NCBI GenBank assembly: GCA_009781395.1
Contig: WQYG01000004.1
Location: 1-50,037 of the forward strand
Source: Candidatus Bathycorpusculum sp.
GTDB lineage: Archaea; Thermoproteota; Bathyarchaeia; Bathyarchaeales; Bathycorpusculaceae
Reading direction: 5' to 3'
Length of the DNA stretch: 50,037 nucleotides
Every line of letters starts with the position of its first letter. Within the stretch, counting starts at the first letter, position 1. A program made the translations under genes and the position numbers. The notes below the pieces were generated by a model. It made no database searches and was not told the origin of the DNA. It worked only from the letters and a program-made list of their open reading frames with translations. Shown here piece by piece: positions 1-50,037 of the stretch.

Positions 1-6
1 CAACCC

Positions 7-291
7 ATGAATGATCTGCGAGCAGGATTTAGAATACGCGCAAGCATATCATCCAACGCCTCACATACACACAAACAAATGTCCGTAGGTACAAGAACAA
101 CATTACCACCACCCAACACTGTTAACAGGATACGTTCTGCAAGTATAGGCGATATTGAGGCTGTAATATACTCTATTAACGATGGGGGAAATGGAAATAC
201 TCACGACATACACACAGACTCCACAACAGTAAATCAAGTTATTACACGGGTTCCCAATTTAACCCTGCACTACATAGCAATAGGAACCTAA
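7..291 (+). CDS. Hypothetical protein, possibly 5'-truncated by the window edge
   Basis: I do not recognise this 94-residue product. The frame is open to the left edge of the window (codons CAA CCC precede the ATG), so the true start may lie outside and this may be the C-terminal part of a longer protein. It shows no membrane segment, signal peptide or metal-binding motif; the second half is rich in Asn, Asp, Gly, Thr and Ile. The stop is 12 nt before the next gene on the same strand, which suggests co-transcription. No other frame on either strand is open through this stretch. It could also be a chance ORF. Confidence 0.35.
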   Translation: MNDLRAGFRIRASISSNASHTHKQMSVGTRTTLPPPNTVNRIRSASIGDIEAVIYSINDGGNGNTHDIHTDSTTVNQVITRVPNLTLHYIAIGT

Positions 292-303
292 AAGTGAAAA
301 GCT

Positions 304-567
304 ATGTCTAGCGAAAAAATAGAAACAATACAACAACCTCCAACAACAGTACAGCAGCAAATATCTGAGCCGTCAAACTCTGTGCAACAACTAAAACCTA
401 ATTTAACTCCTCAAGCTCAAGAAGCAATCGCCACACTAAACATACGTGTCAACGATATGCTAACTCAGCTCAACACCGTTCTAAATATGCTTGTTAAAGA
501 AAACGCCGAACTCAAACAGCAACAAAAAATGCCGATAGAAAGTACTGAGACAAAAACTCAAACTTGA
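304..567 (+). CDS. Small Gln-rich hypothetical protein with coiled-coil segment
   Basis: This 87-residue protein has no recognised family. Residues 1-35 are low complexity and rich in Gln, Pro, Ser and Thr. Residues about 35-75 have a heptad-like pattern of Leu, Ile, Val and Met (ending NMLVKENAELKQQQ) that should form one amphipathic helix or a coiled coil, so the product probably oligomerises or binds a partner. It follows the previous ORF after 12 nt and is followed by a T-rich tract at 575-587, so it is probably the last gene of its unit. Prefoldin-like helices were considered but nothing specific supports that. Confidence 0.5.
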   Translation: MSSEKIETIQQPPTTVQQQISEPSNSVQQLKPNLTPQAQEAIATLNIRVNDMLTQLNTVLNMLVKENAELKQQQKMPIESTETKTQT

Positions 568-574
568 CATACAC

Positions 575-587
575 TTTTTTTCTTTTT
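575..587 (+). terminator. T-rich transcription stop
   Basis: A run of nearly pure T (one C) starts 8 nt after the stop codon at 567. Archaeal RNA polymerase terminates at such oligo-T tracts without needing a hairpin. It also lies between two units that converge here: the small + strand genes and the surface protein gene on the - strand. Confidence 0.4.
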
Positions 588-626
588 AGTTTAAGCTCTA
601 CTCAAACTTTTTTAAAGAAACACTTT

Positions 627-1958
627 TTAAAAATTAGGGTTGTTTGTTTTCTCTGCTTGTTCTATCTTTTTTTGAGACGCGATACGTAAAACAACTAGAA
701 CAAGACACAACACCACAACTATAGTGATCACACAAACAACCACCCTATCTCGCAACCCAAAACCACCAACAAACACACCCCCACCACCAGGATACACATC
801 ACTACCCTCCATAACAGCTGTATTACCAGAAATCACACCTCCAAGTCTGTTAAAAGTTTCAACAGGAACATCCCCACCCGCATAACTACTACTAGAATAC
901 ACCCCACCCCCTGTATCGGCCGTATTACGAACAATTTCGCCCCCAGACATAGTAAAAGCACCCGTATGATATACCCCACCACCCAAAACAGCAGTGTTAC
1001 CAGAAATCTTACCCCCCGACAACATAGTAGAAACCCCAGTATACACTCCACCACCGTGGTCAGCTTTGTTGCCGGAAATTTCGCCCCCAGACATAGTAAA
1101 CTCACCATAGGCCATATATACTCCACCGCCATGTCCAGCGGTGTTGCCTGAAATCGTGCCCCCAGACATAACAAAAGTAACAATCCCACTGCTACTTACG
1201 CCCCCACCGCGACCTTTGGAGGTGTTGCCCGAAATCTTACCCCCCGACATCATAAAAGTGCCACTGTTATATACGCCCCCACCAAATTCACCTGTGTTAT
1301 CAGAAATTTCACCCCCAGACATAACAAACATACCCCAAGTATCTACTCCGTATCCGTTGTAGCCTTTGTGGCCAGAAATTATGCCGTTATATAAGTAAAC
1401 AGATCCCATAGCACTTACTCCGCCGCCTATGGTGTTGCTTGTGCGGGTTATTGTGATGCCGTCAATTCGTAGTGTCGCGTTACGTACAACATGAAGGATA
1501 GTACCATTTACTGTGCCGTTTAGTTTATAGTATCCGTTTGGTTTGTTGCTTGTTAGGGTGATGTCTTTGTCTGCTGGAATAATAATACTAACGGGCCAAT
1601 AGTTAGAGTTGCTGTCATCAGTGGTGCTTGTGAGTGTGATATCTTTGTCTAGGGCTATGGTTGTTGGTTTTTTTGTTGGGGCGTTGTTTATGGCGTTTTT
1701 GAGTTCTTCTTCAGTTTTAACATGGATGGCATTTTCTAAAGAAGTATCATCGGAACCATTTGTAAATATGTCTGTAAATATTAGTGTAGAACATAGTACT
1801 ATGGCTATCAGTGAGGTTAGTAGTATAGTTTGTTTGTGAGAAATATGGAATGTGCCAATCACGTGTATACCACCGTATATGGGTGTATAGTAGTATTTTG
1901 TTGTTATTATTTTTTTGCTTTTTATGTTTTTGTTGCTAAATGTAGTACGCTGTAACAT
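627..1958 (-). CDS. Membrane-anchored surface protein with tandem SGG-IS-GNT beta-helix repeats
   Basis: This 443-residue protein has a hydrophobic segment near residues 44-64 and a C-terminal membrane helix at about 405-426 followed by a basic tail, which predicts an outward-facing protein anchored in the membrane. Residues about 208-395 carry six to seven repeats of 22-27 residues with the core MSGGxISGNTxxxGGGVY. These resemble the Gly-rich repeats of polymorphic outer-membrane-type and adhesin-like proteins and should fold as a right-handed beta helix. Residues 75-200 look like the capping part of such a helix. The start ATG has an AGGGA box about 5 nt upstream. The gene begins 8 nt after the end of the IS630 remnant on the same strand. 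Host or cell adhesion is an inference from the family type. Confidence 0.8.
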   Translation of the reverse strand: MLQRTTFSNKNIKSKKIITTKYYYTPIYGGIHVIGTFHISHKQTILLTSLIAIVLCSTLIFTDIFTNGSDDTSLENAIHVKTEEELKNAINNAPTKKPTTIALDKDITLTSTTDDSNSNYWPVSIIIPADKDITLTSNKPNGYYKLNGTVNGTILHVVRNATLRIDGITITRTSNTIGGGVSAMGSVYLYNGIISGHKGYNGYGVDTWGMFVMSGGEISDNTGEFGGGVYNSGTFMMSGGKISGNTSKGRGGGVSSSGIVTFVMSGGTISGNTAGHGGGVYMAYGEFTMSGGEISGNKADHGGGVYTGVSTMLSGGKISGNTAVLGGGVYHTGAFTMSGGEIVRNTADTGGGVYSSSSYAGGDVPVETFNRLGGVISGNTAVMEGSDVYPGGGGVFVGGFGLRDRVVVCVITIVVVLCLVLVVLRIASQKKIEQAEKTNNPNF

Positions 1959-1966
1959 CTAAATCC

Positions 1967-2654
1967 CTATATTATTATTGGATATAGTTTTTTGAGTTTT
2001 ATTCGTGCGTCTTTGGTAGTAAATTGCCAGTCAACGCCCTTTTGAGTTTGATTGCGTTGCCGATACCAAGTTGACAATTCTAAGTTAAGAACCTCAATAC
2101 CACCAATATGTCTATCACCAAGACACTGCACAGCAAGAGCCGCAAGCTCAATCTCAGCAATATTAAGCCAACTACCATGCTTAGGTGTAAAATGAATTTC
2201 CAAACGCTGTGCCAAACCAAACGCCACATCCGCAGAAAAAGCCTCATACAAAGAAGACAACGTATGCGTATTGAGATTATCCATCACAAGCACCACCTTC
2301 TCAGCACAAGGATACACCTCCTCAAGCAGCCAACGTATTTTATGAGCCCAATCAACCTTTGTCCTACGCGGCAACGCCTCAGCATGACGCCAACCCCCAA
2401 GAGGCTCATTAAACATAAAAATACTACACACCCCCTGACGTATGTACTTGTAATCTACCTTCTCCGCAGAACCGGGTTGCATAACAAGAGATGGGAAAGC
2501 GTCTTCTAAGAGCTGATAAGGTTTTTCATCCATACAAACTATAAGGATACTTTGCATCATATGGTCGAGCGTAAACGGCTAAAATGTCTTCCATTTTGGC
2601 TACAAAGGCACTGTTGTGTTTGGGTGGTATGCACCAGCAGGTTTTCAGGTGAGG
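1967..2654 (-). pseudogene. IS630-family transposase remnant, 5'-truncated and frameshifted
   Basis: The 197-residue frame at 1967-2560 is the DDE catalytic half of an IS630/Tc1-type transposase: VCMDEKP supplies the first Asp, VLVMDNLNTH the second, and HFTPKHGSWLNIAEIEL the Glu. Upstream, another frame (2654 down to about 2556) reads CWCIPPKHNSAFVAKMEDI and then ARPYDAKYP, which is the normal preceding segment. The two frames join correctly if one base is removed near CCTTATAG at about 2556. Upstream of 2655 there is an in-frame stop and no helix-turn-helix domain, so roughly the first third of a normal 340-residue protein is missing. All three acidic residues survive, but the copy cannot make a full transposase. 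I did not identify terminal inverted repeats. Confidence 0.85.
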
Positions 2655-2736
2655 TTAAAGTTGTGTTTTTTTTAAAAGAAAAGAAGGTGTTGTGTGTGTT
2701 GATGGTCTGTGTGTCTAAAGGTTGAAAGGTGTGGTT

Positions 2737-3918
2737 TTAATATTTGACGTTGCAGACGTTTGGTGTTGCTTTTAGTTGTGTAACAATTTCGGGTGTTACT
2801 ATGTGGTGTAGTACGTAGACGCTTATGGCGTGGCCGGTGCTTATTTGGCGGCTGTAATTGGCGCGGATGTTGATGTTGTTTTCAGCTAGAACTTTATCAA
2901 TATTTGCAAATACGCCGGGGACGTCTTTGTGGTGTATAAAGAGGGTGAACACAGGTTTTTCTTCTACTTGAATGTTTTCACTTGCGTTAACGGCGTTGAT
3001 GAAATCTCCGCAATTAAGGTAGCCTGAGAGGACGCGTGCGATTTCAGTAGAGGTTTCAACTTGAGCTTCAACTGTTGATGCACCCAAATGACTGCTCAAT
3101 ACCACATTATCAAGTTCTTTTAATGGGTCATTAAAAGGGTCGCCTTCTGTTTTGGGTTCTTCTCTGTAAACGTCTGTTGCATAGCCGCCAATTTTTTTCT
3201 CTTTAAGAGCATTATAGAGAGCTGCTTGGTCAATATTGTTACCCCGCGAAGTATTTATGATAAAAGCCGTAGACTTCATCTGCGATAACTCTTTTTCACC
3301 TATAATGATGTCTTTACCGCCTGTATGAATGCTAATATAATCCGCCGCTTTAAGAACTTCTTCTTTGCTTACATATTTAATCCCACTTTCTTGATTGGGA
3401 TAAAGATCATAACCAATAATTTCCATATCAAACCCACGTTTAGCAATTTGAGCAAGCTTTTGACCAATCCTGCCACAACCAATAATGCCCAAAGTCTTAT
3501 ACGCAAGCTCAGTTCCTTCAAACTTCTTTTTTATCCAAACCCCATTTTTAAGCGAATGATGCGCTTGAGGCGTATTACGCGAAATACCTAACATTAAGTC
3601 AATGGCTAACTCTGCCACCGCATTAGTACTCCCATAAGGAGCAATCTTTACCACAATACCATACTCAGAAGCAGCAGTCGCATCTATATTATCATAACCC
3701 ACTCCTGCCCTACCAATGATTTTAAGATTACCTTTTGCACCCGCCTCAATAACTTCACGCGTAACTTTAGTGGCACTTCTTACAACTAACGCATCAAACT
3801 GTCCTATATCCGCAAGTAACCCGGTTAAATCACGTTTCCTTGTATCCGTTTCTATTCCCGCATCATGAAAAACTTTTAGGCCTTGCGCCTCTAAACCATC
3901 ATTTAAGAGTACTTTCAC
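2737..3918 (-). CDS. serA: D-3-phosphoglycerate dehydrogenase
   Basis: It oxidises 3-phosphoglycerate to 3-phosphohydroxypyruvate with NAD, the first step of serine synthesis in the cytosol. The 393-residue protein begins MKVLLNDGLEAQGLKVF. It has the Rossmann NAD-binding motif GIIGCGRIGQKLAQIAKRG, the substrate-loop region GRAGVGYDNID, the STNAVAE segment, and HLGAST near the catalytic His. A C-terminal ACT domain (about residues 320-393, starting FTLFIHHKDVPGVFANID) suggests serine feedback or oligomer contacts. The length matches the shorter class without the intervening ASB domain of 525-residue forms. It reads in the same direction as glyA about 600 bp upstream, so the two genes together would supply serine, glycine and one-carbon units. 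Confidence 0.95.
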   Translation of the reverse strand: MKVLLNDGLEAQGLKVFHDAGIETDTRKRDLTGLLADIGQFDALVVRSATKVTREVIEAGAKGNLKIIGRAGVGYDNIDATAASEYGIVVKIAPYGSTNAVAELAIDLMLGISRNTPQAHHSLKNGVWIKKKFEGTELAYKTLGIIGCGRIGQKLAQIAKRGFDMEIIGYDLYPNQESGIKYVSKEEVLKAADYISIHTGGKDIIIGEKELSQMKSTAFIINTSRGNNIDQAALYNALKEKKIGGYATDVYREEPKTEGDPFNDPLKELDNVVLSSHLGASTVEAQVETSTEIARVLSGYLNCGDFINAVNASENIQVEEKPVFTLFIHHKDVPGVFANIDKVLAENNINIRANYSRQISTGHAISVYVLHHIVTPEIVTQLKATPNVCNVKY

Positions 3919-3994
3919 AGCAGAATCTCTCCTTCAAATAACTAACAAAAACTAATGTGATTATTAACTAATAAAGTTCTCTAAACAAAAAAAC

Positions 3995-4273
3995 TCAAGC
4001 TTTACATTTAACCTTCGGCTGACTAACCCTTGTTGACGCTATCTCAAAAGTATTAACCTGCCCACAATAAGGACACTTCAAACGCCGACGATTACCATAC
4101 CGCAACGAAGTCAACGTAGCCCCCGGCACCCAATGAAAATTAAACCCCTTCCTACAATTCGGACAAACCAACCTTGAAGTATAATGAGGCCCATACCGCG
4201 GCAACAAAATAAAAAAAACTAAAAAACCAATCGCCACAACAGGCACAAGAACATAAACTAACTCCATAAACAA
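3995..4273 (-). CDS. Small membrane-anchored zinc-ribbon protein
   Basis: The 92-residue product has one N-terminal membrane helix (about residues 5-26, VYVLVPVVAIGFLVFFILL) followed by a soluble zinc ribbon with two CPxC knuckles, CPNC near residue 38 and CPYC near residue 68, and a basic C-terminal tail. The ribbon should lie in the cytoplasm or at the membrane face, depending on topology. No family function is known to me. It sits between serA and glyA on the same strand, 76 bp upstream of serA, but nothing ties it to serine metabolism. Confidence 0.75.
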   Translation of the reverse strand: MFMELVYVLVPVVAIGFLVFFILLPRYGPHYTSRLVCPNCRKGFNFHWVPGATLTSLRYGNRRRLKCPYCGQVNTFEIASTRVSQPKVKCKA

Positions 4274-4538
4274 TCAACACCAAAAACATTCCAACACTAA
4301 TTAATCTTTAGGTCCATTAACTTTTCAAAACAAACCTGCAGGTATTGCCAAAATTGCTAACAGAAATACTGCCCCCTCCTGTATTCACCTTTTCAGCTCC
4401 GATAAACTCTAAAATATTTCTATAAACATTTCTAAACCCTTGGCATCAAAATATTCTCAACTTCAAAAAGAAATAGTGTTGTCTTTAGAGATCCTTGAAT
4501 TCTCTGTAGACTTTACAGTTATGTTGTCTGGGTTGTCG

Positions 4539-5873
4539 TTATGGTTTGATGTATTTTATGGCTTCTTCGATGTTTTGGAAGCCATATTTTACTTGGTTGA
4601 ATTCTTTTTTCAGTGTCATAACGTCTGTTTTTACTTGTTCTGGTGTGCGTTTGCCTTTAATTATGTCTATCATTAGGTCGCAGAGGTGTTTGATGTCGCC
4701 TTCTTTCATGCCGTGGCGGGTTACGTCTTGGAAGCCCACGCGTAGGCCTGCGGGGTTTTCTTTGTCACTTTGGTCATCATAGGGTAGCAAGTTTTTGTTA
4801 AGTATGATGTTTGCGTCTTCTAGGTCTTGGGCGATTTTGTTGCCTCCGCCAAATGCTCTAATGTCTAAGGCAAGTTGGTGTGATTTTGTGAAGCCTTTGT
4901 GTTCTGCAACAACTTTTATGCCGTTTTCGTACAAGTATTGGCCTGCGGTTTGGGCGTTTTTAACGATTTGGGTGGCTAATTCTTGGCCGAAAAGTTTCAT
5001 TTCAAGACATGCAATGCCTAATGCGGGTAGTCGGCCAAGGTGTGTGCTTGAGGCGGTTAAGGGGAATACGGCGTGTTGGATTTTTCGCACGGCTTTTTCT
5101 TTAGCTGGTGTGTCGGGGGTGCCCATGATTACGCCGCCTTGGGGGCCTGGGAAGGTTTTGTGTGTGGAGGCGGTGATAAAGTCTGCGCCTTCGCGTAGGG
5201 GGTCTTGGAATTGTCCGCCTGCAATTAGGCCTAGTACGTGTGCGGCGTCGTAGGCTATGTATGCGCCTGCTTCGTTACAGGCTTCTTTGAGTTCTTTTAT
5301 GGGGTGTGGGAAGAGAAATAGGCTGCCGCCGAAGGTGACGATGCCTGGTTTTGTGGTGCGTATGACCTGGGCGGATTTGTCGGGGTCTATGTTAAATTCG
5401 TTAATGTCGTAAACATGGTTGATGTTGTCTAAGCCTAGGATGCTGCCTGCTAAGCCGGTGTAGTCGTGGCTTATGTGGGCGCCACAGCTTAGGGGAGTTA
5501 CGACCATTTTGTTATTTTTTGATGCGACTGCTAAACCTTTGAAGGTTGCTGTGTTTGCGTGAGTGCCTGAGATTAATCGGACGTCTGCCCATGTGGTGTG
5601 AAATAGGTTTTTTATGGCGTCTGTTGCGTGGTCTTCGATTTGGCTGCTGTATTTTTGACCTTGGTAAAAACGTTTTTTTACGTGTCCTTCGGGGTTGTTG
5701 TCTCCTTCTGCGTAGCGTGTGGCAAGGTCGTGGGATAGGTCAAGCATTTGGCATACAGCGGGGGATTTGATGCCTTCGCTTGCAATCATGTTTATGCATT
5801 CGTTGTTGCGGTATTGTTCATGTTTTTTTGTTGTTTCTATTAAGTCTAAGATTATGTTTTGCAGGTCTTTCAT
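4539..5873 (-). CDS. glyA: Serine hydroxymethyltransferase
   Basis: This PLP enzyme interconverts serine and glycine and passes the C1 unit to a pterin carrier (tetrahydrofolate or an archaeal equivalent). The product is about 444 residues and has the PLP-lysine motif STHKTFPGPQGG, the substrate segment NMIASEG near the N-terminus, and AYDAAHVLGLIAGG, which holds the cofactor-binding Asp and His. A longer frame opens with TTG at 5903. I prefer ATG at 5873 (MKDLQNIILDLIETTKKHE) because GTGA lies 8 nt upstream and family proteins begin at about this point. The + strand here is strongly G/T rich, so the coding strand is A/C rich. It probably works with serA downstream on the same strand. Confidence 0.95.
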   Translation of the reverse strand: MKDLQNIILDLIETTKKHEQYRNNECINMIASEGIKSPAVCQMLDLSHDLATRYAEGDNNPEGHVKKRFYQGQKYSSQIEDHATDAIKNLFHTTWADVRLISGTHANTATFKGLAVASKNNKMVVTPLSCGAHISHDYTGLAGSILGLDNINHVYDINEFNIDPDKSAQVIRTTKPGIVTFGGSLFLFPHPIKELKEACNEAGAYIAYDAAHVLGLIAGGQFQDPLREGADFITASTHKTFPGPQGGVIMGTPDTPAKEKAVRKIQHAVFPLTASSTHLGRLPALGIACLEMKLFGQELATQIVKNAQTAGQYLYENGIKVVAEHKGFTKSHQLALDIRAFGGGNKIAQDLEDANIILNKNLLPYDDQSDKENPAGLRVGFQDVTRHGMKEGDIKHLCDLMIDIIKGKRTPEQVKTDVMTLKKEFNQVKYGFQNIEEAIKYIKP

Positions 5874-5992
5874 TATGTTTCTCACGCTGTTGTTGACTAC
5901 CAACGGATGGGGTTTGCAGTATTTAGCCGTTACTGGCCGATGTTTGAAAGGTTAGTTGGGTGTTTTATGGTTGGTTGCTGTTTGGACTTATT

Positions 5993-6049
5993 TTTTAGGT
6001 GGACCTAAAATTTATATATGTTCATACACATAATTTAGGTGTGCCTAAA
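5993..6049 (+). promoter_or_regulatory. Two DtxR-type operators flanking a TATA box
   Basis: Operator 1 at 5993-6010 is a perfect 8-bp inverted repeat, TTTTAGGT-GG-ACCTAAAA. Operator 2 at 6034-6049 has 6-bp arms, TTTAGG-TGTG-CCTAAA. Their centres are 40 bp apart, close to four helical turns. TTTATATA at 6011-6018 is a good archaeal TATA box and predicts a transcription start near 6040, inside operator 2. This matches the TTAGGT/ACCTAA core of DtxR-family sites and implies iron-dependent autorepression of the downstream dtxR-feoB unit. An alternative in-frame GTG at 5999 lies inside operator 1, which argues against it as the start. Confidence 0.75.
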
Positions 6050-6070
6050 AATCGGAGGAGGAAACAAACC

Positions 6071-6781
6071 TTGCAAAAATCAACCCAAGACTACCTAAAA
6101 ACCGTTTACAACTTATCCAAAAACAAAGAAGAAGTAGTAACCACAACAGAAATCTCCCAAAAACTTGACGTAGCCCCCGCTAGCGTAACAGAAATGCTAA
6201 AAAAATTAGCCGAAGAAGGCTACATAAAATATTCCCCCTACCACGGCAGCACCCTTACCGAAAAAGGCCTAAAAGAAGCCCAAAAAATAACCCGCAAACA
6301 CCGCCTACTTGAAAGTTTTCTATCAAACGTGCTACGCATAGGCAAAGATAAAGTACACCAAGAAGCCTGCCAAATGGAACACTCTCTCTCAGACGAAGCA
6401 GAAGAATCCCTCTGCCGACTCCTAAAACACCCCGACACATGCCCAGACGACAACAAAACAATACCCGCATGCGACTTACCCTTCTCAAACTGTGAAGAAT
6501 GCATCCAACTACACGAAAAAGGCCTAGAACAAGTTGGAAAACGCGACAAAAACCTCACCTCCATACGCGAACTAAAAAGCGGCACATTTGGCAAAATAAG
6601 CTTCATCCGAGGCGAACACAAAGTACTTCAACGACTCTTAGACATGGGCCTTACACCTGGAACAAGAATTCAAATTATTAAAATAGCACCAATGGACGGC
6701 CCCGTAGAAATTGCTGTTAGAGGCTCCAAATTAGCCCTAGGCCAAAACATCGCTTGCAACGTGTTTGTAGAAGTAGAATAA
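6071..6781 (+). CDS. DtxR-family metal-dependent repressor with C-terminal FeoA-like SH3 domain
   Basis: This 236-residue regulator has an N-terminal winged helix (about residues 5-65; VTTTEISQKLDVAPASVTEML is the reading helix region), a metal-binding dimerisation domain with conserved Cys, His and Glu (ACQMEHSLSDEAEESLCRLLKHPDTC), and a C-terminal FeoA/SH3-like domain ending VRGSKLALGQNIACNVFVEVE. The start is TTG at 6071, preceded at 9 nt by GGAGGAGG (6054-6061), the strongest ribosome binding site in this window. It is 24 bp upstream of feoB. The FeoA-like tail could replace a separate FeoA, which is absent here. It most likely senses Fe(II) and represses its own operon through the two upstream palindromes; a Mn-sensing role cannot be excluded. 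Confidence 0.9.
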   Translation: MQKSTQDYLKTVYNLSKNKEEVVTTTEISQKLDVAPASVTEMLKKLAEEGYIKYSPYHGSTLTEKGLKEAQKITRKHRLLESFLSNVLRIGKDKVHQEACQMEHSLSDEAEESLCRLLKHPDTCPDDNKTIPACDLPFSNCEECIQLHEKGLEQVGKRDKNLTSIRELKSGTFGKISFIRGEHKVLQRLLDMGLTPGTRIQIIKIAPMDGPVEIAVRGSKLALGQNIACNVFVEVE

Positions 6782-6805
6782 CTTTTACTATAGGAGAAAA
6801 ACACC

Positions 6806-8815
6806 ATGACCTCTCAAAATACACCTGCCAATACTGCTGATGATTGCTCAAAAAATAACACCCATACAATTAACGCTGCAAAAACTGATAAACAGTTTAC
6901 TTTTGCTCTTGCCGGAAACGCAAACGTAGGTAAAAGCGTAATCTTTAACCAGTTAACTGGATCTAATCAAATAATTGGCAATTGGCCAGGAAAAACCGTT
7001 GACCGCGCCGAAGGCACACTACGATTTGAAGGACATGACATTAAAATTATTGACTTACCAGGCATTTACTCTTTTTCAACATTTTCTATGGAAGAAATTG
7101 TTTCCCGCGATTACATTGCCTTAGAACGACCTGACGCCGTCATTAACGTAGTTGATGCCTCCGTTTTAGAAAGAAACCTATTCTTTACCCTACAGCTTAT
7201 AGAAATGAATGCCCCAGTTGTTCTAGTTTTAAATCAAATAGATGTTGCAAAAAACAAAGGCATACTTATCGACAAAAACAAATTATCAGCGTTACTAGGT
7301 GTTCCTATAGTTTTTGCTACCGCTACTCGCGGAGAAGGCATTTATGAGGCTGTTACAGAAGCTGTAAAAATTGCAAACAGCAAACCTAAAAGTAAACAAC
7401 TAAAATATCATAAAGACCTTGAAGAACAAATTGAAAAATTACAACATATAATTGAAAAAGAAAAACTCAACTTGACATATCCGACTCGTTGGATAACAAT
7501 TAAATTACTTGAAGGCGACACAGAAATTACAAAACTGGTCGCTGAAAAATCAAAAACAGTCATTTTACACTTAAAACTCATTTCATCAGAGTTTGAAAAG
7601 CATTGTCAAGAGAAATGCTTTTCTATTATTGCCTCTGAACGTTATGCCCTAACAAGCTCTATTGTAGCATCTTCGCTCCAACAAGAAGAAATCTCACACC
7701 CCCTTACCGACAAACTAGACTGGTTTGCCACCCACCGCATATACGGCTACCTAACAGCATCTGCCATAATTGGCGGCTTACTACTCTGGACATTTTTTGT
7801 AGGAAATCTATTCTCAGGTTTAATCTCACAAGGACTAAACCTAATCTATTCAGTTAATCCCGAATTGTCAACATCAACACCTATTCTAAGCATTATCCTT
7901 AACGGCTTTTGGGGCGGAATAGACGCAGGCTTAACACTAATAATCCCCTTTGTCATCCCCTTCTACCTACTATTAGCACTCATAGAAGACTCTGGCCTAC
8001 TAACACGTGTAGCATTCATGATGGATAGCGCAATGCACAAAATCGGACTACACGGTAAAGCCCTAATCCCAATAATTCTCGGCTACGGCTGCAGCGTCCC
8101 CGCAATACAAAGCTGTAAAATCATGGAAACAAGACGAGAACGACTCCTAGCCGCCTTTGCCATAACGTTTGCACCCTGCTCTGCCCGAACCATAGTACTC
8201 TTTGGCATGGTCGGCCTATTTGTAGGCATACACTGGGCACTACTACTATACATTGTTAACCTTGCCATAATCTTCACCATGGGCAGAATTGCCATGAAAG
8301 CCGTTCCTGGAAAATCCACCGGCCTAATCATGGAAATGAGCAGCTTCAAACGACCCTCACTAAAAATCGCCCTAAAACAAACCTGGACCCGCACAAAATC
8401 CATCATATACATAGTCTTCCCCATATACATCATCGGAAGCGCCCTCATCCAAATACTATACTTCTATGATATACTCACACCCATAAGCAACACCCTCTAC
8501 CCCCTAACAGTCCTATGGCTAGGACTACCCGCGTTTGCAGGCATACTATTATTACTTGGCGCCGTTCGCAAAGAACTAATAATCTTAGGCGCAGCAGCCA
8601 TACTTGGCACAACAAACCTACTCATAGGCTTCACCCCAATACAACTAGTAATAATGGCCCTAGTAGCAATGCTCTACATCCCCTGCGTCTCAACAATGAC
8701 CATGCTCGGCAAAGAATTCGGATGGAAAACAGCCGCCACAATCTCACTAGCAAACATTAGCACAGCAATAATAATCGGAGGTCTAACATTCCAAATCCTA
8801 AACCTCCTCACATAA
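6806..8815 (+). CDS. feoB: Ferrous iron transporter FeoB
   Basis: This 669-residue membrane protein imports Fe(II). The N-terminal cytosolic G domain has the P-loop GNANVGKS (residues 37-44), the switch segment IIGNWPGKTVDRAEG, DLPGIYSFS and the base-specificity motif NQID (a variant of NKxD). A helical GDI-like linker follows, then a C-terminal membrane domain with many helices and the two Gate regions, including GYGCSVPAIQ and APCSARTIV, whose Cys residues are typical of the family. AGGAG lies about 9 nt before the ATG. The second half of the gene is markedly A/C rich on the coding strand compared with the first half. It forms an operon with the DtxR-FeoA-like regulator. Confidence 0.95.
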   Translation: MTSQNTPANTADDCSKNNTHTINAAKTDKQFTFALAGNANVGKSVIFNQLTGSNQIIGNWPGKTVDRAEGTLRFEGHDIKIIDLPGIYSFSTFSMEEIVSRDYIALERPDAVINVVDASVLERNLFFTLQLIEMNAPVVLVLNQIDVAKNKGILIDKNKLSALLGVPIVFATATRGEGIYEAVTEAVKIANSKPKSKQLKYHKDLEEQIEKLQHIIEKEKLNLTYPTRWITIKLLEGDTEITKLVAEKSKTVILHLKLISSEFEKHCQEKCFSIIASERYALTSSIVASSLQQEEISHPLTDKLDWFATHRIYGYLTASAIIGGLLLWTFFVGNLFSGLISQGLNLIYSVNPELSTSTPILSIILNGFWGGIDAGLTLIIPFVIPFYLLLALIEDSGLLTRVAFMMDSAMHKIGLHGKALIPIILGYGCSVPAIQSCKIMETRRERLLAAFAITFAPCSARTIVLFGMVGLFVGIHWALLLYIVNLAIIFTMGRIAMKAVPGKSTGLIMEMSSFKRPSLKIALKQTWTRTKSIIYIVFPIYIIGSALIQILYFYDILTPISNTLYPLTVLWLGLPAFAGILLLLGAVRKELIILGAAAILGTTNLLIGFTPIQLVIMALVAMLYIPCVSTMTMLGKEFGWKTAATISLANISTAIIIGGLTFQILNLLT

Positions 8816-8934
8816 AAAACGATTCAGAAAAGTATTTGACGACACAATGATATGTTTTGAAAGTTTATCTTTAGCTAAACATTTTTTCACTATATGAGAA
8901 CCAATTTTACTAACTATCCATAGAGGAAAATAGT

Positions 8935-10161
8935 TTATCTGATTATTTTTCGTTCTGTTCTTTTTTGCCTCTTTTTAAAATAGAAAACTAAACCTATGGC
9001 AACACTACTTACAACTATAACGATAATGCCGATAATTAGCACTAACCTAACAATTAACACTATGACAATTAGATTCATAGCACTTATAATGTTGCTCCTT
9101 GAGAGAGAGTCAAACATATCCGAGGATAAAGCACCATAGTAACCCATTGGTACATATTGTTCATTTACCGCTAAAACTTCAGCTTCAGTGTTAGATTTAG
9201 TGTACTTGTAACTGGTTCCTCCAATTACATATAAAATATCATCAACAATGGCAACGCCAAAATTTTCTCGAAATATTGGTGTTCCCTTGTTAGATACCTG
9301 TGTACCATTAGAATCATAACTCCAATTAGTTAGATACGTTGTGCCGTATTGTCTTCCTAAAACATATATTCTTTGAGGCGCATAAACACCTGTTGTTGTC
9401 TGAGTTGCAAAAACGCTGTTAAATATAAGTATTAGCGGAGATTCTTTTCTTATTTCAGTCCACTCATTAGTTGCAGGATCATAAATCTCAGAAGTGAGAT
9501 ATAAACTAGTAAATACTATCTTATTATCCACCACAACGGGTGCATAATAATGCAAAGTGGTATTAGGCATATGCGTTTTTGCAGTCCATGAATCAGTAAC
9601 TGGATTATACATAAACACGGGGCTGCCAGAGTTCACGGGACTACCAGGGTAACTTGTAAAAACATAAATTTTTCCATCTACTACACACGCTGTCAAACCC
9701 GCTTCAGCAAAAGGCAGAGCAGCTTTAGTGCTCCAACTGTTACTGTTTGGATTATACACCTCAACAACATCATATGTAATCCATCTACTTCCATCAACAA
9801 TATAGCCTCCTATACAGTAAATTTTACCTTGATATTCCGCAATAGCAAAATTATGCCTCGCCGTAGGCATAGGCTCCAAAGTAACCCATGTGTCAGTCTT
9901 TGGATCATACCGCTCATTAGTCCCAACAAAATCTGTAGGCCGCAAAAAATCATCAAATGTCCTATGACCCCCAATAGCATAAATTTTCCCCTCAACAGCA
10001 ATAACTCCCATACCTGAACGCGCCTGATTCATTGAAGCTTTAGTACTCCAAGAATTCTCAACGTAATCCGATGCCCAAACAGAACTAAATCCAGCTACAA
10101 ACGATCCACAAATAAAAAACAAAATTAACATGAAAGCAAACGCTTTATTCAATGATAACAC
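8935..10161 (-). CDS. Kelch-repeat surface protein with signal peptide and C-terminal membrane anchor
   Basis: This 408-residue protein starts with a signal peptide or anchor (about residues 8-30, AFMLILFFICGSFVAGFSSV) and ends with a membrane helix near 360-392 followed by KKRQKRTERK. Between them are about six kelch blades with motifs such as GKIYAIGGHR, GKIYCIGGY, GKIYVF and DDILYVIGGTSY, each paired with a WxTKxxMP-type strand. This predicts an extracellular beta-propeller tethered to the cytoplasmic membrane. Kelch propellers bind proteins or sugars; the ligand is unknown. It stands alone between the convergent feoB and a divergent rightward region. Confidence 0.85.
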   Translation of the reverse strand: MLSLNKAFAFMLILFFICGSFVAGFSSVWASDYVENSWSTKASMNQARSGMGVIAVEGKIYAIGGHRTFDDFLRPTDFVGTNERYDPKTDTWVTLEPMPTARHNFAIAEYQGKIYCIGGYIVDGSRWITYDVVEVYNPNSNSWSTKAALPFAEAGLTACVVDGKIYVFTSYPGSPVNSGSPVFMYNPVTDSWTAKTHMPNTTLHYYAPVVVDNKIVFTSLYLTSEIYDPATNEWTEIRKESPLILIFNSVFATQTTTGVYAPQRIYVLGRQYGTTYLTNWSYDSNGTQVSNKGTPIFRENFGVAIVDDILYVIGGTSYKYTKSNTEAEVLAVNEQYVPMGYYGALSSDMFDSLSRSNIISAMNLIVIVLIVRLVLIIGIIVIVVSSVAIGLVFYFKKRQKRTERKIIR

Positions 10162-10300
10162 CTAATACTTTATTACTTTTTTTACGTATAAATCTTTTGA
10201 AAGCTGTATGTAATTGTGTTATTTTGCTTCCAATAATTCTTGCAATTATGTCCTTTATGTATTTTACTTTTTAGTGTGTACGCTCTTTTTTGTTGTGTTA

Positions 10301-10921
10301 TTATTCTTCTTGTTTTGGGTTTTTAGGGATAGCCCAGTGGTCAATAGTTGTGCCTTTTACCCATTTGCCGCCTATGCTTTTTACGGTGTCGTTGATGTCT
10401 TCCCATTCGGTTTTTAGGAACTGTGTTGGTTTAACAATGACGTAGTCTCCTGATGAGGTGAATTTGAGTACTTTGCGTTGTTCTTTGGTGAATTCTTCTT
10501 CAAAGCCACATGTGTCTTGGTTTGTTTCAGGTTTGGCGCCTAGCGTTTTGACTCCTGTGCCTATGTTGGTGGATGCAGAAGGTTGATTTGGTGTTGTTAA
10601 TGTTTGGATTAGTGATTTTTGTTGTATTGATGTTGTTTGGGTAGTTGGGGGGTTTTTTGGAGTTGTATCTGTTACTGTGGGTGTTGGTGTTATGGGTGTT
10701 TGTGGTTGAGGTGATGTTTCGTAGGTCAGTTCTGGGGTTGGTGTGCCTTCTGGTATGTCTTTGAAGGTGTCGCTTCTGATTATGGTGGTTACTTGTTTGG
10801 TGAATGCGTCGTATTTTATGTCAATTAGTTCCATGTCTTGGGGGTAGTTATGTTGGGTTGGTTTGTCTTGGAGTGCTCGTATTAGTTCTTCTGGTGTGAG
10901 TTTTAGTATTTTGTATTTCAA
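10301..10921 (-). CDS. Hypothetical protein with Pro/Thr-rich linker and conserved-looking C-terminal domain
   Basis: I do not recognise this 206-residue protein. Residues 1-65 form one small domain (starting MKYKILKLTPEELIRALQDK). Residues about 65-135 are a disordered linker rich in Pro, Thr and Gln. Residues about 140-200 look folded, with FTSSGDYVIVKPTQFLK and then GGKWVKGTTIDHWAIP, which reads like a small alpha/beta nucleic-acid or ligand-binding unit. No membrane segment or metal site is visible. It follows the 156-residue ORF on the same strand after 48 nt and may be the distal gene of the cdc6-moa run. Confidence 0.65.
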   Translation of the reverse strand: MKYKILKLTPEELIRALQDKPTQHNYPQDMELIDIKYDAFTKQVTTIIRSDTFKDIPEGTPTPELTYETSPQPQTPITPTPTVTDTTPKNPPTTQTTSIQQKSLIQTLTTPNQPSASTNIGTGVKTLGAKPETNQDTCGFEEEFTKEQRKVLKFTSSGDYVIVKPTQFLKTEWEDINDTVKSIGGKWVKGTTIDHWAIPKNPKQEE

Positions 10922-10969
10922 TGGGTTTTCCTCTTTGTGTTTTTGTTGTTGTGGTTTAGTGGTTGTTTT

Positions 10970-11440
10970 TTATTTTGTTTTTGGTTTGTAGTTTGTGCCT
11001 GTTACTTTGCATTCTTCGCATTCTTTGTTTAGGTATGTTCCGCGGGAGAATACGCAGTTTATGCATGGTCCAATTTCTCCGTCTAGGTCTAGCATAAAGA
11101 TGTCTTCTATGTGTTTTCCTTCTTCTTTGGTTGTGGTGATAGTTTCGCGTATGAAGCATAGATCTAATTGTTTTTCAAATTCTACGATGTCTTCGTCGCT
11201 GTCTGCTTCTATTTCATCAATTTCTAAAAAGTATGTTTGTGTTGTTGGGTGATTGTTGTATACTATTTGTAATGTGTCGTATTTGTTAATTAGTTCTGTT
11301 AATTTTTGTGGGTCTAATGAGTCTATGTTGTAGTAGTGGCCCTGTCCGAATTCGATGTAGAATTCGTCTGGAAATTTGCATTCGTGTGTTACGGTTTTTC
11401 CGCGGTAGAATGGTTGAAGTGTTGGTGGTAGTTTTTTCAT
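10970..11440 (-). CDS. Hypothetical acidic protein with C-terminal four-Cys motif
   Basis: This 156-residue protein is unrecognised. The body is acidic (YFLEIDEIEADSDEDIVEFE). The C-terminal part has CINC and, 13 residues on, CEEC, a spacing that fits a zinc ribbon or an Fe-S site. There is no membrane segment. It lies 47 nt downstream of moaA and 48 nt upstream of the 206-residue ORF, all on one strand, so it may be transcribed with the moa genes. A link to molybdenum cofactor is only positional. Confidence 0.6.
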   Translation of the reverse strand: MKKLPPTLQPFYRGKTVTHECKFPDEFYIEFGQGHYYNIDSLDPQKLTELINKYDTLQIVYNNHPTTQTYFLEIDEIEADSDEDIVEFEKQLDLCFIRETITTTKEEGKHIEDIFMLDLDGEIGPCINCVFSRGTYLNKECEECKVTGTNYKPKTK

Positions 11441-11487
11441 TGTGTTTCACTTTAGTTTATGTTTTTGTCTTGTTTATGGGGTTATCT

Positions 11488-12435
11488 CTAGGTGTTGGTG
11501 TTTTTGTTGTAGGGTTCTCGTTGTTGGTTGGCTTGTTTGAATAATTGTTTGAGTTTTTCGTTGTCGGCTCCTTGTCGTATGGGTGTTAGTATGTCTGTTA
11601 ATTGGTTGTTTTGCATAAGGCAGGGTTTGAGTTTTCCGTTGCTTGTGATGCGTAGTCTTGTACAGTGCATGCAAAAGTCTGTGTTTTCAATTGGATGAAC
11701 TACTTCTATGGTTGTTGTGTTTGGCAGGTGATAGATTAGGCGGTTGTGCATGAAGTGTCGTTGTTTGATGTTTAGGGCTTTTTGGCGTAACATTTCTTTT
11801 TGTTCGTCTAAGCTATGATGATATTGTTTGTAGTATGTGTCATTGATGTTTACGGGGTCAAGCTCTATAAGTTGCAAAATTACTCGCGTTTTTTCTGCGT
11901 AGGCAATCATGTCTGAGCTGTCTTGTTCGTTGATGCCTTTGAGTATAACCATGTTTAATTTAACAGGGTTAAAGCCTGCTTTAACGGCCGCTTCTATGCC
12001 CGCTAAGGCTTTGTCAAGGGTGCCTGATGTAAGTTTATGATAAATTTCCGAGTTAAGGGTGGCTAAACTTATGTTTATTCTATTTAGTCCTGCAGTATGT
12101 AGTTCTTTAGCTATGTCTGATAGCATGGAGCCATTAGTTGTCAATGACAAGTCCTTTAAACCTGCAATGTCTGCAATGCCTGATACTATTTGGCAGAGAT
12201 CTTTTCGCATTAGAGGCTCTCCGCCTGTAAGCTTTACCCGTGTAACTCCTAAGTCAACTGCTACTTTTGCTATGCGCACAATTTCTTCAACAGTCATTTC
12301 TACATTGTTTGACTGTTCAGCTTCTCCTTCTCTGTGGCAGTATGTACAGTTGTAATTGCATTGTTGCGTAACAGATATTCTCAAGTTAAGCAACGGTCTA
12401 CCAAACGTATCGTGTAATACTGATAATGGTTTCAT
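11488..12435 (-). CDS. moaA: GTP 3',8-cyclase MoaA
   Basis: This radical-SAM enzyme converts GTP to 3',8-cyclo-GTP in the first step of molybdopterin synthesis. The N-terminal motif CNYNCTYCHREGE supplies the CX3CX2C [4Fe-4S] cluster, and TGGEPLMRKD is the SAM-binding GGEP region. The C-terminal cluster that binds GTP is also present: CMHCTRLRITSNGKLKPC matches CX2CX13C. At 315 residues the length is normal. Its ATG overlaps the moaB stop by 4 nt (12432-12435), giving translational coupling. It is the third moa gene after moaC and moaB. Confidence 0.95.
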   Translation of the reverse strand: MKPLSVLHDTFGRPLLNLRISVTQQCNYNCTYCHREGEAEQSNNVEMTVEEIVRIAKVAVDLGVTRVKLTGGEPLMRKDLCQIVSGIADIAGLKDLSLTTNGSMLSDIAKELHTAGLNRINISLATLNSEIYHKLTSGTLDKALAGIEAAVKAGFNPVKLNMVILKGINEQDSSDMIAYAEKTRVILQLIELDPVNINDTYYKQYHHSLDEQKEMLRQKALNIKQRHFMHNRLIYHLPNTTTIEVVHPIENTDFCMHCTRLRITSNGKLKPCLMQNNQLTDILTPIRQGADNEKLKQLFKQANQQREPYNKNTNT

Positions 12436-12971
12436 TGATGTTCACGTGCATGTTTGATGATGTGAGGTGCCTCGGGTAAAATAAGTTTTTCAACCGCTGT
12501 TTTTACTGCATTAGGTGATCCTGGAATACAAAAAAAAGCTTTACCTGCCGCAACTCCTGCAATTGCACAAGACAACACCGCCGCAGAGCCTATGTCATTA
12601 AAACTAATTTGTCTGAAAAATTCGCCAAACCCCGGTAATGTCTTCTCTAAAAGAGGTGAAACGGTTTCAATAGTTACATCCGCAGGTGCAATACCTGTGC
12701 CACCTGAAAAAATAACCACATCCAAATCACCTATGGCTAAACTATCTCTAAACGCTTTAGTAATCATTGCTTTATCGTCTAAAAGAATCTCTTTATACAT
12801 TACAACATGACCTGCGGTTTGAATTAGTTCTTGAATGATATCTCCCCCCAAATCTAATAGCGGCTCATTTTTTTCCATTTGACGATAGTATCTAGAAGTG
12901 CTGCAAATATAAATTGCAAAACAAAGTTTCTTCTGAGCCTGCTCTTTATGATGGTTTGAGATTTCACTCAT
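12432..12971 (-). CDS. moaB: Molybdopterin adenylyltransferase-type protein MoaB/MogA
   Basis: MoaB/MogA proteins bind molybdopterin and adenylate it before metal insertion. The 179-residue product from ATG at 12971 has the signature FSGGTGIAPADVTIE and the later FCIPGSPNAVKTAVEKLI. An upstream extension of the frame to 13043 overlaps moaC and has no family match; ATG 12971 leaves a 7-nt gap to moaC and places MSEISNHHKEQ at the N-terminus, as expected for the family. The stop overlaps the moaA start by 4 nt. Confidence 0.92.
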   Translation of the reverse strand: MSEISNHHKEQAQKKLCFAIYICSTSRYYRQMEKNEPLLDLGGDIIQELIQTAGHVVMYKEILLDDKAMITKAFRDSLAIGDLDVVIFSGGTGIAPADVTIETVSPLLEKTLPGFGEFFRQISFNDIGSAAVLSCAIAGVAAGKAFFCIPGSPNAVKTAVEKLILPEAPHIIKHAREHQ

Positions 12972-12978
12972 GTTGCAA

Positions 12979-13416
12979 TCAGACCTGCTTATATTTGCGT
13001 ATGACCTGTATATTTTGAATTGATGTTGTAGGATATTGTCCATCGTTATCCTTTTCGTATTGTTTAGTCATATCCCAAATTGTCAACAAAGCAATGGACA
13101 CTGCTGACAAGGCTTCCATTTCTACACCCGTCTGTGCACGAGTTTTAACAGTTACAAAAACTTTAATGGCTGTTTCATTTAACACTTTAGAGCAAACTTC
13201 TACATTGGTCAACGGTAAGGGATGACAGAGAGGGATTAATTCACTGGTTTTTTTAGCAGCCAAAATGGCTGCAATTTTAGCCGTGTAGAGGGGATCACCT
13301 TTAACAGTTTTTCCTTCTATAATCCTATTTATGGTTTCAGGTTTCAGATGAATGACCCCTGACGCTGTTGCTTCTCTTAAAACTTCATCTTTTCCCGAAA
13401 CATCAATCATAACCAT
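12979..13416 (-). CDS. moaC: Cyclic pyranopterin monophosphate synthase MoaC
   Basis: It converts 3',8-cyclo-GTP to cyclic pyranopterin monophosphate, working directly after MoaA. The 145-residue protein has the hallmark segments IPLCHPLPL, TGVEMEALSAVSIALLTIWD and MTKQYEKD, with the conserved catalytic-region His and Asp residues. Its length is typical, although short of the 160-residue bacterial average. It is 10 nt downstream of the winged-helix gene and 7 nt upstream of moaB, so the order moaC-moaB-moaA forms a compact unit. Confidence 0.95.
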   Translation of the reverse strand: MVMIDVSGKDEVLREATASGVIHLKPETINRIIEGKTVKGDPLYTAKIAAILAAKKTSELIPLCHPLPLTNVEVCSKVLNETAIKVFVTVKTRAQTGVEMEALSAVSIALLTIWDMTKQYEKDNDGQYPTTSIQNIQVIRKYKQV

Positions 13417-13426
13417 ACTCTTATCC

Positions 13427-13708
13427 TCACAATTGTTTGGTTTGTTCCCATACTTGTATTAATTTTCGTATAACTCTTGCTTTTTCTGAAGCTTCATTAA
13501 AACTATACAGCCTAACTCTGCCATACAAATACTGCTTTAAAATTCCCTCAGACTCCAAAACCCGTAAATGCTCATCAGTGGTGGCAAAATTTATTTTTAT
13601 ACGACGCGCAATATCTGAAACATTTAACTGCCCTAAAGTATTGAGCAATTTTAGAATTTTCATACGGGGCTTGGACGAAAAAACTTCCTCAAACTCCATT
13701 AGATTCAC
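13427..13708 (-). CDS. ArsR-like winged-helix transcriptional regulator
   Basis: The 93-residue protein is a single winged helix. RMKILKLLNTLGQLNVSDIA covers helices 1-3, KINFATTDEHLRVLESEGIL is the recognition helix and the turn to the wing, and YGRVRLYSFNEASEK is the wing and C-terminal strand. The frame can start at GTG 13708, overlapping the cdc6 stop by 4 nt, or at ATG 13699, which has GGTGA 5 nt upstream; the product differs by three residues. Its position between cdc6 and moaC suggests it may regulate the run. No metal-binding Cys cluster is visible, so the signal it senses is unknown. Confidence 0.85.
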   Translation of the reverse strand: MNLMEFEEVFSSKPRMKILKLLNTLGQLNVSDIARRIKINFATTDEHLRVLESEGILKQYLYGRVRLYSFNEASEKARVIRKLIQVWEQTKQL

Positions 13709-14889
13709 CGGTGCTCCATTTTAAGCAGTATGTACAATTCACGCTCTAACTCTCCTGCCGGAATAGTTGGTAAAGAAATCATAGTTGAACGCCCCCGTGA
13801 AGTAACAGAGCCCACTTCAGTTTTTACAAGACCCATCTGAGTAAAACGTTGCAAATATTTCCATAATTGCGTGTGACTATACGATTTTTCTTCATATTCC
13901 TCACAAATAACAGTGTAAGCTTCTTCAACCTCTGTTAAAGTAGCAAAAGCATCCTTATTCTCTTTAAAGTGACGCGCAACTGCAAGAAGCAACATTTTCT
14001 CATGCAAACCTAACCCATTGAGTTCACTACGTTTAACTGTAGGTATAATAGTCGAAACTGCTTGCCGAACACATTCAGGCTCAACACATTCTGCATCTTG
14101 AGCATCCGCATATTTACCTGAACGCCATAGCAACTCTATACCAAAACGAGCATTTCCCGTCTCAGCAGAGGATAACTCAGCAATTAAACACACAACATCC
14201 TCTGAAACAGTAGCTATTTCAAACGCTAACTTTACACGATCATCTAGAATGTCTCTTAAGGATTCTTTACCATACCGTTCCAAATTAACAATGTTACGTT
14301 GAAGAGTGCTCTGAGAACTATCATCTAAAACTCTAAACGACAAAAGATTCCGCTGTATGAAAATAAAAGAAACCCGCTGCGGTTTACCCTGATGCATCTC
14401 ATGCAGCCTTGTAAGCTCATAAACAGCATCTGAACCTTCTTTCTCAATTAAACTGTCAAACTCGTCAAGAGCTAAAATTACAAACACCTGCTCCTCCTCA
14501 AGCACCTGCAAAAACACTTGAAGAATCTCACCTGCAGAATAACCTCGAGAGGGAAAATTAGACCGAAAAACCGTTACCGCTTGATGCAAAACATGCGCCA
14601 AATTACCCCGATACTCACGACAGTTAACATGAATATACCGAAACTTGATACCTTTTTTACCCACTTCAATGCTGATGTTTTTACCAAACGTTTGACAAAG
14701 CACAGTTTTCCCTGTACCCACTTCACCTGTTACAATAACCCGCTGTGACATACGATCAGGACAACGAGTAAGAAAACTGAAAAACTCCATCAAAAGCCGA
14801 CTTTCACGATCTCTATGAAACATACGTGCTGGAAGATAATTTATGTCAAGTTTTGATTCGTCTCTAAATACACTTTGATGAGTCATCAC
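13705..14889 (-). CDS. cdc6: Orc1/Cdc6 replication initiator ATPase
   Basis: Archaeal Orc1/Cdc6 binds origins and helps load MCM helicase. The 394-residue protein has an AAA+ domain with Walker A GEVGTGKT (about residues 52-59) and Walker B ILALDEFD, plus a sensor-1-like strand RVSFIFIQRNL. The C-terminal winged helix (residues about 300-394) includes SHTQLWKYLQRFTQMGLVKTEV. The frame opens with GTG at 14889, directly followed by ATG 14886; AGGAG lies 11 nt upstream of the GTG. It heads a leftward run with the winged-helix gene and moaCBA, overlapping the former by 4 nt. The 190 bp upstream are A/T rich, but I see no convincing origin-recognition boxes. Confidence 0.92.
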   Translation of the reverse strand: MMTHQSVFRDESKLDINYLPARMFHRDRESRLLMEFFSFLTRCPDRMSQRVIVTGEVGTGKTVLCQTFGKNISIEVGKKGIKFRYIHVNCREYRGNLAHVLHQAVTVFRSNFPSRGYSAGEILQVFLQVLEEEQVFVILALDEFDSLIEKEGSDAVYELTRLHEMHQGKPQRVSFIFIQRNLLSFRVLDDSSQSTLQRNIVNLERYGKESLRDILDDRVKLAFEIATVSEDVVCLIAELSSAETGNARFGIELLWRSGKYADAQDAECVEPECVRQAVSTIIPTVKRSELNGLGLHEKMLLLAVARHFKENKDAFATLTEVEEAYTVICEEYEEKSYSHTQLWKYLQRFTQMGLVKTEVGSVTSRGRSTMISLPTIPAGELERELYILLKMEHR

Positions 14890-15082
14890 TTCACACGCTG
14901 CTCCTATCGTTATAAATTATTAATAGTAATAGTCTAGTCAATTACCCTAATAAATCAATAGTTTATCAACTGTTGACTGATTTTTACGTGTTGCTTTATG
15001 ATTTTCTTATTGTGGTTCAGAAAGGTTTTTCCCCTTAGTAGGCTAATACTGAAATTTAAGGTAGGAATGCACGATAGCCGAA

Positions 15083-15967
15083 GTGAGTACTAAATCTGAG
15101 AAATCCGTAATTGCTGTTGGGCTTATTCAAACGGCTGTTTCAGAAGATATGGCTGCTAATTTGAAAAAAACCCTGATAAAAATTGAGGAAGCCGCCAAGA
15201 AAGGTGCACAAATTATCTGTTTACAAGAACTTTATCACACTCGTTACTTTCCTCAAGAAGAACAACAAAATGGTGCTCAAAAGTATGCTGAAACAATCCC
15301 CGGTAAATCTACCCTGGCATTTTCTGAGTTAGCAAAAAAGTATAAACTTGTCATAATTGTTCCCCTATTTGAGCAAGCATCAAATGGTAAATTTTACAAT
15401 TCAGCTGTTGTAATTAACGCTGATGGCGTATTGCTTGAGACGTATCATAAAATTCATGTTCCTCAGGATCCTCTGTTTTATGAGCAGAATTATTTTGAGT
15501 TAGGTGATTTGGGTTATAGGGTTTACAATACTGCATATGCAAAAATTGCGGTGCTTATTTGTTATGATCAATGGTTTCCTGAGGCTGCAAGAATTTGTAC
15601 TCTTCAAGGAGCTGAATTGCTGTTTTATCCAACAGCGATTGGTTATATTAAGGATCATACTTCTGCTGACGGAGATTGGCAAGGCGCTTGGCAGACTGTT
15701 CAACGTGGACATGCTATTGTAAATGGGGTGCATGTTGTAGCCGTTAATCGTGTTGGCTGTGAGGACGAGCTTGAGTTTTGGGGTGGAAGTTTTGTTTGTG
15801 ACGCCTTTGGAAGCATTCTTGCCCAAGCAGGCAACAAAGAAGAAACTCTAATAGTTCAAGTTGACCTATCCTTTAACAAACGCATTCAAGATGGATGGGG
15901 TTTTCTTAGAAACAGACGCCCTGATACCTACAAAACCTTAACCGAAAAAAACAATCTTAGCAGTTAA
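15083..15967 (+). CDS. aguB: N-carbamoylputrescine amidase (nitrilase family)
   Basis: It hydrolyses N-carbamoylputrescine to putrescine, CO2 and ammonia. The 294-residue nitrilase-fold protein has the catalytic triad in context: Glu in ICLQELYHTRYFP, Lys in YHKIHVPQDP and Cys in VLICYDQWFPEAAR. The YDQWFPEAAR form is typical of the AguB branch. GTG at 15083 is the first start after an in-frame stop at 15062; there is only a weak GGTAGG box about 18 nt upstream, so a leaderless message is possible. It precedes agmatine deiminase by 19 bp, and the pair make the second and first steps of one pathway. Confidence 0.93.
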   Translation: MSTKSEKSVIAVGLIQTAVSEDMAANLKKTLIKIEEAAKKGAQIICLQELYHTRYFPQEEQQNGAQKYAETIPGKSTLAFSELAKKYKLVIIVPLFEQASNGKFYNSAVVINADGVLLETYHKIHVPQDPLFYEQNYFELGDLGYRVYNTAYAKIAVLICYDQWFPEAARICTLQGAELLFYPTAIGYIKDHTSADGDWQGAWQTVQRGHAIVNGVHVVAVNRVGCEDELEFWGGSFVCDAFGSILAQAGNKEETLIVQVDLSFNKRIQDGWGFLRNRRPDTYKTLTEKNNLSS

Positions 15968-15986
15968 CTATAGGAGAAAAAATGAA

Positions 15987-17102
15987 ATGACTGATAATAA
16001 TGATAGTAATAATGTTGATGTTGATAATATTGCTGGTAATGTTTTTCCTCTTTTAAAGATTCCTGTTGAATTAGGGTATCGTATGCCTGCGGAGTGGGAG
16101 TGGCATGATGCTATTTGGCTTAGTTGGCCTCATGATCCTCTAACTTTTCCTGATTGTGTTGAAAAAGTTGAAGCCACATACGTTCAAATAATTAAAGAAA
16201 TTCATGAAAGCGAAAACGTAAACCTCTTTGTAAAAGATAATGTTATGCAAGAAAAAGTTGTTAACATGTTGCAGACTGTAGGGGTGGATTTTGCTAAACT
16301 TCGTTTCTTCTTGTTTGACTATGCCGATGTCTGGTTCCGCGACTATGGTCCAACCTTTATTATAAATAATAATCAACAAAAATTAGCAATGGTTAACTGG
16401 ATCTTTAACGCCTGGGGCGACAAATATGATGAATTAATCAAAGACAAAGCCATACCTCAAATAATTAACAAAACTCTACAGTTACCCTGTTTTAACCCTC
16501 CCCTTGTTATGGAAGGGGGCTCTTTTGACGTTAACGGTAAAGGCACTCTTCTAACAACTGAGCAATGTCTTCTTAACACCAACCGAAACCCCAACTTTAC
16601 CCGCACCGACATTGAAAACTATTTAAAAACACATCTAGGTATTACCCATTTTATATGGCTTAAAAACGGCATATGTGGCGATGACACCGATGGACACATT
16701 GACGACTTGGCACGATTTGTAAACCCCACAACAATTGTCTGCGCTTACGAAGACAACCCCAACGACCAAAACTATGCTGCACTCAAAGGTAACTATGAAA
16801 TTCTAAAAACTGCAACAGACCAAAACGGCCACCCCCTTAACATTATCAAACTACCCATGCCCGGTAACATGATAGGTGATGAATGCATGCTTCCTGCAAG
16901 CTACACAAACTTTTACATCGGTAACACCAAAGTGCTCATGCCCACCTTTAACCACAAAAATGATGCTGTGGCATTGACAATTTTGCAGAGCCTGTTTCCT
17001 AATCGAAAAATTGTAGGCATCGACTGCTCAGATCTAGTTAACGGGTATGGAACAATCCATTGCATCTCTCAACAACAGCCTAGCATAAAACAAGAGCAGT
17101 AA
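15987..17102 (+). CDS. aguA: Agmatine deiminase
   Basis: It converts agmatine to N-carbamoylputrescine and ammonia. This 371-residue member of the PAD/guanidino-modifying fold has RMPAEWEWHDAIWLSWPHD at the N-terminus, WFRDYGPTF, EGGSFDVNGKGTLLTTEQCL, DDTDGHIDDLARF with the catalytic His, and GYGTIHCISQQQP with the catalytic Cys near the C-terminus. An earlier ATG at 15982 meets a stop at once; ATG 15987 has AGGAG (15972-15976) upstream. Together with aguB it gives the two-step route to putrescine used by plants and many bacteria, instead of agmatinase. Confidence 0.95.
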   Translation: MTDNNDSNNVDVDNIAGNVFPLLKIPVELGYRMPAEWEWHDAIWLSWPHDPLTFPDCVEKVEATYVQIIKEIHESENVNLFVKDNVMQEKVVNMLQTVGVDFAKLRFFLFDYADVWFRDYGPTFIINNNQQKLAMVNWIFNAWGDKYDELIKDKAIPQIINKTLQLPCFNPPLVMEGGSFDVNGKGTLLTTEQCLLNTNRNPNFTRTDIENYLKTHLGITHFIWLKNGICGDDTDGHIDDLARFVNPTTIVCAYEDNPNDQNYAALKGNYEILKTATDQNGHPLNIIKLPMPGNMIGDECMLPASYTNFYIGNTKVLMPTFNHKNDAVALTILQSLFPNRKIVGIDCSDLVNGYGTIHCISQQQPSIKQEQ

Positions 17103-17209
17103 CTCTTCTTTTTAGCTAGCAGTTTAATCTGTTGGCTTTTTAGAGGGTTTGAGATAGATTTTGTGCAACATAATGGCTGTTTTATTATGCCTTGTTTTTT
17201 GGTTTGGTC

Positions 17210-17623
17210 TTATTTGAATTTGTTAAGGGTTTCTTCTAAGGTGTCAAAGTTTTTGATTATGGTGTTGCAGTGAACTTTGATCCATGGGCTAAGCTGTTCC
17301 ATGTCTGAGACAACAATGATTGTTTTGCCTTTACGTTTAGCGTAAAACATTTCCATACAAGCCCCTGCGCTAAGTTTGGGCAAATACACTACCATTATGT
17401 CACATCGGTCTGCGTCATCTAGGTCGCGTTGCACAAAATCATATTTTTTATGAGATGAAGGTTCACATTTTTCTTGGTTTTTGTAGAGGTATTTTTCGCG
17501 TTTCCATGGGTCGATGACTTCAAAGCCGAGTTTTTGACTTATGTTTGTGATAATGTTTCGATAGTGTTCTTGATTGTCCTCCATGCCAAGAATTGGTCCT
17601 GAGATAAACAATTGTTTTTTCAT
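17210..17623 (-). CDS. Nucleoside 2-deoxyribosyltransferase-like protein
   Basis: The 137-residue protein resembles the nucleoside 2-deoxyribosyltransferase family, which moves or hydrolyses the glycosidic bond of deoxynucleosides or nucleotides. MKKQLFISGPILG is the first beta strand and sugar-binding loop, RDLDDADRCDIMVVYLP the middle strand, and SAGACMEMFYAKRKGK carries the expected catalytic Glu. Close relatives such as Rcl hydrolyse dNMPs, so the product could serve nucleotide salvage or house-cleaning. Substrate choice cannot be read from the sequence. It is a single gene convergent with aguA. Confidence 0.8.
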   Translation of the reverse strand: MKKQLFISGPILGMEDNQEHYRNIITNISQKLGFEVIDPWKREKYLYKNQEKCEPSSHKKYDFVQRDLDDADRCDIMVVYLPKLSAGACMEMFYAKRKGKTIIVVSDMEQLSPWIKVHCNTIIKNFDTLEETLNKFK

Positions 17624-17859
17624 GTGTGGGTCTCTGTTGTTGAAATCTGTTGCATGTTTAATTTGTATTACTGTATGTTCGTGGTGAAATGTGGTTTATG
17701 AGGGTGTAGTTTGTGTGTGGTGGAATGTTGTTGTGTTAGGTTTGTGGGTTTTGGGTGTTGTTGTGGTTTGTTGTTTCATGGTTTTGTTGGTGGTTTGTGT
17801 GTTTTTTTCAGAAATCTTTAAAATTCTTTGTTTTGTTGTGTTTGGTTACGTGAAGTTTT

Positions 17860-18090
17860 ATGGATGAATTGGTTATAAAACGTGTTCAAGCAGCTCTTGA
17901 TGATATTAGGCCACAGCTTCAAGGTGATGGTGGGGATGTAGAGTTAGTTGGTGTTGAGGGTGATGTGGTTAAGGTTCGTTTGGTTGGTCATTGTGCGGGG
18001 TGTCCTATGGCTCAAATGACTCTTAAGAATGGTATTGAGGCTCATGTTAGGGCGTGTGTGCCTGAAATTCAAAGAGTGGATTCGGTCTAG
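17860..18090 (+). CDS. NifU-like Fe-S cluster scaffold (C-terminal domain type)
   Basis: The 76-residue protein matches the stand-alone NifU C-terminal domain (Nfu type), which carries and transfers [4Fe-4S] clusters as a dimer. VKVRLVGHCAGCPMAQMTL contains the CxxC cluster ligands, and RPQLQGDGGDVELV is the conserved first half. The ATG follows a very G/T-rich leader (17640-17850) without an obvious Shine-Dalgarno box, although GTGAAG lies 9 nt upstream. A T tract follows at 18103-18118. It is monocistronic and could serve MoaA and other Fe-S enzymes. Confidence 0.92.
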   Translation: MDELVIKRVQAALDDIRPQLQGDGGDVELVGVEGDVVKVRLVGHCAGCPMAQMTLKNGIEAHVRACVPEIQRVDSV

Positions 18091-18102
18091 TTTTTAGGCT
18101 GA

Positions 18103-18118
18103 TTTTTATTTTTTTTTT
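18103..18118 (+). terminator. T-rich transcription stop after the NifU-like gene
   Basis: TTTTTATTTTTTTTTT begins 13 nt after the stop codon. Oligo-T of this length is a standard archaeal termination signal. Confidence 0.5.
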
Positions 18119-18370
18119 GGTTTTGTTGTGGTTTGTTTGTGTTGGGTTTGCGCCCCCGCGTTTTGAGCTTTTTTTGGTATGTTACTTGCATGGTAATATT
18201 GTAGTTTATTGTTTTACTGTTCTACAGTTGATTTTTTACAAAATTTTAGGCGTTATGCATCATTTATCCATGTTGAATGTGTATTTCTGTTGATTATGTA
18301 TACAGTTAGATATGTTCTGATTATGCGACATTTCTTATATAATTGATTAGATATTAGATGTATATTCAAT

Positions 18371-18387
18371 AACATTACCATAATGTT
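18371..18387 (+). promoter_or_regulatory. Inverted repeat, probable PadR operator
   Basis: AACATTA-CCA-TAATGTT is a perfect 7-bp inverted repeat located 29 bp before the preferred PadR start. It resembles the ATGT/ACAT half-sites bound by PadR regulators. A TATATAAT stretch near 18336-18343 is a plausible TATA box, so the repeat would sit just after the transcription start, where a bound repressor would block elongation. An upstream ATG of the frame (18383) lies inside the repeat and is probably not used. Confidence 0.6.
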
Positions 18388-18415
18388 ATTAAAAAATCAA
18401 GATCGTGAGAAAAAA

Positions 18416-18796
18416 ATGAACAACAATATTAAATACCAAAAAGAGATTCAAACCAAACTAACAAAAAACCTCTTAGACATGATAGTATTACAACTAATAA
18501 ACCAACAATCAATGCACGGATACCAAATCATCACAAAAACACGTAAAGCCTTCGGCGTCCACTTTGGACCAAGCACAGTATACCCCCTCCTATCAAACCT
18601 AGAAAAAAAAGGCTACCTTAGCAGCATATGGGACATGACCGCAGAAAAACCACGCAAAGTCTTCTCAATAACAACCGCAGGAAAAAACATACTAATATTC
18701 ACAGAAAACTCTATACACACAATATGCAAAACCATAAACACAACCGAAAACAACAAAATACAAACCCCAATCACAATAACCCCAACAATACAATAA
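18416..18796 (+). CDS. PadR-family transcriptional regulator
   Basis: The 126-residue protein has the PadR winged-helix signature: LDMIVLQLINQQSMHGYQI, then FGPSTVYPLLSNLEKKGYL and a wing ending KPRKVFSITTAGKNIL. A short Thr/Asn-rich tail replaces the usual dimerising helices, so the effector-binding part is reduced. I chose ATG 18416, with GTGAG 7 nt upstream, over ATG 18383, which lies within an inverted repeat. The coding strand is almost devoid of G after 18640, unlike neighbouring genes. PadR proteins usually control detoxification or transport genes; none is adjacent, so autoregulation is the only target suggested. Confidence 0.87.
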   Translation: MNNNIKYQKEIQTKLTKNLLDMIVLQLINQQSMHGYQIITKTRKAFGVHFGPSTVYPLLSNLEKKGYLSSIWDMTAEKPRKVFSITTAGKNILIFTENSIHTICKTINTTENNKIQTPITITPTIQ

Positions 18797-19347
18797 CCAA
18801 CCAACCCCACAACAAACATTACAAACTCTACAGAAAAACATCAAATCCCCCCTAAAACACACTATAATAATATTTGATGACAATCAGACGTCAATTAAAA
18901 CATCAACCTGATAATATCATCAACTATTAACTATAGCATACTATTACCACACATAACAATTAATTACATCTCTACTCTACCCCTTCTCAATAAAACATCA
19001 CCATAATAATATTTCACAATTATTCTACAACCCCATTTAACAAAAAAAGAAACCAAAACAAAAATTTTAACGAAAAAACTTTTCACCTCCCTCTTAACCC
19101 TCATAAAAAATAAAACCCCACCTTTCACAAACACACCAAAACCTCTACATCCCCTACACAAAAAACCAAACCAATTTTTACCAACTTTCTCTTCAAAATA
19201 ACCCCCACCTCAAAAAATGAACCCCACCAAACCCAAAATACAACTTTACTTGACTGAAAACCATTTCTCACAACCACACCTTTGGAACAAACTCTTTTTA
19301 GAAACAAAAAATTTAAACAATACCCTGCAATCAGTATCGATACTGGT
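18797..19347. other. Non-coding A/C-rich stretch between PadR and tRNA-Leu
   Basis: I see no gene in these 551 bp. Frames on the - strand are low-complexity reads of an extremely skewed sequence. The + strand has no G at all from 19073 to 19218. The string ATAATAATATTT occurs twice, near 18865 and near 19006. The last 45 bp contain an A/T box (AAATTTAAAC, about 19307-19317) at a suitable distance to act as the tRNA-Leu promoter. Confidence 0.6.
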
Positions 19348-19468
19348 GGCGAGGTATCCGAGCCAGGTCTAAATAGGTGGCCAGATACAATTACACCTAA
19401 GATACGGAGGAGGACTTAAGATCCTCTGGCGCAGGTCTTCGTGGGTTCAAGTCCCACCCTCGCCACCA
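19348..19468 (+). tRNA. tRNA-Leu(UAA) with a probable ~33-nt insertion in the D arm
   Basis: The acceptor stem GGCGAGG (19348-19354) pairs with CCTCGCC (19458-19464), followed by discriminator A and an encoded CCA (19466-19468). The T arm is GTGGG-TTCAAGT-CCCAC. The anticodon arm GAGGA-CTTAAGA-TCCTC (19410-19426) gives anticodon UAA. The 14-nt variable arm TGGCGCAGGTCTTC is of the archaeal Leu class II form. TCCG at 19357-19360 pairs with CGGA at 19405-19408 as the D stem, but they are separated by 44 nt instead of the usual 11, so about 33 nt (roughly 19372-19404) must be an intron or insertion. Inside it TAGGTG and CACCTA can pair. The exact splice site is ambiguous by two bases, and I could not fit a strict bulge-helix-bulge. 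Confidence 0.9.
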
Positions 19469-19535
19469 TTTATAAATAAACGTGGGGAGGGTTTGTAAAA
19501 TGGCGATACCCATACTTTTTGACAAGTTTGCTTGT

Positions 19536-19850
19536 TTAGATGCCTGTTCTTTTTCTGAAATATTTATGACCATCTTGGTCGCATACGTATTCAAAGCCTG
19601 CTTCGATGCATTGACATATTTCTGCTTTAGTTTTTGCAATCTTAGCAACATAGTCAATTTCTTCTTTGAAGAGTGCTTCATCGAGTTGTATGTAAATTAG
19701 TGTGTTTGCTATGTTTTTATGTCCAAGTTTTTTCATTACGTGTACTGGGTCTTTGGTTTTATGGTATTCCATGGTTCCGCCCCATGTTCTTAGGGTTTTG
19801 AACATGATTTTTTTGAGGCGTGGGTTGTTGAGTTTTTCCGTTTGATGTTT
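19536..19850 (-). pseudogene. Tyrosine recombinase (integrase) C-terminal remnant
   Basis: The frame reads EKLNNPRLKKIMFKTLRTWG, then TMEYHKTKDPVHVMKKLGHK and NIANTLIYIQL, which is the end of an archaeal XerC/SSV-type integrase. GHKN supplies the conserved His and the Tyr of NTLIYIQ is the likely nucleophile. The usual HTFRHW box has become KTLRTWG. An in-frame stop at 19851 ends the homology upstream, and the N-terminal two thirds, including the first catalytic Arg, are missing. The remnant ends 67 bp beyond the 3' end of tRNA-Leu, where tRNA-targeting elements place their integrase. A longer frame reading into the tRNA (19397-19681) is an antisense artefact. Confidence 0.85.
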
Positions 19851-20156
19851 TTAGAATTTTAGAGCACAAACAGAGTTTATACTGAGAAGAAAAACGGGTT
19901 TTTCCCACATTGAAATACGCCTTAACGCCGGCCCGCAGTCAACAGACAAGATGTTCCACAAAGGAAGCACCCTATCAATAAGCAAACTATATGAGAAAAT
20001 TTGCGCAAGTCATAAATGACCCTGAAAAACTGCAGACAGTGTCTGCACTTTTGAGCTGGTCCCCTCAAAATAATGTGGACAAATTAAAGGCAAACAGTGA
20101 GTATTGTTATTGGAAAATACTGACTTCTGACACGATGCTATTGACAGCTAAACGTA

Positions 20157-20750
20157 TTATTGGTTAGTTTCTACTTCCATTTTCATAGTTATCATTTTAC
20201 CAAACCCTGAAAGCATCACCAAAAGGTTTGTTTTGACACTGACTTTTTTGAAACCCTCCCGCTCATAAAATGCTATCCCCCTTGGATTTTTTGAAGAAAC
20301 CTCCAACCAGATATATCTATAACCCAAATTATCCCGTACATACTCAACCAGTTTCTTACCAATTCCCCTGCTCCTGTGTTCTGGATGAGCTGCAATAAAG
20401 TCAATACAAACCTCGTCAGGATGGTGTACCTTGATTTTCTCCATAGCTGCGCTTGCTGATTTATAGGCCATCTTGCCAGCAAAACCCCCTAACACCTCAA
20501 TAAAAGTCTCTTTGCTTAGTTTTGTGGGACGCTTTTGATGATTAGCTAAACCTAAAAAACCCACCACCTCACTGCCCTGCAAATATGCATACGTCATATC
20601 ACAATCAAAAGCATTCTGGAATAGGCGGTGCATTTTTTCTTTATCCTTTGTAAAACTCTTAAGGGTGTTGTAGAACCCTTCAACAAACACGCCTATTGCT
20701 TGATTTAATTGGGTATCATCCAATTCGGATAGCTTGACGATTTCACTCAT
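20157..20750 (-). CDS. GNAT-family N-acetyltransferase
   Basis: This 197-residue protein has the GNAT acetyl-CoA fold. VCIDFIAAHPEHRSRGIG is motif A with the pyrophosphate loop RSRGIG, and WLEVSSKNPRGIAFYEREGF is motif B. The frame extends upstream to 20891 but that part has no family character; ATG 20750 begins MSEIVKLSELDDTQLNQAI and has AGGGA about 5 nt upstream. Substrate unknown; relatives acetylate small amines, antibiotics or protein N-termini. It lies in the island between the integrase remnant and the Cys-rich gene and may be cargo. Confidence 0.85.
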   Translation of the reverse strand: MSEIVKLSELDDTQLNQAIGVFVEGFYNTLKSFTKDKEKMHRLFQNAFDCDMTYAYLQGSEVVGFLGLANHQKRPTKLSKETFIEVLGGFAGKMAYKSASAAMEKIKVHHPDEVCIDFIAAHPEHRSRGIGKKLVEYVRDNLGYRYIWLEVSSKNPRGIAFYEREGFKKVSVKTNLLVMLSGFGKMITMKMEVETNQ

Positions 20751-21462
20751 TTCCCTGTTCCCATTTACAAAATAATAGACGACTCTATTTTTTATTTTTG
20801 GGTAATTGCAGCTATTCTGGAACAGCCGAAAAACCCTGCTGATACGAAGAGGATGCAGACCAATTGTTATTGGGCTCTTGAGACCACACATCAGTCGCTT
20901 CTTCTTTTGAGCTCTATGACAAAGTCAAACATCTAAAGTAGTGCGTTTTTATACTACTGATGATTGGACGGTGTTTGTTAAAGTGTTGCCCAAGAAGTGT
21001 CATGTTATCGGTAAAGCACACGCCTTGATATTGAACGTGATAATAGTAATAACCGTGACTTTTGAGTTTTACCCATAGGTTGTGGAAACTAGGCTCAATT
21101 TGAGGTTGTTTTGTGGTTTTTCTTTGTTAAATGGTTTTAAGTGTGGTTGCTGAGAGAAATTGCATAGGGGTAAACATGTGTGTAAATAAGCGCGGCAGTA
21201 TAGGTTTAATTAATCGAAATAACCTCAAATCACTGATAAAAACCGGATTATGTGGGTAAATTTCAAGAGTTACGGTAATAATAGTCATCATTTAGGTCGG
21301 TTTACAAGGTGTACAAGGTTATCTTGCACAATACGTGCATGGTTGACTTAACCTTGCGTATATGGCGCGCTGTCACCACTATCTCTAACCTGTTCAATCA
21401 ACTGCAAAACAAGGCAATAAGTGTATTTAAGTGACTGCTCTCAGTGTCTCAGTGGATAGCAT
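20751..21462. other. Non-coding gap in the island, with structured repeat
   Basis: No convincing gene is visible in these 712 bp. The part nearest 20751-20891 is an upstream extension of the GNAT frame without family character. At 21314-21356 there are nested inverted repeats: CAAGGTT (21314-21320) with AACCTTG (21350-21356), and inside them TGCAC-AATAC-GTGCA. This could be a protein-binding site or a folded transcript end upstream of the Cys-rich gene. A copy of a short repeat found again at 22261 lies at 20943-20957. Confidence 0.5.
20943..20957 (+). repeat. Short direct repeat, left copy
   Basis: GCGTTTTTATACTAC. A copy differing only in T-run length occurs at 22261-22277, in the same orientation. 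The two copies bracket the Cys-rich gene and the dnaX stub. Confidence 0.4.
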
Positions 21463-22005
21463 ATGCACCATACGTTAAAGCTGTATAACCGCAATCGCCC
21501 ATTAGTTCTAAGAATGTATATATTTCTTGCCAAATGTACTAAAATCCCTCTCATCGGCAGACTGGTACGGCGTATTGCGAATATATGGGGTGGGCATATG
21601 ACAGCCGCTTATCTTCTAACGCTAAACGAAGCTTATGCTATCATAGATGCCTCAAGTGATCTGGCGCTTGCGCCGTGCACCTGTCGCGAAGTGTTTCGTA
21701 ACTGCGATAACCCTTTAAATGTAGAGTTGATGATCGCTATAAATCATGAATTTGCTGTCGAACACGGTAAACAATATCGTATAGTGAGCAAGGAAGAAGC
21801 AAAAGTTGTTTTAAAAGACTGCCATGAACGTGGTTTATTGCATGCCCTTATCAAATGCCGTCAAGACTTTTACGCTTTATGTAACTGTTGTCGCTGTTGT
21901 TGCGTGCCATTACGCCTAAATAAAGACTACGGAATCGGTAAAGCTCTCACTCGTGATATGAAGATCGTAGAGCAATTTAGGGCTTATTTAGAACACATAA
22001 CATAG
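21463..22005 (+). CDS. Cys-rich Fe-S-type protein
   Basis: The 180-residue product has two Cys clusters: LAPCTCREVFRNCDNPLN (near residues 71-87) and CNCCRCCCVPLRLNKDYGIG (near residues 143-162). These resemble a family of ferredoxin-like proteins in which such motifs hold an Fe-S cluster. Residues 92-130 include a segment (YRIVSKEEAKVVLKDCHERG) of a kind shared by that family. From memory the closest relatives may be bacterial (Chloroflexota), but I could not test this. Codon use is more even than in neighbouring archaeal genes. The dnaX-like stub follows 71 bp downstream on the same strand. There is no strong ribosome binding site; Met18 is an alternative start. Confidence 0.7.
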   Translation: MHHTLKLYNRNRPLVLRMYIFLAKCTKIPLIGRLVRRIANIWGGHMTAAYLLTLNEAYAIIDASSDLALAPCTCREVFRNCDNPLNVELMIAINHEFAVEHGKQYRIVSKEEAKVVLKDCHERGLLHALIKCRQDFYALCNCCRCCCVPLRLNKDYGIGKALTRDMKIVEQFRAYLEHIT

Positions 22006-22076
22006 TCCATGCTGTTAAAACCTACACCTCAAAAGCAATACAATTTCGACCCATTAGGGTATAATACTGCACTGTT

Positions 22077-22157
22077 ATGGCACAGGGTTTCTATCGTAAA
22101 TGGCGACCACAAACTCTTGCTAAAGTAGTCAGACAAGAGCATATTACCCCACGGTAA
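22077..22157 (+). pseudogene. dnaX: N-terminal stub of bacterial DNA polymerase III gamma/tau (dnaX)
   Basis: The 26 codons from ATG 22077 to the stop at 22155-22157 encode MAQGFYRKWRPQTLAKVVRQ followed by EHITPR. The bacterial DnaX clamp-loader N-terminus characteristically reads xxFYRKWRPQTFxEVVGQEHVT, so the match covers nearly the whole stub. The homology stops before the Walker A motif, and none of the three forward frames downstream restores it. TATAAT at 22060-22065, 12 bp before the ATG, could be a relic bacterial -10 box. Archaea use RFC rather than DnaX, so this is best explained as a fragment of transferred bacterial DNA. Confidence 0.6.
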
Positions 22158-22527
22158 ATACATGAAAATCCTAAATTCCGCATACCTTAGACACCATCTA
22201 TCGGAAGGACTTCGCGAATTCCACAATTATAGCACCTAATTGCAAAATAGCCTTAAATCCGCGTTTTTTTATACTACGTTACTTATGCCCATATAGGCAC
22301 CATAGCTGTGTTATAAAAAACTGTTGTTCATGCTCTTTTCTGTAATTAAGCCTATTTTACAGAATTAAAAACTGTTGTTAACCCCCTGATGCCTAAAAAC
22401 GCGAAATTTAGAAAAATGACTAAAAATCACATTCAAACAGGTGCCTATTACCTAAAATTAAAAAAGTTTGTTTCGTGTTTGTGGTTGAAGAATTGGTTTG
22501 TTGTTTGGTTGTTAGTTTTTTGTGTTG
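22158..22527. other. Gap after the dnaX stub, no gene recognised
   Basis: A 25-codon frame begins at ATG 22161 (MKILNSAYLRHHLSEGLREF...) without a recognisable match. AAAAACTGTTGTT occurs twice, at 22316-22328 and 22367-22379. The right copy of the island repeat is at 22261-22277. A + strand frame starting at 22389 runs into the 3' end of the next gene and is probably spurious. Confidence 0.5.
22261..22277 (+). repeat. Short direct repeat, right copy
   Basis: GCGTTTTTTTATACTAC, the partner of 20943-20957, with seven Ts in place of five. Confidence 0.4.
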
Positions 22528-24033
22528 TTATTTTTGGTTCCAGTAGTGGATTTGGTTGTATTTTAGTGGAGGGTAGTTTGGGTCTTCAAAGATTATGTCT
22601 AATTTTAGTCCGTATTGGTCTGTTTTGTTTTGTATTTGACTCCAGATTTTTTGTGAAGTGTTGTCTGCAGGCCACAGCCCCCATGTTGGGTCGTTTGGGC
22701 TTCGCATGGCACATCCATAGTTTTTAGGTAAAACTAGTACCGTTTCAGCTTTAATACCTCCATGACTTATCTGGGGGTTTTGAACTACCTGCTTCCAAAA
22801 GCGTTCTAATGCCTGAAAATGCTCTTCTTGTAGTGTGTTGGGGTTTGCGGGGTCTTCAGAGTAGTTAAAAATTATTACATAGTTGGCGCCGGTTTCGTAG
22901 GAGGTTTTCATTTGTTCAAACATTTCTTCTCCGTCTGTGAGATAGGGTGCATGGGTGTATTTCCAGGTGATCATGGTGCCCCATTGTTTGTTTTGTAGGT
23001 TTGCTGCTCCGCGTAATAGGGCTATTTCTTGGGTGATAGAGTGGTTCCAGGCTAACTCTGCAAGCACTAAATCATACCCACTTTTATAATTCCACCAGTA
23101 AAGACCATAGTCTGCTGTAAAAACTGTAATCGACTCACTGTTTAACTGTTTTTTATTTATGTCTCCAAAAAAGTTTTTGTTCATGTTTACAAACGCGTTG
23201 GCGGCATCATCAGGGGTTTGTATGGGTTTTTGTTTTAGAATTTGTTCATAAGGTTGTATTGGTTGGGGGTATTTAGTAATGTTTTCTGTTGTGTAAAAAT
23301 CACCGTTAATGTCGCCTATTGTAACTGTTCCATCCGGATAGTAGTGTAGGGCATTACTGGAACCCCAGCCTAAAAGTACTGTGCCATCCTCTAGATATGC
23401 AAAAGATCCCATGGTGTCACTGTCAGTAAAGTTTCTAACAAAAATTTCCCCATTAGCCCTGTATATAACTTGAGATGACACTACTTCCCCATTTTGACTA
23501 CTGTTACTATAATTATTGTTGTTATCTTCTCCTCTATTAGTGATAGTTATTGTGTCTCCTTGTTTTGAGATTTTTGGTGTTAACTGTGCTAGTTTGCCGG
23601 CAAGCAGGTCTCCTCCGGGTTCATCACGATAATATATTCCAATGAATTGCTCCTTCCAGCGTTCTTTTGCAGCATTAGCCCACACATTTATTCCACTGCC
23701 TGCACTGTTGCCATAGTAAACATTTTCACTGGTATAAACTGCAAAACTTAATCCCAAAGCAATTACATAATCCCCTATCTCGTCTACTGCGGTAGCGTTC
23801 TGTAAAGTTCCTGATTGTAAAACAAAAAGATTCGTATACTCTTCTACTCTATCAATAAGCTCTTTTGCTTCTTCAACGGAACTGCCACAGTATGTAACTC
23901 CAATGTAGAATTGCTCTGTTTCTTTGTTAACCACCCTATGGTCTACAATTACTACTACTATTATTAAACCAACAAACAACAATAACAACAATGCCATAGT
24001 TGTTATAGCAACAAACATTTTTGTTCTTTTCAT
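22528..24033 (-). CDS. Membrane-anchored extracellular protein, possibly glycoside-hydrolase-like
   Basis: This 501-residue protein has an N-terminal membrane anchor (about residues 7-31, FVAITTMALLLLLFVGLIIV) and an otherwise soluble, Trp- and Tyr-rich body predicted to lie outside the cell. Residues 40-160 and 290-500 alternate strands and helices in a way that fits a TIM-barrel-like hydrolase (FYIGVTYCGSSVEEAKELID, then ITVFTADYGLYWWNYKSGYD and WGTMITWKYTHAPYL). A middle insert at 190-270 resembles short beta-propeller blades (YLEDGTVLLGWGSSNALHYY). Acidic residues such as YYRDEPGGD could be catalytic, but I cannot assign them. A surface polysaccharide or glycoprotein role is an inference. 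Confidence 0.65.
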   Translation of the reverse strand: MKRTKMFVAITTMALLLLLFVGLIIVVVIVDHRVVNKETEQFYIGVTYCGSSVEEAKELIDRVEEYTNLFVLQSGTLQNATAVDEIGDYVIALGLSFAVYTSENVYYGNSAGSGINVWANAAKERWKEQFIGIYYRDEPGGDLLAGKLAQLTPKISKQGDTITITNRGEDNNNNYSNSSQNGEVVSSQVIYRANGEIFVRNFTDSDTMGSFAYLEDGTVLLGWGSSNALHYYPDGTVTIGDINGDFYTTENITKYPQPIQPYEQILKQKPIQTPDDAANAFVNMNKNFFGDINKKQLNSESITVFTADYGLYWWNYKSGYDLVLAELAWNHSITQEIALLRGAANLQNKQWGTMITWKYTHAPYLTDGEEMFEQMKTSYETGANYVIIFNYSEDPANPNTLQEEHFQALERFWKQVVQNPQISHGGIKAETVLVLPKNYGCAMRSPNDPTWGLWPADNTSQKIWSQIQNKTDQYGLKLDIIFEDPNYPPLKYNQIHYWNQK

Positions 24034-24086
24034 TAAATTACTTTTTCCACACCCGCATATTTAAAGGAGGGGGAAAAAAGGGTTGT

Positions 24087-25985
24087 TTAGATTTTTTGTT
24101 TTAAAATCCTGTTGACAAGTTCGGGGTTAGCTTTACCTCGAACCTCTTTCATTACTAAGCCCATTAACATGCCAAGTGCACCTTTACCGTTCTTTTCAAT
24201 TGCAGGCTTGTTAGCAGCGATAACGTGGTCAATTATGAGTTCCACGTCTGCTTCTGTGAACATTTTTAAGCCTAACGCCTCTATTGCATCTTGAACTGTT
24301 TTGTCCTCATTTTTTGCAAGCCAACTAAACACGACTGCTAAGGCTTCTTTAGCAAGCGCACCTGAACCAATAGTGGCAAATAAGGCTTTAACTTGGTTTT
24401 CATTGACATTTTCAACTGCAATGCCGTCGCGTTTGAGTGCTTTTATAGTTTCAGTGAGAAACGCGGCAACAGTGGAAGCTGCTACACCTGTTTCTTTAAC
24501 AATTTCCTCAAACATTTTAACCCATTCAGAATCTAGGATTTGTTTTGCCAATTTCTCATTTAACAAGTACTGCTCCATAATACGTGCCAGTTTCTTCTCA
24601 GCAGGCTCAGGCATATTAGCCAAAACCTCTTGCAAAAGCTCCTCTGTTATTGCCTGAGCAGGAATATCTGTTTCCGGATACATTCTAGACGCTCCCGGCC
24701 GCGGCCGCATGTAACGTGTTGTACCGTCCTCTTTAGCAGTTCGTGTTTCAGCAGGCACACCGTCAAAAATTTCTTGCGCACGATCTACAACAGCTTTTAA
24801 CGCATCAAAAGTGTTCTCCGCTGTATCAGCAACAAACACAACCCCATCCTCTATAGATGCACCCACAGCTTTACATACAGCAGCAACTTCCTCAGCAGTT
24901 ATACCATAATTAGGCATTTCATCCGTATGAAATATTCCCCCAACCCTACCCCAAAATTTAGCCCTATCAGAAAACTCTGAACCCACACGGAAATTAGGCA
25001 TTAACTCTCTACCCAAAAACCCTGCAAACCCCACAAGTTTAACCGCTAACACCTTTTGATTCTTATCAACAGCTTTTCGAATAACTTTTGCTTTAGACTC
25101 CCTAAAAATATCTGTAACATCAACAAAAACAGGTTTTAAAACCTCTCTAGTTATCCCCCGACTACCCAGTTCATCCTTAACTTTAAGCAACCCAAGTTGA
25201 CGTTGCACTTCATATTCTATAACTGTTGAAATCAACTCAAGCTCCTGCACACCTTTAATCTCAACTAAAGTACCCTTAGTAATGGACACATTAAGATCTT
25301 GCCGAATAACCCCCAGCCCACGCATAACTTTACCCGTATCACGCAAAATTTTACCAATTGCCAAAGCAACATGCTGAGCCTCCAAAGGCGAATACATTAC
25401 CGGCGCTGTGGCAACTTCAATTAACGGAATCCCCAAACGATCCACACGATAACGAACAATTTTACCATCACCTTCAACACCAATCTTTCGCGCCGCATCC
25501 TCCTCAAGAGTTACCGCCTGCATAGAAATAACCTTCTCACCAACCTTTATCCAACCACCTAACGCAATAATACTTGTACGCTGAAAACCCGTAGTACTAG
25601 ACCCATCAATGATGGTCTTACGCATAACATGCACCTCATCAACAGGCTGCATATTCATCATAAACGCTGCCGTGAGGACAACTTTTAATGCCTCCCTATT
25701 CAAAGAATGAGGCGGCTCCTCATCCATATCAACAAGACACGCACATTTACGATGCGCCTCATAAAGAATTTTAACCCCCTTTTGAGACTCAAAAAACACT
25801 GAAGGATCAACTTTTCCAAGCTCACTTTGCGTTGGACGAAGACGACGCAAAAAAGTCATCTCCGGCACCTCATCCTTAACTAACTCAGGCGGACAACTAC
25901 AAAACAGCTTTGAACCCACATTAAGCTGCTGATGAATTTCTAAACCAATCTTTAAACCAATTTTCCCATAATCAACAGTTGACAT
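24087..25985 (-). CDS. gatE: Glutamyl-tRNA(Gln) amidotransferase subunit E
   Basis: GatE is the archaeal tRNA-binding kinase subunit that phosphorylates Glu on tRNA(Gln) before amidation by ammonia from GatD. The 632-residue product begins MSTVDYGKIGLKIGLEIHQQ, the GatB/GatE cradle signature, followed by KLFCSCPPEL and DMDEEPPHSLN. It contains the AspRS-like insertion specific to GatE (about residues 270-420) and the YqeY-like C-terminal tail. The frame extends upstream to 26048 inside gatD; ATG 25985 is preferred as it begins with the family N-terminus and follows the gatD stop by one base. With gatD it replaces a missing GlnRS. Confidence 0.95.
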   Translation of the reverse strand: MSTVDYGKIGLKIGLEIHQQLNVGSKLFCSCPPELVKDEVPEMTFLRRLRPTQSELGKVDPSVFFESQKGVKILYEAHRKCACLVDMDEEPPHSLNREALKVVLTAAFMMNMQPVDEVHVMRKTIIDGSSTTGFQRTSIIALGGWIKVGEKVISMQAVTLEEDAARKIGVEGDGKIVRYRVDRLGIPLIEVATAPVMYSPLEAQHVALAIGKILRDTGKVMRGLGVIRQDLNVSITKGTLVEIKGVQELELISTVIEYEVQRQLGLLKVKDELGSRGITREVLKPVFVDVTDIFRESKAKVIRKAVDKNQKVLAVKLVGFAGFLGRELMPNFRVGSEFSDRAKFWGRVGGIFHTDEMPNYGITAEEVAAVCKAVGASIEDGVVFVADTAENTFDALKAVVDRAQEIFDGVPAETRTAKEDGTTRYMRPRPGASRMYPETDIPAQAITEELLQEVLANMPEPAEKKLARIMEQYLLNEKLAKQILDSEWVKMFEEIVKETGVAASTVAAFLTETIKALKRDGIAVENVNENQVKALFATIGSGALAKEALAVVFSWLAKNEDKTVQDAIEALGLKMFTEADVELIIDHVIAANKPAIEKNGKGALGMLMGLVMKEVRGKANPELVNRILKQKI

Positions 25986-25986
25986 T

Positions 25987-27333
25987 TTACATCCCTTCAT
26001 AAACAATTTTTTCTTGCGGAAAAGTACACAACATAAATTCACCGGCAATATTAGATTTTAACAACTGTTTAACCTCTTCAGGATCACCCGTTTGCCCAAG
26101 AACCCACATAAGCTTAACAAGCCCAGTCTCAGGAAACATGTCATCAAGTGCAACAACACCTAAACTTAGCAAATCCCTGCCCGTATCATAAATATTCATG
26201 TTAACCCGTCCCCAAATACACTGAGAAGCAAGCGCTACAACCACACCCTTAGCTGTAGCATTTCGAATAGCATCAAAACAAACTGAACTAACATGCCCTA
26301 ACCCTGAACCTTCAAGCAAAATACCCTTAAAACCTTGATTAACATAAAAATCAATAACCGCAGGATCCATACCTGGATAAAACTTTACAAGAGCAACCTT
26401 TTCACAAAAATCCGCTTTCAAAACTAACTGCTTTGAAGCATCCCGACGCTGATAATCCCCACTTTCCATTATAACCTTTTGATCCAAAACCTTAGCAATA
26501 GGAAAACCATTAACAGACTTGAAAGTATCTCGACGACTCGTATGACACTTACGAACCTTAACACCCCTATGAACAACAATAACCGAATCAGAAACCGTCT
26601 CATGCATAGCTAAACCCACCTCAGCAAAAGGAGCCTCCCCCGCCACTTTAACTGCACCAATTAAATTAATCGCCGCATCACTACTAGGTCGATCAGACGA
26701 ACGCTGAGCACCAACAAAAATAACTGGAACAGGCAAATTTTGCAATGCAAAACTTAACGCCGCCGAAGTATACCCCATAGTATCCGTACCATGAGCAACA
26801 ACAACCCCATCAACACCTTGCTTTATACATTCAGCAACTTTACACGCCAACTCTGTCCAATTTTTCGGAGCTATATTCTCACTATACATACTAAAAACCA
26901 TCTCAGTATCAACACGAGCAATTTCCGAAAGCTCAGGCACAACACTGTAAAGATCATTTGCCGACATAACCGAACGAACCGCACTCGTTCGATAATCCAC
27001 ACGACTCACAATAGTTCCACCAGTACTCATAATTACCACACGAGGCAAAACAGAATTCTGCTTAGGCAACAACGGCGATGTAAACATGGGCTTAACACCA
27101 ACACCAATTTTTTCTACAACAACCCCTTCAAAAGCAGTTACACCAACATTGTAACCACTTTTCATTTTTACAATAATACTTGCTGCATCACAAAGCTCCG
27201 CACGAGGGATTAAAATCCCTTCATAAATCCTATCTTTGCTGATGACCCGAATGATATCTCCAACTTGACAGCCAGCAGCTTGAAGCAAGCGTAACGCTAT
27301 ACCCTTATAACCTGAATGTTCTAACTCACTCAT
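25987..27333 (-). CDS. gatD: Glutamyl-tRNA(Gln) amidotransferase subunit D
   Basis: GatD is the asparaginase-like glutaminase that supplies ammonia to GatE. The 448-residue product from ATG 27333 begins MSELEHSGYKGIALRLLQAA, a small barrel domain typical of GatD, then the asparaginase fold with the catalytic-Thr motif VIMSTGGTIVSRVDYRTSAV and the second motif GVVVAHGTDTMGYT. The Thr-Thr-Asp-Lys set appears intact (VFVGAQRSSDRPSSD follows). The upstream extension to 27378 has no family character. It is directly coupled to gatE. The + strand here is A/C rich. Confidence 0.95.
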   Translation of the reverse strand: MSELEHSGYKGIALRLLQAAGCQVGDIIRVISKDRIYEGILIPRAELCDAASIIVKMKSGYNVGVTAFEGVVVEKIGVGVKPMFTSPLLPKQNSVLPRVVIMSTGGTIVSRVDYRTSAVRSVMSANDLYSVVPELSEIARVDTEMVFSMYSENIAPKNWTELACKVAECIKQGVDGVVVAHGTDTMGYTSAALSFALQNLPVPVIFVGAQRSSDRPSSDAAINLIGAVKVAGEAPFAEVGLAMHETVSDSVIVVHRGVKVRKCHTSRRDTFKSVNGFPIAKVLDQKVIMESGDYQRRDASKQLVLKADFCEKVALVKFYPGMDPAVIDFYVNQGFKGILLEGSGLGHVSSVCFDAIRNATAKGVVVALASQCIWGRVNMNIYDTGRDLLSLGVVALDDMFPETGLVKLMWVLGQTGDPEEVKQLLKSNIAGEFMLCTFPQEKIVYEGM

Positions 27334-27660
27334 ACCAATCTCTCTATCAAACAGTAAACTCAACGTCCTACCTAACATATGAGTTATTGTGTACCTAATA
27401 CATACATGACTAAAAACTTTTTTTAAACCCCCTACAAAAAACCTATAAAAACCCTACAGAAACCCTGCAAAAACACTTTTTGATTGAACCCTTAACCGAC
27501 AACATACAACCCTCAACCAAACAAAAAACCCCTGATATTAACAAGTTATTACATATTGAAAACCTAATTTTCCTATTCAAGCGTCTATAGGCTGACTTTC
27601 TCGTAGCGTATCTATTTATAAGGGTTGGCATAAATATGAAATTGCGCAGGTGCCAAAGAA

Positions 27661-28716
27661 GTGTCAAAAATTAAAATTGCATTAATCGGTGTTGGAAACT
27701 GTACTTCAGCTTTACTTCAAGGTTTAAGTTACTATGGGAAAGCCACAAAACCCGAAGAGTTTACTGGTTTACGAAACCCAACGTTAGCAGGCTATACTCC
27801 AAGTGATATAACAATTGTTGCAGCATTTGACGTAGATGAACGTAAAGTTGGATTAGATCTCTCAGAAGCAATTTACGCTAAACCAAACAATACCCCCAAA
27901 GTTTCTCAAGTGCCAAAAACAGGTGTTACCGTAAGTAAAGGGCCTCTTCTTGATGGAGTTGGAGAATCAACAAAAGACATAATTCAAGTAAGCAGCAAAG
28001 TTGATGTTGACGTAGCTCAAACCCTTAAAAATTCAGGTGCTGAAATGGTTATAAATTTGCTCCCAAGTGGCGCAGCTATGGCAACTGAATATTATGCAAA
28101 ACAAGCTATCATGGCTGGTTGTGCATTTATTAACGCAACACCAAACTTTATTGCAAGTGATCCTTTATGGGCAAACCAATTCAAAGAAGCAAACTTGCCT
28201 CTTGTTGGTGATGATTTGGTAGATCAAGTTGGTTCAACTGCATTACATAAAACCTTGCTTAAACTGCTCTCTGATAATGGAGTGAAAATTTTTGAAACTT
28301 ATCAGCTTGATGTTGGGGGCGGTGCAGAATCCGTTGATACTCTTGAACGTACAAGAGATGCAAAACGTGCAATCAAAACAGAATCAGTCGCCTCAGCTTT
28401 GCCATACAAAACTAGTATTGTGGCTGGTTCAACTGATTATGTAGACTTTCTGCAGAACAAACGGGACAGTTATTTCTATATTAATGGCGTTTATTTCTGC
28501 AATACTCCTCTAAAAATTGACCTCAAATTCCAAACTGTCGATGCTCCAAATGCCGGTAGTGTACTTTTGGATATTGTGCGCGCCGTCAAGGTGGCGTTAA
28601 CCAAAAAACAATATGGTCCAATTGATGCAGTTTGCGCTTACGGATTTAAACGGCCGCCAGAACTAACTTCAATAGAGGTCGCTGAAGAAAAATTCAAACA
28701 ATATACGACCGTCTGA
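27661..28716 (+). CDS. ino1: Inositol-1-phosphate synthase
   Basis: It isomerises glucose-6-phosphate to 1L-myo-inositol-1-phosphate, used by archaea for archaetidylinositol lipids and some compatible solutes. The 351-residue protein starts at GTG with KIKIALIGVGNCTSALLQGL (NAD-binding Rossmann). It has INLLPSGAAMATEYYAKQ, INATPNFIAS, GDDLVDQVGSTALHKTLLKL with the catalytic-region Lys residues, and LDVGGGAESVDTLERTRDAK. Length and motifs fit the archaeal/actinobacterial class. It converges with the phosphoglucose/phosphomannose isomerase, whose stop is 9 bp away; both enzymes act on glucose-6-phosphate. Confidence 0.95.
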   Translation: MSKIKIALIGVGNCTSALLQGLSYYGKATKPEEFTGLRNPTLAGYTPSDITIVAAFDVDERKVGLDLSEAIYAKPNNTPKVSQVPKTGVTVSKGPLLDGVGESTKDIIQVSSKVDVDVAQTLKNSGAEMVINLLPSGAAMATEYYAKQAIMAGCAFINATPNFIASDPLWANQFKEANLPLVGDDLVDQVGSTALHKTLLKLLSDNGVKIFETYQLDVGGGAESVDTLERTRDAKRAIKTESVASALPYKTSIVAGSTDYVDFLQNKRDSYFYINGVYFCNTPLKIDLKFQTVDAPNAGSVLLDIVRAVKVALTKKQYGPIDAVCAYGFKRPPELTSIEVAEEKFKQYTTV

Positions 28717-28724
28717 TTTTTCTT

Positions 28725-29858
28725 CTAAAAATGACTGTGTGCCGTGATAGGCACCTTGGTAATTTTTTCTATCTCTGCAATGACTTGTTCTTTAACAATA
28801 TTTTTTTTTAATGATTCTTTTAGTTTATCAATTGTTTGAACGGGTGTGGGGTCAATTTCGCGTAGTATGGCCAAGTAGTTGCTCAGGAAATCGGCTACGG
28901 CAATAACTGAGAGCATTTTTGCAAGTCTGCTCTTGCCTTGACTCCAAACCTCATAAAGACTTGTTCCCGATACCTCAATAAGATTTTTTGTTATTTCAAT
29001 GCGGCTACATATTTCTACAGGCTCATCTTTGTCGCGGATAAAAATCGCGGCAAAACGTTCTTTATGTTTTTCAGTTTTTTCGTACCCAACTATTTCGTTG
29101 TGATCCAATTCAGGCAGGTTGTCCCATTTTGCCATCATTTTAGCGTTCTCATTAATTTGCTGCTTGAACCGTCTTGCAACACTGCTATAAATGCCAAATC
29201 CATAAATCACAGGAATAAGGCCTTCAATGTTTACTGCTAAAGTTTTAGTTAAACTATCTCTAACAGGAATTTTGTCTGCGTTTTGTTTTTCAACTTGCTC
29301 TATTATAGAAAACGCTTCATCGAACTCTATGGAAACGTTTGCTAATCCTACTTTCTCAAGAAACATTAACAAAGGTATTAGCATGTAGGGTAGAGCTGCG
29401 CGAGGTGGCATATTGGTTGGAACCTGTAAATATGGAATATTTAGGCTTTCTGCAATTTTCCTAAGTGTGCCACCGCTTGTTATGCAATAAATCATACATT
29501 TATTTTTGATGGCATCAAGAAGTGCACTTAAAGTTTCTTCAGTATCTCCCGTATAACTGGTTATAAGCACCAAGGTTTCTTCGTTAGCGTAAGCAGGTAA
29601 ATGATACTCTCTGTTGACCTCTATAGGCACATAAATTGTGCCTCTTGCCCAATCTTTAAGCAATTCGCCACCAATAGCTGAACCCCCCATGCCGGCGATG
29701 ATGATATTGCGAGGTTTGGGGTAACTAGTTGTTATGCCTGTAGCCAGTTTGGCTGCTTCCCGGTAATGACTGCTCATGTTTAGACAAAACTTTAGCATGC
29801 CTGCTTTATCTACCTGTTTGATTTCTTCCGGGTCTTCTAGTCGGCGTTTGTTCATCAC
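28725..29858 (-). CDS. Bifunctional phosphoglucose/phosphomannose isomerase
   Basis: This archaeal-type SIS-domain enzyme interconverts fructose-6-phosphate with glucose-6-phosphate and mannose-6-phosphate. The 377-residue protein has GMGGSAIGGELLKDW and LITSYTGDTEETLSALLDA as sugar-phosphate-binding loops and VPTNMPPRAALPYML, a characteristic stretch of the PGI/PMI family. NELPxLxHNE appears as NLPELDHNEIVGYE, which holds the catalytic Glu and His. The start has two adjacent ATGs (29858 and 29855). It feeds glucose-6-phosphate to the facing inositol-phosphate synthase gene and mannose-6-phosphate to glycan synthesis. Confidence 0.92.
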   Translation of the reverse strand: MMNKRRLEDPEEIKQVDKAGMLKFCLNMSSHYREAAKLATGITTSYPKPRNIIIAGMGGSAIGGELLKDWARGTIYVPIEVNREYHLPAYANEETLVLITSYTGDTEETLSALLDAIKNKCMIYCITSGGTLRKIAESLNIPYLQVPTNMPPRAALPYMLIPLLMFLEKVGLANVSIEFDEAFSIIEQVEKQNADKIPVRDSLTKTLAVNIEGLIPVIYGFGIYSSVARRFKQQINENAKMMAKWDNLPELDHNEIVGYEKTEKHKERFAAIFIRDKDEPVEICSRIEITKNLIEVSGTSLYEVWSQGKSRLAKMLSVIAVADFLSNYLAILREIDPTPVQTIDKLKESLKKNIVKEQVIAEIEKITKVPITAHSHF

Positions 29859-29925
29859 TTAAACCTCAATGATACTTCTTATTTTTATATCGCTATACAC
29901 CCTTTTAAGTTGAACGCAACTATAA

Positions 29926-30801
29926 ATGTGCAGGAAGAAAAGTTTGGATAAAAATAAACTCTCTATTGCTATTCCGGCGTCCATAATTTCGGATACCCCG
30001 CATTTGCGAGAAAAAACCTCAAAAATAGGGTTAATCGCGCGAGCTGCTGCAATTTTTAGAGTACACGAGATAATTGTTTACCCTGACAGTGTACGTATAA
30101 ACCAAACACGTGACCTTAATCTCATTGCAAAACTATTAAACTATATAGAAACTCCTCAGTATTTGCGAAAAAATCTCTACAAAATAGAGCCTGATCTACA
30201 ATATGCCGGAATTCTCCCCCCCTTACGTGCGCCTCATCATCCAACCAGCGGTAAAAATCGTGACTTAAAAGTTGGTGAATATCGTGAGGGTTTAATTTTA
30301 AATCAGTCAAAAGAAGGTCTAACCGTTGATATCGGCGTTCAAAGTGTTGCTTTGTTGCGTGAGAGACAATTCTCTGTTGGTGAGCGTTTAACTGTTCAGG
30401 TTATAAAAAATAGTGGTGACCGTATTGAAATTCAAGCGGTCAACCGTAGTGATGTTCCCTCTTACTGGGGTTTTCAGGTTAAAGTTGAAGATGAAACATT
30501 TGGGCACATGTTGCAGGCTGAGCAATTTGATTTAGTAATTTCAACTGCTCGCCTTGCAGATTCCTTTGTTGATGTTGCTGACAAAATTGTTAAGCATTGG
30601 AATAGCGCTGAACGAGTGTTAGTGGCCTTTGGCTCTCCTGCGCGAGGGTTACATGAAATTGTTAACGATGAAGGTTTGCGTCTTGAGGATGTTTCAGATT
30701 TTGTGGTTAACACTGTTCCCAAACAAGGCACAGCTACGGTACGAACAGAAGAGGCTCTTTTAATTTCATTAGCCTTATTTAACGTGTACTTTAGTCTGTA
30801 A
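29926..30801 (+). CDS. SPOUT-class RNA methyltransferase (SPOUT1/MTH1 type)
   Basis: The 291-residue protein belongs to the family of human SPOUT1 (C9orf114) and archaeal MTH1, a knotted SAM-dependent methyltransferase predicted to act on rRNA uridine N3. KLSIAIPASIISDTPHLREK begins the split knot fold, and RVHEIIVYPD follows. A central OB-like insertion spans about residues 105-170. The C-terminal knot carries VLVAFGSPARGLHEIV and FVVNTVPKQGTATVRTEEAL, the SAM-binding loops. It starts at ATG 29926, divergent from the isomerase with a 67-bp gap. The membrane protease gene follows after 21 bp. Confidence 0.88.
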   Translation: MCRKKSLDKNKLSIAIPASIISDTPHLREKTSKIGLIARAAAIFRVHEIIVYPDSVRINQTRDLNLIAKLLNYIETPQYLRKNLYKIEPDLQYAGILPPLRAPHHPTSGKNRDLKVGEYREGLILNQSKEGLTVDIGVQSVALLRERQFSVGERLTVQVIKNSGDRIEIQAVNRSDVPSYWGFQVKVEDETFGHMLQAEQFDLVISTARLADSFVDVADKIVKHWNSAERVLVAFGSPARGLHEIVNDEGLRLEDVSDFVVNTVPKQGTATVRTEEALLISLALFNVYFSL

Positions 30802-30822
30802 CCCTGTTTATCTGAATTTTTC

Positions 30823-32025
30823 ATGATTTTGGGTAAACAAATAAATGTTTCATTTCTTATTTTGCTCTCTATGCCTACCCTTGACATTGCTATGCCATTG
30901 GCTTTACTGCTGGTTGTAACAGTAGCATTTCTTTTAAATAAACGAGCTGAAAAAAAACTCAAAGCATCAATGGACGAACCGGAATTCAAAACAAAAGACA
31001 AACTTTTATTTGGTCTAGTATTGGGCGTTGTCATTTCAACTATGACTTTAACCTCCTTCATTAACCCGGGCAACATGTTTGAAAACGTTTTGTTATCTGT
31101 CTTTTTAGGATCCTACACAATGTTATTGTTCACCCTTACATACATTTTCTCAGATCTTAAAAAAAGAAAAGCCCAATTATTCTCAATAGGCATTGGTATT
31201 ATAAGCCTGATAATGGGCATAGTTAGCTTTTTAGATCCCCTTCCAGACGCTGTTACACCTTTTAGAGTAGGCGCATTTTTTGCATTAACAATTCTATGTT
31301 TTGCAATTGCAGCTTATGAAGAAAAAAAGTCTGAAAATAAAAAAGCAAAATGGTACATTGCAGCACAGCCCCCCGCACTGTTTCTGCTAATATTCTTGTT
31401 CTTTAATATACTTGCTACAAAATTCACACACGCTATTTGGTCACCTGGCTTTATGGAGGTTTTTGGAGTAACTATTTTGTCTCCCTGTTTACTGAATATT
31501 TTTGGGGCAACATTTGCTATACTAATTATTCTGTATCTTAGTCCACTGTTTAACTGGAAAACCGTTGTAATATTTGCTTTCCTGCTAACCCTTCTAGACA
31601 TTATACTTGTCTTCACTGGACCAATGGTTGCTGCAGCAGACACATTCACCGGGTTGGGTCTTCCAGTTATAATTTATCTACCCAGTATTCCCGCCTACTT
31701 TACAGAAGCGGGTGTTATGGCTATACGCGGACTTGGTCTTGGCGACTTCTTTTTCGCCGGAATTTTAGCTATTCAAACATTCAACAAATTTGGCAAAAAA
31801 TATGGTCACGCCGCTATCGCAGCAATGATTTTATCCTTCACAATCTGGCAAATATTCTTACTTGACCTCTTAACTTTCTTTGATTTACGCGGATTCCCTG
31901 CAACAGTATTTATCATCACAGGCTGGATACCTATAGCAATTATAGCAACCCTTCTGCATAGAAAACAACCCAAAGAATCACCCCCGCCCCCTCTTCAAAC
32001 AGAACCTTTGGCTGTTTCCCCCTAA
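30823..32025 (+). CDS. Presenilin-like GxGD intramembrane aspartyl protease
   Basis: This 400-residue protein has about nine membrane helices. Two catalytic-type Asp residues sit in adjacent helices: Asp259 in LLTLLDIILVF and Asp308 in IRGLGLGDFFFAG. The second closely matches the presenilin LGLGDF motif, and a PAL-like FPAT (358-361) occurs in the last helix region, as in archaeal presenilin homologues. The usual YD of the first motif is LD here. The protein should cleave membrane-spanning helices within the lipid bilayer. A Pro-rich cytosolic tail ends it. It lies 21 bp after the SPOUT gene. The substrate is unknown; membrane-anchored surface proteins in this window are possible but untested candidates. 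Confidence 0.85.
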   Translation: MILGKQINVSFLILLSMPTLDIAMPLALLLVVTVAFLLNKRAEKKLKASMDEPEFKTKDKLLFGLVLGVVISTMTLTSFINPGNMFENVLLSVFLGSYTMLLFTLTYIFSDLKKRKAQLFSIGIGIISLIMGIVSFLDPLPDAVTPFRVGAFFALTILCFAIAAYEEKKSENKKAKWYIAAQPPALFLLIFLFFNILATKFTHAIWSPGFMEVFGVTILSPCLLNIFGATFAILIILYLSPLFNWKTVVIFAFLLTLLDIILVFTGPMVAAADTFTGLGLPVIIYLPSIPAYFTEAGVMAIRGLGLGDFFFAGILAIQTFNKFGKKYGHAAIAAMILSFTIWQIFLLDLLTFFDLRGFPATVFIITGWIPIAIIATLLHRKQPKESPPPPLQTEPLAVSP

Positions 32026-32145
32026 CTTTTCTAAAATGAACCTGCTTCTTGCCCTTTTGAGGTCTCTCCTCATGTGCTGTTTTAATACAAGTTGGTAAGG
32101 GTTTGTTTATGTGTGTATTTTACGCTAATCAGTAACAACTGTGTT

Positions 32146-32281
32146 GCGAAAGGTTATTAAGGTATATGCTTTTCATTTAAGCGGCAAGATGATGCAGTCA
32201 ACTGCAATTCAAGGCAGTAGCTAACATGTGTTAGTTATGTTGCTGAAAGGTTAAATCAGTCGAATGAAGAGGTGAAAAGAT
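32146..32281 (+). promoter_or_regulatory. Promoter and structured 5' leader of the P1 gene
   Basis: GCGAAAGGTTATTAA at 32146-32160 looks like a BRE plus TATA box and predicts a start near 32185, leaving a leader of about 95 nt. Within it ACTGC (32201-32205) can pair with GCAGT either upstream (32194-32198) or downstream (32214-32218), two mutually exclusive hairpins. A third hairpin is CTAACA-TG-TGTTAG (32221-32234). GAGGTGA (32269-32275) is a near-perfect ribosome binding site 6 nt before the ATG. The alternative pairing suggests autogenous or attenuation-type control. Confidence 0.5.
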
Positions 32282-32599
32282 ATGGAAAACATTTACGCAG
32301 CAATGCTCCTTCACAAGGCAGGTAAAGAAATCACTGAGGAATCAGTTACAAACGTTCTTACTGCAGCAGGAATCACTGTTGACACAATTCAAGTTAAAGC
32401 ACTCATTGCATCACTCAGTGAGGTTAACATTGATGAAGCAATTAAAGCAGCTCCAACTATGATGGCAGCAGTTCCGGCAGCACCAGCAGCAGGTGATGAA
32501 GCTAAAGTAGCAGCACCAGTAGACGACAAAAAGAAAGCTGAAGATGATAAAGCTAAAGAAGAAGCAGCTCTAGAAGGATTAGGCGCATTATTCGGATAA
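32282..32599 (+). CDS. rpl12: Ribosomal stalk protein P1 (L12)
   Basis: The 105-residue acidic stalk protein recruits translation GTPases to the large subunit. It has the dimerising N-terminal domain ([20 protein letters not shown]), an Ala/Pro-rich hinge near residues 60-80, a charged Lys/Asp stretch, and the universal C-terminal factor-binding tail EGLGALFG. In most archaea it follows L1 and L10 in one operon; here it has its own promoter, leader and T-rich end (32610-32634), so it appears monocistronic. Confidence 0.96.
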
Positions 32600-32776
32600 A
32601 TAACGCCTTCTTTTATTTTTACAACAATTTTTTCCTATCCTTATTTTGTTAATTAAATTGTGCATTAGACTCGTTTTGCAATTATCTTTTCTTATTTTTA
32701 ATTGAGTAGTTTGTTCTGTTTTGGGTCTATTTTTTGTTTCTTTGTTTACTATTGACGAATAAGGTGGCCTGTTTTT

Positions 32777-32795
32777 CGGAAAGGTTTATTTTATG
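32777..32795 (+). promoter_or_regulatory. BRE/TATA promoter of the L15e cluster
   Basis: CGGAAAGGTTTATTTTATG resembles the P1 promoter (GCGAAAGGTTATTAA). A start about 25 bp downstream (near 32815) would give an mRNA leader of about 80 nt that includes the tRNA-like segment at 32839-32865. Confidence 0.5.
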
Positions 32796-32838
32796 CAATG
32801 GTGGTTTGATGTAAAAATACAAGCGGATAAACATGTCC

Positions 32839-32865
32839 GTAGGGATGTGGCCGAGAGGCTGAACC
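32839..32865 (+). other. tRNA 5'-half-like segment in the L15e leader
   Basis: This segment contains GGGATGTGGCCGAGAGGCTG, which reads like the acceptor and D-arm side of a Ser or Leu class II tRNA. No matching D-stem 3' strand, anticodon arm, T arm or acceptor 3' strand follows before the L15e start codon. The one-base spacing between acceptor and D stem is also off. It is probably a relic of a tRNA gene lost next to L15e, or a chance resemblance; a half-gene of a trans-spliced tRNA is less likely as no GC-rich pairing leader follows. Confidence 0.3.
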
Positions 32866-32895
32866 GTAAACAAAGATTACATTTAGGTGAAAACA

Positions 32896-33480
32896 ATGGC
32901 CTACAAATACATGGCAGAAAAATGGGCAAAGCCCGATGACTCCTTTAAAGAACTAATGCGACAACGCTTAGTACAATGGAGAAAACAACCAACCGTAACA
33001 CGTATCGAACACCCAACAAGGCTCGATAGAGCACACAAACTAGGTTACAAAGCAAAACAGGGTTTTGTAGTCGTCCGCACACGTGTAAGACGTGGTGGAC
33101 TGCGCAAGATAAGACCAAGATCTGGCAGACGACCAAAACGTATGGGTGTCGCTAAATTTAAGCCATCAAAAAATATCCGATTAATCGCAGAGGAAAGAAC
33201 TGCAAAGAAATTCCCTAACCTAGAAGTCCTTAACAGTTACTGGGTTGGTCAAGACGGCAGAAGTAAATGGTTTGAAGTAATTCTAGTTGACCCTAACAGT
33301 CCAGTCATACAAGCAGATAAAAACATTAACTGGATTACTGAACGTCAGCACACAAGCCGTGTCTTTAGAAGCATGACCAGTGCAGGTAAACAAGTAAGAG
33401 GTTTACGTAACCGTGGACGCGGAGCAGAAAAAGTTCGACCCAGCCTCTGGAAAGGTGCAAGAAAACACGGAGAGCAATAA
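32896..33480 (+). CDS. rpl15e: Ribosomal protein L15e
   Basis: This archaeal/eukaryal large-subunit protein, 194 residues from ATG 32896, starts [20 protein letters not shown] and carries the highly basic [20 protein letters not shown] core and the C-terminal [26 protein letters not shown] lies 5 nt upstream of this ATG; GTG 32887 overlaps that ribosome binding site and is rejected. It heads a translation and RNA-processing run in which L13e begins one base after its stop. Confidence 0.96.
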
Positions 33481-33481
33481 C

Positions 33482-33688
33482 ATGTACAACATAAAGCCAA
33501 CAATTCAAAAACCCGATGGCAAAACAAAAAGCGGAAAAGGTTTCAGTCCAGACGAATTAGCAAAAGCAGGCATAACCTGCTTTCAAGCTAAACAATTGGG
33601 CATACCCGTTGACTTTCGACGTAAAAGTACACACGAAAGCAACATTGAAGCCTTGACCAATGTAATTGCCAAAAAGCCTGAAGCATAA
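33482..33688 (+). CDS. rpl13e: Ribosomal protein L13e
   Basis: The 68-residue product MYNIKPTIQKPDGKTKSGKG continues with FSPDELAKAGITCFQAKQLG and ends with the IPVDFRRKSTHESNIEAL signature of L13e, which among archaea is mainly found in the TACK and Asgard groups. The frame is open upstream to 33413 inside L15e, but ATG 33482 follows the L15e stop directly and gives the family length for archaeal L13e. It is one of the better taxonomic markers here. Confidence 0.9.
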   Translation: MYNIKPTIQKPDGKTKSGKGFSPDELAKAGITCFQAKQLGIPVDFRRKSTHESNIEALTNVIAKKPEA

Positions 33689-33726
33689 ACTTGACTGATG
33701 CTATAATAAGCAAAGAATCGGTAACC

Positions 33727-34173
33727 ATGTCCCAAAAACCCTCTATTGGTTATGTTGATTTAAGAGTTTTTGCGCACGCAACAGAAGACTTGGAAAAAGT
33801 CTTAACTGCCTTGCGTAATCTGCTACCAATGGATTTATCGGAAACTGTGCTGTTTGAAAAAAACAGTTTAACAGGACATCATGGGAACTCTATCACCCTT
33901 TTTACAACTCAACTTACCGAAAAAAAGCTCCTTCCCGCTATACTTGAAAATTTTGGTCAAAACATGAATGCTCTTGACAAGGACGATTTAAACAATAATC
34001 TCGCCCGTCATATAGAAAAAACTAATCTATACCTGCGTTTTGATAAACAAGCAGCCTTTCTGGGCAAAATTAAATTTACCCAAGATGATCCCATTCATTT
34101 TAAAATTCACTTCAAAAACAAGTCGTATGAAGAAATAATGGAGATTCTCAAAAAATCTGGGTTATTGCCATGA
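33727..34173 (+). CDS. Exosome-associated RNA-binding domain protein (COG1325 type)
   Basis: This 148-residue protein resembles the predicted RNA-binding/exosome subunit that sits between L15e and the RNase P genes in many archaea. MSQKPSIGYVDLRVFAHATE opens an RRM-like fold, and GHHGNSITLFTTQL is the characteristic central strand. I chose ATG 33727; a TTG at 33691 would add 12 residues but has no ribosome binding site. Its last 4 nt overlap the Rpp30 start (34170-34173), consistent with coupled translation in the RNase P/exosome cluster. Confidence 0.82.
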   Translation: MSQKPSIGYVDLRVFAHATEDLEKVLTALRNLLPMDLSETVLFEKNSLTGHHGNSITLFTTQLTEKKLLPAILENFGQNMNALDKDDLNNNLARHIEKTNLYLRFDKQAAFLGKIKFTQDDPIHFKIHFKNKSYEEIMEILKKSGLLP

Positions 34174-34904
34174 AACGTTTCTTTGTTGATCTGCATCTAA
34201 AAATTAATCCAAAAGAAACACAAGCCCTCAAAAATGCAATACACCGTGCAGCAAACTTTGGTTATCGTTACCTTGCGATTCCTTTTTCTTTTGAACCCTC
34301 AACAGAAGAAATTGAAAATCTACGAACGGTCTGTAAAAATGTCGGTATCGAACCGGTTTTAAGAGCTGATTTGTATCCTAGAAACGAAAATGATCTTATG
34401 AATAATTTGCGTCGTTTAAGGCGTAAATTTGACATAATTTGTGTTATGTGTGATGGTAAAGAAATTTCTCGTCAAGCCGCTAAAGATCGTCGTGTAGATT
34501 TGTTAAATTTTCCCAATCTTGATTATCGTAAACGTTTTTTTGACCGTTCTGAAGCTGAGCTTGCTCGTAGTGGTCTTGCAGCTTTAGAAATTGATGTTAA
34601 ACCCTTGCTTGTTTTGGATGGTCCTGCGCGTGTTCGTTTTCTTGCTTGTTTGCGACGTGAAATTGCAATTGCTAAAACTTTTGGTGTGCCTTTGATTGTT
34701 TCCAGTGGGGTGTCTGAAGAGCGTTTTATGCGTATGCCTCGTGATTTGGCAAGTTTGGCATGTTTGTTTGGATTGGGTAATGTTGAGGCTTTGAATACTG
34801 TTTCTTTTAACCCTTTAGCTATTGTTTTGCGTAATCGTGAAAAACTTTGTAGTAACTTTATTGCTCCGGGCATACGTGTTGTTAAGGAGGGTGGTGATCT
34901 GTGA
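34170..34904 (+). CDS. rnp3: RNase P protein subunit Rpp30
   Basis: Rpp30 is a TIM-barrel-like protein that binds Pop5 and stabilises the catalytic RNA that trims tRNA 5' leaders. The 244-residue protein has MKRFFVDLHLKINP at its N-terminus, FGYRYLAIPFSFEPS, RRKFDIICVMCDGKEISRQA, VDLLNFPNLDYRKRFFDRSE and AIAKTFGVPLIVSSGVSE, all in family order. Its stop overlaps the Pop5 GTG start by 4 nt. The coding strand becomes strongly G/T rich after about 34400. Confidence 0.94.
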   Translation: MKRFFVDLHLKINPKETQALKNAIHRAANFGYRYLAIPFSFEPSTEEIENLRTVCKNVGIEPVLRADLYPRNENDLMNNLRRLRRKFDIICVMCDGKEISRQAAKDRRVDLLNFPNLDYRKRFFDRSEAELARSGLAALEIDVKPLLVLDGPARVRFLACLRREIAIAKTFGVPLIVSSGVSEERFMRMPRDLASLACLFGLGNVEALNTVSFNPLAIVLRNREKLCSNFIAPGIRVVKEGGDL

Positions 34905-35212
34905 AGCGTGTGAAACGGCGTTATTTGGCGTTGCAATTGGAAATGGAGGGTGTGCCTTCTGAGAAAGAGTTTATGGATGCTATTTGGGGGTCTGTTGCGC
35001 GGCTTTATGGTGAAGTGGGTGCAAGTTTGACGAGTATGGCTTTGATTAATTTTGATGTTTCTTGTAAGGTTGTGGTGGTTCGTACTTCTCTTGAGACGTT
35101 GGATTCTGTTCGGGCTTCTTTGGCGTGTATTACTTGTGTGGCGGGTAAAGTGGCTTCTGTGCATGTTTTGGCGGTTTCAGGCACGATAAAGGCTTTGTTT
35201 AAGCTGTTTTAG
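34901..35212 (+). CDS. rnp2: RNase P protein subunit Pop5
   Basis: Pop5 pairs with Rpp30 in archaeal RNase P. The 103-residue protein starts at GTG 34901 with MKRVKRRYLALQLEMEG and has IWGSVARLYGEVGAS and the C-terminal VAGKVASVHVLAVSGTIKAL typical of the fold. GGAGGGTGGTGATCT lies just before the start, inside rnp3. It ends the L15e-L13e-COG1325-Rpp30-Pop5 run. Confidence 0.93.
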   Translation: MKRVKRRYLALQLEMEGVPSEKEFMDAIWGSVARLYGEVGASLTSMALINFDVSCKVVVVRTSLETLDSVRASLACITCVAGKVASVHVLAVSGTIKALFKLF

Positions 35213-35401
35213 TGTTTGTTCTCAACTCTTTTTTAGTTATATGTAAACTCTTTGCTTGTCATATGACAATGCAGGTTAAAATAAACAGTACTAAACTGTT
35301 TAATGTTCTTGTCAAATATGCGCAGTAATGTTTATCAATGTCACAGAAATACTAATTAGTTTACACTATGCTTGAGAAAAAGCATAAACGTAGATTGAGA
35401 G

Positions 35402-36622
35402 ATGCAAAAATTGGAATTAAATCAATTTTATTTCAAACTGCCCGAGCTCAAAACAGAGCCAATAATCGACGATAGCACCTTAAGAGACGGAATCCAAATG
35501 CCCGGTCTAGCCGTTGGACCACAAGACGCAGCACACATAGCTAAACTATTAAACGAAATAGGTGTAGAAAGAATTGAAGTATTTCATTATCAAGAACCGG
35601 ACAAACAAGCAGCAAAACTCATCCTAAATCAAAAACTAGACATGAGAGTTGCCGCCTGGTGTCGTGCAGTAAAAGAAGACATTGACAGTGCAGTACAACT
35701 AGGTTTCAATGAAGTAGGTATCTCTCATCCAGTTTCAGATATTCACTTCCAAGCAAAATGGCCCGAAAAAACCCGTGAACAAATCCTCGCTAACCTTATA
35801 GATGTAACAGAATACGCTGCAAAAACCTGTGGTTTACGCACGTTTGTACACGGCGAAGATAGCACACGAGCAGACTGGGAGTTTGAATCTAAACTAATTA
35901 ACGCCATTGCTGAAGCAGGTGCAGAATGTTACCGTGTTTGCGATACAGTAGGCATTGGCCTTCCAAGTGTTGATGCACCCCTACCAAGTGGTATCCCCGC
36001 CAAAGTTGTTGCAATTAAAAAAGAAACAAAAATCAAAGCCATCGAAATACACGCCCATGATGACTTTGGCAACGCCGTTGGAAACACTATAGCTGCAATT
36101 AGAGCTGCTCAAGGTATTTGGGAAAAAATTTACGCAAGCACCACCTATCTTGGTATAGGTGAACGCGCAGGTAATGCTGAAACAGAAAAAGTCATATTGA
36201 ATTTGTATCTGCACTATGGCGTACGCAAATTTGAAGGCAAAACAGAGAAACTAAAACAAACAGCCAACTATATCAGCAACGCCACAGGCTTCCACCTGCC
36301 CCCTAACAAAGCAATCATTGGCGACTATGGCTTTGCCCACGAATCAGGCATACACACACACGGCGTCCTAAGCAACCCCTGGACTTACGAACCATACCCC
36401 CCCGAACTTGTTGGCAACAAACGCAGACTAACCATAGGCAAACAAAGCGGCAAAGGCATAATCAAACACAAAATAACCGAAATCACCGGCACAGAACCAA
36501 ACGACCAAAACATCACAACAGTCGTAGACACAGTCAAAGACATATACGCCAACGGCCGACGCGCATCACTAAACGACGACGAATTCAAAAAAATCCTCCA
36601 AGACCTAAAAATCATCCAATAA
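35402..36622 (+). CDS. DRE-TIM metallolyase family acyltransferase (homocitrate/isopropylmalate/Re-citrate synthase-like)
   Basis: These enzymes condense acetyl-CoA with a 2-oxo acid in a metal-dependent TIM barrel. The 406-residue protein has IIDDSTLRDGIQMPG (the DxTLRDGxQ catalytic metal loop), RVCDTVGIGLPS, EIHAHDDFGNAVGNT with the HxH metal ligands, and GIGERAGNAETE. It ends near the second subdomain and lacks the leucine-feedback regulatory domain of full isopropylmalate synthases, which points to homocitrate-, citramalate- or Re-citrate-type activity. No leucine or lysine biosynthesis genes adjoin, so the exact substrate is open. The 3' third is A/C rich on the coding strand. Confidence 0.85.
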   Translation: MQKLELNQFYFKLPELKTEPIIDDSTLRDGIQMPGLAVGPQDAAHIAKLLNEIGVERIEVFHYQEPDKQAAKLILNQKLDMRVAAWCRAVKEDIDSAVQLGFNEVGISHPVSDIHFQAKWPEKTREQILANLIDVTEYAAKTCGLRTFVHGEDSTRADWEFESKLINAIAEAGAECYRVCDTVGIGLPSVDAPLPSGIPAKVVAIKKETKIKAIEIHAHDDFGNAVGNTIAAIRAAQGIWEKIYASTTYLGIGERAGNAETEKVILNLYLHYGVRKFEGKTEKLKQTANYISNATGFHLPPNKAIIGDYGFAHESGIHTHGVLSNPWTYEPYPPELVGNKRRLTIGKQSGKGIIKHKITEITGTEPNDQNITTVVDTVKDIYANGRRASLNDDEFKKILQDLKIIQ

Positions 36623-36843
36623 CCCCTTTGGACATTATGGCTTCACCATAACTCCAACTAACCCTTTTTACACACATTTCATTTTTCTTAATGCTTCCAC
36701 AAATAAACTTGCTATCATAGAGACGATTTGAAGCAACACTTATTACAATGTTAGGGAGTGTCTGAGAATAAACTTTACATTTTAGGCAATGGCAATAGCT
36801 GAAGCATGGAGATAATGTTTGTCTATACTGTCATCATAAATAT

Positions 36844-37011
36844 TTAGCTGTAACAGTTATTTCCAAGCAGTCCCTTACTCTTTTTGGACATTTTTGCATA
36901 AGCCCCTTGACTCTGTTTGAGAAATTCCTTTTGCCCTTTTGTTTGTTGTGAATTAACTACAAGGTTAAACTCTTCTTCGGTGAGCAAAGGAACGGGTATG
37001 GGTTTTGCCAT
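36844..37011 (-). CDS. Small basic protein, 55 residues, unannotated
   Basis: Within the 662-bp gap between the acyltransferase and the membrane protein, a - strand frame from ATG 37011 to a TAA at 36844 encodes MAKPIPVPLLTEEEFNLVVN, then SQQTKGQKEFLKQSQGAYAK and MSKKSKGLLGNNCYS. The composition looks like a real protein: an N-terminal acidic helix followed by a Lys/Gln-rich stretch. AAGGATTG lies about 8 nt upstream and TTTTTATTCG further up may be a TATA element. I know no family. The rest of the gap (36623-36843 and 37012-37284) shows nothing I can name. Confidence 0.45.
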   Translation of the reverse strand: MAKPIPVPLLTEEEFNLVVNSQQTKGQKEFLKQSQGAYAKMSKKSKGLLGNNCYS

Positions 37012-37284
37012 AGTGTTTCAATCCTTGAACAAGTATTATGTCACGTATAACGAATAAAAACTTTGCCACGGTTATGAACCATTATTTACCAAACATGTTT
37101 AATGGTTCTTCGTCAAAATGGATGGGTAGAAACTTAAGTTTCTTTGTCATATAGTCTGATATGGAGCATAAAGAAAGTATAGTTACCAATGTTAAAAAAC
37201 AGAAATTAGTGTATCCTATTTTGTTTGTTGTGTTTATATGCTTAAAAGGTCATCTGTCTATTTTGGTTTAGGTTCGCAGGGTAG

Positions 37285-38340
37285 ATGACTTTGCAAAAAA
37301 AGCCCCTTTCGGGTAGTAAGCTTTTTCTGCTCTTAGCTTTCGGTTTAATTGCTTTCCTAGTTTACTTTATACTGTTTGTGGATTTACCCACTTTTGTTGA
37401 AACTATTTCACAGATTAATCTTGTTCTTTATGGAGCTTCTTTTGTTGTTTACCTTATTGGCGTTTTTTTCTCTTCAATGGTTTGGCGTAGTCTATTAAAT
37501 GCGTTAACTGTAAAGATAACTGTGAAAAATGCTTATCTCTTCACATGGGTTGGGTTGTTTTTTGATGCCACAATTCCCCAGCTTGGTTTATCAGGTGATG
37601 TAGCTAAAACCTATTTGTTTAGTAAATCTTCCAATGAAGATGCGGGAAAAATTGGGGCCTCTGTCATTGGCCAAAAAATTATAGTCATGACCCTTACCGT
37701 TGTCACTTTTGGTATAGGTTTAGTTTTAGTTCTTTTTAATCGTATATTGGAACCTTTAGTTACATTTTCAATTATTCTATTCTTGATACTATCAGGGATT
37801 TCACTATTTTTGATTTACTATCTAAGTGTTAAACCTAAAGCTACTCATGCTTTGTTACAGTTTGTAACGCGTGTTGGCTTATTTTTCCGTAAAAAATGGG
37901 ACTCAACAGCATTTAATCAAAAAGTAACCGAGGTTATAGATAATTTTCACATTAGTATTAGTGAATTAAAATCTAAACCTCGTGTTTTGGGGGTGTCATC
38001 TATTTATTCGATTTTAAGTTGGTTTTTTGATATAGGGGTTATGTTTTTAGTGTTTGCTGCCTTAGGCTATCCAATTCCCTTTGATAGTGTGCTTATTGTT
38101 TATACAATTTCAGGTGTATTGCAAGCCGTGGGTATTGGTGTTTTTGGCATTAACGAGATTGTTATGATTTCTATTTTCCGTGCGCTTGGCTTGCCTGACG
38201 GACTTAGCGTTTCTGTTACTTTACTCTCACGGGCTGTAATGCTATGGTTTAGATTAATTGTGTCTTATGGAGCCTTCCAATGGACAAGTATAAAATTGGC
38301 AAGACAAACACAACAGCATTTACCTCCAAAAACCCTCTAA
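37285..38340 (+). CDS. Flippase-like integral membrane protein (LPG synthase TM / UPF0104 family)
   Basis: This 351-residue protein has about eight membrane helices and belongs to the lysylphosphatidylglycerol-synthase transmembrane superfamily, found in archaea near glycosyltransferases and lipid genes. Typical segments are FSSMVWRSLLNAL, IPQLGLSGDVAKTYLFSK (the family's most conserved loop) and GVFGINEIVMISIFRALGLP. It probably moves or modifies a lipid or lipid-linked sugar in the cytoplasmic membrane. It stands alone, so no pathway is indicated. Confidence 0.82.
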   Translation: MTLQKKPLSGSKLFLLLAFGLIAFLVYFILFVDLPTFVETISQINLVLYGASFVVYLIGVFFSSMVWRSLLNALTVKITVKNAYLFTWVGLFFDATIPQLGLSGDVAKTYLFSKSSNEDAGKIGASVIGQKIIVMTLTVVTFGIGLVLVLFNRILEPLVTFSIILFLILSGISLFLIYYLSVKPKATHALLQFVTRVGLFFRKKWDSTAFNQKVTEVIDNFHISISELKSKPRVLGVSSIYSILSWFFDIGVMFLVFAALGYPIPFDSVLIVYTISGVLQAVGIGVFGINEIVMISIFRALGLPDGLSVSVTLLSRAVMLWFRLIVSYGAFQWTSIKLARQTQQHLPPKTL

Positions 38341-38491
38341 AGGCGTGTTTGTGTATAGCTAAACTCGTTTTATGAAATGTGACAAATTTTTTCTATATTT
38401 ATAAAACTTTTTTAGGGTTGTTAAACAACCTTTTTTATTCATAAGATAATAATAGTAATGTTTACCGTTATAACGAGTTGGAGTTGGGTGT

Positions 38492-39844
38492 TTGATTGAT
38501 ACCTCTGTGATGCATATTGGTTTAGATGATACTGATTCAGTTAGGGGGGGTTGCACTACGTATCTTGCTGCAGTTTTAATAGAAAAACTTGCTCAAGTGC
38601 CTGTGCATTTTGTTGATTACCCGGCGTTAATACGGCTTAATCCAAATGTGCCTTGGAAAACTCGGGGAAATGGTGCTCTTTGTCTACGGTTTCAATACCC
38701 GACCCAGTTGACAGATGATATTAAACAGTTAGCTTTGACTTTTTGGGAACAACACGCCCATACAAGTGCTAAAGGCACTAATCCTGGAATTGTATTTTAT
38801 GATAAAGAAAATATTTCTCAAGAGTTGACAGATTTTTCTCGACAAGCCGAAACTAGTATAGTTACTCTAAAAGATGCTGTTAAATTAATTCGCAAAGTTG
38901 GTGCAGAGGCGTTAGGATACAATAACTGTAGAGGTATACTAGGTGCTTTAGCTGCTATAGGTGAAACTTTAACAGGGGACTATACTTACGAGTTAATTGC
39001 CTACCGTGTAGCTACGAATTGTGGTACTAAACGTCTTGTGGATAAAGAGTCTGTTTTTAACATGGATCAGTTGTTGCAGCCCAAAGTTTTCAACAACATA
39101 GATGTTGAAAAACGGCGTATTTTAATTACTCCTCGTGGGCCTGATCCTGTGTTGTTTGGTATTCGAGGTGAATCCGCTGATGTGGTTAAGCAGGCATTTG
39201 GGCTTGTTAAATCTTTGGAACCTGTGGAGCGTTGGGTAATTTTCAGGTCAAACCAAGGTACTGATGCACACCTACGACATGTCAGCTCTATGGATAAATT
39301 GGAACATTACAGTTCAGTAATTCTTAGCGGAATTGTTTCCAAAGATCCTCAGATTGTGCCTGTTCGTCACGTGATTTTTAGCCTCAAAACTTTTTTTGGT
39401 GAAATAGATTGTGCTGCATATGAACCTACAGGCAATTTACGTAAAATCGCTCGCGAACTTGTAATCGGTGATTACCTAGAAGTTATGGGGGCCGTGCATA
39501 AGGCAACAAAAACTAGACCTTTGACCCTAAATCTTGAAAAAATTAACATTTTAAATCTTAATCAAAAACTGGTACAACAAAATCCTCTTTGTCCTAACTG
39601 TCAAAAACGCTTAAAATCCATGGGTAAACAACAAGGCTTTAGATGTGAAAAATGTGGTGAAAAATTTGTTAACCTTACAAAACAAGAAACAATCATACCC
39701 CGCCCCCTCCAAATAGGTTTGTATGTAACCTCTACTCGATCACAACGTCATCTAACTAAACCTCTGAGACGATTTAAACAAGAAAAACAGAACGAACCCG
39801 TCCTACTTATCAATGATTGGTTTTACCTTAACAAAAACGTTTAA
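38492..39844 (+). CDS. tiaS: tRNA(Ile2) 2-agmatinylcytidine synthetase TiaS
   Basis: TiaS attaches agmatine to C34 of tRNA(Ile)(CAU) so that it reads AUA. The 450-residue product has the N-terminal MHIGLDDTDSVRGGCTTYLA (kinase-type metal site), RLNPNVPWKTRGNGALCLRF, GYNNCRGILGALAAIGETL, an OB-fold near residue 270-330, and a C-terminal zinc ribbon with CPNC (near 362) and CEKC (near 383). TTG 38492 has GGAG 8 nt upstream; ATG 38510 is an alternative. It consumes agmatine, the same substrate drained by aguA in this window. Confidence 0.93.
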   Translation: MIDTSVMHIGLDDTDSVRGGCTTYLAAVLIEKLAQVPVHFVDYPALIRLNPNVPWKTRGNGALCLRFQYPTQLTDDIKQLALTFWEQHAHTSAKGTNPGIVFYDKENISQELTDFSRQAETSIVTLKDAVKLIRKVGAEALGYNNCRGILGALAAIGETLTGDYTYELIAYRVATNCGTKRLVDKESVFNMDQLLQPKVFNNIDVEKRRILITPRGPDPVLFGIRGESADVVKQAFGLVKSLEPVERWVIFRSNQGTDAHLRHVSSMDKLEHYSSVILSGIVSKDPQIVPVRHVIFSLKTFFGEIDCAAYEPTGNLRKIARELVIGDYLEVMGAVHKATKTRPLTLNLEKINILNLNQKLVQQNPLCPNCQKRLKSMGKQQGFRCEKCGEKFVNLTKQETIIPRPLQIGLYVTSTRSQRHLTKPLRRFKQEKQNEPVLLINDWFYLNKNV

Positions 39845-40029
39845 CAGATTATCCTCTATTCTAAAGATGAATAAGCCTAAATAAAACCATGTTTTTATTG
39901 CCAATACTTTTTTGTCTCTTTTACTCTCTTTTAAATGGTAGTTTGAGTGTCAAGCTGTTGCTTTGGGGTATTCTTTAAATTTGTGAAGTTCATACTTCCA
40001 AATAATATATTATAAACAGAGGCAGTCTT

Positions 40030-42837
40030 ATGGTTGAGAAAAGCTTTCCAGCAGAAGCATATGAATTGCCCTTCTTTAAACAGGAAGGATTTGTGCGTAA
40101 ACGCTGTCCCAAATGCGGCGAATACTTTTGGACTCAAGACCCCAACATGGAAACTTGTGGGGAGTCCAGTTCTGATGAATGTGGGTATTACTCTTTTATT
40201 GGAAATCCTGCAACAACAAAACGTTTTACTTTGCCTGAAATGCGTGAAGCGTTTCTTTCATTTTTTGAACAAAATAATCATACGCGTGTCAAGCCTTATC
40301 CTGTTGTGGCTCGTTGGAGAAGTGATATTTACTTAACGCATGCAAGTATTATTGATTTTCAGCCGTATGTAACTGAGGGTATTTCTCCGCCTCCTGCAAA
40401 TCCCTTGGTTATTTCACAGCCAAGTATTCGATTAACCGATATTCCTAACACTGGACCAACTTTTGGTAGACACTTAACTCTATTTGAAATGGGTGGTGCG
40501 CATGCGTTTAATTTGCCTGATAAAGAAGTTTACTGGAAGGATGATACAGTTCGTTATCATCATCGTTTTGTAACTGAAGTTTTAGGTATGAAAAGTGAAG
40601 AGGTCATCTACAAGGAGGGTGTATGGGTTGGTGGGGGTAATGCGGGTCCGGATGTTGAGTGTATAGTGCGTGGTTTAGAGGTGGGTACGCTTGTGTTTAT
40701 GCAGTATAAAGTGGTTGGTGATGATTTTGTTGAGTTGCCTATTCGTACAGTTGATACTGGTTATGGTATTGATCGGTTTGCGTGGATAAGTCAAGGTGTG
40801 CCTAGTTGTTTTCAAGCGATTTATGGTAATATGTTAAATAAAATTTATGCTTTGTCGGGTATATCTAATGTTGATAATGATTTTTTGGCTCAGGTTGCCA
40901 AGTATTCCGGTCTTGTTAATGTGGATAAAACTGCGAATCGTATGGTGTTGCGTAAGCGGGTTTCTCAATTGTCGGGTATTGATCTTGAGACGTTGGAGCG
41001 GTGTTTGATTCCAATTGAGAATGCTTGGGCGATTGCGGATCATACGAAAACTCTTAGTTTTATGTTAAGTGAGGGTGTTGTGCCTTCTAATATTCAAGAG
41101 GGTTATCTGGCAAGGTTGCTTTTCCGTCGTGCGTATCGTTTGATGCTTAATTTGAACATGAATTCGGATAGTCTTTATGATATAATTGAGTTGCAGGCTA
41201 ATTATTGGTCAAAAGATTTTCCGCAAATTAAGGCGATGCAAACTGAAATTGTTGAGATGCTTAAGAATGAAAAAGAAAAGTTTCAAGATACTCTTAAGCG
41301 TGGTGAGGGTATGGTTAGGCGTATTGCTAGTGATCTTAGGGCAAAAGGTACGGGTAAGTTGCCTGAGGTGACTTTAACTGAGCTTTATGATTCTCATGGG
41401 TTGCCTCCTGAGATTGTAAAACAGGCTGCTGAACAGGAGGGTTTGTGTGTTGATGTTCCGGAGAATTTTTATTCTCTTATAGCTAATCGGCATATGGATG
41501 CTAATAAACCTGCTGAAGAGGAACAACAGCAGGCTGAAGTGGAAAAAGTGCTTAAGGAGGCTGTAGAGTTTTTGCCTCCAACTGAACTGCTTTATTATGC
41601 CGATGCTTACCTAAAAGAGTTTGAAGCAAAAGTTCTCAAAGTTGTTAGTGAAAAATATGTTGTGTTAGATCAGACATGTTTTTATCCTGAAGGTGGAGGT
41701 CAGCCTGCAGATGAAGGCTGGTTAAACTTTAATGGTGTTATGGTTGCAGTTGTGGATACTCAGAAAATTGGTAAGGTTGTTGTTCATAAAATTAATGTGA
41801 ATGCTCCCTTTGGGGATGGTGTGACTGTTAAGGGTTCTTTGAATTGGGATAAGCGTTATAGTTTGATGAAGGCACATACTGTAACTCATCTTGTTAATGG
41901 TGCGGCGCGTCGTGTTTTGGGTGATCATGTTTGGCAGTCAGGTACGCAAAAGGGTCTTGAAACTTCTCGTCTTGATATTTCGCATTATCGTCGTTTAACT
42001 CCTCAAGAAATTCATCAAATAGAGTTTCTTGCAAATCAGGCAATTATGGCAAATATAAAAATTGATATTGCCTGGTATCCTAGAAGTGAGGCTGAGGCTC
42101 GTTATGGTTTTCGGCTTTATCAAGGGGGGGCTGTTCCGGGTAAAGATATTCGTGTTGTTAAAACTGGTGATTGGGATGTTGAGGCTTGTGCGGGGACTCA
42201 TCTTAAAAGTACCCTTGAAGTTGGTATGATAAAGATTGTTTATACTGAACGTGTTCAAGACGGTGTAGAGCGTTTGGGTTATGCTGTTGAGCTTCAGGCT
42301 CTTAAAGAAATTCAAAAGCAGGAGGCTTTGCTTTGGAATGTTGCGTTTACTCTTGGTGCGCCTGTTGAGAAACTAGATAAAACTGCTGAAAAAATTATGA
42401 AAGATTTTAAAGAAGCTCAGCAAGATAAACGTCGTTTAATTAAAGAATTGGCAGAAAAAGAAAGTCAAACAGCTAAAACATCTGAGGCTGCGCAGGAAAT
42501 TCATGGTGTTTTTATTGTTAAGCGTGATTTTGGAGCGGTTATAGATGTTGATCGTATGGTAACAACGGGTAGTGAAATTATTAAACAAAATTCTGCAACG
42601 GTTGTTGTCTTCTATGGTTCAGATGGTAAAACGTCGCGAATCATGGTTATGGCAGGTGATAGTGCTGTAGCAAAAGGTGTTAATGCCGGTCAAGTAATCA
42701 AACAATCCGCGCCCATTATTGGGGGAGGCGGCGGTGGAAGACCTAATTTTGCACAAGGCGGCGGAACATTACCTAACAAATTACCCGAAGCTATCCAAAC
42801 AGCTGAAGACACAATCAAACAACAAATTAAACCCTAA
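40030..42837 (+). CDS. alaS: Alanyl-tRNA synthetase, archaeal type
   Basis: The 935-residue enzyme charges tRNA(Ala). The N-terminus has the archaeal zinc-like segment FVRKRCPKCGEYFWTQ and then the class II catalytic core (RWRSDIYLTHASIIDFQPYV, RHLTLFEMGGAHAF, DTGYGIDRFAWISQG). The editing domain carries the metal motif MKAHTVTHLVNG and CAGTHLKS. The C-terminal DHHA1 region ends with the Gly-rich GGGGGGRPNFAQGGG. AGAGG lies about 8 nt before the ATG. The middle of the gene (about 40600-42400) is G/T rich on the coding strand. Confidence 0.96.
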   Translation: MVEKSFPAEAYELPFFKQEGFVRKRCPKCGEYFWTQDPNMETCGESSSDECGYYSFIGNPATTKRFTLPEMREAFLSFFEQNNHTRVKPYPVVARWRSDIYLTHASIIDFQPYVTEGISPPPANPLVISQPSIRLTDIPNTGPTFGRHLTLFEMGGAHAFNLPDKEVYWKDDTVRYHHRFVTEVLGMKSEEVIYKEGVWVGGGNAGPDVECIVRGLEVGTLVFMQYKVVGDDFVELPIRTVDTGYGIDRFAWISQGVPSCFQAIYGNMLNKIYALSGISNVDNDFLAQVAKYSGLVNVDKTANRMVLRKRVSQLSGIDLETLERCLIPIENAWAIADHTKTLSFMLSEGVVPSNIQEGYLARLLFRRAYRLMLNLNMNSDSLYDIIELQANYWSKDFPQIKAMQTEIVEMLKNEKEKFQDTLKRGEGMVRRIASDLRAKGTGKLPEVTLTELYDSHGLPPEIVKQAAEQEGLCVDVPENFYSLIANRHMDANKPAEEEQQQAEVEKVLKEAVEFLPPTELLYYADAYLKEFEAKVLKVVSEKYVVLDQTCFYPEGGGQPADEGWLNFNGVMVAVVDTQKIGKVVVHKINVNAPFGDGVTVKGSLNWDKRYSLMKAHTVTHLVNGAARRVLGDHVWQSGTQKGLETSRLDISHYRRLTPQEIHQIEFLANQAIMANIKIDIAWYPRSEAEARYGFRLYQGGAVPGKDIRVVKTGDWDVEACAGTHLKSTLEVGMIKIVYTERVQDGVERLGYAVELQALKEIQKQEALLWNVAFTLGAPVEKLDKTAEKIMKDFKEAQQDKRRLIKELAEKESQTAKTSEAAQEIHGVFIVKRDFGAVIDVDRMVTTGSEIIKQNSATVVVFYGSDGKTSRIMVMAGDSAVAKGVNAGQVIKQSAPIIGGGGGGRPNFAQGGGTLPNKLPEAIQTAEDTIKQQIKP

Positions 42838-43085
42838 CCCTCCACATCTTTTTATTTATTTTTTCTATAAGTCTCTACAGTATGCAAATTTTAAGTGATG
42901 CATCTGTTTTTTATGTTGTCGTAATGGTGTATGTTTATGTATTTGCGAAAAATGTGGTCGTAGGTTGATGTGCAAATGTTTAACTCAAACTGGCTCTAAT
43001 TTTGTGTGTGGTTTATAGACGTGGTTTTTTAAAAAAATAAATAAAGTAGTAGTAGTAGTTGTTGAGCGGTGGATAGCTGTTGTTG

Positions 43086-43760
43086 TTATGGGATTTGTAG
43101 GACGTTTGAGTTTACTAGTTTCCATTCAGTGGTTAGCATGATTTGTGGTTCGCTGTAGATTTGTATGTCTTTAAGTTCTACTAGTATGCCTAATTGTTTG
43201 TCAACGTACATGTACGTGTATGCGTTATATGTTCTAGAAAATGTTGGGTCTTCCACATCATAGAATTCGCCTTCTGCTCGTAAAAAGTTTGTTGGCCTAT
43301 CGCCGTCTTGGTAGCTTCTTGTTTCAGTGCTGTCAACAGTTATTCCGTCAGTAACTGCGGGTCGCGCTAGTTTGCCTTTCTCCAGGTTTACAATAAAAAT
43401 ACCCCAGAAACCTCCAACATTAGTGTTAGCACCATTTTCAACATTAAGAGTGCCCTCACTGCTAAAGCTGGTTCCATTTTTAAATTGAGTAGTTTCTATA
43501 TATGTAACAAAGGGGTATTCCACGTTTGTTATTTCAACACGATAATAGTCTGTCCTGTTTACATCCAAATAGTTTTCAGGTATGGCTATATCACTTGAAG
43601 GAACATCAGCAGCTCCTGTCATTTGATAAGTAAATACGTCTCCAGCCTTTACCCCTATCTTTTCCTTTGGCGAGAAGGGTTGAACTGTATAAATTGCAGC
43701 TATTATTGCAACTAACAGAACTATAAACGCAATTATCACAAGATATTTTTTCTTTAACAT
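43086..43760 (-). CDS. Membrane-anchored extracellular protein of unknown function
   Basis: This 224-residue protein begins with a basic stretch and a single membrane helix (about residues 5-25, KYLVIIAFIVLLVAIIAAIY) and has a soluble, beta-rich remainder with several N-glycosylation-type sites (NRTD, NGTS). VKAGDVFTYQMTG and TYMYVDKQLGILVELKD frame a repeated beta-sheet pattern seen in many archaeal secreted proteins of unknown role. A signal-peptide cleavage site is not evident, so it is probably tethered. It is isolated. Confidence 0.7.
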   Translation of the reverse strand: MLKKKYLVIIAFIVLLVAIIAAIYTVQPFSPKEKIGVKAGDVFTYQMTGAADVPSSDIAIPENYLDVNRTDYYRVEITNVEYPFVTYIETTQFKNGTSFSSEGTLNVENGANTNVGGFWGIFIVNLEKGKLARPAVTDGITVDSTETRSYQDGDRPTNFLRAEGEFYDVEDPTFSRTYNAYTYMYVDKQLGILVELKDIQIYSEPQIMLTTEWKLVNSNVLQIP

Positions 43761-43954
43761 GAACTATGATAAGCCTGCGTAGTATATAGTTTTTTTGCCA
43801 AAACTAGTAGTAGACTAAAACCGAAAAATGTTACGTATACTAAAATACCGTTTAATTCACGCATTTATTTAACCCGTCCTAATTGTAACGCGACAGGTCA
43901 AAATTACCTAGGATTAAATGTTTGACCCTACAGCTTAAACCATAGCTAAAAGTG

Positions 43955-44881
43955 TTAGAGAAATTCGTCTTTGAAACCTTCATCGTCTTCAACTACTGCC
44001 TTATCATCCTCATCAGCGTACTCATCATCATTGTAGCTGTTGTCTTTTTCTTTTTCTTTTGTTTGTTTGGTTTGCTCTGTTTTTGTTGGTTGTAGTTTTA
44101 TAGTTGGTTTTAGCAGCTGTATCTCGTCTGTTACAAGTTCATTTAAGGGTTTATGGCATTGGCTGCATTGGAAGAGTTTGTTTCCGCATTCGGGACAAAA
44201 CAGGTCTTGCTCAATTATGCTTTGAAGAATCTCTGCAAGGGCTTTCTTGTTACGAAGAAAATTAAGCTCCTCCGAGGGCATTTCTGTTTTTGGCACAGTT
44301 TTTGGCGGAGTGATTTCACGAAAAACTTTACTGATGCTCGTCTTACCCTCACGTAGCTTTTGCTTATCGTCTTCACTTGCTTTTTCAATAATTTTTTTCC
44401 CTCGCTCCAAAGTTCGAGTTGACACACCTGCCTTTTTAGCAATAATCTCTGCAGTTTTGCCCCTAAGACCCCCCTCATCAGAAAAAGAATCATCCCCCGC
44501 CGACTCCACCTGAGGCACTGATTCCTTTTGACCACTTTGAACCTGTTTTTTCTTCAATAACGCTTTTTCAATTTCCAAAAGCGGCACTGCAAGCTCAACA
44601 AGCTGAAAATTATTTAAATGCCGACGACGCAAATTAGCTTCAATTACAAACTTTTTCTCCAACAATTTATTCTCAAAATGCTTAACTTCAAAATCAGGTT
44701 CAATTTCCAATTCAAGACACGCACGAAAACGATGATGCCCATCAAGAACCTCAAGATCCTCACTAACAATAATAGGATAATGCTGACCCTCCGTTCGGAT
44801 TGACTCCCTAAGTTGCTCAAACTCTTCCAAAGTCATAACTGGCAACATTTTCTCATATTGAGGATTCAAACGTAAACTCAT
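43955..44881 (-). CDS. ParB/Srx-like protein with helix-turn-helix, zinc ribbon and acidic tail
   Basis: The 308-residue protein has a ParB N-terminal nuclease/CTPase-like domain (LEEFEQLRESIRTEGQHYPI, then VLDGHHRFRACLELE). A helical region follows with KTAEIIAKKAGVSTRTLERG, a helix-turn-helix. Next is a zinc ribbon with CPEC and CSQC (residues about 223-242), then a long acidic tail of Asp and Glu. The DGHHRFRA motif replaces the GERR box of true ParB, so this is more likely a regulator or plasmid-type partition factor. No parA neighbour is visible. A (GTA)5 run lies before the start. It is divergent from the Roc-COR gene with a 527-bp gap. Confidence 0.8.
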   Translation of the reverse strand: MSLRLNPQYEKMLPVMTLEEFEQLRESIRTEGQHYPIIVSEDLEVLDGHHRFRACLELEIEPDFEVKHFENKLLEKKFVIEANLRRRHLNNFQLVELAVPLLEIEKALLKKKQVQSGQKESVPQVESAGDDSFSDEGGLRGKTAEIIAKKAGVSTRTLERGKKIIEKASEDDKQKLREGKTSISKVFREITPPKTVPKTEMPSEELNFLRNKKALAEILQSIIEQDLFCPECGNKLFQCSQCHKPLNELVTDEIQLLKPTIKLQPTKTEQTKQTKEKEKDNSYNDDEYADEDDKAVVEDDEGFKDEFL

Positions 44882-45408
44882 ACTACTACTACTACCACCC
44901 GCAAACTAGTACATCCATAAATAGACTAATAACAGAACTAAACAATAAACCGTTTGCCCCAAACTCTACATACCCACATTTAATCTCCAAACAACAACCC
45001 CCACAGCATAAACATCCTATAGTTTAACTATTTCTTGAAAAATTTTCCACGAAGACCTCTGTAATTTCACGATTCCTCCAGTACCCACCCACAATACACC
45101 ATAACATGAAAGTAATATAACTTGCAAAAGTGACAGACCCTAAAGGGTCAAGGTACAGAAAACATGGAAAAGTGGTCGAGATGAGGTATTTAACAACTTT
45201 TTGCAGTCAACCACAACCCACATTTTTACCCCTCAAATTAGCGTCTAAACAGGTTTAGTAATCTATCTTTGTGCACGTATATGCCAATAAGGTTTTAAAT
45301 TTTTGTGGCACTGGTGTTATCCTTGATTTTTTGTCATGACATGATTTAATAATTCCATTTAACATAATACTTTTGTTTTATTGATATGGTGCACAACGTG
45401 GGTCTAAC
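44882..45408. other. Divergent intergenic region between ParB-like and Roc-COR genes
   Basis: I see no gene in these 527 bp. The first 110 bp are A/C rich. A short hairpin GACCC-TAAA-GGGTC lies at 45136-45149. GGTTTTAAATTTTT near 45290-45304 could be a TATA element for the rightward gene, though it is about 100 bp from the start codon. Confidence 0.5.
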
Positions 45409-48400
45409 ATGGTTGAAACATTCAGAGAGCAAGTTCAAAAGCGTTTGTTTGGTTTGTCACGTAAGGATGTTTGTTTTTTTGCTTGGTTGTGTGCAGTACG
45501 TGCTTTACCCTTCCTAGGGGTGAGGAAAAATTTTAAACATTGGAAATCTGAAGCTATTGATAAAAGGCAAATACATCTGCTTGCAATATTTAACGCAATA
45601 GACACCGTTACATTTGGTAATAACGTTAATACTGTTCGAGTTGCCTGTGTCGCTGATGCTGTTTACGCTACCTATGCTGCTGCTGATACCGTTGCTGATG
45701 ATGTTGCTTATGCCGCTGTTCGTGCCGTCAATGCTGTCGAAGCTGCTACTGCCGCTGATGATGTTGGAGCTATCTACACTAATGATGTTGATGTTGTTGA
45801 TGTTGTTGCTGCTGATGCTGATGTTGCTGCCGCCGTTGTTGTTGTTGCTGCTGCAGCTGCTGCTGATGCTGCCACTGCTGATGCTGATGTTGCTGCCGCT
45901 GATGCTGATGCTGTCCTTGGAAAAAAGACAATTGACCTCAAACCTATTTTATTTGATGATTTAGAAAACATACTAACTAAGGAGTATAAATTTCAAAACG
46001 ATGTTTCCGTGTATGGAGATGTGTGGGGTAATTTTCAGAGGGCTTTGCGTGATGTGGGTTGTGAGTATTGGGGTGAATGGTATAAGAGGGTGTTTGCTAA
46101 GGGTTTTATGTTGGATGAGGGTGATCGTGAGGAAATTAAGTTGCGGCTTAATGTTCCTGGTGAAATTATGGATCAGGGGGCTGCGGTTGTTGCTCGGTAT
46201 GTTATGGAGTTAAAAGAGAAAGGTGCGGAGAGATTTAATGAAACACGTGTCATTATTTTGGGCAATAAAGGCTCAGGCAAAACCTCTCTTGCCAAACGTT
46301 TGAAGAACCCTACTGCGCAAATGCCTAACGATGATGAGAGCACAGAGGGCGTGGATGTTATTGATTGGCATGTTTTCGATGACTCCGGTCAGCACAGGGG
46401 GGTTAATGTTTATGTTTGGGATTTTGCGGGTCATGTTATTACTCATGCGGCTCATCGTTGTTTTATGTCTGAGCGTTGTCTATATATTTTGGTGGTTGAT
46501 GGTCGTACGGAGGGTGATGGTCGTACGGAGTATTGGTTGGAGCAGATTCGTAATTATGGTGGTGATTCTCCGGTGCTTGTTCTTGTTAATGTTCGAGATG
46601 AGCACTTTGTGGATTTGCCGGAAAATACTTTGAAAACAGAGTTTCCTTCGATCATTGGTTTTTACCAAGTGGATATAGGTGTGGGTGGTGTGTCATTGTG
46701 GGCTTTTCGTCAAAAGGTTATGGGTATTTTGCGGGATAGTCCTCTTTGGAAGAACCAACAAATATCTGCACCTACATACAAGGTTAAAGAGGCTCTTAGA
46801 CAAAAATTTAACCGCGGTAACAATTTCATTTCACTGGATGATTTTGATCAGATTGCCAAAAATAATGGCATTAAGTCAGAAGGGCGTGAGCAGTTATTAA
46901 AAGATCTTCATGACTTGGGCATCTGTTTGTGGTACGAAAACTTGGCAAGTTATAATATGCTCATGTTAAACCCTGTATGGATTAGTCGTGGGATATATAG
47001 ATTAATTAACTGGGGATCAAATGCTAAAAAGTGCACTTTATCTATTTTGGATTTTCGTGAAGTATTTAAAGGGGAGGATGCTTGTATCTACACTGTGGAA
47101 AAAGCTGGGTTTTTGTTTGATCTGATGGAAGTCTATCAGTTGGCATTTTTCAAGAATCCTCTTGAGATTTTTGTGCCTTTGTTGCTTCCAGCTAACCGTC
47201 CAGAGTCGGGGGTTCCAGAGTTTGTTTTTGGAGAACGTTTACGTATGGAGTATTATGCTAGTCAGGCATTGCCGCCATACACAGTGGCGCGTTTGGCGGT
47301 ACGTCATTCAAAGGAGTTGAATGAAGCGGGGTCATGGAAGTTTGGCGCGGTACTTAATTGGGAGGGTACAGATGCTCTTGTAGAGGAAAGTGAACGTACG
47401 CGTTCTGTGACTGTAACAGTCAAAGGACAAAAAAGGCGGGAGTACATAGCTATACTTCGAGATACATTAAATGACATTTTTGGTGACTATAGAAGCAGTT
47501 TCCCCGAACTGAAATACGAGGTTCTTGTTCATGATCCTGCAACACATAAAGTACAACCTATTGTTCTTCCTGAAGAAACAATTAAACGCCATGTTATGTT
47601 GGATCGAAAATATTTTGAGCCCAAGATCGGTGTTGAAATTCCCCTTGATAATACAGTCGAAGCATACAAAATTGATAATAACATACTTACTAAGTATAAT
47701 GTAACTAACATAATTAATTTGCATTATGACAATCGAGTGATGATTAGCACAGGTAACAATTTAAGTGAATTGGAGCCAGAGCTACTCTGCGAAGCAAGGC
47801 TTATTTGCATAGGTGATGCGGATGCGGGGAAAACTACACTTATCGAATGGCTTGTAACAAAAAAGTGGAAACAAACAACGGGTCCAACCCGAGGTATCGC
47901 AATCCGATCCACAATAATTGATGATCCTGAACCACTTGATCCCAAGCGTAAGTTGGGTCTAAATTATTGGGATTTCGGTGGACAGGACATTATGCATTCT
48001 ATGCATCAATACTTCATGGCGGAGCGGTGTCTTTACATTATCGTACTTGATGGTCGTAGAGATGAAAAACCAGAGTATTGGCTCGACCTAGTTTCTATGT
48101 ATGGTGGGCGTTCACCTGTCATGATCGTTATGAATAAGATCGATCACAATAATAATGCACGTATAAACGAAGAAAAAATTCGCGAGATATACGGTCGAAA
48201 ATTGATGCACATTTCATTTCATTACCTGTCCTGCAAAAAAGAAATTGGTCTTGTCGATTTTCAAATAGAAGTATTGCGTACAATTAAATTGATGGAATGT
48301 TATCAGACGGTATTTTCAAAGAACTGGAATCAGGTTCGGCAGCATGTTCGTCATATGAGAGATGCTAATGGAATCCCCAAGAATTATCTGAGTATCGAAG

Positions 48401-49659
48401 AATATGGTTGTATTTGTAAAAAATACTCAATTGATGAAAAAGATGTGCATATTCTTCTCGGCTGGCTACATGATATGGGAATTTGTTTGAGTTACCAACA
48501 CATTCATGCCTCTGGCGTAGTTGAGAAAATAAAAGTATTACAACCAGAATGGATTACCACTGGTATTTATAAAATAATTAATGATGAGCGAGCAACAATA
48601 CGAAACGGTTTTGTCACACACCAAATGCTTAGAACAATATTGGAAGAAAACGATGGAGAGAACGTACAATTTAGAAATATTGAGTGTGATTTTATTCTTG
48701 AAATGATGCGAATATTTCAATATTCATATTCAGTAGGTAATGACGAATTTTTTCCAATGCTCACATCAATCGAAAAATCCCCTTTGACACCAAAATTAGC
48801 TATTGCAGAGACTATTACCTATCGCATCCGGTTTGCTTCACTTTTGCCTGTGTCGGTATTACACAATGTTATTGTCCGTCTGCGTGAAGATGTGCAACCA
48901 AACTTTACTTGGCGTGAAGGAACCTTCTTGAGCAATAACAAAGTGTACGCGCAGTTAGCCTTTGGTGAAGATCGGAAAGTTCTAGACATAAAAGTAGCTG
49001 GTGCACGTGAAGATGCGGCACGTTACCTTTTACGGCTTTTGGATGAAATACATCGTGTGCTTCTGTATATTGATGTCGAATGGACGGAATTTGTCGTTGT
49101 CACACATGAAAATGTGAGTGCTGAATTAGATGTTGAACGGTTACAAAAAATGTATACTCAAGGTCTACGTGAAGAATATGTGACGGAATTCGATGCAGTT
49201 ATGCCTATTTTACCGATTCTTCGAAACATCATACCGCAGCTCGTTATCGATAAACTGCAGAATGCAGCAAATGATGTAAACATGGTGCGCGAGATCCTCA
49301 AGGCATCTTTCGCTACACAAAAAGACGTTAAAATGATGCGACAGCAGATGGCGCAAATATATGTAAGCATACGGGAAATTAGTAATAAAGTTAGTAATAA
49401 TGAAAAATATGCCCTAGAAACATATGCGCGTTTAAACACTAATATTGACAAAATTTTACAATGTGTTGAAGACATCAAGAAGAATGCTGCCAATAATGAT
49501 TCTAAACTCTGTAATGCCATCAAAGAAGTCTATGATGTTGTGAAAAGTAAAAATCAGCAAAATCTTCTGACAAAGTTGCTTACACTTGTGCAACACACGG
49601 CCAATTTGTATAGCGTATGTGGATTGGGCCAGCACCTACTGTCCCTTATTCAATGGTAG
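45409..49659 (+). CDS. Tandem double Roc-COR (Roco) GTPase with Ala/Asp-rich N-terminal region
   Basis: The 1416-residue protein contains two Ras-of-complex GTPase domains, each followed by a COR-like dimerisation region. Roc1: P-loop GNKGSGKTS (residues 285-293), switch II WDFAGH (337-342), G4 site NVRDE (394-398), which is degenerate. Roc2: P-loop GDADAGKTT (802-810), WDFGGQ (854-859) and intact NKID (909-912). Both COR regions share the pattern DLGICLWYE/DMGICLSYQ and LNPVWISRGIYRLIN/LQPEWITTGIYKIIN. Residues 1-78 (including CAVRALPFLG) and the Ala/Asp tract at 80-168 precede them. A coiled coil covers about 1290-1380, with a hydrophobic C-terminal end. I see no leucine-rich repeats or kinase. 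Roco proteins act as dimeric switches; this one may contain both halves of the dimer. Its output is unknown; a signalling or NLR-like defence role is speculation. Confidence 0.88.
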   Translation: MVETFREQVQKRLFGLSRKDVCFFAWLCAVRALPFLGVRKNFKHWKSEAIDKRQIHLLAIFNAIDTVTFGNNVNTVRVACVADAVYATYAAADTVADDVAYAAVRAVNAVEAATAADDVGAIYTNDVDVVDVVAADADVAAAVVVVAAAAAADAATADADVAAADADAVLGKKTIDLKPILFDDLENILTKEYKFQNDVSVYGDVWGNFQRALRDVGCEYWGEWYKRVFAKGFMLDEGDREEIKLRLNVPGEIMDQGAAVVARYVMELKEKGAERFNETRVIILGNKGSGKTSLAKRLKNPTAQMPNDDESTEGVDVIDWHVFDDSGQHRGVNVYVWDFAGHVITHAAHRCFMSERCLYILVVDGRTEGDGRTEYWLEQIRNYGGDSPVLVLVNVRDEHFVDLPENTLKTEFPSIIGFYQVDIGVGGVSLWAFRQKVMGILRDSPLWKNQQISAPTYKVKEALRQKFNRGNNFISLDDFDQIAKNNGIKSEGREQLLKDLHDLGICLWYENLASYNMLMLNPVWISRGIYRLINWGSNAKKCTLSILDFREVFKGEDACIYTVEKAGFLFDLMEVYQLAFFKNPLEIFVPLLLPANRPESGVPEFVFGERLRMEYYASQALPPYTVARLAVRHSKELNEAGSWKFGAVLNWEGTDALVEESERTRSVTVTVKGQKRREYIAILRDTLNDIFGDYRSSFPELKYEVLVHDPATHKVQPIVLPEETIKRHVMLDRKYFEPKIGVEIPLDNTVEAYKIDNNILTKYNVTNIINLHYDNRVMISTGNNLSELEPELLCEARLICIGDADAGKTTLIEWLVTKKWKQTTGPTRGIAIRSTIIDDPEPLDPKRKLGLNYWDFGGQDIMHSMHQYFMAERCLYIIVLDGRRDEKPEYWLDLVSMYGGRSPVMIVMNKIDHNNNARINEEKIREIYGRKLMHISFHYLSCKKEIGLVDFQIEVLRTIKLMECYQTVFSKNWNQVRQHVRHMRDANGIPKNYLSIEEYGCICKKYSIDEKDVHILLGWLHDMGICLSYQHIHASGVVEKIKVLQPEWITTGIYKIINDERATIRNGFVTHQMLRTILEENDGENVQFRNIECDFILEMMRIFQYSYSVGNDEFFPMLTSIEKSPLTPKLAIAETITYRIRFASLLPVSVLHNVIVRLREDVQPNFTWREGTFLSNNKVYAQLAFGEDRKVLDIKVAGAREDAARYLLRLLDEIHRVLLYIDVEWTEFVVVTHENVSAELDVERLQKMYTQGLREEYVTEFDAVMPILPILRNIIPQLVIDKLQNAANDVNMVREILKASFATQKDVKMMRQQMAQIYVSIREISNKVSNNEKYALETYARLNTNIDKILQCVEDIKKNAANNDSKLCNAIKEVYDVVKSKNQQNLLTKLLTLVQHTANLYSVCGLGQHLLSLIQW
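45646..45912 (+). repeat. GCTGAT/GCTGTT-type triplet-rich tract coding for Ala/Asp/Val
   Basis: About 89 codons use almost only Ala, Asp, Val, Thr and Tyr, written with GCT, GAT and GTT, for example DADADVAAA-type runs. The tract resembles helical Ala-rich segments seen in other archaeal and bacterial multi-domain NTPases. The repetition makes length variation by slippage likely. Confidence 0.7.
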
Positions 49660-49868
49660 AGTGACACCCAGTGAGGTACTCTTACGAATCCTTTTCCAAA
49701 TGCCCCTCTCAGAACAACCTGAATTCTTAGCTAAATTGTGATATACAAGTCTCAAAATTATGGTCAGCAGGTATGGATTTTAAAAATTAATCAAAACATA
49801 AGCTGAACCAAACTCTAAAATTTACCCAACCAAAACTTGCACCAACAACACAACCAAAAACCATATGA

Positions 49869-49894
49869 ATGTATATGTTAATTAACATATACAT
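49869..49894 (+). repeat. 26-bp perfect palindrome before a transposase gene
   Basis: ATGTATATGTTAA (49869-49881) is followed at once by its exact reverse complement (49882-49894). It ends 15 bp before the transposase start. It may be a regulatory site, a terminal structure of the insertion element, or its promoter, since it holds a TATATG element. Confidence 0.6.
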
Positions 49895-49909
49895 AAACAG
49901 GGAAGAACA

Positions 49910-50037
49910 TGACGCTCAAAAACCAACCCATACCAATACCAACCAAAAAAACAATAACCCGAAAAGCACCAAACGGAACACAATACATCTACTACACACT
50001 ACGCGCCTACCGAAACAAAAACGGCAAACCCACAAGC
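49910..50037 (+). CDS. Transposase N-terminus, cut by the window end
   Basis: The frame from ATG 49910 runs off the window after 42 codons. KAPNGTQYIYYTLRAYRNKN followed by GKPTS resembles the N-terminus of IS1634/IS4-type transposases (GxxYVYxxxxYRNxxGKxxx). GGGAAG lies 4 nt before the ATG. The sequence is A/C rich. The family assignment is moderate because only the first part is visible. Confidence 0.6.

Follow-up and report, generated by a model that had tools for sequence, protein, structure and literature searches.

How do two GTP switches act as a pair when both are carried by one polypeptide? The question is raised by an open reading frame on the forward strand of the window, a 50,037-nucleotide stretch of a Candidatus Bathycorpusculum contig, which codes for a Roco protein of 1416 amino acids (45409–49659) in which the Roc-COR module, familiar from LRRK2, a protein linked to Parkinson's disease, appears doubled. 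Roco proteins are usually described as having one central Roc-COR unit per chain, a description that is not strictly defining.

Layout of the open reading frame

The presence of two complete Roc-COR units in a single chain, as originally predicted, is borne out by the agreement of Pfam domains and two AlphaFold models, which show, at the level of sequence and predicted fold, that the frame codes for one protein with two complete Roc-CORA-CORB modules. The order Roc then COR occurs twice, all six domains score above the Pfam cut-offs, and the models (aa 1–790 and aa 787–1416) each match Roco crystal structures, the structure comparison of the first covering aa 271–734. The first module consists of the Roc1 GTPase domain (46246–46596; PF08477, 85.6 bits, E 5.7e-23), COR-A 1 (46777–47187; PF16095, 77.6 bits) and COR-B 1 (47236–47595; PF25497, E 4.4e-12). 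A linker of about 65 amino acids (47596–47790), without a relative among the loci compared, leads to Roc2 (47797–48144; PF08477, 94.5 bits), COR-A 2 (48319–48744; PF16095, 100.6 bits) and COR-B 2 (48808–49224; PF25497, E 9.2e-9). In the alignment, Roc1 has the G1 motif GNKGSGKT (46261–46284), a G3 motif DFAGH (46420–46434) whose His takes the position of Ras Q61 and LRRK2 R1398 when aligned with the LRRK2 R1398H structure 6xaf, and the G4 motif NVRD (46588–46599), in which Asn and Asp are kept and the G4 Lys is replaced by Val. Roc2 has the normal motifs expected of it, GDADAGKT (47812–47835), DFGGQ (47971–47985) and NKID (48133–48144). The arginine finger expected of G proteins activated by dimerisation (GAD) is found in both modules by alignment to Arg543 of CtRoco (3dpu_A), within DGRTE in Roc1 (46504–46506) and DGRRD in Roc2 (48055–48057).

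The modules are preceded by an N-terminal domain (aa 1–270) that matches no Pfam family at E<=0.01 and forms a low-confidence part of the AlphaFold model. It comprises a first conserved block (aa 1–75, FAWLCAVRALPFL; 45409–45633), defined in an alignment of ten family rows (A5), some of which lack it, and at most 53% identical to relatives by blastp; a hypervariable Ala-rich stretch with short DNA repeats (aa 76–170; 45634–45918; 41% Ala), including a 21-nt unit repeated 5.2 times at 45798–45910 as detected by TRF; and a second conserved block (aa 171–270; 45919–46218) with 62–70% identity to the closest relatives. The Ala-rich N-terminal region of the original prediction is present as far as its repeats are concerned, but they are just a stretch inside a conserved domain. 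COR-B 2 is followed by a helical tail (49225–49656), a probable coiled coil by a crude heptad score, with AlphaFold helices of pLDDT 38–59 and no blastp relative at E < 0.1 among the loci compared. Pfam searches also agree with the expected lack of LRRs and kinase: the LRR, N-terminal in prokaryotic group 1 Rocos, is absent among the best 25 of the 31 families matched by the whole protein, and no protein kinase family, C-terminal in LRRK-type Rocos, was matched at E<=0.01 by the C-terminal half or by the tail. Neither ankyrin nor WD40 domains were found in the protein, and no effector domain was recognised in it.

A possible switch within one chain

The explanation put forward here is that a Roco of a genus-specific family, made of an N-terminal domain with an Ala-repeat insert, a Roc-COR module and a tail, gained a second, divergent Roc-COR and became an intramolecular switch; taken whole, it is tentative, with slightly less than an even chance of being right. 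Both Rocs quite probably bind guanine nucleotide, the P-loop, switch Thr, DxxG, G4 Asn/Asp and arginine-finger position being intact in both. Roc2 would be a canonical Gln-type switch and Roc1 a His-type switch leaning to a paired, GDP-like state, as in LRRK2 R1398H. COR-B1 and COR-B2 would pair inside one chain, so that the nucleotide-driven cycle of CtRoco, described as monomeric with GTP and dimeric with GDP or in the apo form (PMC5714945), would turn into an intramolecular opening and closing. Each Roc would supply its arginine to the other Roc, in the way that Arg543 is reported to act as a finger on the other protomer (PMC4721548). How GTP hydrolysis is coupled to dimerisation in Rocos, among them LRRK2, is described as still debated (PMC6337361, PMC5714945). 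The N-terminal domain would probably act as the sensor or as an adaptor, and the probable task of the whole protein would be an NLR-like conflict or stress response.

The expectations placed on Roc1 draw on LRRK2, in which the switch position is reported to be Arg and not Gln (PMC13345514). The R1398H substitution is described as stabilising the Roc dimer and a GDP-like state in a preprint (PMC13345514) and as raising dimerisation in another study (PMC4781896); GTP hydrolysis is reported as raised in the latter and as lowered threefold in the former, and the effect of the His is therefore unsettled. Roc1 naturally carries the residue of this protective variant, as do seven of the eight sampled single-module relatives. 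Because two modules with different switch types are covalently linked, either half can moreover be mutated by itself, something impossible in a homodimer.

By analogy with known Rocos, pairing of the two modules within the chain is nearly as probable as its opposite. The helical tail could instead drive whole-chain dimers: in a parallel homodimer held by the C-terminal coiled coil, Roc1-COR1 would pair with Roc1-COR1 and Roc2-COR2 with Roc2-COR2, yielding an assembly of four GTPases. This arrangement, which we consider rather unlikely, agrees with the long helices predicted after COR-B2 and with the single-module relatives that carry the Roc1 motifs, which pair, if at all, between chains because they have no second module; however, the pLDDT of the tail helices and the lack of any tail relative among the loci compared argue against it. 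Within the preferred intramolecular reading, the fuller picture of a natural single-chain Roco heterodimer serving as an NLR-like archaeal conflict switch, in which the His-type Roc would hold the pair and the Gln-type Roc open it on GTP, is drawn by analogy and remains doubtful.

Origin of the modules and their motifs

The original prediction took Roc1 to be degenerate and its motifs to mark a regulatory half, which would leave Roc1 non-catalytic and Roc2 as the sole working GTPase. The His at the Q61 position and the Lys-to-Val change in G4 fit this view, as do the lowered hydrolysis of LRRK2 R1398H in one study (PMC13345514) and the active/inactive pairs described in other conflict systems, such as an nSTAND2 pair in which one STAND has eroded NTP-binding motifs (PMC8195603). 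However, Roc1 keeps its P-loop, switch Thr, DxxG, G4 Asn/Asp and finger Arg, the last conserved in all eight family members and in 115 of 118 other modules. G4 also varies among other Rocos, the Lys column holding K in 89/118 and E in 27/118 and the Asp column D in 83/118, variation to which misalignment may contribute. His at this switch position is used by EF-Tu-like GTPases, as a catalytic residue. Above all, WDFAGH occurs in 7/8 sampled single-module relatives of Roc1's family, none of which has another Roc in its chain, and in 0/118 other modules, which argues that WDFAGH and NVRD are family traits older than the fusion and not signs of a regulatory half that it made. Degeneracy and a motif-marked regulatory role were thus not upheld, and Roc2 as the sole working GTPase is improbable.

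The comparison drew on 151 modules thinned to 128 distinct ones (window-derived loci excluded), 66 of them in the tree; one locus, L037, was left out of the count, as its Roc is read in a different frame from its COR. Roc1 falls within the genus-specific family (66% identity to L041; clades in the tree), whereas Roc2 is divergent, with at most 30% identity to any sequence compared and a long branch (2.08). Grouping Roc2 with seven core family rows was not rejected (p 0.24), and a branch joining it to these rows and L042 is already present in the tree (support 75.8); of the 41 alignment columns at which the family and the remaining Rocos differ, Roc2 shows the family state in 15, the state of the remaining Rocos in 12 and neither in 14. 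A recent internal duplication of Roc1-COR1 is excluded by the 25% identity between the modules together with rejection of Roc1 and Roc2 as sisters (AU p 3.4e-6).

The double architecture is rare, as had been supposed, and a singleton in the non-eukaryotic genomes examined, because 0/163 COR-A matches outside the frame, among the matches listed, share an open frame with a second COR-A. In the tandem alignment all 52 rows cover module 1 and none covers at least half of module 2; the relatives examined carry one Roc-COR module each, as does the single place found in each of 12 plasmid records (one Roc-COR-sized match), and the fusion has been seen in a single genome. No relative was found in phages by tblastn, pattern scans of viral contigs left no relative confirmed, and no double Roc-COR appeared in titles and abstracts among the literature matches listed, which come from outside subscription journals and bioRxiv. 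Foreign composition was not seen in either half. An assembly chimera in this fragmented genome (163 contigs), or a recent fusion, without function, of two adjoining Roco genes, would suit a singleton with no other two-COR-A frame among the matches listed, the separate Roco matches lying 2.1–3.6 kb apart on the same contig in three genomes (G579, G755, G936) and the Ala repeats of the Roco family at the end of one contig and the start of another of the same genome (C95, C131), but is very improbable given a junction that is in frame and falls in coding sequence where no tandem repeats were reported, a frame open over all 1416 codons, a GC content of both halves that fits the window, intact motifs in both, and a Roc2 whose divergence is too great for a recent neighbour copy of any sequence compared.

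Conflict proteins and known Rocos

Three copies of the N-terminal domain are also present in a 2488-aa NACHT protein of the same genus; this ties the genus Rocos to a NACHT-type protein and, because the domain recurs there, hints at an NLR-like conflict role. Prokaryotic Roc-COR (AP-GTPase) proteins have been predicted to be counter-invader switches (PMC8195603). A conflict role for the double protein comes close to an even chance. PADLOC gave three weak matches to the double protein, all over the P-loop and none beyond it, weak matches of L034 to LeoA, over the P-loop part, and to PDC-M14B, over the tail part (18.3 bits, E 3.6e-4), and no match for L041 and L045; TPR models matched L046 and Csx3 weakly matched L043. 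No consistent defence pattern was seen among 10 neighbour proteins of relatives. These neighbours are mixed and include an eCIS-core protein and proteins of phospholipase C and lipase type.

The single-module Rocos of the genus (L034, L035, L036, L039, L040, L041, L042, L044) share with the double protein the N-terminal domain (inside which the sequences of L034 and L035 begin), the COR and, L042 excepted, WDFAGH, but have no second Roc-COR, and no relation between their tails and its own was detected. CtRoco of Chlorobium tepidum (3dpu, 6hlu, 8r4b) and Methanosarcina barkeri Roco2 (4wnr) have the same P-loop, DxGG and Arg543 finger position in one module per chain; CtRoco bears an N-terminal LRR, in place of which the double protein has another N-terminal domain, and a helical tail. 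Human LRRK2 has the same Roc-COR fold with a DFAG(R/H) switch II, Roc1 naturally having the His of R1398H (6xaf), yet combines one such module with the kinase, LRR, ankyrin and WD40 domains that the double protein appears to lack. The Rocos of Trichoplax adhaerens (TRIADDRAFT_62404, _62498, _57945) are described as likewise having two GTPase domains per chain with a proposed split of roles, their extra domain being Ras-like and N-terminal of ROC (PMC4104024), whereas here each Roc has its own COR-A and COR-B. AP-GTPase conflict systems, finally, are described as having the same AP-GTPase (Roc) and COR switch, several paralogues per genome and variable ends, with fast-evolving N-terminal LRRs and C-terminal effectors (PMC8195603) where the double protein has an Ala-repeat domain and lacks any recognised effector.

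Rarity of two Roc-COR modules in one chain

The presence of two Roc-COR modules in a single polypeptide (45409..49659) had been proposed as a departure from known Roco architecture, and it is indeed uncommon in the archaeal and bacterial genomes searched, in which none of the 163 COR-A matches outside this ORF (after removal of doubly counted centre genomes) lies in one open frame with a second complete COR-A. Within the genus, profile search found COR-A in 7 of 32 genomes (15 matches; two are in the ORF, and the other 13 never share a frame with another), and the same seven genomes account for all carriers among the 256 of the class. Outside the class, 39 matches came from 20 genomes reached through loci, and others from the phyla of an ANME-1 archaeon (28 matches, 20/344 genomes), a Nostoc (68, 42/339), Aureibaculum (14, 11/247) and a Planctomycetaceae bacterium (6, 5/199). 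These samples are draws from archaea and bacteria only, and the E limits (1e-5 in genus, class and genomes reached through loci; 1e-8 in the four outside phyla) are such that a weaker second COR could escape. In a local scan of loci, 154 ORFs carried Roc and COR-A (overlapping loci being counted more than once), and two modules in one ORF occurred only in stretches of the gene studied here.

Two further candidates were discarded: a second double Roc call (L180) is a split match of one domain, and two COR-A pieces in two frames of genome G1496 are parts of one COR-A. Three genomes of the ANME-1 phylum do have separate COR-A matches in different frames at spacings of 2.1-3.6 kb, judged by coordinates alone (L166/L186 in G579:C97, L190/L193 in G755:C1 and L179/L191 in G936:C26), as does G974 of the Nostoc phylum sample at 3.3 kb. 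Such adjacent frames offer a route to fusion and are a possible step before it.

The genus holds another Roco architecture, a 2117-aa frame (L046:1-6351, G012:C70) in which one Roc-COR is combined with an extended TPR array, matched by the PADLOC TPR model, and a P-loop NTPase that looks NACHT-like by eye. In L037:610-2890 (G002:C88), an Ala-rich family Roco is split over two overlapping frames and so is broken or contains a sequencing error. A protein with a P-loop NTPase and WD40-like repeats by eye (L004, G000:C60, 374-2875) has a weak Roc match (21 bits, under cut-off) that is probably not a Roc domain.

Family membership of the two modules

Roc1-COR1 is 66% identical to a single-module protein (L041) and falls within the starred clades of the genus-specific family in the module tree (66 rows, thinned from 128); on this sequence evidence it belongs to that family. 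The original prediction had taken the G4 site of Roc1 as degenerate and suggested one catalytic and one regulatory half, a reading that its motifs do not support. Of the eight relatives sampled, seven have WDFAGH, as against 0 of 118 other modules; of these 118, 117 have Gln at the Q61 column and one has Arg. The G4 site reads NVRD, NARD, NEKD, NKID, NESD or NLRG across the family, and in the 118 other modules, where partial misalignment may contribute, 89 have K and 27 have E in its Lys column, and 83 have D in its Asp column; a review also describes G4-G5 of Roc domains as variable (PMC6337361). Roc1 also keeps the finger Arg, DxxG, the P-loop Lys, the switch Thr and both the Asn and the Asp of G4. 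Its motifs are therefore not a sign of post-fusion decay. The finger was located by alignment to 3dpu_A, in which the Arg of DSRTD (chain position 132) is the entry's Arg543, next to Ser542 as reported for CtRoco (PMC4721548).

Roc2 has textbook motifs, yet lies on a very long branch, with at most 30% identity to any tree row and 25% to Roc1. A sister relationship to Roc1 was rejected (AU p 3.4e-6), placement near the genus-specific family was not (p 0.24), and its signature columns are mixed between family and other Rocos. From its sequence, Roc2 is probably an old module, perhaps from the same genus lineage.

The N-terminal domain and its other carriers

The N-terminal 270 aa, predicted to be Ala-rich, do contain an Ala-rich stretch, but are not merely that: two conserved blocks flank this stretch, which consists of short repeats at the DNA level, different in each of the two species compared. 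A profile of the domain (A5) matches in 6/32 genus genomes. Outside Rocos it matches a 183-aa frame at a contig end of G000, the window's own genome (L218, C95, 6706-7254), an 88-aa frame (G027:C75) and, four times, a 2488-aa frame (L217:2303-9766, G021:C73) in a genome without a COR-A match in the genus search. The four matches are read as three domain copies, two being halves of one, and stand with WD40, PPDK_N, NACHT, pentapeptide repeats and, reading by eye, a nuclease-like stretch; this unusual fusion may be a conflict protein. In G000, C95 ends and C131 starts (L034, 1-2316) in the family's Ala-rich repeats, which probably reflects a break of the assembly in this repeat; C131 gives this genome at least one further family Roco.

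As judged by profile matches, the domain is common to Roc-COR and NACHT switches, which, together with the published prediction of prokaryotic Roc-COR proteins as counter-invader switches (PMC8195603), is the best hint at function. Other results speak against such a role: PADLOC gave only weak matches at the P-loop of the window protein; of three relatives L034 alone had matches, both weak, including PDC-M14B in its tail (18.3 bits, E 3.6e-4). Neighbour genes of relatives showed no consistent pattern. An eCIS core domain protein lies downstream of one single-module Roco (L039:10539-11519, G015:C14), and in the window a GGGVY/SGGxISGN-repeat protein stands beside a transposase-like frame by eye (627-1958 and 1967-2560).

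Proposed pairing within the chain and published precedent

CtRoco is reported to be mainly a dimer without nucleotide or with GDP and a monomer with GTP (PMC5714945), and its Arg543 to act on the other protomer (PMC4721548). Given this cycle and a finger Arg in both modules, the simplest extension by analogy, held tentatively and at slightly under even chances, is that the two modules would form an intramolecular pair that would open upon GTP binding. The main rival, a homodimer of whole chains via the C-terminal tail, is somewhat less probable. The tail is helical in the predicted structure, at low confidence, and nothing related to it turned up in the loci compared. Structure prediction was run on the two halves separately, and all 52 rows of the tandem alignment cover module 1 while none covers half of module 2.

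As to the His at switch II of Roc1, this module can be aligned with 6xaf, a structure of LRRK2 R1398H. One report gives increased dimerisation and GTP hydrolysis for this variant (PMC4781896); in a 2026 preprint the purified domain hydrolyses GTP three times less, its dimeric off state is stabilised and GDP binding is preserved (PMC13345514). Because these accounts are concordant on the dimer, although discordant on turnover, and GDP binding is kept, we infer by analogy that Roc1 may lean to the paired state and still bind nucleotide.

The window protein is a Roco by its domains. No description of a doubled Roc-COR was found in the literature titles, abstracts and passages among the matches listed; the nearest precedent found there is that of three Trichoplax Rocos that carry an additional Ras-like domain (PMC4104024).
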